IMG/VR virus record: IMGVR_UViG_3300037488_002617
Span: 1 to 33,988 of that record
DNA: 33,988 nt
From: a virus
Strand: one strand, 5' to 3'
Shown: positions 1-33,988 of the stretch, one piece after another
How the letters are laid out: the number at the start of each line of letters is the position of its first letter
How positions within the stretch are numbered: the stretch's first letter is position 1
Translations under genes and position numbers: made by a program
The notes under the pieces: generated by a model
The model's input: the letters and a program-made list of their open reading frames with translations, nothing else
Told to the model about the DNA's origin: nothing
Database searches by the model: none

Positions 1-11
1 CCACTTGGGAT

Positions 12-26
12 GAGGAATTGCCAATG
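12..26 (+). promoter_or_regulatory. Shine-Dalgarno and ATG of the probable true methyltransferase start
   Basis: GAGGA at 12-16 lies 7 bases before ATG 24-26, an ideal ribosome binding site. A TGA at 11-13 could end an upstream gene. From ATG 24 the reading frame passes through a G10 tract at 41-50 and is then one base out of register with the methyltransferase. Removing one G joins it exactly to the long frame, which is open from position 28. No comparable ribosome site precedes the in-frame GTG at 166. Confidence 0.6.
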
Positions 27-40
27 AAGTCGCGGAAAAT

Positions 41-50
41 GGGGGGGGGG
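41..50. repeat. G10 homopolymer tract at the 5' end of the methyltransferase gene
   Basis: Ten consecutive G bases follow ATG 39-41 (the last A, T and first G overlap the tract edge) and lie 15 bases after ATG 24. Tracts of this length are typical slipped-strand sites. Nine or twelve Gs would put ATG 24 in frame with the methyltransferase and give an N-terminus about 47 residues longer; ten Gs give a peptide that stops near 123. It may be a phase-variation switch or a homopolymer-length sequencing error. Confidence 0.7.
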
Positions 51-165
51 CGCCGCCGCCGTAGAGGGGGTTTCCACCCCTGGGGTTTCCACTCAGGTTT
101 CCACTCCCGGGGATCCGCCTGATGCGCCGCGGCGCCGGGCCCTGTCCCAGGCGACTCTCGACGGC

Positions 166-1812
166 GTGGCTCGCTGGCGGAAGGCGGTTCCCGGCGGACC
201 GCGGGCCCACAAGATCGTCGCCGCCGCACTTAAGTCCGGCCAGCTCGTGCGCCCGGCAGAGTGCGCGGGTTGCCACCTCGCGCGGCGCCTGTACTCCCAC
301 CACATGGACTACTCGAAGCCCCTGGAGGTCAGGTGGCTGTGCGGGTCCTGTCACCGGAAGGCCCACGCCGACTTCGACTCCAAGTCAGCGCCCGGGGCTT
401 CGGGGCCAACCCCGGACGCCAGCCCGGCGCCGGCCGCGGTGGCGCCCCCGTTCATCGTCCGCCGCCTCGAGGTGTGGCCTCTCGACCGCCTCCTGGAGTT
501 CGAGCACAATCCCCGCGAGCACTCTGACGAGCAGGTGGAGGCGATCGCCCGGTCGATACGGGAGTTCGGCTTCACCGACCCTCCGATCGTGGACGAGAAG
601 CGGCGCCGCATTCTCGCCGGGAACGGCCGGTTCCGCGCCGCCCTGCGCGCCGGCCTGACGGAGATCCCGGTGGTCCCGATCGGGCACCTGTCTCGCGAGC
701 AGCAGCTCGCCTTTGTCATCGCGAACAATCGCCTGGCCGAGCTGGCCAGCTGGGACCGGCTCTTCCTCGCCGAGCACGGCCTCGAGCTTCAGCGCCAGGG
801 CTACGACGTCACCCAGACAGGCTTCTCGGAGGACGAGATCAATGCCATGATCGCCGAGGCCGAGATCCCGGCGCTCCCAGAGACCGAGCCCCCGGTTCCA
901 GCCAAGCCCGAATCCCCGGTGACGCGCCGGGGCGACGTCTGGGCGCTCGGCTCCCATCGGGTTGCGTGCGGTGACGCCACCGCGATCGACGACCTTCTCG
1001 GGCTACTCGACGGAGCCCTGGTCGACGCCGTCTGGACCGATCCGCCTTACAATGTCGACTACGAGTCCGACGCCGGGAAGATCAAGAACGACGCCCTGTC
1101 GCCCGAGGCGTTCGCTGAGCTCCTGAGCACCGCCCTCGTGGCGTGTTTCGTCGTTCTACACGAGGGCGCCCCGATCTACGTGGCCCACTCGGACACCGGC
1201 GGGGACACCTTCCGCCGCGCGTTCATCGACGCCGGCTTCAAGCTCGCCTCGTGCCTGATCTGGCGGAAGAATGCGCTCGTGCTCTCGCGCGGGGACTACC
1301 ACTGGCAGCACGAGCCGATCCTCTACGGCTGGAAGCCGGGTGCGGCGCACCGCTGGTACGGGGCTCGCGACAAGACCACCATCCTCGAGTTCGACGAGCC
1401 ACCTTTCCAGCAGATCGGCGACGACGAGTGGCAGTTGACGCTCGGGGAGACCACATTGATCGTCCGCGGCCAGGCCCTCACCGTGGAGCCCGCGCGCGGG
1501 ACGGTCTTCTTCGAGGACAAGCCGTCATCGAGCCCTGATCACCCGACCATGAAGCCGGTGGCGCTGATCGAGCGGATGCTCAAGAACTCGGCGCGCCCCT
1601 CGAACGTCGTGCTCGACCCCTTTGCCGGCTCCGGCTCCACGCTCATCGCCTGCGAACGCCTCGGTCTGAAGGGCCGTATGCTTGACCTCGACGAGCGCTA
1701 CGTCGACGTCGCCGTGAAGCGCTGGCAGAACCTGACCGGACGCCAAGCCACGCTCGTCGGGACGGGGGAGACCTTCGATCGCCTGAGCGGGCACCGCGCG
1801 CCGGGGGCTTGA
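166..1812 (+). CDS. Zinc finger-ParB-DNA methyltransferase fusion
   Basis: Adenine-N6 or cytosine-N4 DNA methyltransferase with two N-terminal modules; numbers count from GTG 166. Residues 33-62 carry two CxxC pairs (C33/C36, C59/C62) around HH 45-46 and a DYSKPLEVRWLC stretch, as in phage HNH-like zinc fingers. Residues 99-230 are a ParB/sulfiredoxin-like domain with AGNGR at 151-155. Residues 255-530 are the methylase: DPPY at 292-295 comes before FAGSG at 486-490, the beta-class order. A roughly 50-residue insert separates the two motifs. It probably modifies phage DNA against host restriction. It overlaps the small terminase start by one base (TGATG). The frame is open upstream to position 28 without a start codon, and the real start is probably ATG 24, disrupted by the G10 tract. 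No restriction partner is visible. Confidence 0.9.
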   Translation: MARWRKAVPGGPRAHKIVAAALKSGQLVRPAECAGCHLARRLYSHHMDYSKPLEVRWLCGSCHRKAHADFDSKSAPGASGPTPDASPAPAAVAPPFIVRRLEVWPLDRLLEFEHNPREHSDEQVEAIARSIREFGFTDPPIVDEKRRRILAGNGRFRAALRAGLTEIPVVPIGHLSREQQLAFVIANNRLAELASWDRLFLAEHGLELQRQGYDVTQTGFSEDEINAMIAEAEIPALPETEPPVPAKPESPVTRRGDVWALGSHRVACGDATAIDDLLGLLDGALVDAVWTDPPYNVDYESDAGKIKNDALSPEAFAELLSTALVACFVVLHEGAPIYVAHSDTGGDTFRRAFIDAGFKLASCLIWRKNALVLSRGDYHWQHEPILYGWKPGAAHRWYGARDKTTILEFDEPPFQQIGDDEWQLTLGETTLIVRGQALTVEPARGTVFFEDKPSSSPDHPTMKPVALIERMLKNSARPSNVVLDPFAGSGSTLIACERLGLKGRMLDLDERYVDVAVKRWQNLTGRQATLVGTGETFDRLSGHRAPGA

Positions 1813-2372
1813 TGTCGGGCCTATCGATCCGCGGGTACGCGCGGCACCGGGGCGTGTCTCACACCGCTGTCCGCAAGGCCCTCGAGGATCAGCGGATCAC
1901 CAAGGGGGCGGACGGGAAGATCGACCCAGCCCTGGCGGACCGGGACTGGGAGACCAGGACCGACCCCGGGAAGCCGTCGAATTCCGTCACCGGGGAGCCG
2001 AAGCACCGGCGGGCCCCGGGGGCGCCCAGTTCTCCTCGGTGGTCGGACGCGCCAGCCTCTCCGCCCGGGGAGCCGGCGGCCGGGCGGGTGGCCGCCGGGT
2101 ATGCGGCCTCTGAGGCGCTTCGCTCACAGTTCAAGGCGCGGCGGGAGAAGCTGGCGCTCGACCGTGAGACCGGGAAGACCGTGGAGGCGGCGGAGGTTCG
2201 CCACGGCGCCTTCGCGGCCGGCAAGAAGTACCAGGGCGCGATGCTCGCGATGCCGGAGCAGTTGTCCGGGGAGGTCGCCGGCAAAGACCGCGAGGAGTGC
2301 TACGCCATCCTGCGCGCCTGGGCGGTTCGTGCTTGCGAGGATCTTCAGGTTCCCGCTTCGAGATCTGAGTGA
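1812..2372 (+). CDS. Terminase small subunit (probable)
   Basis: Probable DNA-recognition subunit of the packaging terminase, 186 residues. The N-terminus (residues 1-35, GYARHRGVSHTAVRKALED) reads as a winged helix-turn-helix like those of Nu1-type small terminases. The middle, about residues 45-95, is rich in Pro, Gly and Arg and probably a linker. The C-terminal third is helical and should carry oligomerisation and large-subunit contacts. ATG 1812 overlaps the methyltransferase stop and is preferred to the in-frame TTG at 1809. The large subunit follows after one small gene, the usual context. The family is inferred from position plus the helix-turn-helix; no single motif settles it. Confidence 0.75.
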   Translation: MSGLSIRGYARHRGVSHTAVRKALEDQRITKGADGKIDPALADRDWETRTDPGKPSNSVTGEPKHRRAPGAPSSPRWSDAPASPPGEPAAGRVAAGYAASEALRSQFKARREKLALDRETGKTVEAAEVRHGAFAAGKKYQGAMLAMPEQLSGEVAGKDREECYAILRAWAVRACEDLQVPASRSE

Positions 2373-2662
2373 TCTTCGTCGGCGCGCTGGAGCGGCGCCG
2401 TGCCGCGTGGGGCTGGGACTTCTCGGCCCGGCTGATCAGCGACGAGCACGAGGCCGAGCTGCGCAGCTTCGCCTTCCTGCTCCAGCTGCCGGCCCACTGG
2501 ATGTCGGAGACCCGGGTGCCTTGCTACCGGATCTCACCACGTTGCCGGGAGAAGGCGGTCCGCTACGGCGCCGTCGAGGGCGACGCCCAGGTGATGACCG
2601 ACGCCGCGTCGCGCTACCGGCTCGCCCGCGGCCCGATCCGCAAGCCCCCCGCTCGTGGCTGA
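2369..2662 (+). CDS. DUF4031-like protein between the terminase subunits
   Basis: 97-residue protein. The pattern of a short beta strand (MIFVGAL), an aromatic-rich segment (WGWDFSARLISD), ELRSFAFLLQLPAHWM and then CYRISPRCREKAVRYGAV resembles the DUF4031 family of phage and bacterial proteins, whose function is unknown. GTG 2369 overlaps the small terminase stop (GTGA), and its own end overlaps the large terminase start by 8 bases, so the three genes are probably translationally coupled. A role in packaging is inferred from position only. The family call rests on recalled pattern similarity. Confidence 0.6.
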   Translation: MIFVGALERRRAAWGWDFSARLISDEHEAELRSFAFLLQLPAHWMSETRVPCYRISPRCREKAVRYGAVEGDAQVMTDAASRYRLARGPIRKPPARG

Positions 2663-4565
2663 CGGCTTCCAGGTCTACACCGAGGCGTTCGCCCGCGCCT
2701 TCGCGCTCCCGCCGGCGCTCACGATCTCCGAGTGCGCCGACCAGTACCGCTGGCTGCCCCCGACCTCCGCCTCTGCCGGCGGCCGCTGGCGCACCAGCCG
2801 CACGCCCTACCTGCGCGAGATCATGGACGTGCTCTCGCCTGACGATCCGACCAACGAGGTCGTCTTGATGAAGGGTGCCCAGCTCGGCGGCTCGGAGATC
2901 GCGGTCAACTGGGCGCTCTACACCATGCTCTACGCGCCCGCCCAGTTCCTGATCTACCAGCCCTCGCTCGAGTCCGCGCGCAGCTTCAACCAGGACCGCA
3001 TCGAGCCGATGATGACGATGACTCCTGAGCTCGAGGGTATCGTCGCCCGGGCCCGCTCGCGCAGCACGTCCTACCGCGCGCTCTACAAGAGCTTCCTCGG
3101 CGGCGCCCTGCGGCTGGCGGGTGCGAACTCCCCGAAGAGCTTCCGCCAGATCTCCGCACCCGACATGGTGCTCGACGACCTCGACGGCTGGCCCGGCGAC
3201 GTCGGCGGGGAAGGGGACCCGATCACCCTGCTGCGCGCGCGCGCCTCGACCTTCGGGCGGCGCTGGAAGATGCTCCAGATCTCGACCCCGACCACCAAGG
3301 ACGAGTCCCGTATCGAGAAGGCCTACCTCGCCAGCGACCAGCGCCGCTACCTGGTTCCCTGCCCCGAGTGCCAGCACCCCGACTGGATGCGCTGGGAGAA
3401 CATCCGCTGGACCGACAGCGACCCGGCCACCGCCCGGCTCCTCTGTGCGAACTGCGGCGTCCTGCTCGAGGAGGGGCAGAAGACCCGCATGCTCGAGCAG
3501 GGCCGCTGGGTCGCACAGGCGCCTGGGTCCGGCAAGGCGGCTGGCTTCCACCTGTCCGCCCTCTACTCGCCGCTCGGCTGGTTAAGCTGGGAGTCATGCG
3601 TCAAGAAGTTCCTCGCCGCCAAGGACGACCCGCCCCAGCTCAAAGGCTTCGTCAACACCGTGTTGGGCGAGACCTACGACGAGCGCCCCGACGAGATCGC
3701 CCCGAGCGCCCTGTACGCCCGCCGCGAGGTCTACCCGGCCCCGGTCCCGGACGGGGTCGGGGTCCTGGTGCGCACCGTGGACACGCAGGACGACTGCCTG
3801 GTCTGGCAGGTCACCGGCTTCGGCGCTCAGGGGGAGACCTGGGCGATCGACTACGGCCAGATCGCCGGCGACCCCGGCACGCTCCTGCCGTACCGGGACC
3901 TCGACCGGATCCGCGAGCTGCGCTACCAGCACCAGAGCGGCCGCCAGGTCCCGGTCGAGATCACGCTGGTGGACGCGGGCGGTCACCACTTCAACGAAGT
4001 CCTGGCCTACTGTAAGCCCCGTCAGGCGCACCGGGTCTACGCCATCCACGGCGGCCGCGACACCAGCCGCGAGCTGGTGGGGAAGCCCTCGACCAAGAAC
4101 AAGCTCCGGGCCAGGCTCTACACGCTCTGCGTCAATACCGGGAAGGACACCCTGCGCTCCCGGCTGCGCGTCTCGCGCCCCTCGGAGACCGCGCGCTGTC
4201 CGGGCTACATCCACCTGCCGGTGGCGCCCTGGTGCGACGAGGAATACTGCGCGCAGCTCACCTCCGAAGTACGCGAGCGCCAGCACGTGCGCGGGGTCGG
4301 CTGGACGCGGAAGTGGACCAAGATCCGCGACCGGAACGAGGCGTGGGATCTCATGGTCTACGCCCTGGCCGCGCTCGACATCCTCGGGCCTGCCACGCGG
4401 GAGAGCCTCGGTCAGCGGGCCGCGCAGTTCTCGGTCCCGGTGGCGGGGGCGCCCACGACGGCCGCGAAAAACAACGCCCAGGTTCTGGTCAACACCACGC
4501 CGCGGGCGCGGCCGGGATTCGTGACGCGGCGGCGCACTGGTTTCGGTCCGCGCTGGGGGCGTTGA
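2655..4565 (+). CDS. Terminase large subunit, lambda GpA type
   Basis: ATP-driven DNA-packaging motor and nuclease, 636 residues, of the lambda gpA family. The ATPase half has a Walker A-like KGAQLGGSE at 73-81 and a Walker B-like VLDDLDG at 172-178. A zinc ribbon with C236/C239 and C264/C267 follows, a hallmark of this family. The nuclease half shows acidic residues at D376 (VDTQDD), D440 (LVDAGG) and D565 (NEAWDLMVYAL), matching the RNase H-like catalytic triad. Length is normal for the family. GTG 2655 overlaps the previous gene by 8 bases. It acts with the small subunit to cut concatemers and fill proheads through the portal. Unusually, the portal gene lies about 10 kb downstream. Confidence 0.95.
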   Translation: MADGFQVYTEAFARAFALPPALTISECADQYRWLPPTSASAGGRWRTSRTPYLREIMDVLSPDDPTNEVVLMKGAQLGGSEIAVNWALYTMLYAPAQFLIYQPSLESARSFNQDRIEPMMTMTPELEGIVARARSRSTSYRALYKSFLGGALRLAGANSPKSFRQISAPDMVLDDLDGWPGDVGGEGDPITLLRARASTFGRRWKMLQISTPTTKDESRIEKAYLASDQRRYLVPCPECQHPDWMRWENIRWTDSDPATARLLCANCGVLLEEGQKTRMLEQGRWVAQAPGSGKAAGFHLSALYSPLGWLSWESCVKKFLAAKDDPPQLKGFVNTVLGETYDERPDEIAPSALYARREVYPAPVPDGVGVLVRTVDTQDDCLVWQVTGFGAQGETWAIDYGQIAGDPGTLLPYRDLDRIRELRYQHQSGRQVPVEITLVDAGGHHFNEVLAYCKPRQAHRVYAIHGGRDTSRELVGKPSTKNKLRARLYTLCVNTGKDTLRSRLRVSRPSETARCPGYIHLPVAPWCDEEYCAQLTSEVRERQHVRGVGWTRKWTKIRDRNEAWDLMVYALAALDILGPATRESLGQRAAQFSVPVAGAPTTAAKNNAQVLVNTTPRARPGFVTRRRTGFGPRWGR

Positions 4566-4574
4566 AGGCTTGAC

Positions 4575-4603
4575 TTGACGCCTGCGCCCGCGCGAGCGAA
4601 CAT
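4575..4603 (+). promoter_or_regulatory. Promoter for a leaderless regulator mRNA
   Basis: TTGACG at 4575-4580 matches the -35 consensus at five of six bases. GAACAT at 4598-4603, 17 bases later, is a weak -10. Transcription would start near 4610-4612, at or next to the A of the regulator ATG. No Shine-Dalgarno precedes that ATG, which fits a leaderless transcript like the one for lambda cI from PRM. Confidence 0.4.
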
Positions 4604-4611
4604 GCCCGCCC

Positions 4612-4884
4612 ATGAAGCCCGTCGCTCCACTCGCCGCCCTGCGTCGCTCCCGCGGGTTCACGATCGCCCAGGTGGCGCGCGAGATGAACAGCAGCTCCCC
4701 GGCGGTGTCGGACTTCGAGCAGGGGAAGAGCGTGGTGGCCGACGCCTACGTTGCGCGCTACGCCAAGGCGATCAAACAGCCGGTGCGTACCGTAAGCTTG
4801 AGTTACTGGCTGGCGGTCCAAGTGTTCTCACTCGCCCGGCTCGAACTGGCCCACAAGACGTTGCAAAGACGCTATCCAAGATGA
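4612..4884 (+). CDS. XRE-family helix-turn-helix regulator, probable lysogeny regulator
   Basis: 90-residue DNA-binding protein. Residues 8-45 (LRRSRGFTIAQVAREMNSSS, then AVSDFEQGK) form a typical XRE/Cro-type helix-turn-helix, and a second helical region follows to about residue 60. The C-terminal 30 residues are hydrophobic and do not form a peptidase domain of the cI/LexA type, so it is closer to Cro or a short repressor. It lies just before the integrase, the usual place for a lysogeny control gene. Its start has no ribosome binding site but sits where transcription from the upstream promoter would begin, suggesting leaderless translation. Whether it favours lysis or lysogeny cannot be read from the sequence. 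Confidence 0.8.
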   Translation: MKPVAPLAALRRSRGFTIAQVAREMNSSSPAVSDFEQGKSVVADAYVARYAKAIKQPVRTVSLSYWLAVQVFSLARLELAHKTLQRRYPR

Positions 4885-4889
4885 GCACT

Positions 4890-4911
4890 TGCGTATTACC
4901 GTAACTATGCT
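4890..4911 (+). promoter_or_regulatory. Candidate operator and -10 element upstream of integrase
   Basis: TTACCGTAA at 4896-4904 is a 9-base palindrome, followed directly by TATGCT at 4906-4911, a fair -10 hexamer. No good -35 is visible. A related sequence, TGCGTACCGTAA, occurs at 4784-4795 inside the regulator gene, and TGCGTATTACCGTAA is at 4890-4904, so the two may be operator sites for the regulator. Confidence 0.3.
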
Positions 4912-4967
4912 AGAGTGCCCCGGTCGCAATCGCCAGGGTGAAGGCGGGCGCGCTCGGAGTAGCACCG

Positions 4968-5918
4968 ATGGTCGCAGTCGGTTCCGGTCTCACGGTGGCT
5001 GAAGCCGCCGGTCGCTGGTTGGGGAGCCACGTGGAACTTCAGCGAGCAGGACAGGGAAGACGCCTCGCAGAGCAGCGCGTTCGGGACTATCTCAGTCCCG
5101 CGCTGGGCGGCCTGTCGCTCGACGCCGTGCGCCGCGATGACGTGCGCGCCTACCGGCTCCACCTGGAGCGCGACACTAAGCTGTCGATCCTCTCCGTCAG
5201 CCACGTGCTTGCCGACCTGCGCTGCATGCTCAACTGGGCGATGGACTCAGGTCTCCTGCGCGAGACACCGTTCCCGCGCCGGGTGATGCCGCGGCTGCAG
5301 GAGCGGGCACCCGACCGGCTCAGCGACTCCGAGGTCGACCGGCTCATCACGATGCGCGAGCCCTACAGCTGGATCGCGCGCCTCGGGATCGGGACCGGGA
5401 TGCGCTGGGGCGAGCTGACGCGGATCAAGGCGGCCGACTTGCAGAACGGCTGCCTGGTCGTCTCGCACACCAAGGGGCGCCGGGTCCGCTGGATCCCGCT
5501 CCCGGCCGAGCTACGCGATGAGTTCGCGCGCCACGCGAATCCGATCGTGCCCCTGAGTGCTCCCGGCTACTACGCCCGGCGCTGCCGGCGCGAGACCGGG
5601 ATCCCGGGGTTCCACGCCCACCAGATGCGCCACACCTTCGCCTGCCGGTGGTTGGAATCCGGCGGGAGCCTCGCCGCGCTCCAGGAGCTCCTCGGCCATC
5701 GCTCGATCGAGACCACTCAGCGGTACGGGCGGCTCGCCTCGGACATGGTCCGGCGCGAATGCGAGCGGGTGTTCCAGTCCCGTTGCTCACGCAGTTCACC
5801 AGGCCACCAGGGAACGGGAGAGGAAGCTCTTCCGCTGGCTTGCGAGACCGCGCGTTCTGGGTATGATGCCCCAGTCCGTGGCCCCGTAGCTCAGACGGAT
5901 AGAGCAGCGGTTTCCTAA
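4968..5918 (+). CDS. int: Tyrosine-recombinase integrase
   Basis: Site-specific recombinase that inserts and excises the phage, 316 residues from ATG 4968. The N-terminal half holds a SAM-like core-binding domain. The catalytic domain has R146 (GTGMRWGE), K169 (SHTKGRR), H218-x-x-R221 (HQMRH), H244 (LLGHRS) and nucleophile Y253 (QRYGRL), so all residues are present. ATG 4968 has GGAG at 4956-4959 with an 8-base spacer; the in-frame GTG 4938 lacks a good ribosome site. The last 13 or so codons read GPVAQTDRAAVS and are the tRNA-Arg sequence itself; the stop TAA is in the anticodon loop. The tail upstream of that (about residues 272-300) is low complexity and beyond the catalytic fold. Confidence 0.95.
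   Translation: MVAVGSGLTVAEAAGRWLGSHVELQRAGQGRRLAEQRVRDYLSPALGGLSLDAVRRDDVRAYRLHLERDTKLSILSVSHVLADLRCMLNWAMDSGLLRETPFPRRVMPRLQERAPDRLSDSEVDRLITMREPYSWIARLGIGTGMRWGELTRIKAADLQNGCLVVSHTKGRRVRWIPLPAELRDEFARHANPIVPLSAPGYYARRCRRETGIPGFHAHQMRHTFACRWLESGGSLAALQELLGHRSIETTQRYGRLASDMVRRECERVFQSRCSRSSPGHQGTGEEALPLACETARSGYDAPVRGPVAQTDRAAVS
5840..5867 (+). promoter_or_regulatory. Captured tRNA promoter inside the integrase 3' end
   Basis: TTGCGA at 5840-5845 (four of six -35 bases) and TATGAT at 5862-5867 (five of six -10 bases), with a 16-base spacer, predict a start near 5874, about six bases before the tRNA 5' end at 5880. This is the normal geometry of a tRNA gene promoter. It would drive the restored tRNA after integration, and the early genes from 5956 when the phage is free. 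Confidence 0.5.
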
Positions 5919-5925
5919 ACCGTTG
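5880..5925 (+). other. attP: attP core: 5' half of a tRNA-Arg(CCU) gene
   Basis: From 5880 the sequence has a tRNA acceptor strand GGCCCCG (5880-5886), T8-A9, a D stem GCTC/GAGC (5889-5892, 5902-5905), and an anticodon arm with stem GCGGT/ACCGT (5907-5911, 5919-5923) and loop TTCCTAA (5912-5918; anticodon CCT). Similarity to a tRNA then ends: there is no T arm, TTCGA or CGGGGCC acceptor strand. This is the expected form of an attP whose crossover lies in the 7-base anticodon loop, flanked by the stem as inverted core sites. The integrase stop codon lies in the loop. Confidence 0.85.
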
Positions 5926-5927
5926 AC

Positions 5928-5956
5928 CTGGTGACCTCCTCCCCGGAGGCCACCAG
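5928..5956 (+). promoter_or_regulatory. Hairpin hiding the ribosome binding site of the first early gene
   Basis: CTGGTG-A-CCTCC (5928-5939), loop TCCCC, then GGAGG-C-CACCAG (5945-5956) can form an 11-pair stem with one A/C mismatch. The right arm contains the GGAGG Shine-Dalgarno (5945-5949) and the first base of the GTG start at 5956. It could lower translation of the early operon's first gene, or be an integrase arm site. No T-run follows, so it is not a typical terminator. Confidence 0.6.
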
Positions 5957-6309
5957 TGCTAGCAGCCGCAGAACAGGGCGCCACCAGCGTCCTGCAGTCG
6001 CCTGACTCGGTCACCCTCGCGCTCGCCGTCCGCGCCCAGGCCGTGCTCGAGATGGACCCGCCCGACCATTCTGATCTGCGCATCCTCGGTGCGTTCCTCT
6101 CTGTCCCGGTGCGCCCGACCCCGGTCCCGATGCGTTGCCTCTGCGGCGAGCCTGCCCTGCACCACCGCCTGCGCGGCGACACCCCGGTCTGCTGTGTTCA
6201 CTGGCAGCGCCTGATCGCGCACCTCACCGGTGGACAGTTCGCTGATCTGCGGGCCGAGATGACCCGCTGCCGCCTGCGCCGCCACGGCCTGGCCGAGGTG
6301 CCGCGATGA
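5956..6309 (+). CDS. Unknown early protein with cysteine-rich middle
   Basis: 117-residue protein that I do not recognise. It has a plain helical N-terminus (residues 12-50) and a cysteine cluster, C61-x-C63 and C79-C80-x-H82 (CLCGEPA and TPVCCVHW), which could bind zinc. GTG 5956 is set by GGAGG at 5945-5949 with a 6-base spacer. It is the first gene beyond the attachment site and opens the early operon; its ribosome site lies in a hairpin. It overlaps the next gene (ATGA). Confidence 0.7.
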   Translation: MLAAAEQGATSVLQSPDSVTLALAVRAQAVLEMDPPDHSDLRILGAFLSVPVRPTPVPMRCLCGEPALHHRLRGDTPVCCVHWQRLIAHLTGGQFADLRAEMTRCRLRRHGLAEVPR

Positions 6310-6542
6310 CCGAGCGCCGCCGCCTCGCCTCTGACCCGCTGATCTGCCCCGGCGACCTCGCCGGCGCCCGGATCGAGGACTGCTACCAAGACGCCAGCAC
6401 GCTCTGCCTATTGATCGAGGGCGCCGACGGACGCCGCTATCACGTCGCCGTCATGGCGGACGCCGAGGGCAACGGCCCGGGCGCGCTCCACGTCTCCAAC
6501 GGCGACCTCAAGACCTTCCTCGGCATTCTGGGAGGTGACTGA
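6306..6542 (+). CDS. Unknown small early protein
   Basis: 78 residues, not recognised. A hydrophilic N-terminus is followed by alternating beta strands (TLCLLIEGADGRRYHVAVMAD), suggesting a small beta-rich fold. ATG 6306 overlaps the previous stop. GGGAGG lies just before the next gene. The early operon position suggests a role in replication or host take-over, by inference only. Confidence 0.65.
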   Translation: MTERRRLASDPLICPGDLAGARIEDCYQDASTLCLLIEGADGRRYHVAVMADAEGNGPGALHVSNGDLKTFLGILGGD

Positions 6543-6826
6543 TGGTCGCCTCGCGGAAACCTGTCCGTAAACGCGCGGCACTACCACCGCTGCCTCCTGT
6601 GACGTTCCAACAACGGGCGAGTGTCTTCGAGCCCGAGCTAATAGCCGCCCAAATGTTGGCGGAGATTATCGCGAATAGGATCGATTGGTTGATCAACTTC
6701 CCGGATGAGGCATTCAGTTTATCCAGCAAGCTCAGGCGTAGCCGGATCATCGATGGGCTCGCCTGGCTCTCTCGGGCCGAAGGCTGTCTGCGTGAGGCCC
6801 CGGCCCCGACCCCGAGTCGGAAATGA
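6542..6826 (+). CDS. Unknown small early protein, helical
   Basis: 94 residues, not recognised. A basic, proline-rich N-terminus (VASRKPVRKRAALPPLPP) precedes a long helical region, residues 30-85. ATG 6542 has GGGAGG upstream at about 6530-6535. The stretch 6640-6730 is visibly richer in A and T than its neighbours, which may mean later acquisition. Confidence 0.65.
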   Translation: MVASRKPVRKRAALPPLPPVTFQQRASVFEPELIAAQMLAEIIANRIDWLINFPDEAFSLSSKLRRSRIIDGLAWLSRAEGCLREAPAPTPSRK

Positions 6827-7014
6827 GCGCCCGCGAGCAGTGCCACCACGAGCGGAGCCCGAAGGTCGGCCAGCCGATCGAGCCCTACAGCGCGTCCGAG
6901 GATGACCTGCCGTCGCTCCTCGACTTCATCGGCGGCCTCGCCTTCATGGTCGCCCTGGCCGCCGGCCTGTGGCTCCTGCCCTTCGTCGCTGACGCACTGC
7001 GGGGGGTCCGGTGA
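6823..7014 (+). CDS. Small single-pass membrane protein
   Basis: 63 residues. An acidic, hydrophilic first half is followed by a clear transmembrane segment at about residues 36-57 (FIGGLAFMVALAAGLWLLPF) and a short basic tail. ATG 6823 and the stop overlap both neighbours. One membrane span in the early operon is unlike a typical holin, and no lysin is adjacent. It could be a superinfection-exclusion or host-membrane factor; this is speculation. Confidence 0.65.
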   Translation: MSAREQCHHERSPKVGQPIEPYSASEDDLPSLLDFIGGLAFMVALAAGLWLLPFVADALRGVR

Positions 7015-7313
7015 TCCGCTCGACCGTCACGGTGCGGCGCCACCAGATCTCACCGACCGGACCTACCGAGCGCGCGGTCTACCGCGAGGCCTCAGTCGGG
7101 CCGGATGGGGCGACGCTGGTTCTCGCCCTACAGCTCGAGCCGCGCAGCCTGCACATCCCCACCTCGGCGCACGCCGCCGCCCTCGAGGAGATCGCCCGCA
7201 TCGTCCGCATCGCGCTCTTCGACCAGGAGCAGAGCGGGCAGCCCGAGCCCGACGAAGAGACCAGCGATCCCGCCCCCGTGACCCCAGACCGCCATCAGGG
7301 AGGTAAGCAGTGA
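7011..7313 (+). CDS. Unknown small early protein
   Basis: 100 residues, not recognised. Residues 1-50 look beta-rich (STVTVRRHQISPTGP; ATLVLALQLEPRSLHI), residues 55-72 are helical, and the tail is acidic (PEPDEETSDPAP). GTG 7011 overlaps the preceding stop (GTGATC). Its end overlaps the ParB-like gene start. Confidence 0.65.
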   Translation: MIRSTVTVRRHQISPTGPTERAVYREASVGPDGATLVLALQLEPRSLHIPTSAHAAALEEIARIVRIALFDQEQSGQPEPDEETSDPAPVTPDRHQGGKQ

Positions 7314-8890
7314 AGACGACCTCAGGCGCCATCGCCGGCGCCGTGTTGATTCCGATCGTCAAGCTCGACGCCTGTGAGACCAACGGGCGCGGCCGGGCTG
7401 ACGCCGCGGGGATGGATGAGCTCACCGACTCGATCCGCGCCCACGGGATCATCCAGCCGCTGATCGTGCGTCGGCTCGGACTCTCCGGCACTGTCGAGCG
7501 GCTCGAGGTGGTCTGTGGCCACCGGCGCCTCGAGGCGGCCCGGCGCGCGGGGTTGCTGGACGTCCCGGTGATCGAGCGTGAGCTCACCGACGTCGAGGCT
7601 GCCGAGATACAGCTGGTCGAGAACCTCCAGCGCGAGGACCTCTCGCCGCTGGACGAGGCCTCGGCGATCGAGCGGCTGCTGACCCTGGTCTCGCTCGAGG
7701 AGGCGGCCGCCACACTCGGCAAGAGCCGCACCTACCTGGCGAGCCGGATGATCCTGACCCGGCTGCCCCAGGGCGCAAGGCTAGCGCTCGAGGCCGGGAC
7801 GTTGAGCCTATCGGTTGCCCTGATGATTGCGCGGGTCCACGACGAGGCGCTGCGCGAGAAGGTCGCGCTCGAGGTCCAGGACGGCCGGCAGGTGTGGGAC
7901 CCGGACGCCGACGAGGCGGTCCACGTCCCGCTCTCGATCGCCGAGACCCGGCGCGCCTTCGAGCGGACCATGCTACATCTCGCTCACGCCACGTTCGAGC
8001 CCGAAGATGCCGAACTTCTCCCAGGCACGCTCGCCTGCAGCCTGTGCCCCAAGCGTAGCGGGAACTCCCCCGACCTCTTCGGGGACGTCTCTGATCGGGA
8101 CGTGTGCACCGACCCCGCCTGCTTCGCCCAGAAGCGCGACGCTGGCTGGACTACGCGCAAGGCCGAGGCGGAGGCCAAGGGCTACCAGGTCCTGCCGGAC
8201 TCCCGGGCGAAGAAGATCCTCCAGAGCCCCTTCAACGGCAGCTCTTCGCTGGTCCGTGAGGACTCAGGCTTCGTCTCGCCCGCGAGCAAGGTCGGCCGCG
8301 ACGGCGACGCGCGCCAGTGGCTGCAGGTGGCCAAGGCCGCGAAGGTCAAGCCGCTGACGCTGGCGGTCCGCGACCCCCTGACCGACAAGGCTGTGCTGCT
8401 GTGGCGGGTCGACGACCTGATGGAGATGCTACCGGCCGACGAGAAGGCGAAGGTGGCGCTGCCCAAGGCGCGCGCGGGCTCGCCCGCCACGGAGCCGGTC
8501 GATTCACCGGCGGCCGTACCCGACGTGGACGCGGTCATGGCGGAGGCGGCCCCGCAGCTCGCCGAGGCGGTCTACCGGGCGGCGGCAGACCTCGAGCCCG
8601 AGGCGTTTCTACGGTTGCTCGTCAACGTCTCGGTGCCCGCCTACCACACGCTCAGGCACCTCGAGACCATCGGGATGAAGGTCAAGAAGGTCCCGGCCCA
8701 GATCGACGCTCAGGGCTGTCAGGCCATCCTCGCGCTCGACACCCACGAGTACGGCGATTCCGAGGTGGTTGAGAAGGCCCTCAAAATCAACGTGAAGCCG
8801 ATCCTCGCCGCGGCGCGCAAGCGCTTGCTCGAGGCCCAGGGTGAGGCCGCGGCGCCAGCGAAGGGCAAGAAGGCGAAGGCGAAGCGATGA
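7310..8890 (+). CDS. ParB/RepB/Spo0J-family protein
   Basis: 526-residue ParB-like DNA-binding protein. The N-terminal ParB nucleotide-binding domain has CGHRR at 69-73 and ENLQRED at 104-110. A helix-turn-helix follows at about 126-150 (LEEAAATLGKSRTYLASRM). Residues 243-271 hold four cysteines (CSLC and CTDPAC), a probable zinc site often seen in phage and plasmid members. The C-terminus is rich in Lys and Ala. Chromosomal ParB proteins are usually 280-300 residues, so the long C-terminal part is extra. GTG 7310 has a strong AGGGAGG upstream. No parA ATPase gene is visible, so it probably acts in replication or regulation rather than segregation. This is the second ParB domain in the window. 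Confidence 0.85.
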   Translation: MKTTSGAIAGAVLIPIVKLDACETNGRGRADAAGMDELTDSIRAHGIIQPLIVRRLGLSGTVERLEVVCGHRRLEAARRAGLLDVPVIERELTDVEAAEIQLVENLQREDLSPLDEASAIERLLTLVSLEEAAATLGKSRTYLASRMILTRLPQGARLALEAGTLSLSVALMIARVHDEALREKVALEVQDGRQVWDPDADEAVHVPLSIAETRRAFERTMLHLAHATFEPEDAELLPGTLACSLCPKRSGNSPDLFGDVSDRDVCTDPACFAQKRDAGWTTRKAEAEAKGYQVLPDSRAKKILQSPFNGSSSLVREDSGFVSPASKVGRDGDARQWLQVAKAAKVKPLTLAVRDPLTDKAVLLWRVDDLMEMLPADEKAKVALPKARAGSPATEPVDSPAAVPDVDAVMAEAAPQLAEAVYRAAADLEPEAFLRLLVNVSVPAYHTLRHLETIGMKVKKVPAQIDAQGCQAILALDTHEYGDSEVVEKALKINVKPILAAARKRLLEAQGEAAAPAKGKKAKAKR

Positions 8891-9015
8891 TCAGCCTCGA
8901 GGGCGGCGGTTTCGGGTTGTGCGACAAGGCAACGGAGACCCGGCAAGGCGCCCTGCTTCGCCTGCCGCCGCCTTCACCTACCCGGCCGCGCGGGCTGGCC
9001 GAGGTCGTGAGCTGA
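8887..9015 (+). CDS. Unknown 42-residue protein
   Basis: A short open frame that exactly fills the gap between the ParB-like gene and the next gene. ATG 8887 overlaps the ParB stop (ATGA), and its TGA overlaps the next ATG (TGATG at 9013-9017). The product starts MISLEGGGFGLCDKATE and ends in a proline/arginine-rich stretch. The double stop/start overlap, the style of this operon, is the main evidence that it is translated. Confidence 0.5.
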   Translation: MISLEGGGFGLCDKATETRQGALLRLPPPSPTRPRGLAEVVS

Positions 9016-9365
9016 TGGCCTCCGGCCTGCCGGCGTATCGCCAGGTGGCGGGAGGTTCCGCCGTCCAGTGCGAGCTCACGCTCGTGCCGGGCATCCAGGC
9101 GCGCTTCGAGGCCTTCCACCAGGCGAATCCACACGTCTACCGGCACCTGGTCGAGCTGGCGCGCGCCTACGTCGAGCGCGGTATGAAGCGGCTCTCGATC
9201 GACCACCTGTTTCACCTGGTCCGCTGGCGGATGCACGAGAAGACCGGCGGGGACGAACTCTTCAAGCTCAACGACCACTTCACCAGCCGCTACGCCCGAC
9301 TGATCGAGGACCGCGAGCCTGATCTACGCGGCCTCTTCCACAACCGCCACCTCCGGAGTAATTGA
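9015..9365 (+). CDS. Conserved phage protein of unknown function
   Basis: 116 residues. The stretch IQARFEAFHQANPHVYRHLV, then RLSIDHLFHLVRWRMHEKT, FKLNDHFTSRYARL and EDREPDLRGLF matches the pattern of a helical protein found in early regions of many phages, for which I know no function. ATG 9015 is chosen because it overlaps the preceding stop and the conserved part begins soon after; an in-frame GTG at 8841 would add a basic, non-conserved extension overlapping ParB. Confidence 0.75.
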   Translation: MASGLPAYRQVAGGSAVQCELTLVPGIQARFEAFHQANPHVYRHLVELARAYVERGMKRLSIDHLFHLVRWRMHEKTGGDELFKLNDHFTSRYARLIEDREPDLRGLFHNRHLRSN

Positions 9366-9853
9366 TGGCCTTCGACCGACCGCTACTGAAGCAGTGGATG
9401 GAGAAGCACCGAGTCGCTCTCACCCCCGAGGCGATCGGTGAGTTGCTGGCGCTCACCAGCCCGACCCCTACGGCCCGGCAGAAGGGGCTCCTCGCTGTCG
9501 ATCCGCTGGGTGACTGGCTGGTCACTGACACCCATGCGCTCGCCTTCGCTGGATTCGTCGAGGGGGACCCCGAGTCTGTCTGGTACCGGAAGATCACCGC
9601 CTCGCCCTGGAATGGCGAGTTCGAGGCGCTGCGCGCCCTGGCGCTGGATCTACTGCGCGCCCGTCGCCTGTGTGACCGCTCCCGCCCGCTCTCGCTCGTC
9701 TTCCACGCCGCGCGGCGCTACCGCACGTCCTGGAGCCTGAAGGACGAGCGGGACCTGAACCTGGCCGCCCGCGAGCTGGTTGACGCGGTGGGACTGGCCG
9801 AGGACCTGATGACCACCGACAGGGATGCCGATGGCCGCGCAGCCAGCGCCTGA
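9365..9853 (+). CDS. Unknown early protein
   Basis: 162 residues, not recognised. It is mostly helical, with a short beta stretch around residues 43-60 (LLAVDPLGDWLVTDTHALAF). ATG 9365 overlaps the previous stop (TGATG) and is preferred to the TTG at 9362. Its end overlaps the next gene by 20 or so bases. No catalytic motif is visible. Confidence 0.65.
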   Translation: MAFDRPLLKQWMEKHRVALTPEAIGELLALTSPTPTARQKGLLAVDPLGDWLVTDTHALAFAGFVEGDPESVWYRKITASPWNGEFEALRALALDLLRARRLCDRSRPLSLVFHAARRYRTSWSLKDERDLNLAARELVDAVGLAEDLMTTDRDADGRAASA

Positions 9854-10148
9854 GCGGGCCCGCCTCGAGCGGGTGTCGGCGAACGGAACCTACCGGGGCA
9901 GGCTCAAGGTCCGCGTGCTGGCCCCCGGCGTTTGCGGGGACCAGATCGACGCTCCTGCGCCCCGGCCCACCGCACCCCGGCCGCTACGGAACCGCGGTAC
10001 GCTGTGCGCCCACCTCGGCTGCGCGAATCGACGCATGCCGGGCGCCTCGATCTGTGCGACGCATGCCGCGCGGCGCAAAGGCGTGAGCCTCTGCACCCGC
10101 TGCGGTGAGCCCGGGCACAACGCGCGCACCTGCCGGGACCCACGCTGA
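9831..10148 (+). CDS. Zinc-knuckle (CCHC) protein
   Basis: 105 residues from ATG 9831 (AGGGA at 9821-9825; ATG 9825 is also possible). A basic, proline-rich N-terminal half is followed by C59-x4-C64 with C75-x2-H78, and then a textbook C-x2-C-x4-H-x4-C zinc knuckle at C88, C91, H96 and C101 (CTRCGEPGHNARTC). Such knuckles bind single-stranded nucleic acid in retroviral Gag and eukaryotic proteins and are uncommon in phages. The next gene encodes a nuclease, so a role in recombination or replication is plausible but inferred. Confidence 0.75.
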   Translation: MAAQPAPERARLERVSANGTYRGRLKVRVLAPGVCGDQIDAPAPRPTAPRPLRNRGTLCAHLGCANRRMPGASICATHAARRKGVSLCTRCGEPGHNARTCRDPR

Positions 10149-10588
10149 TGCCGACCGGGGCCCCGCGTCCGACCACGCTGTTACGCGCCGGGGGCTGGTG
10201 TGCGAAGCCCAAGGACTACGCCGGCCACACCTACCGGAGCACCGCTGAGGCGAACTACGCCGCGCGGCTCGACCTGCGGCTCAGGGCCGGGAAGATCCGC
10301 TCCTGGGAGCGGGCAAGCTTCTACCGGATCGAGATCAACGAGATCCGCTGCGGCCGCTACACCCCGGACTTCCTCGTCACTCACCTGGACGGCACCGAGG
10401 AGTTGATCGAGGTGAAGGGCTGGGCCGCCCGCGACTTCGTCTTCCGCTTCAACGTCTTCCGCGCGCTGCACCCGGACCTGCGGATCACGGTCGTCGACTC
10501 CAATGGCGACCCCTACGACCCCAACCGGCGCGAGCGGGGCCCGGACGCCGTGATCCGCAAGTTCATCCGCCAGGGGAGGGCCCGGTGA
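10148..10588 (+). CDS. PD-(D/E)XK nuclease, DUF1064-like
   Basis: 146-residue probable endonuclease. It shows E34 (STAEANYAARLDL), then YTPDFLV with D74, and ELIEVKG with E88 and K90, the order of a PD-(D/E)XK active site as in the DUF1064/phage resolvase-like family. The C-terminal part is helix-strand-helix with a VVDSNGD turn. ATG 10148 overlaps the preceding stop. It may act in recombination or junction processing during replication. No specific substrate can be deduced. Confidence 0.75.
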   Translation: MPTGAPRPTTLLRAGGWCAKPKDYAGHTYRSTAEANYAARLDLRLRAGKIRSWERASFYRIEINEIRCGRYTPDFLVTHLDGTEELIEVKGWAARDFVFRFNVFRALHPDLRITVVDSNGDPYDPNRRERGPDAVIRKFIRQGRAR

Positions 10589-10782
10589 GCGTCACCCCCG
10601 AGGGCGGGCGCCAGATCGTCTACGGCGAGGGCGCGACGTTCACGCCGGTCTGCGAGAAATGCGGGCGGTTCGTCACAGCCGACTCCGAGATCGTGATCCA
10701 CGGTGACGGCCAGCCGGCGAAGCCGAACGCGACGTGCGCGCGGTGCGGGCGGGTCTGGATGTTGTTCGAGGGTTGGGTATGA
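10585..10782 (+). CDS. Small zinc-ribbon protein
   Basis: 65 residues with two knuckles, CEKCGRF near residue 23 and CARCGRVW near residue 51, about 25 residues apart: a zinc ribbon. GTG 10585 overlaps the nuclease stop. Possible partner of the adjacent nuclease genes or a regulator; no function known. Confidence 0.7.
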   Translation: MSVTPEGGRQIVYGEGATFTPVCEKCGRFVTADSEIVIHGDGQPAKPNATCARCGRVWMLFEGWV

Positions 10783-11108
10783 GCCCGACCCTGACCCCCG
10801 ACCTCGAGGCGCGCCAGACGCTGCGCCAGTGCCTGGTATGGCTCGACAGCATCGGCGCGGCCGCGGGGGCGACCCATCCGCTCGAGGCCTCACTGCGCCA
10901 GGGCAGCGGCGTCGAGGCGTTCATCGCCTTGATCGGCGGCCAGGTGTTCTTCGTCGAATGCCTGGCGAGCCGCCAGGTGCACCACCGCAAGTCCCACGAG
11001 CACCAGCGCGCCCGCTTCGCGGTCCAGCGCGCCCACTGCCTCTCCGTCCGTTCCGCGCGCGAGCTCGAGTCGCTCCTGCGCGATCGCTTCCATCCGCAGT
11101 CTGTCTGA
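10779..11108 (+). CDS. Degenerate VRR-NUC-like protein
   Basis: 109 residues from ATG 10779, which overlaps the previous stop. The layout G44-V-E-A-F-I-A-L, then GGQVFFVECLASRQVHH with E60, Q76, and a final VRSARELESLL helix follows the VRR-NUC nuclease pattern. But the expected aspartate is replaced in the VEA segment and the lysine of E-x-K is L62. If the fold is right, the protein has lost catalysis and may be a structural or DNA-binding paralogue. An unrelated helical protein is the alternative. Confidence 0.55.
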   Translation: MSPTLTPDLEARQTLRQCLVWLDSIGAAAGATHPLEASLRQGSGVEAFIALIGGQVFFVECLASRQVHHRKSHEHQRARFAVQRAHCLSVRSARELESLLRDRFHPQSV

Positions 11109-11126
11109 GCCCGCCAGGGAGGGCCC

Positions 11127-12050
11127 GTGTCGAACCGTCATATCACCGAAGCCTGGAAGGTCCCGCTGCCAGCGCGGGAGAAGCTGGTGCTCCTCGCCCA
11201 GGCGGACCACGCCTGTGACTACTGTGGGCTTGGCTGGCCCGGGCTGAGGCTGCTGGGGGAGAAGACCGGGGTGGGCAAGACCGGCCTGCGGGACGCCCTG
11301 GAGAAGCTCCTCGGCCTCGGCCTGGTCGAGCTGCACGCCTACGGGCAGGGCGGGCGCGGGTGCTCGACCGTCTACCGGGTCCTGCCGGCGCTGATCGGCG
11401 CCCAGGCCCCGTGCCCGAAGTGCCAGGCGAACCTGCGGACCCCGGCCGTCCCGGCGCCCCGGAAGCCCCGCGCAGCCGAAACCGCTCGGACGTCCGGACG
11501 GTATTCGAGCGCGAAACCCACCGGACGTGCGGACGGTTTCGCTCTGGGTGCCGGAGAATACCCACCGGACGCGCGGACGGTTTCCACAATACCCACCGGA
11601 AACGAGCCCGAAACCCACCGGACCACGAACGCGGCATCGGCCCCGCAATGCGTTGATTCTCAGGCGGTTGCCGTCGCCGTTGTCGTGTCCGGCGCGTCAC
11701 AACCCTCAGTAGAATCTAAACCCTCACCGCGCGCGTACGTATACGCGCGCGAGGGGCAGGAGGCGGCGGCTGCGCCGCGCGTCCCGGGCCCTACCCGGCA
11801 CACCCCCGGCTCAGTGGCCGAGATCCTCGCCCGGACCATGCCGGGCCTGCGGGTCTCGGCGGTGCTGGATGGCATCCCCGTCACCGCCGCGGTCTCAGCG
11901 ACCCCGGAAGCCAGACCCACTGACAGGGGAGAGGCGCAAACCCGAGGCCAGCGAGCCCGGATCAGCCCCCGAGCCTCGCCAGCGGGACCAGGCGGCGCGC
12001 CACTGCCCGTCTGGGCAGCGTCAGGCGGGCAATGGCGGGCGAACGACTGA
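11127..12050 (+). CDS. Replication initiator-like winged-helix protein
   Basis: 307 residues. The N-terminus (residues 1-75) is a helix-turn-helix of the type in phage O-like initiators and related proteins: VPLPAREKLVLLAQADHA, then LGEKTGVGKTGLRDALEKLL and GLVEL. It carries C30-x2-C33 and C96-x2-C99, unusual additions that could bind zinc. The rest is low-complexity and rich in Pro, Ala and Arg. DNA repeats at 11478-11632 and a palindrome at 11721-11755 lie inside the gene, as the origin lies inside lambda O. No helicase or loader gene is visible, so it probably recruits host proteins. AGGGAGGG precedes GTG 11127. The 160 bases after its stop hold no convincing gene. Confidence 0.65.
   Translation: MSNRHITEAWKVPLPAREKLVLLAQADHACDYCGLGWPGLRLLGEKTGVGKTGLRDALEKLLGLGLVELHAYGQGGRGCSTVYRVLPALIGAQAPCPKCQANLRTPAVPAPRKPRAAETARTSGRYSSAKPTGRADGFALGAGEYPPDARTVSTIPTGNEPETHRTTNAASAPQCVDSQAVAVAVVVSGASQPSVESKPSPRAYVYAREGQEAAAAPRVPGPTRHTPGSVAEILARTMPGLRVSAVLDGIPVTAAVSATPEARPTDRGEAQTRGQRARISPRASPAGPGGAPLPVWAASGGQWRAND
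11478..11632. repeat. Iteron-like direct repeats, candidate replication origin
   Basis: Three near copies of GAAACCCACCGGACGNNCGGACGGTTTC occur at 11478-11506, 11513-11541 and 11556-11585. Two shortened copies of the ACCCACCGG half lie at 11588-11609 and 11610-11632. Each full copy contains CGGACG twice, 8 bases apart. Repeat starts are 35 and 43 bases apart. The encoded peptide is only loosely repeated, so the DNA appears to be what is conserved. Iterons inside the initiator gene are the arrangement of lambda ori. Confidence 0.6.
11721..11755. repeat. Alternating purine/pyrimidine palindrome downstream of the iterons
   Basis: Positions 11728-11751 are 24 bases of unbroken pyrimidine/purine alternation and can pair as a 10-base stem (11728-11737 with 11742-11751) around CGTA. 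Flanking CCCTC (11721-11725) and GAGGG (11751-11755) are also complementary. Such a tract can form a cruciform or Z-DNA. An A/T-rich patch at 11705-11720 lies between it and the iterons. Confidence 0.7.
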
Positions 12051-12212
12051 GAGCGTGGCTTCGGAGTCAGGGACGGGGCAGTAGGAGCCCTGGAGGGATT
12101 CTGGGGGCGCGAGGGAGCGCGGTGGTGGTCGGGGGCGTGGCAGGGAAGTGGGCACGCCGACATGGATGCCGCCCGGCCGCCACCAGCGAGGGACACACAG
12201 GACGGAGGATCG

Positions 12213-12437
12213 ATGGCCAAGCCGGACGGATTAAAGCGCTGGGTTGAGGCGGAGCGGACCCGCTCCCGGCTGCGCACCCTCGGGTTCGCGGCGGTCTACT
12301 CCCGGGCCCGCTACCTCGGGATGCCCGAGGAGATGCTGGTGGCGGTCCCGCCCAGCCGGGCGACGCTGCCGGCGGCGAAGGCCGTGGTGGAGCAACTCGT
12401 CGAGGAGCTCCAGGCGAAGTGGGCGAGGCGCTCGTGA
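12213..12437 (+). CDS. Unknown small protein
   Basis: 74 residues from ATG 12213, preceded by GGAGGA at 12204-12209. In-frame ATG 12162 would add 17 residues but has no ribosome site. The protein is helical and basic (LKRWVEAERTRSRLRTLGFA at the start, VVEQLVEELQAKW near the end) and not recognised. Its stop overlaps the next start (GTGA). Confidence 0.6.
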   Translation: MAKPDGLKRWVEAERTRSRLRTLGFAAVYSRARYLGMPEEMLVAVPPSRATLPAAKAVVEQLVEELQAKWARRS

Positions 12438-12583
12438 GCGCCGCCGAGGACGCCCGGGCCCGCTGTCATGTCTGGACCATCCTGATGGGTTGTGACTGGC
12501 GCTTCCGTCGCACGCCGCACGGATTCGTCATCCACCGCAGCTTCAAGTGGCTCAAGCGCTGGGCCGCCCGGAACCAGGTATGA
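12434..12583 (+). CDS. Unknown 49-residue basic protein
   Basis: A short frame that joins its two neighbours. GTG 12434 overlaps the previous stop and its TGA overlaps the next ATG (ATGA at 12580-12583). The product has a Trp-rich, basic second half (CDWRFRRTPHGFVIHRSFKW, then LKRWAARNQV). It reads like a real small soluble protein, but no family is recognised. Evidence is the gene-overlap pattern and composition. Confidence 0.5.
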   Translation: MSAAEDARARCHVWTILMGCDWRFRRTPHGFVIHRSFKWLKRWAARNQV

Positions 12584-12768
12584 GCGACACCGCCCGGGAG
12601 ATCGACGCCAGCACCCGGCGGATCCACACGCTCGCGGTGATCCGGAATACCTTCCGCACCTCCGAAGCACTCGACGCCCTGCGGGCCTTCGAGCGCGAAG
12701 TCGTGGAGGAGGCCCACCTGGAACAACGCCTGGGTGGCTCGCCGGCGCTTAAGCGGACCACGGCCTGA
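12580..12768 (+). CDS. Unknown small helical protein
   Basis: 62 residues from ATG 12580, which overlaps the preceding stop. It is almost entirely helical (residues 1-48), with charged heptad-like spacing (LAVIRNTFRTSEALDALRAF), and could form a coiled coil. In-frame ATG 12547 would lie inside the previous gene without a ribosome site. Confidence 0.55.
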   Translation: MSDTAREIDASTRRIHTLAVIRNTFRTSEALDALRAFEREVVEEAHLEQRLGGSPALKRTTA

Positions 12769-12769
12769 C

Positions 12770-13468
12770 ATGCGCCCCCGGCTCCGCCTCGGTCTGCTGG
12801 CCGTCTGGGTGCCGCTGTCCTTCACCGCCCCAGGGGACGACCGCCCCTACTGGCCCCCGTACTCCGGCGTGGTCCGCTACGAGGCGCAGTGCGCCAGGGC
12901 CGAGGGACCGTGGAGTGAGGTGGCGCTCTATAGCGCGCCCGCGGCCGAGTCGGTCCAGGTGACCCCGCGAGCGCCTGGGACCCTCGAGCGGATCTACGTC
13001 TCCCAGTCCGCCAGCACCACCTACCGGCTCGCCGGCGGGGCGCAGTATCGCCTGCGCGCGGTCGATGCCGGCGGGAACGCCTCGCTCTGGAGCAATGTCG
13101 TGGTGGTGCAGGTCGGCTGCCCCGACACGCTCTGGGCGCTGGTGCGCCTGATGCGGGACCCCGGCCTGCGGCCCGGCATCTGCGGGCTACCCGACGGGCA
13201 GAAGGCGTGGCAGTTCACCTCGGGGACCGTCTCCTGGGCGCTGCCGCTGAGCGACGCCGACACGACCCGCTACGCGATCTGGAGCGGCGAGCAGGTCCAG
13301 CGCTGGTATCTGCCGGGGACGTGCGCGATCTACCACTACTGGGCGAACCGCGGCACCTACCAGGCCTGCGACGACACGATCGGAGTCCTTCGCCTACCAG
13401 CTCACGCGCCCGGCAGCCCGGAGCCCTGCCCGAGCCACGACCCGCGCGGACCGGACGGATGCCCGTGA
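12770..13468 (+). CDS. Exported protein with a fibronectin III-like domain
   Basis: 232 residues from ATG 12770, one base after the preceding stop. The N-terminus has basic residues and a hydrophobic core (LRLGLLAVWVPLSFTA), a likely Sec signal peptide. Residues about 35-120 alternate beta strands ending in YRLRAVDAGGNASLWSNVVVVQV, the shape of an Fn3/Ig-like domain. The C-terminal part has Trp, Tyr and six Cys (LPGTCAIYHYWANRGTYQAC), suggesting disulfides outside the cytoplasm. No lipobox is present. It ends the early block and may be a lysogenic-conversion or cell-surface factor; a virion role is also possible. Confidence 0.6.
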   Translation: MRPRLRLGLLAVWVPLSFTAPGDDRPYWPPYSGVVRYEAQCARAEGPWSEVALYSAPAAESVQVTPRAPGTLERIYVSQSASTTYRLAGGAQYRLRAVDAGGNASLWSNVVVVQVGCPDTLWALVRLMRDPGLRPGICGLPDGQKAWQFTSGTVSWALPLSDADTTRYAIWSGEQVQRWYLPGTCAIYHYWANRGTYQACDDTIGVLRLPAHAPGSPEPCPSHDPRGPDGCP

Positions 13469-13482
13469 CCGCCTGATCAGTT

Positions 13483-13620
13483 CGCCCGCGTCGTTGGCGG
13501 ACTTGATTCGCCGAAGGGCCGCGCGCTCTACGCCAGTCGGAGATTCCGCGGACCCCTGTTTTGCGTTCACCCCGAAATCACTGGCCTCAACGCTCAGAAG
13601 TGTCAACGGAATGTTTACAT
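13483..13620. repeat. 138-bp direct repeat, copy 1
   Basis: This segment matches 14064-14201 over 138 bases without an insertion or deletion, with 11 mismatches by eye. It ends 35 bases before the ATG of the first member of a paralogous gene pair. It contains a small hairpin (13496-13501 with 13507-13512) that is kept in both copies, with a difference only in the loop. I see no clear promoter. Region 13469-13655 has no gene. Confidence 0.85.
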
Positions 13621-13622
13621 CA

Positions 13623-13632
13623 CCCCCCCCCC
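13623..13632. repeat. C10 homopolymer tract upstream of the first paralogue
   Basis: Ten consecutive C bases lie between repeat copy 1 and the ATG at 13656. The corresponding place in copy 2 has only C5. Length change here could alter promoter-start spacing. It is the second 10-base homopolymer in the window. Confidence 0.6.
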
Positions 13633-13655
13633 TCGGTTGATGTACCGTGCCGCGT

Positions 13656-14009
13656 ATGTGCGCCGCGCATCCACCGATCACGTTGCTGGCGGGCTCTTCG
13701 TCGATCAAGACCACCACACTCGACGAGTACCTGGCGGATCAGTGGACCCTGACCTTCGTGCTGAGCGGCCCGTCGAACCTCGACGCGGTGGCCGCCATGA
13801 CCGGCGTTGATCACGTCGAGACGGTCACCGCGCCCGCGAACTCCTCACTCTTCGACGCGCTGTACCGCTGGAACGAGGCGGTACGCGCGGCCGCGGATCC
13901 CGTGCTCCAGGCGTTCATCATCGCCGAGCTCGAGGTCGCGCTGATGCGGATCGTGCGCTACGAGAAGGACGCGGTCCGGCTCTCGCGCACCCGCCGCTCG
14001 GTGCGCTGA
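13656..14009 (+). CDS. Paralogue of the gpW-like protein N-terminal domain
   Basis: 117 residues. Residues 8-75 align by eye with the N-terminus of the protein at 14237: ITLLAGSSSIKTTTLDEYLA and TLTFVLSGPSNLDAV correspond to STLIAGTTTVYTRTLDDYPA and TFTLALRGRSELDVV, and LYRWNEAV to QYRWAEMV. The C-terminal 45 residues are helical and unlike the gpW part of the other gene. No ribosome site precedes ATG 13656, as is also true for the other gene. It is probably a duplicated and then shortened or re-ended copy; function unknown. Confidence 0.65.
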   Translation: MCAAHPPITLLAGSSSIKTTTLDEYLADQWTLTFVLSGPSNLDAVAAMTGVDHVETVTAPANSSLFDALYRWNEAVRAAADPVLQAFIIAELEVALMRIVRYEKDAVRLSRTRRSVR

Positions 14010-14063
14010 GCGCCCCCGATAAGTTTCGCGCGCCCCCGAATTTCTGCAAACGCGAACGCTGAA

Positions 14064-14201
14064 CGCCCGCGTCGTTGGCGGACTTGGTTCGCCGAAGGGC
14101 CGCGTGCTCTACGCCAGTCGGAGATTTCGCGGACCCCCTTTTTGCGTTTACCTCGAAATCACTGGCTTGGACGCTCAGAAGTGTCAACGGAATGTGTACA
14201 T
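14064..14201. repeat. 138-bp direct repeat, copy 2
   Basis: Second copy of the element at 13483-13620, 581 bases away, and also 35 bases before an ATG (14237). The hairpin GGCGGA/TTCGCC at 14077-14082 and 14088-14093 is preserved. The repeat frame is open and joins the downstream gene in this copy, but is closed by TGA 13638 in copy 1, so it is not an extended coding region. The stretch 14010-14063 before it holds no gene. Confidence 0.85.
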
Positions 14202-14236
14202 GCGCGAGCGCCCCCGGTTGTCGAATACTTCAACGC

Positions 14237-14797
14237 ATGGACGCGACGAGCCTTCCCTCGACCCTGATCGCCGGCACCACGACTGTCTACACGCGCACGC
14301 TCGACGACTACCCCGCACCCGAGTGGACCTTCACCCTCGCGCTGCGCGGACGCTCTGAGCTTGACGTCGTCGCCACCGCCTCGGGATCCGCTCACCTGGT
14401 GACGATCAGCGCCACCGCGAGCGCCGGCCTGCTGGCGGGGCAGTACCGCTGGGCTGAGATGGTGGAGCGCGGAGTGGACGCTGCACGCGAGGTCTACCCG
14501 ATCGCGCGCGGAGAGATCACGGTCGAGCCCGACCTGCTGGCCGCGGCCGCGGGCGACCTGCAGAGCACCGACGAGCAGTTGCTGGCGCTGATCAGGGCTG
14601 AGCTGGTGCGGCGCGCGACCGGCGGCGACATCGAGAGCTACCAGGTCGGCGGGGGCGACACCGCGATCACCCGGCGGCCGACCAAGGAGCTCGAGCAGCG
14701 CGTTGACCAGCTCGAGGGGCGGATCAACGCCCGCAAGCGCCGCGGCGCCTTCCAGGGCGTGAGGCTCACCTACTCATCCCGCACGAGGCTGGCATGA
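14237..14797 (+). CDS. gpW-like head-tail adaptor with a beta-rich N-terminal domain
   Basis: 186 residues. Residues 5-95 form a beta-rich domain shared with the gene at 13656. The C-terminal 60 residues (ALIRAELVRRAT, then SYQVGGGDTAITRRPTKELE and QLEGRINARKRRG) follow the lambda gpW pattern, including the final basic turn. gpW closes the filled head and joins it to the tail. The portal begins 4 bases before its stop, matching the lambda order W-B. The N-terminal domain is extra compared with the 68-residue lambda gpW. The ATG has no Shine-Dalgarno, so translation may depend on upstream structure in the repeat. Confidence 0.7.
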   Translation: MDATSLPSTLIAGTTTVYTRTLDDYPAPEWTFTLALRGRSELDVVATASGSAHLVTISATASAGLLAGQYRWAEMVERGVDAAREVYPIARGEITVEPDLLAAAAGDLQSTDEQLLALIRAELVRRATGGDIESYQVGGGDTAITRRPTKELEQRVDQLEGRINARKRRGAFQGVRLTYSSRTRLA

Positions 14798-16470
14798 GCC
14801 GCACGCGCGAGAAGTTGCCGTTCCTGCTCCGGCTCTACCAGGCGCAGCGCCTGCTCTCCGGGCGTAGCCTGGACGACGACAGCTTCATCTCCGCGATGAG
14901 CGGCGGGGGTGGCTCTTCGCCCGGCCCCGGCAGCTACCTGCACCGCCTGCGTCACCCGGCCTCGGAGGTGCGGCTCAAGAACCGCTCGCTCCGTGGCGGC
15001 GGGCGTGATCTCGCAGCGACCGACCCCTACGCGCGCCAGTTCCTGCGGATGCTCGACCTGTTCGTCGCCGGCCCGCTCGGCACCACGGTGAGTGCCGAGA
15101 TCCAGCGCCCCGCGCCGGACGGTGACGGATTCGAGCTTGACCGGGAGATCAACGCGATCATCGATGCCGGCTGGCAGGATTGGGCGAGTCACCCGGTCAC
15201 CACCGATCGGCGCCACTGTCTGGCCGCCGCGGAGCACCTGTACTGGCGCACCCAGGCGAATGACGGCGACGTCTTCGTCCGGCTCTTCGACGGCTACCCG
15301 AACCGCCACGGCCTGGCGATCCAGTTCGTTGACGCCGACCAGATCGATTCGGAGTTGAACCGCGAGGCCTACGGGCGTAATCGCGAGATCCGCATGGGGG
15401 TCGAGCTCGACGAGTACGGCGCCCCGGTCGGCTACTGGGTGCGCGACTACCCGGACGGTCACGGCTTCAAGTACGGGCCGAAGCGCGACCCGTACTTCGT
15501 CTCGGCCTACGACTTCCGCACCGGCCGCGGCGAGATGCTCCACGCCGGGCTGGCGATGCGGGCCAACCAGCTACGCTCGCTCTCCTGGTTCTCCCCGGTG
15601 CTGGAGTCCGCCGAGGCGCGCCTGCGCTACACCGACGCGGTCCTGACCGCCGCACTGCGCGCAGCCGCTCAGCCGGTCGCCCTCGAGGCTCAGGCCGAGA
15701 ACTTCTCCGACCTGCAGCAGCCCCCGCCGCCTCCCCCGGCGGACGGGAGCCCCGAGGACCCATCGACCGCCGAGGCGCGCGCCCGCTACTTCTCGCCCAC
15801 GCTCGAGGTCGACCCCGACCGGATCCCGGCACTCCCGGCCGGCTGGAAGCTCGCGAGTGTGCCGAACGATCACCCGACCGGGAACTACGCGCCGTTCTTG
15901 AAGACCACGCTGCGCGAGTACGCCGCGGGGCTCGGGGCGACCTACGAGTCGCTGGCGAACGACCGCGAGAGCACGAACTACGGCTCGCTGCGTGGCGGGA
16001 TGAAGCTCGAGCAGAAGTTCTTCCAGTTCCTCCAGCAGCGCGGGGTCGCCGACTTCCTGATCCCGCTGCGCCTGCGCTGGCTGCAGAACTCAATGCTCCA
16101 GGGCCTGGCCACCAACGGTGCCGAGGGGATCGTGCTGCCCGGGGCCGACTGGCGCGCCTACGAGCGCACCTCCTACGACCCGCCGGTGCAGGAGTGGATC
16201 GACCCGGTCAAGGACATCGAGGCGGTTGCCCGCGAGCTCGAGCTCAAGCTGACCTCGCACACCGAGGTCGCCCGCCGCATGGGCCGGCGCTGGGCCGACG
16301 TCGCCCAGAAGATCGCCGACGACCAGGAGCTGGCGAAGAAGAGCGGTTTCTCACTCGAAGTCCTGAAGAACAACCAGCCGCAGGTGGCGGCGAAGCCGGC
16401 GGACGGCACCGCGGACGACCAGGCGGATGCCGCTGCGAACCTGAACGGAGGCGGCGACGGTGGTCAGTAG
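14794..16470 (+). CDS. Portal protein, lambda gpB family
   Basis: 558-residue portal, the dodecameric ring through which DNA enters the head. Typical family features are RRHCLAAAEHLYWRTQANDGDVFVR near residue 145, IQFVDADQID, an RGEMLHAGLAMRANQLRSLSW region, and EYAAGLGATYESLANDRES near residue 388. A poly-proline stretch (LQQPPPPPPADG) at about residue 309 marks a flexible insertion. The C-terminus is helical with an acidic/alanine-rich tail. ATG 14794 overlaps the gpW-like stop (ATGA). Length is normal for the lambda family. Confidence 0.9.
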   Translation: MSRTREKLPFLLRLYQAQRLLSGRSLDDDSFISAMSGGGGSSPGPGSYLHRLRHPASEVRLKNRSLRGGGRDLAATDPYARQFLRMLDLFVAGPLGTTVSAEIQRPAPDGDGFELDREINAIIDAGWQDWASHPVTTDRRHCLAAAEHLYWRTQANDGDVFVRLFDGYPNRHGLAIQFVDADQIDSELNREAYGRNREIRMGVELDEYGAPVGYWVRDYPDGHGFKYGPKRDPYFVSAYDFRTGRGEMLHAGLAMRANQLRSLSWFSPVLESAEARLRYTDAVLTAALRAAAQPVALEAQAENFSDLQQPPPPPPADGSPEDPSTAEARARYFSPTLEVDPDRIPALPAGWKLASVPNDHPTGNYAPFLKTTLREYAAGLGATYESLANDRESTNYGSLRGGMKLEQKFFQFLQQRGVADFLIPLRLRWLQNSMLQGLATNGAEGIVLPGADWRAYERTSYDPPVQEWIDPVKDIEAVARELELKLTSHTEVARRMGRRWADVAQKIADDQELAKKSGFSLEVLKNNQPQVAAKPADGTADDQADAAANLNGGGDGGQ

Positions 16471-16546
16471 ACCTCACGGGCCCGCGTCCGAACCGAACCA
16501 GTCGCAGCGGCGCCTGTCTGCTTGTGCCGCCAGGGAGGAGTAGCTC

Positions 16547-16840
16547 ATGGCAATCGAAGACCGCTTCCCAGGACTCAACAGTCCCACCTCGGGCGCGATG
16601 TCTTTCCCGACCACGCGCTCGGTCAAGATCGCCGCGGCCGCGTTCAGCGACACCGTTGATCTGGCGTTCCGCTGCCGCTGCTTCATCGCCAGCGCCGCCG
16701 GGAAGCTCATGGTCTGGACCCCCGAGCAGCAGACCGCGGGCGGGGTGGAGATCCAGGTGCTCGCCGGGCTCAACCCGCAGCGCCTCGACCGTATCTTCGC
16801 GACCGGCAGTGACGCGCTCGTGATCGACATCCGGGACTAG
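16547..16840 (+). CDS. Small virion protein, spike-base-like
   Basis: 97 residues, beta-rich (DLAFRCRCFIASAAGKLMVW, GGVEIQVLAGL, FATGSDALVIDI). The repeated strand pattern ending in an ATG(S/T)DA-like turn recalls a small protein often called spike base in gene transfer agents and tailed phages. It lies directly before the protease-capsid gene, with AGGGAGGAG upstream of ATG 16547. A decoration protein is the alternative. Virion role is inferred from context. Confidence 0.5.
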   Translation: MAIEDRFPGLNSPTSGAMSFPTTRSVKIAAAAFSDTVDLAFRCRCFIASAAGKLMVWTPEQQTAGGVEIQVLAGLNPQRLDRIFATGSDALVIDIRD

Positions 16841-16848
16841 GAGACGAC

Positions 16849-18861
16849 ATGGCGACCCGCAAGATCAGTGTGCAGCGCGAACAGGCGCGCGGCTTCGACT
16901 TCGACCTCGAGCTACTGGGGCCAGAGCGCGCGGCCGCGGCCGGCGGAGCGGTCGGGACGGTCGAGGTCGGCGGCGAGGAGTTCACCATCTACCGGATGAC
17001 CTGCTCGAGTGAGTTCCCGGTCGAGCGCTACGACTACCGCTCAGGTGCCCCGTACCTGGAGATCCTCTCGCATGAGCCTAAGGCGGTCGACCTCTCGCGC
17101 TTCAAGAGCGGTGCGGCGGTGGCCGCCACGCACTTCGGCGACCAGATCGGCGTGATCGAGGCCTGTGAGGTGTTGCCGAACCGCAAGCTGCAGGTCGATG
17201 TGCGCTACGGCAAGGACGAGTTGTCGCAGTTGTACGAGCAGGGCGTGCGCACCCGGATCCGGCGCAATGTCAGCATCCGCTACATCACCGTCGGCAAGCC
17301 GAAGCTCGGCACCGACGAGAAGACCGGGCTGGAGACCCGGACGTTCACCCGCTGGCAGCCAATCCACATGAGCCACGAGGTGGACGGGGCCGACTACCAG
17401 GTCGGGCTGGGGCGCAGTCGTGAAGAGCAGGTGCAGAGCGAGATCGAAGTCGAGGTTCCCGAGTCAACCACCAGGGAAGAGGAGAGGAACACAATGACGC
17501 CAGAGGAGCAGAAGGTGTTGGACCAGGCGGCCCAGGAGGCGACTCGGAAGGCTGTCGAAGTGGCGGTGGGCAACCGTAACCGTGAGGCAGTCGAGATCCG
17601 CACCCTGGCGCGTAATGCCGGGCTGGAGGAGACCGCCGTGGACGATCTGCTGAACCGCGGACTCTCCAAGTCCGAGGCGGCGATCGAGATCATCAGCCAG
17701 CAGAAGACCCCGGCGCGCGCCCCGGTGGGCAGCGACCCGCTGCGGAACCTCAGCCGGGGCGAGCGGCGCGACGTGCAGAAGCGCTACTCGGTCGCGCGTG
17801 CGATCGAGCAGGCGGTGCAGGTGCGCGCGGGCGTGGCACCTACCGGCCTCGAGGGCGAGTGGCACCAGCGCTTGCTCGCCAGCAGCCGGCGGGCCAACGA
17901 GGGCGCCCTGCTGGTGCCCTGGCGCACCCACACCGACGAGGAGCGCGCGGAGCAGCTCGAGATGCGCTCGCGGGCGATGGGCACCGGCCTGATCGGCTAC
18001 GGCGCCGAGTTGGTCTACGACGCCCAGCCGGTGGACCTGCTCGACGCGCTGCGGCCGCGGCTCGCCCTGGCGCGCATGGGGGCGAACTTCATGCCGGGCC
18101 TGCGCGGACCGGTGCCGATGCCGCGCTTCACCTCCGACGCGGTGCTCCACTGGGCGGACGAGGCTCCCGCCTCGGCGGTGGCCGAGACCGCGCTCGGGAC
18201 CGACGTCAGCTGGCTCAAGGAGAAGACCCTGGCCGGCCAGCTGCCGATCCCCAAGCAGCTGCTGCAGACCTCGAACTTCGACATCGAGAACCGGATCCGG
18301 CGGATGCTGGCGTCGGCGGCCGCGGTGAAGATCGACCGCGCCGGCCTGCACGGCACCGGCTCTGAGCACCAGCCGTTGGGGCTCTGGAGCCTCCCGGGTG
18401 TCAATACGGTTGACACCTCGGCGGCTGGCGACGTCCCGCTCTACATTGACCTGGTCGACATGACCACGGCAATCGCCGACGACGACGCTGACGGTTCCCG
18501 GATGGGCTTCATCATGACCCCCGGCCTGGCGGGCGTGTTCCGCAAGACTCTCGAGTTCTCCGCCGCGGGTGCTTCGAAGATCTGGACCGGCGACAACGAG
18601 AACGGAATGATCGCGGGTTACCGGGCGACGGCGACCAACGTCTGCAGCAAGACACTTGGTTCCGGTGATGACCACGGGCTCTTCTTCGGTAACTGGGAGA
18701 TGTACAACGTCGGCCTGTTCGGTGATGCGCTCGAGATCCTGGCGGATCCGTTCACGTTGGCGACCAAGCAGCAGCTGGTGCTCCACCTGTTCCAGATGGC
18801 CGACTGCGGCACGCCGGTTCCCGAAGCGTTCTGCATCATGACCAACGCCGAGATTTCGTAA
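16849..18861 (+). CDS. Prohead protease-major capsid fusion
   Basis: 670 residues combining a head-maturation protease with an HK97-fold capsid protein. The protease half (1-190) has likely catalytic H95 (ATHFGDQIG) and S142 (NVSIRYITV), as in the U9/S78 prohead proteases. Residues about 216-290 are charged and helical, a delta/scaffold-like segment expected to be cut away. The rest is capsid, with EGALLVPW, LEMRSRAMGTGLIGYG, MGANFMPGL and a C-terminal LFGDALEILADPF. An ATG at 17494 with a strong ribosome site lies in frame (Met216), so separate capsid and fusion products are likely. It forms the shell into which the terminase packs DNA. Confidence 0.9.
   Translation: MATRKISVQREQARGFDFDLELLGPERAAAAGGAVGTVEVGGEEFTIYRMTCSSEFPVERYDYRSGAPYLEILSHEPKAVDLSRFKSGAAVAATHFGDQIGVIEACEVLPNRKLQVDVRYGKDELSQLYEQGVRTRIRRNVSIRYITVGKPKLGTDEKTGLETRTFTRWQPIHMSHEVDGADYQVGLGRSREEQVQSEIEVEVPESTTREEERNTMTPEEQKVLDQAAQEATRKAVEVAVGNRNREAVEIRTLARNAGLEETAVDDLLNRGLSKSEAAIEIISQQKTPARAPVGSDPLRNLSRGERRDVQKRYSVARAIEQAVQVRAGVAPTGLEGEWHQRLLASSRRANEGALLVPWRTHTDEERAEQLEMRSRAMGTGLIGYGAELVYDAQPVDLLDALRPRLALARMGANFMPGLRGPVPMPRFTSDAVLHWADEAPASAVAETALGTDVSWLKEKTLAGQLPIPKQLLQTSNFDIENRIRRMLASAAAVKIDRAGLHGTGSEHQPLGLWSLPGVNTVDTSAAGDVPLYIDLVDMTTAIADDDADGSRMGFIMTPGLAGVFRKTLEFSAAGASKIWTGDNENGMIAGYRATATNVCSKTLGSGDDHGLFFGNWEMYNVGLFGDALEILADPFTLATKQQLVLHLFQMADCGTPVPEAFCIMTNAEIS
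17479..17496 (+). promoter_or_regulatory. Internal in-frame start for stand-alone capsid protein
   Basis: AGGAG at 17480-17484 and AGAGG at 17483-17487 lie 9 and 6 bases before ATG 17494, in frame with the fused gene. It falls just after the protease domain. Initiation here would give a protease-free, 455-residue scaffold-plus-capsid chain, as lambda C and Nu3 use nested starts. Confidence 0.6.
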
Positions 18862-18868
18862 CCAAGAC

Positions 18869-19174
18869 ATGAGATTCCGCGTCCTGAAGTCGGTTCGCCT
18901 GACCAGAGACCTGATCGGTATGAAGGGGAATCTGGTCGAGCTGCACCCGCTCGTCGCGCGGCGCTGGGTCGCGTGCGGGTACCTCAAGCCAGAGGCCGAG
19001 ACCACCTCCCTGGTGGTGTCCGACCTCGAAGCCTGCGGGCCCGTGCGCGACACGACGCTCGAGACGGCTCAGGACGCGGAACTCGTCGGCGTGTCTGACG
19101 TCATGCTTCGACCCACCTCACCCACAATCAGGCCTCAGCGCCGGCGGCGCTCGGGCTGGAAGGATCGGATATGA
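18869..19174 (+). CDS. Small head-region protein, unknown
   Basis: 101 residues. The N-terminus (MRFRVLKSVRLTRDLIGMKG, then NLVELHPLVARRWVACGYLK) resembles short phage proteins located just after the capsid gene that place a substrate-facing strand and a helix. The C-terminal half is polar and ends in a very basic run (QRRRRSGWKDR). Function unknown, possibly a completion factor. Its stop overlaps the next ATG. Confidence 0.6.
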   Translation: MRFRVLKSVRLTRDLIGMKGNLVELHPLVARRWVACGYLKPEAETTSLVVSDLEACGPVRDTTLETAQDAELVGVSDVMLRPTSPTIRPQRRRRSGWKDRI

Positions 19175-19566
19175 CCGCGTTTCTCGATGCGCAGAAGGTC
19201 GCCACCGCGACCCTGTTGCTGATGCCGACCTCGATCCCGAGCGCGACCCCGGTGGTGAGCGCTGAGATCGACTTCAACGACTACGAAGGTGTGGTCAAGA
19301 TCATCGTCTCCTCGATCCGCGGCACCGACGACAACGAGGTGCTGACCCCGACGCTCGACACCGGCGCGGTCTCGGGCACCCACGCCACTGTCCACGCGAC
19401 CTTCGACCACATCCACGGCGGCACCGCTGAGGCGGCCACTGGCAAGGTGGTCTCGATCAACGTCGACGCCGCGGATCCGCTGCGCTACGGCGTGGTCACC
19501 CTGACCGGCTCCGGCACCACGCCGGCGTTCTACGCCAGCGTCACCATCGTCGGAGTGCTGCGCTAG
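19171..19566 (+). CDS. Head decoration or minor virion protein
   Basis: 131 residues, nearly all beta (EIDFNDYEGVVKIIVSSIRG; TVHATFDHIHGG; KVVSINVDAADPLRYGVVTL). This follows the pattern of a small phage structural protein in which a DxxDYEG-like strand precedes an asymmetric repeat and ends in an xYxxVTL..G.TPxF motif. It lies between the capsid and connector genes. No catalytic residues are apparent. The precise role is inferred from context. Confidence 0.55.
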   Translation: MTAFLDAQKVATATLLLMPTSIPSATPVVSAEIDFNDYEGVVKIIVSSIRGTDDNEVLTPTLDTGAVSGTHATVHATFDHIHGGTAEAATGKVVSINVDAADPLRYGVVTLTGSGTTPAFYASVTIVGVLR

Positions 19567-19570
19567 TCAC

Positions 19571-20236
19571 ATGAGCATCCTCACTCGGCAGGCGGACCTG
19601 GCCCACGTGCTCGCAGACTGCGGGGTCGTCGTGACCCTGGGGGCGGCGAGTACGTTCGGCACGGTTCGCTCCGCCGATGGGGAGGTGCTGCGCGCGGATG
19701 GCAGCCCGGTGGCGCTGCGCCCATACGCGATCTTGATTACCATCCTGCGTGACTCCCTGACGGGTCTGCACGAGGGCGCGCGTATCACCGTGGCGGGCTC
19801 CCCCTACGCGGTGGACAGTCTCCAACGACCCGGGGACGGCGAGACCGTCCGTCTATTGGCCAGCCCGGTGGTAGGAGAGGCGGTCGCGGCGCCCGTAGCG
19901 GTGGATGACCTCGTCGTTACCATCATCCCGGACTTAGTTGGCCCCTGGGACATAACCTGGACTGTGCCTGGAGAGCCCGCCCAGTGGGGCGCGCCGGCTG
20001 AGTACGATGTTCGGGTAGCACTCGCGGCGATCGTAACTGAAAGCGACTGGACGGCGGCGACCTCGCTCACCGTCGGCTGGATCGCGAATCCGCTCCTGGG
20101 TGGGATGGCCGCCACGCTGGTCTACGCGGACTGGCCTAACGGGGTGGAACAATTCTTCGCAGTGCGTTACCGGGACGCCCTGGGCAACATCGGCGCGATT
20201 TCGAATTCCCCATCCACGATTGTAGGCAGGCCATGA
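19571..20236 (+). CDS. Head-tail connector (FII-like) with a C-terminal beta domain
   Basis: 221 residues. The first 100 (LAHVLADCGVVVTLGAASTF; LTGLHEGARITVAGSPYAVDSLQ) match the lambda FII-type head-closure fold: helix, then a small beta barrel with an RxxGDGxTVxL strand. The remaining 115 residues (WDITWTVPGEPAQWGAPAEY, then DVRVALAAI; FFAVRYRDALGNIGAISN) look like an Fn3/Ig-like domain, an addition to the standard protein. The position between head and tail genes fits. ATG 19571 is 4 bases past the previous stop. Confidence 0.65.
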   Translation: MSILTRQADLAHVLADCGVVVTLGAASTFGTVRSADGEVLRADGSPVALRPYAILITILRDSLTGLHEGARITVAGSPYAVDSLQRPGDGETVRLLASPVVGEAVAAPVAVDDLVVTIIPDLVGPWDITWTVPGEPAQWGAPAEYDVRVALAAIVTESDWTAATSLTVGWIANPLLGGMAATLVYADWPNGVEQFFAVRYRDALGNIGAISNSPSTIVGRP

Positions 20237-20730
20237 GCACCCCGAGCCTACCCGAGCAGATCCTCGCCGCGATGGCCACGCGGCTGGCCGACACCCGGCT
20301 CGCCCCGGCCGGCGGCGCCGACCCGCTCGATCCGATCCGTCAGCCTGCACTCGAGCAGGATCGGGTGATCGACCTCGAGCTCGAGGACCTGCCGGCCCGC
20401 ATCCTGAGCCCGGTCGCCAGCGCTCCGCGACCCCAGCAGGAATGGAACCGGGTGATCGATGAGCGGCTGCTCACCCTGCGGATCGCCCTGCGGGCATCCC
20501 CGGTGGGAGAGCTCACCGGACGCCAGGTCGCCGACCAGATGCTGGTCTGGGCAGTCCAGCGCACCTGTGGGCCAGTGACACCAACCAGCGCCTTCTACGG
20601 GCTGTGCACCTGTATCACCCAGGGAGAGACCACCTACCACTACGAGAAGACCGCACCCGGCGCCTGCATGATCGTGGCTGATCTGCTGGTCACCTACTGG
20701 AGCGCGGTCGAGGATCCAACCCGGGGCTAG
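20233..20730 (+). CDS. Tail terminator or minor tail protein (gpU-like)
   Basis: 165 residues. An N-terminal helix (LPEQILAAMATRLADTRL), beta strands with a basic/acidic rim (DRVIDLELEDLPARILSPV), and a closing strand (MIVADLLVTYWSAVED) fit the tail-terminator fold of lambda gpU. It precedes the tail tube gene, as U precedes V. The call rests on gene order and secondary structure. ATG 20233 overlaps the previous stop. Confidence 0.6.
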   Translation: MSTPSLPEQILAAMATRLADTRLAPAGGADPLDPIRQPALEQDRVIDLELEDLPARILSPVASAPRPQQEWNRVIDERLLTLRIALRASPVGELTGRQVADQMLVWAVQRTCGPVTPTSAFYGLCTCITQGETTYHYEKTAPGACMIVADLLVTYWSAVEDPTRG

Positions 20731-20752
20731 AAGCGCCCCACAGGAGGTTGCG

Positions 20753-21550
20753 ATGGGTTTCAACGCCAATATCACCCGGGTCTCGCTGTCGTCTGCGGCC
20801 ATCATGCTGGCGCGTTCGACGTCCGGCGTGCTGGGTCCCTACATCCCGGTCGGCAACGCCCCGAAGTTCGAGTTCTCGCAGATGGGCGACGAGGTCGATT
20901 CGGTCAAGGACTTCACCCGCGTCGGCATGCCCCCGCTGGGCGACATCCTCAAGTCGCGCATCCCCGAGTTCTCGCTCTCGCTGATGGAGTGCGACGCCAC
21001 CAAGCTGGCCATGATGTTCATGGGCACCGCCCACGAGTACACCCAGGCGGCGACTCCGGTTACCACCGAGGACCTCGGGGCGGTCTACGTCGGCGGAATC
21101 TACAAGACCGCCAAGCTCGCTCCCGGGTCGATCGTGCTGGTGACCGATGAAGGCACCCCGGTCACGTTCGTCGCTGGCACCGACTACCGGGTCGTGGACC
21201 TGGAGGCCGGGCTGATCGAGATCATCGCCCTGCCGGCCACGGTGGTCGAAGGGGATCTGATGCACATCAGCTACACCCCGGCCGCGAAGACTTCCGCCGA
21301 CAAGATCATGACCGTCCACGGCGGCTCGGTCACCGCGATCGAGGGCTCGCTCCTGGCGGTCGGCTACCCGTCGAAGGGCCCGAAGCACATGTGCCAGATC
21401 TGGCGCTGCCAGATCAGCCCGGACGGCGCGTTCCCGTTCGTCTCGGAGAACCGCGCCGAGTACGGGCTGAAGATCAAGGTGCTCTCGCACTCGTCGCATC
21501 CGGAAGGCTTGTTCGACTACACCCAGCTGACCGACGGGTCCGCCACCTAG
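20753..21550 (+). CDS. Major tail tube protein
   Basis: 265 residues, forming the stacked rings of the tail tube. It starts with strand-rich regions (NITRVSLSSAAIMLARSTSG; FEFSQMGDEVDSVKDFTRVG) and continues with mid-region strands (VTFVAGTDYRVVDLEAGLIE) typical of tube proteins, with an alternating beta pattern to the end. CAGGAGG lies before ATG 20753. The gene lies between the terminator and chaperone genes, exactly where lambda has V. A strong hairpin follows, which suits a highly expressed structural gene. Confidence 0.75.
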   Translation: MGFNANITRVSLSSAAIMLARSTSGVLGPYIPVGNAPKFEFSQMGDEVDSVKDFTRVGMPPLGDILKSRIPEFSLSLMECDATKLAMMFMGTAHEYTQAATPVTTEDLGAVYVGGIYKTAKLAPGSIVLVTDEGTPVTFVAGTDYRVVDLEAGLIEIIALPATVVEGDLMHISYTPAAKTSADKIMTVHGGSVTAIEGSLLAVGYPSKGPKHMCQIWRCQISPDGAFPFVSENRAEYGLKIKVLSHSSHPEGLFDYTQLTDGSAT

Positions 21551-21561
21551 TTCACCAGTCT

Positions 21562-21615
21562 CCGGCCCCCGCTCCGACGGGCCGTCCAAAGCATCGGACG
21601 CCCGTCGGGGGCCGG
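21562..21615 (+). terminator. Strong hairpin after the tail tube gene
   Basis: CCGGCCCCCG (21562-21571), ACGGGC (21577-21582) and GTCC (21584-21587) pair with GGAC (21596-21599), GCCCGT (21600-21605) and CGGGGGCCGG (21606-21615): 20 pairs with two bulges and an 8-base loop. No U-tract follows, so it is not a classic intrinsic terminator. It may stabilise the tube mRNA or attenuate transcription into the chaperone genes. Confidence 0.5.
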
Positions 21616-21638
21616 GTTCCTACGGAGGGGAACCGAAC

Positions 21639-22205
21639 ATGACCCAATCAGCCGCCCTGGCCGCCTTCGCGGCCCTGGCCGTGACCGCCCTGGCCGTCTG
21701 GGCGCTACGTCGCCGTCGTGCACGGACCGTGGCCGCCGCGGCCGCTGCGGGCCCCATCATGCTCGGGGGTCGCGGGTTCGTCCGCACTGCGACGCTGAGC
21801 GTCGCCCGCGACGAGGCCTTCATGGATCTGGTATTAACCGCCGGCATCCAGAACCCCGACATCCTCCCTGGTGAAGAGTTTCAGACGTACTCCGAGCGCA
21901 TCTTCTGCGCGCTCCAGCAGGCCCGGGTGATTCGTCCGATGCTCGCCTGCCTGATCGTGCCGCTCGACACACCGACCTGGACGCCAGCCGTCGCCGACGA
22001 GACCGTGCAGTTCCTGGGAACACTCGAGGACGAGCAGGACAAGAAGCGCTACTACGCCCTCGTCGCCGAGCTGCTGTTCCCTTTCTATCGGAGCGGTCTC
22101 GCCTCCTGGGCGCGTTCGAGCGCCTGTGGCGGCGTGAGCCAGGCCAGCGGGAGCGCGTCCCCCGCGCCCTCCCCGGCGCCCGCTCCGGCTACTGGGGGAG
22201 TGTGA
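21639..22205 (+). CDS. Tail assembly chaperone (gpG-like) with a membrane-like N-terminus
   Basis: 188 residues. The gene lies between tail tube and tape measure, the place of the lambda G chaperone that holds the tape measure unfolded. Residues 5-23 are a hydrophobic helix (AALAAFAALAVTALAVWAL) followed by RRRRAR, an odd feature for a chaperone. The rest is helical (VARDEAFMDLVLTAGI; KKRYYALVAELLFPFYRSGL) and ends in a proline/serine-rich tail. AGGGG before ATG 21639 supports that start. Near the end GGGGGA may promote -1 frameshifting into the next frame. Confidence 0.55.
   Translation: MTQSAALAAFAALAVTALAVWALRRRRARTVAAAAAAGPIMLGGRGFVRTATLSVARDEAFMDLVLTAGIQNPDILPGEEFQTYSERIFCALQQARVIRPMLACLIVPLDTPTWTPAVADETVQFLGTLEDEQDKKRYYALVAELLFPFYRSGLASWARSSACGGVSQASGSASPAPSPAPAPATGGV
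22194..22199 (+). other. Candidate -1 frameshift site GGGGGA
   Basis: The run GGGGGA at 22194-22199 comes two codons before the TGA of the chaperone gene. The following frame (22202 onward) is in the -1 register. A GTG there has no usable Shine-Dalgarno, because the purine run ends 1-2 bases before it. Lambda G/GT uses a slippage at a similar place. The heptamer is not a strict X XXY YYZ. Confidence 0.35.
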
Positions 22206-22402
22206 TCCGTGAGATCGCCCGCTACGACGTCAGCCGCTACGAGCAGATCAGCGCCTGGCCGCTGGCCGAGGCGTTGCTCGCCTTTGAGGAGCGCATGATC
22301 GAGCGCGCGCAGCAGGCCCACTGGCACAACGTCCTGAGCTGGCAGATCGGCGGCGGCGGGCAGCAGCCCAAGCGGCCTGCGGTGCTGGAGGAGGAGTGGT
22401 AG
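22202..22402 (+). CDS. Chaperone extension (gpT-like)
   Basis: 66 codons, EIARYDVSRYEQISAWPLAE, then LLAFEERMIERAQQAHWHN and a tail ending PAVLEEEW. The frame is -1 to the chaperone gene, and the size and helical, aromatic content match the T part of the lambda GT fusion. Independent GTG 22202 has no proper ribosome site, so it is probably made as a frameshift extension. It ends 8 bases before the convergent minus-strand gene. Confidence 0.6.
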   Translation: MIREIARYDVSRYEQISAWPLAEALLAFEERMIERAQQAHWHNVLSWQIGGGGQQPKRPAVLEEEW

Positions 22403-22410
22403 CGGTAAAG

Positions 22411-22989
22411 TCAATCCCGCGAACGAGGCTTCGGCCGGCCGAATCTCCAGTGCAGGGTGGCGCCCACTCCAGCAGGGCCGGCCTGGAGTCGTGCTGCCAG
22501 GCCGAACGGCTGCCCGATCTCGACCCAGCCGTGCGGCAGGGTCCGCTCGATGCGCTTGTAGAGCTTGATCACGCCCCACAGGCTGTTATTCGACTCGCTC
22601 ACCACGACCGAGTATTCCGCGCGCTCGACGCCGGCCCCGCAGGAGATTCCCTGACTGACCTGCCAGGCACATCCCGCATGGATAGAGCGGGAGTGGGGCT
22701 CCGGCCCGTGCTTGGTGAAGTTGTTCAACCCGACGCCGCAGTAGTAGCCGACCGTGTGTTGCTTCCAGCAGAACTCCGTGGTCTCACTGATCAGCTCGCG
22801 CCCGTTCGATCCAAACCCCTCACTATAGACGGCTTGTTGTACCGCCACCACGGTGGTGTCGTGGTCACGGTTACGGAAGAACGGGTCGTCAAACATCCCC
22901 TTCTTCCAGTCTTTAGCGCTCGCCAACGAGGCCAGCAGGCAGGTGCCGAGCAGCGCGGCTCTCAGCCCAGCCCTCATTCCAGTGGTCAT
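22411..22989 (-). CDS. Minus-strand exported protein, candidate lysogenic-conversion gene
   Basis: 192 residues, the only convincing gene on the minus strand. Residues 1-25 are a signal peptide with a hydrophobic core (LRAALLGTCLLASLA) and an ASA cleavage site before KDWKK; no lipobox is seen. The mature part has four Cys (74, 84, 107, 117) and alternating strands with aromatic ends (YYCGVGLNNF; GISCGAGVERAEYSVVV; LAARLQAGPAGVGATLHWRF), suggesting a small outer-membrane beta-barrel. GAGGGGGG precedes ATG 22989 on the minus strand. It sits between the chaperone and tape measure genes, a usual place for independently expressed cargo (a moron). Family unknown. Confidence 0.8.
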   Translation of the reverse strand: MTTGMRAGLRAALLGTCLLASLASAKDWKKGMFDDPFFRNRDHDTTVVAVQQAVYSEGFGSNGRELISETTEFCWKQHTVGYYCGVGLNNFTKHGPEPHSRSIHAGCAWQVSQGISCGAGVERAEYSVVVSESNNSLWGVIKLYKRIERTLPHGWVEIGQPFGLAARLQAGPAGVGATLHWRFGRPKPRSRD

Positions 22990-23011
22990 GTCAGGACCCC
23001 CCTCGCCGTCA

Positions 23012-23039
23012 AGCATACCGTAGTTCTTGGAGTTGTGGA
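23012..23039 (-). promoter_or_regulatory. Possible promoter for the minus-strand gene
   Basis: On the minus strand TCCACA (23034-23039, four of six -35 bases) and TATGCT (23012-23017, four to five of six -10 bases) are 16 bases apart and predict a start near 23005, about 15 bases before the ATG. The region 22990-23068 between the divergent genes has no other gene. Confidence 0.4.
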
Positions 23040-23068
23040 TGGTCCTTGCGGCTCCCACGAGGTGACCT

Positions 23069-25375
23069 GTGCCGCCTGAGGTGAAAGTCCGCCTGTCCGT
23101 CGAGGGCACCCCCGAGGCTCTGGCAGCGTTCCGCTCCGTGCAGGCACAAGCCCAGGCGTCAGGCCGGGCGAGCGGTAAGGCGTTCGCTCCCTTGGCTGGG
23201 GCCCTGAGCGGGATCAAGGGGCTACTGGCTGGCGCCGCCGCGGCGTTCTCGGCCGGCGCCCTCATGAGCTTCGGCAAGGCGACTCTCGACAACATCGAGA
23301 AGCTCGGACGTTTGGCGGACGAGTTGGGAACCACCGTCGAGCACATGTCCGGCCTCTCCGTGGCGGCCAACCTCGCCGACGCCGACGTCGAGACGCTGTC
23401 GGGGACGATGGGCAAGCTCACGAAGAGCGTGGACGATTTGAGGAACGGCTCGCCTGCCGCAACTGTCGCCTTCGCCCGGCTGGGCCTCACGGCGAAGGAC
23501 TTCCCCGGCGAGGATACCGCCCGCTGGTACGAGACTGTCGCAATTCGGCTGAGCAAGCTCGCGGACGGGGGCTCGAAGTCGGCCGCCGCAATGGCGCTCA
23601 TGGGGAAAAACGGCCGCGCGGCGCTCCCGATCATGAAGCAGATCATCGACCTGGGTGGCCTGCAGGGGGTGGAGGCCAAGGCTCAGGCGATGGGCGTGTT
23701 CGTAGACGCGACGACTCTGGCGCTTGTGCGGCAGCTTGGGGACTCGATGAAGATCCTCAAGATGGAGGCAACGGGTGTCGCGATTGAGTTCTTCAAGGGT
23801 TTCGGTCCATCGGCCGTCGCCGCGCTCCAGTCGTTGATGCAGGCGGTCAATCCTGGCGGTACCAGTGCGTTCAGAGCCATGGCTTCAGCCGTCGGTTGGT
23901 GTCTCCGCGCGGTTGTTGGGCTCAGCGAGATGGGCTTCGCCGTCCTGAACTCAAAGCTGGAGGCGACGAAGGCCACGCTCATAGCGCTGCGGGCCGCGTC
24001 AGAACTCATCACCCGCGGGAAGTTCGCCCAGGCAGGCGTAGTGCTGGATGCCCTCAAGAACATCTACGCGGAACTCGATCGCAGTGAACACGAGTCGATC
24101 GCCAACGCCTGGAGGCTGATGGCGACCAAGCTGCCAGACCTCCCGGCCGTCAGCGGTGCCGGCGCCCGCGCTGCGGTCCCGCCCGAGGACGACGCTGCGG
24201 CGCGCGCCCGCGCGGATGCCGCCGCGTCTGCTCGGCTCGCCCGCGAAAGGGAGGCGATCGAGGCCGAACTGAAGCTCACGCTCGACGGTTACAGGGCCCA
24301 GGAGGAGGCAGCCAAGCAGGCCTACGAGCGCGGCCATGCGTCCCTGGCCGACTACTACGCCACGCGGCGCGAGGTCGCTGAGAAGGGCCTGGCAGCCGAG
24401 GTGGCGGCGCTCGACAAGGAGTGGGAACTCGCCAGCAAGGAGAAGGACCCGGCAAAGCGTGCGTCCCAGCAGGACGAGATCGCAGGGCGGGCCCGCGCGG
24501 CCGGCTTCGAGATCGAGGCGCAGCTCGCGAAGATCACGGCCGAGCAGATGGAGGCCATCGAGGGTCTCAGCACGGAGGCGCTGAAGTACCAGAAGTCGCT
24601 CCTCGAGGCTCAGGGGAAGACGCACGAGGCGCGGATGCTCGACCTTGCGATCGAGCTCAAGGCTTATCGCGACTTCCTGGTCCAGAGCGGCTACGACGCA
24701 GCGTCGATCGATGCGCAGGTCGCTGCGCGCAGGAACGCCCTTGTATCCGCGGACCAGCAGGGGACGCAGCTCACCCAGACCGGCCAGACCTTCGCCAACA
24801 CGCTCAGCTCCTGGCTCGGTAGCAGCATCAACCAGGTCAACAGCCTGAGCGACGCCTTCCGCTCCCTTGCCCTGGCCATCCTCCAGGCCGTGCAGCAGAT
24901 GCTCGCGGCGAAGGCCGCTCAGTGGATCGTCAGTTCGATTCCTGGGATGACCACCCCGACGGCCAAGGCCCGAGGCGGTCTGATCCGGGGCCCGGGGAGC
25001 GCCACCAGCGACTCGATCTTCGCGCTGCTCTCCAACGGCGAGTACGTGGTGAGGGCGTTCGCGGTCGCTCAGCCCGGCGTGTTAGCACACCTCGAGGCGA
25101 TCAACCGAGGCGTGGTCCCGCGGCCGACGGCTCCGGTGGACACCTATCGCAGCATGGCGATCCGACAGTTCTCCGAGGGCGGTCTGGCGAACGCCCGGCC
25201 GATGGCCAGCGCCAGCTCAGGCGGGGTCAACCTCGCCGGCGGAGCCACCATCGAGCTCTCCGAGGGCCTGATCGCGCGGCACGTCGACACCTACCTACAG
25301 TCGTCAGAGGGCCAGCGCACCCAGATCCGCGTCATCTCCAAGAACCGCCGAGCCATCGGTTCGGCACTGAGGTAG
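23069..25375 (+). CDS. Tail tape measure protein
   Basis: 768 residues, setting tail length. It opens with a helical N-terminus and a hydrophobic stretch at about 47-68 (GIKGLLAGAAAAFSAGALMS), then conserved LGTTVEHMSGL and LRNGSPAATVAFARLGL segments. Long coiled-coil-like helices span about 360-560, rich in Ala, Arg and Glu. Near residue 640, GPGSATSDSIFALLSNGEYVV is the characteristic C-terminal tape measure motif. GTG 23069 has GAGGTGA upstream. It follows the minus-strand gene and precedes distal tail genes. Confidence 0.9.
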   Translation: MPPEVKVRLSVEGTPEALAAFRSVQAQAQASGRASGKAFAPLAGALSGIKGLLAGAAAAFSAGALMSFGKATLDNIEKLGRLADELGTTVEHMSGLSVAANLADADVETLSGTMGKLTKSVDDLRNGSPAATVAFARLGLTAKDFPGEDTARWYETVAIRLSKLADGGSKSAAAMALMGKNGRAALPIMKQIIDLGGLQGVEAKAQAMGVFVDATTLALVRQLGDSMKILKMEATGVAIEFFKGFGPSAVAALQSLMQAVNPGGTSAFRAMASAVGWCLRAVVGLSEMGFAVLNSKLEATKATLIALRAASELITRGKFAQAGVVLDALKNIYAELDRSEHESIANAWRLMATKLPDLPAVSGAGARAAVPPEDDAAARARADAAASARLAREREAIEAELKLTLDGYRAQEEAAKQAYERGHASLADYYATRREVAEKGLAAEVAALDKEWELASKEKDPAKRASQQDEIAGRARAAGFEIEAQLAKITAEQMEAIEGLSTEALKYQKSLLEAQGKTHEARMLDLAIELKAYRDFLVQSGYDAASIDAQVAARRNALVSADQQGTQLTQTGQTFANTLSSWLGSSINQVNSLSDAFRSLALAILQAVQQMLAAKAAQWIVSSIPGMTTPTAKARGGLIRGPGSATSDSIFALLSNGEYVVRAFAVAQPGVLAHLEAINRGVVPRPTAPVDTYRSMAIRQFSEGGLANARPMASASSGGVNLAGGATIELSEGLIARHVDTYLQSSEGQRTQIRVISKNRRAIGSALR

Positions 25376-25379
25376 GCCT

Positions 25380-26978
25380 ATGTTCGAGATCGACACAGCG
25401 AGCGACTACCGGGATCTCCTGGAGCGCCTGAATACGTTCCTCACGGCCACCGGTAGCGCCTTCGGGCTCACCTACCAGGGGACGGGTAACGGCACCCTGA
25501 CCGGATATAAGGGCGGCAGCGCCTCGATCTCCGAGACGTGGACGATCACGTTTGCCAACGCCAACGTCTTTTCCGTGTCGGGCTCGGAGAGTGGAGGGCA
25601 GGCCAATGGTTCGGTCGGTACGGCCTACGCCTCGGACAACCCTGCCGATCGTTGCGCGTTCATTGTCTCGCCTGGCGGCGCAGACTTTGTCTCGGGCGAT
25701 GTGTTCACGTTCTCCACCGCGCCCAAGTGGATCTCGCGGCGCCACTCCCGCGGCGCGCGCGTCACCGCCAGCGGCGGGACGAGTGGGCAGTACGCCTGCG
25801 ACAACGTGATCGACGGCAAACTCGCCTACGACTCGAGCAGGACCTGGACTCCGGGAACTGCGCCCAGGACGCTGCAGTTCGACTTCCCTGCCGCTCTGAC
25901 GATCGTCGAGTACGCGATCCAAGGGCCCTACACGCAGTCCTGCGCCCCGCGGACGTGGACCTTCGAGTACTGGGACGGATCGGCGTGGCAGGTGCTGGAC
26001 ACGAGGACGAACATCACCTCGTGGGGTTCGGGGGAGCTCAAGGTCTTCACCCTGGCGAGCACGCACTCGGCCTCGCGCGTGAGGCTCAACATCACGGTGG
26101 GCAACTCCACTACCCTGAACGTCGACGCCGTCCAGTTGCGCACCGTGGTGAACGGCCCCGACGTCGCGATGAGCCAGTACATCTGGGAGGCCCCGGGGAA
26201 CGACGGGGAATCCGCGATCATCGTCGGCGCCCACGCCTTCCAGCGCACCGATGTCGACTACTACGACTGGGAGCTCTGTGCGTTCACCGGGTTCTCCGCC
26301 GCCCTGCCGTTCTACACCCAGCCAGGCTACCACGGGCGCCTGTGGCTGCCGCTGCTGAACTCGAGCATCCCGTACTGGTTCGTCGCCGATGGCCGTCACG
26401 TGAAGATCGTGGCGAAGGTGGGAACCCAGTACGAGTCCGCCTACATGGGGTTCCTCGAGCCGTTCTTCACCCCGGAGCAGGTGCCGTACCCGATTGTCCT
26501 GGGTGGCTCTCTCACGATCAACTCCACCGACGGCCTAGTCTTGTGGAATAACATACTCTTGCGTTACTCGAACTCGACCAACGGCCACCGGGCGTTCACC
26601 CACAGCGACGACAACGCCTGGGGCTATCCGTACGCCGCCCAGACGCGAGCGCGCCGGCCCGACGGAACGTGGGCCTCGTTCTTCGCGAGTAGCGACGACT
26701 CCTTCACCGCTCCGACCCTCACTCGCGGGTGGCTCTGGCCGCTCTCGCACGGCATGACCAACCTCGACGTCTGTATCGATGGGTCCTACGCCCTATTCCC
26801 TTTGGCGCTCTCGGACACGACCCCGAATCACTGGGGACAGTTCTCCGGGATCTCCGTGCTCTCCGGACAGGGTCTGTCCGCTGAGACCCTGATTCGCACC
26901 GGCGCGGTCGACCACCTGGTCGTTCCGAACATCACCCGGACGGACCGTAACGACTTCTTCGCCATGAGGCTCGACTGA
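25380..26978 (+). CDS. Tail protein with F5/8-type-C-like carbohydrate-binding domain
   Basis: 532 residues. Residues about 120-260 (RRHSRGARVTASGGTSGQYA, DNVIDGKLAYDSSRTWTPGT, LQFDFPAALTIVEYAIQGP, RTWTFEYWDGSAWQVLDTRT) match the F5/8 type C/discoidin fold that binds sugars. The C-terminal half (YWFVADGRHVKIVAKVGTQY, then SAYMGFLEPFFTPEQVPYP) follows a common phage structural-protein pattern. ATG 25380 follows the tape measure by 4 bases. A role in tail-tip adhesion or host recognition is likely; the sugar ligand is not known. Confidence 0.75.
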   Translation: MFEIDTASDYRDLLERLNTFLTATGSAFGLTYQGTGNGTLTGYKGGSASISETWTITFANANVFSVSGSESGGQANGSVGTAYASDNPADRCAFIVSPGGADFVSGDVFTFSTAPKWISRRHSRGARVTASGGTSGQYACDNVIDGKLAYDSSRTWTPGTAPRTLQFDFPAALTIVEYAIQGPYTQSCAPRTWTFEYWDGSAWQVLDTRTNITSWGSGELKVFTLASTHSASRVRLNITVGNSTTLNVDAVQLRTVVNGPDVAMSQYIWEAPGNDGESAIIVGAHAFQRTDVDYYDWELCAFTGFSAALPFYTQPGYHGRLWLPLLNSSIPYWFVADGRHVKIVAKVGTQYESAYMGFLEPFFTPEQVPYPIVLGGSLTINSTDGLVLWNNILLRYSNSTNGHRAFTHSDDNAWGYPYAAQTRARRPDGTWASFFASSDDSFTAPTLTRGWLWPLSHGMTNLDVCIDGSYALFPLALSDTTPNHWGQFSGISVLSGQGLSAETLIRTGAVDHLVVPNITRTDRNDFFAMRLD

Positions 26979-26979
26979 C

Positions 26980-27963
26980 GTGGCCGCATCCTACGCAACC
27001 GGAACCGCTATCAGCCCCACTGATCTGCTGCAGAAGCTCGTCGCCTGGCTTGTCGCCCAAGGGTGGACGCAGAACATGTCTCAAGCGGTCGGCTCTAGCT
27101 GGCGCTCCCACCTGAACAAGAATGGACAGTATGTCAATCTACGATCACTCGAAAACGAGCACCCTGACTTTGCCGACCACTACTCTGGGTCCTTAGGATA
27201 CGGGATCAGCCTGTACCTTGGGGACGGCTTCAGCTCCGGATCCGCGTGGAACGCCCAGAGTGGAGCTCCATTCTTAAGTGGTACGACCAGGGCAGTCGGT
27301 GCCGGGATGTTACTTGCCGCTGGCGCGATCTCCGCGTACCACTTCTTCGACAACGGCTCAGATCACGTCACCGTCGTGGTCGAGCGGACGTTCGGGAACT
27401 GCGTCCATATCGGCTGGGGCCCCTCGCTCGTAAAGCTCGGTTACGCAGACGACCACTGGTACTTCTACGGATCAACCCCTGGCTATTACAATGTCAGCGG
27501 GTATGAGTACCCTGGCACATTCGCCACGGCGCTTGCCCCGATGTCGATCTCTTTCCTTATCAACGGCGGGTGCGCCACCTCATTCATACGCACAGACATC
27601 AGCGTGTTCGCGAGCCGTTGGGTTGGGTGTTGTGTGGATACAAGCATTCTGTCCGGGTCTGGTTATACGGGGCGTCTTGGTAAGTGCGCACTCTCGACCG
27701 CTACATCCGGTAATCTCCATGAGTTTGTGGAGATCGGCCTGATGGCGAGCCGGTCCTGGCAGACGACGTTCCCTGGTGCTCTACTTCTACCCCTACACTG
27801 CTTTGTGGCCAGCCTCGCCGGGCGCTGGATCCCGGTCGGATACCCGCCCACCGTGTTCTACTGCGGAGCGGACGGTCACGGGTTCGGGTCGGGTGACATC
27901 TACACCGTGGGCGGGGTGAACTATATGCTCTTCCCTGGCTTCGTGGTGCTGAAGGCTGCCTGA
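26980..27963 (+). CDS. Distal tail protein, related to its neighbour
   Basis: 327 residues from GTG 26980, just after the preceding stop. The N-terminus (TDLLQKLVAWLVAQGWT) resembles that of the previous gene (YRDLLERLNTFLTATGS), hinting at a common building block. The centre (GSDHVTVVVERTFGNCVHIG; DDHWYFYGSTPGYYNVSG) follows a pattern seen in minor tail proteins. It is richer in A/T than most of the window. No enzyme motif. Confidence 0.6.
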   Translation: MAASYATGTAISPTDLLQKLVAWLVAQGWTQNMSQAVGSSWRSHLNKNGQYVNLRSLENEHPDFADHYSGSLGYGISLYLGDGFSSGSAWNAQSGAPFLSGTTRAVGAGMLLAAGAISAYHFFDNGSDHVTVVVERTFGNCVHIGWGPSLVKLGYADDHWYFYGSTPGYYNVSGYEYPGTFATALAPMSISFLINGGCATSFIRTDISVFASRWVGCCVDTSILSGSGYTGRLGKCALSTATSGNLHEFVEIGLMASRSWQTTFPGALLLPLHCFVASLAGRWIPVGYPPTVFYCGADGHGFGSGDIYTVGGVNYMLFPGFVVLKAA

Positions 27964-29033
27964 TGGCGACCGGGTGCTACACGCCAAGCCCGGCGATCAT
28001 CCCCGGCCCCATGTCCGCCACGCTCGCCGCTGCGGTTGTGGCGGACCCGACGAGCCGCGCCGTGGCGTTCGCGACCGCCACGGCCTCTGGGGCCCGCCGA
28101 CCGTGGTCTGAGCCCGAGATCGAGACCGAAGACGTCCTGGGCGTCGAAGCGCCGGAGCACGACGGGCAGTGGTTCGAGCGCATCCACGTCCTGCCGAGCA
28201 CGGCGAACCTCGGCTACCTGCTGAACAACCGCGAGGTGGACGTCGAGGTGTGGAACGCCTGCCGGCGGGGGCTCGAGCTGGCCTCCACTCCGGTGTCTGG
28301 CCCCGACGGTGTCTCGATCCTGTCGGAGGCGTTGCAGTCCATCGACCTGCCGCAGCACTTCTCGCCCCTGCAGTCGCGCCTGTACACCGCCCTGGTGTCC
28401 GTGGTGGGCGAGGACCTGATCGACAACGTCGTCACCTGGGTCTTCGCCGGGGAGACGTTCCTCGGGGCCTGCCTGAGGATCGTCGGCTGGCGGATGATGA
28501 TCTTCTCCTGCAAGCCGAACGGCTCACTCGACGAGTCGATCGGCTACCTGACCGACGTCCTTCAGGCCTGGGATGGCTCCGAGCAGCGCGTGGGCCTGCG
28601 CGAGACCCCAGACCGGACGTTGAGCTTCAAGTCCACCATGGTCTCCCAGCGCGACGTCCAGAACGTGGTGTCCCGCCTACTCGTGACCGGGCGTTTCTCG
28701 GTCTCGGTGCCCCTCTGGCCAGACGCCATCGAGCTGGCCGCACCGGTCTCGGTCGGCGACTACGAGATCTACACCGACACGGTCGGGCGGGACTTCCACG
28801 ACGGCGGGCTGTGCATCCTGTGGAAGGACAGCGAGACCTGGGAGACGTTCCTGATCGCCACGGTGGAGGCCGACCATATCCATCTGTCGGCGCCGGCCAC
28901 GGCTGCCTGGCCGATCCTCGGCACGCTGTGCATCCCCGTGGCCCGATCCCGCTCGCTCGATGATTTCAAGGTCCATCGTTTCAACGGCGAGGCCGCCGAG
29001 GTCGTGGTGGCCTTCAACGTGGAGCCGACGTGA
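27963..29033 (+). CDS. Minor tail protein, unknown
   Basis: 356 residues. The middle, EDLIDNVVTWVFAGETFLGA, and the strand-rich C-terminus (FSVSVPLWPDAIELAAPVSV; DYEIYTDTVGRDFHDGGLCI) are typical of distal-tail beta proteins. ATG 27963 overlaps the previous stop (TGATG). It is in the run of genes between tape measure and tip, so it is likely a virion component; no named family is recognised. Confidence 0.6.
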   Translation: MATGCYTPSPAIIPGPMSATLAAAVVADPTSRAVAFATATASGARRPWSEPEIETEDVLGVEAPEHDGQWFERIHVLPSTANLGYLLNNREVDVEVWNACRRGLELASTPVSGPDGVSILSEALQSIDLPQHFSPLQSRLYTALVSVVGEDLIDNVVTWVFAGETFLGACLRIVGWRMMIFSCKPNGSLDESIGYLTDVLQAWDGSEQRVGLRETPDRTLSFKSTMVSQRDVQNVVSRLLVTGRFSVSVPLWPDAIELAAPVSVGDYEIYTDTVGRDFHDGGLCILWKDSETWETFLIATVEADHIHLSAPATAAWPILGTLCIPVARSRSLDDFKVHRFNGEAAEVVVAFNVEPT

Positions 29034-29701
29034 CCTACCGGGGCGTAGATGTGCTCGAGGTGTGGCACAACATGCGTGACGGTGTCGTGGAGTCGTTCTC
29101 CCGCTTCGGCGAGCTAATCGACCACCAGACCGGCCCGCGGGCCTGGGACGACCGCGCGACCATGGCGATCCCGGTGCGCTCGTTCACCTGGACCTGCGGG
29201 ACGCGGGCAGAGTGCGTGGCCCTGCGCGACTTCCTCAAGGCTCGCCGGGGCCGGCGGATTCCGTTCTGGGTGCCGACCTACTGCTGGGACATGCAGTTGG
29301 CCGTCGACTACCCGGCACCGGTGAACCAGATCGCGATCGCGAGGTCTGGTTACGGCCAGTTCCTGGCGGGGTCGCTGAGTCGGCGGTTCATTGCTGTCTT
29401 CCGGGCGGGGTATCCAGCGGAGTACCGGGAGGTCGTTAGCGTCGTCTCTGGCGCGGATACCGAGGTGATCGAAATAGACGGCGATCCCCTGGAGGATCTC
29501 TCGTCTGAGACGACCAGGATCTGCTTCCTGGTGCTCTGCCGGCTGGCAAATGACGCGACCACGATCAGCTGGTTCGGGCGGACGGCCTGCGAGGCGCAGA
29601 TCGAGTTCCAGGAGCTGCCGCGGGAGTACCCGGAGTTCGCGGTGCGGGGCGCTGGCGCCCTGACGCCCGTGTCGATCAACCCCCAGCACTACATCGGGTG
29701 A
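29030..29701 (+). CDS. Distal tail protein
   Basis: 223 residues from GTG 29030, overlapping the preceding stop. It has SFTWTCGTRAECVALRDFLK and RRGRRIPFWVPTYCWDMQL, a pattern in distal tail proteins of other phages in which a helix and a Trp-Pro loop precede a beta domain. The C-terminus is strand-rich. The gene order relative to the BR0599-like gene and the tip supports this role. Confidence 0.6.
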   Translation: MTYRGVDVLEVWHNMRDGVVESFSRFGELIDHQTGPRAWDDRATMAIPVRSFTWTCGTRAECVALRDFLKARRGRRIPFWVPTYCWDMQLAVDYPAPVNQIAIARSGYGQFLAGSLSRRFIAVFRAGYPAEYREVVSVVSGADTEVIEIDGDPLEDLSSETTRICFLVLCRLANDATTISWFGRTACEAQIEFQELPREYPEFAVRGAGALTPVSINPQHYIG

Positions 29702-29710
29702 GGCGCTGAC

Positions 29711-30502
29711 GTGACCTTCGACGCCCGCGAGTCTTCCGGATACAGCGGCCAACCGGTGGAGCTTTACCTGTTCGTCTGCGGCTCTCAGAAGTGGTGCTAC
29801 ACCAGCGGCGACGCCGAGGTGGTGTACGCCGGAGACCACTACGTGCCCGGCCCGATCTCGCGCGGAGAGATCGACATGAACGGGGAGGACGAGCAGGGCA
29901 ACGTCGAACTCCAGCTGGTGCGCACCAACGCGGTCGCGCAGATGTTCATCCCCGACCTGCCGGTCCACGCGGTCTACCTGATGATCCGCCGCTACCACCG
30001 TGGAGATGACGAGTACCAGGTGTTCTGGACCGGCGAGATCTCAAGCTGCGCGTTCAAGGGGTCGAGCGTGACGCTCACGGGCCTGCCGGTCAGCCGGGCG
30101 CTGCGACGCCAGATCCCCGGCCTGACCTTCCAGGGGCAGTGCAACTGGGCGCTGTTCTCGGAGCGCTGCGGCCTCCACAAGACGGACTTCCAGGTCATGG
30201 CCACGATCAATGCGATCTCCGGGGTCTACATCGGCGCCACGGCCTTCGGTGCCCATTCCTCGGGCTACTTCCGCTCCGGCTGGGTCGAAGACGCGAACGG
30301 CGAGACCCACTGGATCACCGACCATGTGGATTCCACGCTGACGCTGATGACGCCGTTCCGCTCCCTGCGCGTGGGCGACACCGTCTATGCCTGCCCGGGC
30401 TGTGATCGCACGATTGCCGCCTGCAAAGCCTACGGGAACCTCGCCAACTTCGGCGGATTCCCGTTTGTGCCGACCAAGAACCCCTTCGTCACGGGGATGT
30501 GA
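29711..30502 (+). CDS. Tail protein, DUF2163/BR0599-like
   Basis: 263 residues. The N-terminal beta domain (VYAGDHYVPGPISRGEIDMN; VYLMIRRYHRGDDEYQVFWT) and the C-terminal cysteine motif ACPGCDRTIAACKAYGNLAN followed by FGGFPFVPTKNPF are characteristic of the phage BR0599/DUF2163 tail proteins. C-terminal Cys residues may bind metal. It sits immediately before the large tip gene, as usual. GTG 29711 is used. Confidence 0.75.
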   Translation: MTFDARESSGYSGQPVELYLFVCGSQKWCYTSGDAEVVYAGDHYVPGPISRGEIDMNGEDEQGNVELQLVRTNAVAQMFIPDLPVHAVYLMIRRYHRGDDEYQVFWTGEISSCAFKGSSVTLTGLPVSRALRRQIPGLTFQGQCNWALFSERCGLHKTDFQVMATINAISGVYIGATAFGAHSSGYFRSGWVEDANGETHWITDHVDSTLTLMTPFRSLRVGDTVYACPGCDRTIAACKAYGNLANFGGFPFVPTKNPFVTGM

Positions 30503-30505
30503 CCC

Positions 30506-33043
30506 ATGCCCTGGTGGGTCGTCGCGCTGCAGATCATCGGCTACCTTGCTTCGACCTATTCGATCATCAAGTACCTGGCGACTCCGTTCAACTCCCCCAA
30601 GGCGTCGGGCCTGTCGGACTTCACGATCCCCACGGCAGACGCCAGTCGCGCGATCCCCGTGATCTTCGGCACCGCGAAGCTCACCGGCGCCAATGTGGTC
30701 GCTTACGGGGACTTCGGTTCCTTCGGCTTCAGCGCGGAGGGATCGAAGGGGAAGCCGGTCGGCTACTACTACTTCCTCGGCATGGACCTGGCTCTGTGCA
30801 TGGGTCCGGTGGATGCGGTGCACTACTGCACCTTCGAGGACAAGAGCGCAGGGTTCACGCACACGTTTGAATCGAACGACCTGGGGAGGTTCGTCGCGAA
30901 CAACGTCGAGCTCTGGGGCGGCCAGAAGTCCGGTGGCGGGGTCCAGGGCGAGATCGATGTCTACTACGGCACCGCCCACCAGGCCGCGGACCCCTACGTG
31001 AAGGGCTGGACGAGCCCCGACTACCCCACGATGCCGGGGATCTGCCACGCCGTGTTCCGCAACCTGGGCGGGGAGTACTCACCGTACGAGACCGCGGTTC
31101 CGGGCCGGTTCTACTTCGGCGGGTTCTACTGGGGCAATCAAGCGTACGTCAAGCCGGTGTCGTTCGTGATCGAGCGGTGCCCCAACACCCTGGGCCTGCC
31201 CTGGGGCCTCCACTACACGTCGTTCGATGCTCCAGGCTGGGGGCACGACGCGAATCCAGCCTGCATCCTCTACGAGATCCTCACCGACACCACCTGGGGC
31301 CTGAGCCTCTCGGCATCCATGATCGACGCTGACAGCTTCCGCGCGGCCGGGCTCACCCTCGCGGGCGAGAAGTTCGGCATGTCGATGATCCTCGAGAAGC
31401 AGTCCGCCGCGAACGAGCTGATCGCGGACATCCTGCGGCACATCGATGGAGAGCTCTACGCCGACCCCGAGACGGGGAAGCTGGTGCTCGGCCTGGTGCG
31501 CGCGCTGAGCGCCGAGCAGATCGCCGCCCTTCCGGTCTTCGACGAGTCCAACCTGTCCAACGTCGAGTTCACCAGGGGCTCGTGGAGCGAGACGTACAAC
31601 ACGGTGAAGGTCAACTACATCTCCCGCTTCGACAACTTCACCGCGCGCGTCGCCCAGTGGCAGAACCTGTCGAACCTCCAGAAGCGCGGCGGGGAGCTTG
31701 TCGTGCTGCAGGTCGACTTCGAAGGCGTCGCCACGGGTGGCATGGCCTCCCAGATTGCCGCGCGCATGCTGAAGGGGGCCTCGTATCCGTTCGCCAAGCT
31801 GCGCCTGTTCGCCAACCGGCAGGCCTGGAAGCTCCGACCCGGCGCCGCCATCAAGGTGAACTGGCCCGCGTTGGGGATCACGGGGATGGTCTGCCGGGTG
31901 GTCCGCCCCGCGAGCGGGGAGCTGGTCAACGGGGAGATCAGCCTCGACGTGATCGAGGACATGTTCTCCTTCGCCGGGACGGGATTCAGCGATCCCGGGC
32001 CCACCGAGTGGGTCGACCCGATGACCCCTCCGACGCCGGCGACCGCCGAGGCCTTGGTGGAGGCGCCTTACCAGATCGTGGGTGGTCCCGGGCGGCACGT
32101 TCTGTCCCTGGCGGCGCGGTCAAGCCTGGTAGTGAGCGGATTCAAGGTTTTCTCCGACGAGGCGGGCGGTACAGACTACGTCCAGACCAACTCGGTCGGT
32201 GGCATGACTCCCACGGGCGTGCTGGCCGGCGCATGGCCGGCCAACACCGCTTCCCTGGACGCCACCGGCTTCTCGGTCACGGACCTGCTGGACTCGGCCG
32301 GGTTGGCGTCGACCACCTCCGACGGTCTCTATCAGGGTGTGAATCTCGCCCTGATCGACAACGAACTCATCTCCTGGCAGACGATCTCGGCGCCGGGAGA
32401 GACGAGGCAGATCACGAACGTGCTGCGTGGGGTCCTGGACACCGTCCCGGCGTACCACGCCAGCGGCGCCAGGGTCTGGTTTCTGACGGACGGGCCGAGC
32501 GGGAACTGGACGAACCCTGAGACGCCCTACTCCACCGACCGGACGATCGCGGCGAAGCTCCTGACCTTCAATCCCCGTGCCGTCCTGGCCATCGCCGACG
32601 CCGCGCGGATGACGCTGGCCCTCGCCAGCAGGGCGTTGAAGCCGCTTCCGCCTGGGAAGGTTCGGCTCAGCAGCGTGCTTCTTCCGGGCGGATCCGCCTG
32701 GCCGGACGGCGTGATACTCACTGACCCCGGCAACATCTCCTGCGACGTAGTGGTGACCTGGGCGCACCGCCACCGGGTGGACCAGGCCGCAGCCGGCGTG
32801 GTCGTGAGCCAGGATGCAGACAACTACTCCGCCGCGCCGGAAGGGACCTACACGATCCAGGTGCGGGTCGATTCCGCGTTGAAGCGCACGGTGACGGGCA
32901 TCACCGGGACGACTTGGACCTGGACCACTGCGATGCAAAGCGCTGACGGCGCCAACCTCTACAGTTGGGGCGCAACCATCAGCATCATCCCGGTCAACGG
33001 TTCGCTGTCCGGAATCGCACAGGTGCGAGGATTCCTCCTGTGA
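30506..33043 (+). CDS. Tail tip/host-specificity protein, gpJ-like
   Basis: 845 residues. A short hydrophobic stretch (WWVVALQIIGYLASTYSIIK) precedes YLATPFNSPKASGLSDFTIP, then ASRAIPVIFGTAKLTGANVV and YYYFLGMDLALCMGPVDAVH, a pattern of tail-hub/tip proteins of the lambda gpJ superfamily. The middle contains NLSNVEFTRGSWSETYNTVK with GGMASQIAARMLKGASYPFA, shared by these hubs. The C-terminal 250 residues are strand-rich and possibly receptor binding. It follows the BR0599-like gene and precedes the endolysin. Confidence 0.85.
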   Translation: MPWWVVALQIIGYLASTYSIIKYLATPFNSPKASGLSDFTIPTADASRAIPVIFGTAKLTGANVVAYGDFGSFGFSAEGSKGKPVGYYYFLGMDLALCMGPVDAVHYCTFEDKSAGFTHTFESNDLGRFVANNVELWGGQKSGGGVQGEIDVYYGTAHQAADPYVKGWTSPDYPTMPGICHAVFRNLGGEYSPYETAVPGRFYFGGFYWGNQAYVKPVSFVIERCPNTLGLPWGLHYTSFDAPGWGHDANPACILYEILTDTTWGLSLSASMIDADSFRAAGLTLAGEKFGMSMILEKQSAANELIADILRHIDGELYADPETGKLVLGLVRALSAEQIAALPVFDESNLSNVEFTRGSWSETYNTVKVNYISRFDNFTARVAQWQNLSNLQKRGGELVVLQVDFEGVATGGMASQIAARMLKGASYPFAKLRLFANRQAWKLRPGAAIKVNWPALGITGMVCRVVRPASGELVNGEISLDVIEDMFSFAGTGFSDPGPTEWVDPMTPPTPATAEALVEAPYQIVGGPGRHVLSLAARSSLVVSGFKVFSDEAGGTDYVQTNSVGGMTPTGVLAGAWPANTASLDATGFSVTDLLDSAGLASTTSDGLYQGVNLALIDNELISWQTISAPGETRQITNVLRGVLDTVPAYHASGARVWFLTDGPSGNWTNPETPYSTDRTIAAKLLTFNPRAVLAIADAARMTLALASRALKPLPPGKVRLSSVLLPGGSAWPDGVILTDPGNISCDVVVTWAHRHRVDQAAAGVVVSQDADNYSAAPEGTYTIQVRVDSALKRTVTGITGTTWTWTTAMQSADGANLYSWGATISIIPVNGSLSGIAQVRGFLL

Positions 33044-33579
33044 TGACCGACGAGCAGATCCTCGCCGACGTCCTCGAGCGCGAGGGCGGCTTCTCTGACC
33101 GCGCCGACGACCCGGGCGGGGCGACCAACCACGGCATCACCCGCCAGCGCCTGTCCGAGTGGCAGGGGCGTCCGGCGAGCGTGGCCGACGTGCGCGCCCT
33201 GTCGGTGGAGGAGGCGCTCGCGATCTACCGGAGCTGCTACATCCAGGCGCCCGGGCTCGGCAAGGTGCTGGACGACGACCTGCGCGCCCTGCTCGTGGAC
33301 TGCGCGGTCCTGCACGGGCCCCGGAACGCCGTGCGGTTTCTCCAGCGCGCCCTGGGCGTGGCGGACGACGGACTCTTCGGCGAGATCACCACGGCAGCGC
33401 TCTGGCGGCAGGACAAGCGGCGCCTGCTCTGGCTGGTCTTCGCTGAGCGCGTGATGTTCCTCGGGCGGATCGTCACCGATAACCTGACCGACGCCGACCG
33501 CGACGGCATCCCCGACAACACCGAGTTCGCCAAGGGTTGGCTGGCGCGCGTGGGCGCGATGATGAAGGAGGCGGCGTGA
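33043..33579 (+). CDS. Endolysin, GH108-like with peptidoglycan-binding C-terminus
   Basis: 178 residues. The start, ILADVLEREGGFSDRADDPG, followed by GATNHGITRQRLSEW, is the GH108 muramidase signature; E in LEREGG (about residue 10) is the expected catalytic acid. The later region, FLQRALGVADDGLFGEITTA, is a peptidoglycan-binding domain of PG_binding_3 type. No signal peptide is present, so export would need a holin; none is seen next to it. ATG 33043 is chosen because it overlaps the tip stop; a TTG-type extension upstream to 32965 is inside the tip gene. Confidence 0.85.
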   Translation: MTDEQILADVLEREGGFSDRADDPGGATNHGITRQRLSEWQGRPASVADVRALSVEEALAIYRSCYIQAPGLGKVLDDDLRALLVDCAVLHGPRNAVRFLQRALGVADDGLFGEITTAALWRQDKRRLLWLVFAERVMFLGRIVTDNLTDADRDGIPDNTEFAKGWLARVGAMMKEAA

Positions 33580-33988
33580 TGGGCATTGGCGTTGGTATAG
33601 GAGTGGGGTTGGACGATATGAAGGCGCGGCCAGGCGCGGAGCCGCCGGCAGAGACCATCGTTCGCACCGCGTTGGGAACGGTGGTTGGGGCTGGTCTTGT
33701 CCTCACCAAGACCGGTGTGAACGTCGCGGCGGGGTCGTACCTGTTCGTGTCGGTCGGGACGCACAATGAGCGGGAGCTTGGGTTCGACGTGAGCTGTATA
33801 GCACTCAACGGGACCGCCGATTTCGCAATCGTCCCGTTCAACCCAGAATTTCAAAACGAGCTTACGACGCCGCATTACGCGATGGGTTATATGGTTTACC
33901 GCCGCTGTCCGACCGCCATCGTGAACGGGACCGTGCGGATCGACTTCGTAGAAAGCGGTCAAGGGGCTGGTGACTCTCCGTGCCTCAT
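33579..33988 (+). CDS. Partial gene, unknown beta-rich protein
   Basis: Frame open from ATG 33579 (overlapping the endolysin stop, TGATG) to the end of the window with no stop, at least 136 residues. It starts with an unusual Gly/Val/Ile repeat (MGIGVGIGVGL), then strand-rich sequence (YLFVSVGTHNERELGFDVSC; VNGTVRIDFVESG) suggesting a beta-structured virion or lysis-region protein. The codons look less GC-biased than the neighbours (for example CAATTTC, AATTTCAAAACG). Not recognised. Confidence 0.6.
   Translation, partial: MGIGVGIGVGLDDMKARPGAEPPAETIVRTALGTVVGAGLVLTKTGVNVAAGSYLFVSVGTHNERELGFDVSCIALNGTADFAIVPFNPEFQNELTTPHYAMGYMVYRRCPTAIVNGTVRIDFVESGQGAGDSPCL

Follow-up and report, generated by a model that had tools for sequence, protein, structure and literature searches.

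A non-coding element of 138 bp occurs twice ahead of the structural genes in the 33,988-base (34-kb) IMG/VR record of an uncultivated bacterial virus (phage), the whole of which constitutes the window analysed here, and each of its copies is followed by one of two related head-tail joining genes. With a probability of roughly one half, we interpret this element as a DNA control region (viz. a promoter together with upstream regulator-binding DNA), which heads the structural operon and was duplicated along with the joining gene. Judged from the sequence, this leader is most likely a region controlling the structural genes, and less likely a novel RNA device.

Genomic context of the duplicated element

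The genes for the large terminase (2655), a ParB-like protein (7310-8890), a Holliday-junction resolvase (10148) and a replication initiator (11127-12050) lie upstream of the element, while those for the joining protein, portal, capsid and tail follow downstream, all on the + strand. The element is thus situated after the replication genes and directly ahead of the joining-portal-capsid-tail operon, the first long gene of which encodes the portal protein and begins within the last bases of gene 2. The two gaps holding the copies (187 and 227 nt) are clearly non-coding and the largest of this kind, with a G+C content of 60-62% versus 68%. The terminase gene (2655-4565) is located about 9 kb upstream of the joining and portal genes (14237-16470), and the genes for the ParB-like protein, the resolvase and replication lie in between. 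Further downstream, an inverted repeat rich in G+C (GGCCCCCG...CGGGGGCC) is evident in the short intergenic gap at 21551-21638, before position 21639, and may be a terminator or a processing site. The coordinates of the features discussed in this work are given in Table 1.

Table 1. Features of the duplicated leader region and the adjoining genes
Feature	Position	Strand	Basis or remarks
Leader element, copy 1	13483..13620	+	138 nt, G+C 60%
Imperfect dyad TTGGCGGACTTGRTTCGCCGAA (hairpin of the preliminary description), copy 1	13494..13515	+	as RNA, stability not above shuffles
Conserved 3' block GTGTCAACGGAATGTKTACAT, copy 1	13600..13620	+	sequence; putative role
35-nt spacer before gene 1	13621..13655	+	same length as copy 2 spacer, diverged
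Gene 1, short head-tail joining paralogue	13656..14009	+	117 aa; phrog_5774, E 5e-5
Leader element, copy 2	14064..14201	+	138 nt; full-length joining gene downstream
Imperfect dyad TTGGCGGACTTGRTTCGCCGAA, copy 2 equivalent	14075..14096	+	same basis as copy 1 dyad
Conserved 3' block GTGTCAACGGAATGTKTACAT, copy 2	14181..14201	+	-35-like hexamer TGTACA, 42 nt before the ATG
35-nt spacer before gene 2	14202..14236	+	pairs with copy 1 spacer
Gene 2, head-tail joining protein	14237..14797	+	186 aa; phrog_5774, E 1e-27
Lambda-type portal protein	14794..16470	+	PF05136, E 1e-57; phrog_21, E 1.5e-67

The repeat and its boundaries

The two copies are identical at 127 of 138 positions (92%), with 11 differences and zero gaps, and they are spaced 581 bp start to start with 443 bp in between. 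Their match to each other (BLAST E-value 4e-54) is the sole significant self-repeat in the 34-kb record. The ATG codons of the two genes, at 13656 and 14237, are each placed exactly 35 nt past an element copy, and in these respects (viz. the length, the number of differences, the lack of indels, the 581-bp distance and the 35-base interval) the coordinates and the alignment agree with a preliminary description of this DNA. The left edge of the repeat is sharp, the flanking 60 nt being just 32% identical. On the right-hand side, a gap-free alignment continues from the element into the spacers, which are 49% identical over 35 nt versus 30% in shuffles (p about 0.01), and from there into the genes (58% over the first 94 codons). 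The ends of the repeat should therefore not be interpreted as insertion borders; they denote the points at which conservation drops within a duplication that is longer and in register, and the gapless homology through the spacer into the genes indicates that the duplicated unit consisted of the leader and the gene.

Within the element, the 11 differences show no significant clustering that would leave conserved blocks (p 0.24). The dyad TTGGCGGACTTGRTTCGCCGAA has only two matches in the window when up to 3 mismatches are allowed. The 3' block of copy 1 comprises an imperfect dyad, TGTCAAC-N5-GTTTACA, and a -35-like TTTACA located 42 nt before the ATG. In the spacer of copy 1 (13621-13655), ten consecutive C residues are enclosed by the perfectly complementary arms TACATCA/TGATGTA (13617-13623 and 13637-13643) of an inverted repeat, which is not present in copy 2.

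The two joining genes

The profile match of gene 2 covers positions 2-165 of the 177 in phrog_5774 and, together with its place before the portal gene, identifies it as a member of this family; in VP882-like phages, among others, its homologues sit ahead of portal genes. The predicted model of gene 2, which is of moderate confidence (mean pLDDT 69), comprises a beta domain that spans residues 9-97, followed by helices (111-127 and 149-172). The match of gene 1 is partial (phrog_5774 positions 4-73 of 177, gene residues 7-76), and based on a nine-member alignment and the gene 2 model it keeps the N-terminal beta domain without the helical C-terminal part. The paralogy of the two genes, which had been suggested earlier, is borne out by their amino-acid identity of 40% over 94 residues and their common match to phrog_5774. 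The G+C content of gene 1 by codon position is gene-like, reaching 0.91 at the third position, and due to this strong third-position G+C and its intact frame, gene 1 is probably still selected or young.

Unequal divergence of the leaders and the genes

At the four-fold sites in shared codon boxes, genes 1 and 2 agree in only 9 of 25 cases, which is the chance level expected of saturated sites. The comparison of this value with the 127 of 138 identical positions in the leader indicates that the leader has been kept alike, and its likeness could result from constraint (selection), gene conversion or later re-copying. A bearing on this question is provided by the best syntenic relative of this phage, G001 (L061, IMGVR_UViG_3300032177_003245), a 32-kb record in which the portal (42%), capsid (46%) and joining (35%) proteins are related to those studied here. 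G001 has one joining gene and, at the same place, a 210-bp non-coding leader, whose similarity to the element is not above that of shuffles. As the G001 leader is unlike the element despite a similar degree of divergence for its joining gene (35%) and for the two paralogues (40%), long-term constraint alone is disfavoured, and the sequences favour either conversion or recent re-copying, or control regions which were swapped between phages.

Searches for related elements

No homologues of the element were found by blastn in phages, or by exact 19-mer matching in IMG/VR and the GTDB species genomes, collections that may omit records very near the window. One match of 30 nt was seen in plasmids and six short matches (24-29 nt) in 398 Pseudomonadota genomes. 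All of those examined, viz. the plasmid match and four of the six others, lie inside open reading frames, and for three (L067, L069 and L070) it is a single conserved protein that is hit (around ...GRALY...). One such match was likewise obtained with a hand-typed control sequence whose composition was similar. Because of their location in reading frames, with three in one conserved protein, these matches were judged to be chance codon matches and not homologues. Within the collections searched, the element can therefore be regarded as undescribed, as proposed earlier.

A block of 39 bp from the G001 leader (11156-11194) is found again, with 95% identity, at 14433-14471, shortly before the capsid gene. 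The presence of a repeated leader before structural genes in this relative supports a regulatory meaning of such repeats in this phage group. However, the 39-bp block ends in GAAAGAAGAATGGACA, and due to this it may instead be tied to translation starts. The second copy of the block would open a frame of 20 codons, which stops next to the capsid start. Among related contigs identified by their portal proteins (35 loci at about 26-31%), no repeats were found near the joining gene. The closer IMG/VR relatives, L039 (terminase 75%) and L056 (tail genes 63-79%), are fragments that lie outside this region. The gene at 166-1812, which looks to be of a modification or nuclease type, shows 48% identity to L065 and has weaker pieces in G001 and L039.

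Evidence bearing on a possible promoter or control region

The preliminary description also considered the element as a late promoter region or a regulator target. In favour of this are its position at the head of the operon, its non-coding nature, its lower G+C content and the parallel in G001; however, no convincing promoter consensus accompanies them. A scan for sigma-70 promoters found 0. When -35/-10 hexamers were scored, the best value was 8 of 12 for copy 1, which required a 16-bp spacer, and 6-7 of 12 for copy 2, and neither exceeds background. The -35-like TNTACA is the only promoter-like feature common to both copies. The lack of significant clustering of the 11 differences (p 0.24) and the dissimilar leader of G001 likewise count against a control region. 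As the scores are within background, it is from place and composition alone that we infer promoter activity. The absence of a Shine-Dalgarno motif at both genes, also stated earlier, is correct, yet by the same simple test 7 of 36 other listed genes lack this motif as well, which makes it a weak point.

If the element is a control region of this kind, then the promoter or operator activity, the start site and the order of events that we infer are as follows. Upstream of the resident unit, a second unit consisting of the leader and the joining gene would have arisen by duplication or by acquisition from a related phage, and the upstream gene copy would then have lost its C-terminal helical part. 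Selection, gene conversion between the direct repeats, or both would have held the leader copies alike, and the leader would drive the structural operon. In view of the lack of a Shine-Dalgarno motif and the weak -35-like hexamer about 40 nt upstream, transcription probably starts near the ATG, and the joining genes may have very short leaders.

Alternative interpretations

The main alternative, which we consider possible though doubtful, is that the arrangement is a recombination scar. In this case, illegitimate or unequal recombination between co-infecting related phages would have left a second leader and a truncated joining gene ahead of the resident unit, the extra copy would be passive, and the identity of the leaders would reflect closely related leaders or later conversion. 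The internal deletion of gene 1 relative to its family is consistent with such an origin, as are the presence of only one joining gene in G001, VP882, PPpW-3 and others, and the lack of conservation of the leader in G001. A precedent is known from the Cluster O mycobacteriophage Catdawg, where a segment of about 550 bp is flanked by two repeats, while the others keep one, due to recombination between the repeats (PMC4351075). However, the frame of gene 1 is intact with its third-position G+C at 0.91, and a non-coding identity of 92% beside saturated synonymous sites is not accounted for by a scar unless the leaders have been converted.

It is improbable, in our assessment, that the element is a structured leader RNA, with a cis-regulatory or translation-control role, retained in the two 5' UTRs. 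Both copies are predicted to form a 5' stem-loop (element positions 12-32), predicted pairs hit by four substitutions remain paired as G-U or U-G, and structure conservation on the minus strand is slightly above that for random placement of the substitutions (fractions 0.01-0.05, uncorrected; 0.01 and 0.03 for the structure-conservation index). However, the folding energy of the whole element and of its parts, on both strands, shows no excess stability versus shuffles (z -0.24 to +0.54), and on the plus strand random placement of the same substitutions gives a consensus energy and a structure conservation that are just as good (fractions 0.2-0.5). Further, random substitutions make the minimum-energy folds diverge to the same extent as is seen between the two copies, 0 pairs with two-sided change were found in a comparison limited to the two copies, and Rfam 15 yielded zero family matches for the element. 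With z-scores of about 0, a null result for random placement, no two-sided change and no Rfam match, the earlier proposal of a structured leader RNA is unsupported. The accompanying statement, that the differences fall in the loop of a small hairpin with an unchanged stem, holds for the substitution at 13506, which is in the loop, but it is overstated, as that at 13524 changes an outer G-C pair to G-U and the nine others are outside the hairpin.

A more elaborate variant of the DNA-level interpretation, to which we likewise give little credence, is that of a long undescribed late control region. Here about 138 bp would be needed, a phage regulator (e.g. the ParB-like protein) would bind at several sites, and the two copies would drive two joining variants, of which the short one would be a regulator or an alternative part of the joint.

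It is very unlikely that the element codes for an N-terminal extension of gene 2 or for a small protein. Upstream of gene 2, its reading frame stays open back to 14063 (14063-14236), across the whole of copy 2, and contains an ATG at 14192; a hand-cut translation gave a sub-threshold match to Pfam PF24128 (17 bits vs a cut-off of 27). However, this match is gone with element-only translations of both copies, a TGA is present at 13638-13640 in the same frame of copy 1, and the homologues of gene 2 begin near residue 1. The substitutions in the element are spread over the codon positions (4, 4 and 3), most of them are non-synonymous in each of the six frames (in that of gene 2, 7 of 9 changed codons), and the element's G+C by codon position is 0.50/0.65/0.65, versus about 0.65/0.5/0.9 in genes. 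Based on this even spread, the non-synonymous changes and the composition unlike that of genes, a coding element was rejected. With the RNA signal absent and coding ruled out, what remains is a role at the DNA level, for which the two imperfect dyads and the -35-like hexamer are candidates.

Least likely of all is the double insertion of a small mobile or repeated element of the MITE or REP type, which would be in accordance with the sharp left edges and high identity of the copies, but was rejected on account of the in-register spacer and the two-copy count: the identical 35-nt spacing and the gap-free homology past the right edge denote duplication with the gene, no dispersed copies exist in phages, plasmids, IMG/VR, GTDB or the 398 Pseudomonadota genomes beyond the short codon matches, no target duplication is apparent by inspection, and the element ends, CGCCCGCGTCGTTGG versus (in reverse complement) ATGTAAACATTCCGT, do not match and thus form no terminal inverted repeat.

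Comparison with known repeats and related phages

In Cluster K mycobacteriophages, the 13-bp SAS is present in 11-19 copies in the non-structural half of the genome and the ESAS is a pair of 17-bp inverted repeats (PMC3203893). The element resembles SAS/ESAS in being repeated non-coding DNA at the 5' ends of phage genes, part of which is an imperfect dyad, but it differs from them in its length of 138 bp, its two copies, its location at structural genes and its distance of 35 nt from the start codon. The SAS repeat GGGATAGGAGCCC, found beside start codons, is not present in the element by inspection, and the element occurs only twice. The Cluster O phages (Corndog) harbour 17-bp intergenic repeats with dyad symmetry, short palindromes of which there are more than 30 copies; promoters from which leaderless mRNAs would be made are also predicted in these phages, whose G+C content is high (PMC4351075). 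Intergenic location and dyad symmetry are shared with these repeats; however, the element is one long duplicated leader with no convincing promoter consensus. By its sequence, copy number and place, the element is outside the Cluster K and Cluster O repeat types.

The leader of G001 is similar to the element in its position, in the length of its non-coding gap (210 nt) and in that part of it is repeated before a structural gene, but the sequences are dissimilar and the second copy in G001 precedes the capsid gene rather than a second joining gene. As in the VP882-like phages (Vibrio VP882, Halomonas phiHAP-1 and Escherichia ECO1230-10), a phrog_5774 joining protein is followed by a lambda-type portal protein. 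However, in these phages a single joining gene comes directly after the terminase, whereas here the terminase is 9 kb upstream and a leader stands before the joining genes.

Significance of the duplicated leader

If the element is a control region that was duplicated with the joining gene, it would indicate that the control region of a structural operon can duplicate together with a virion gene, and that stretches of non-coding DNA can remain similar even as the genes downstream of them diverge. Although it would not by itself open any long-standing question, an element of this kind would be useful for locating late promoters in uncultivated phages.
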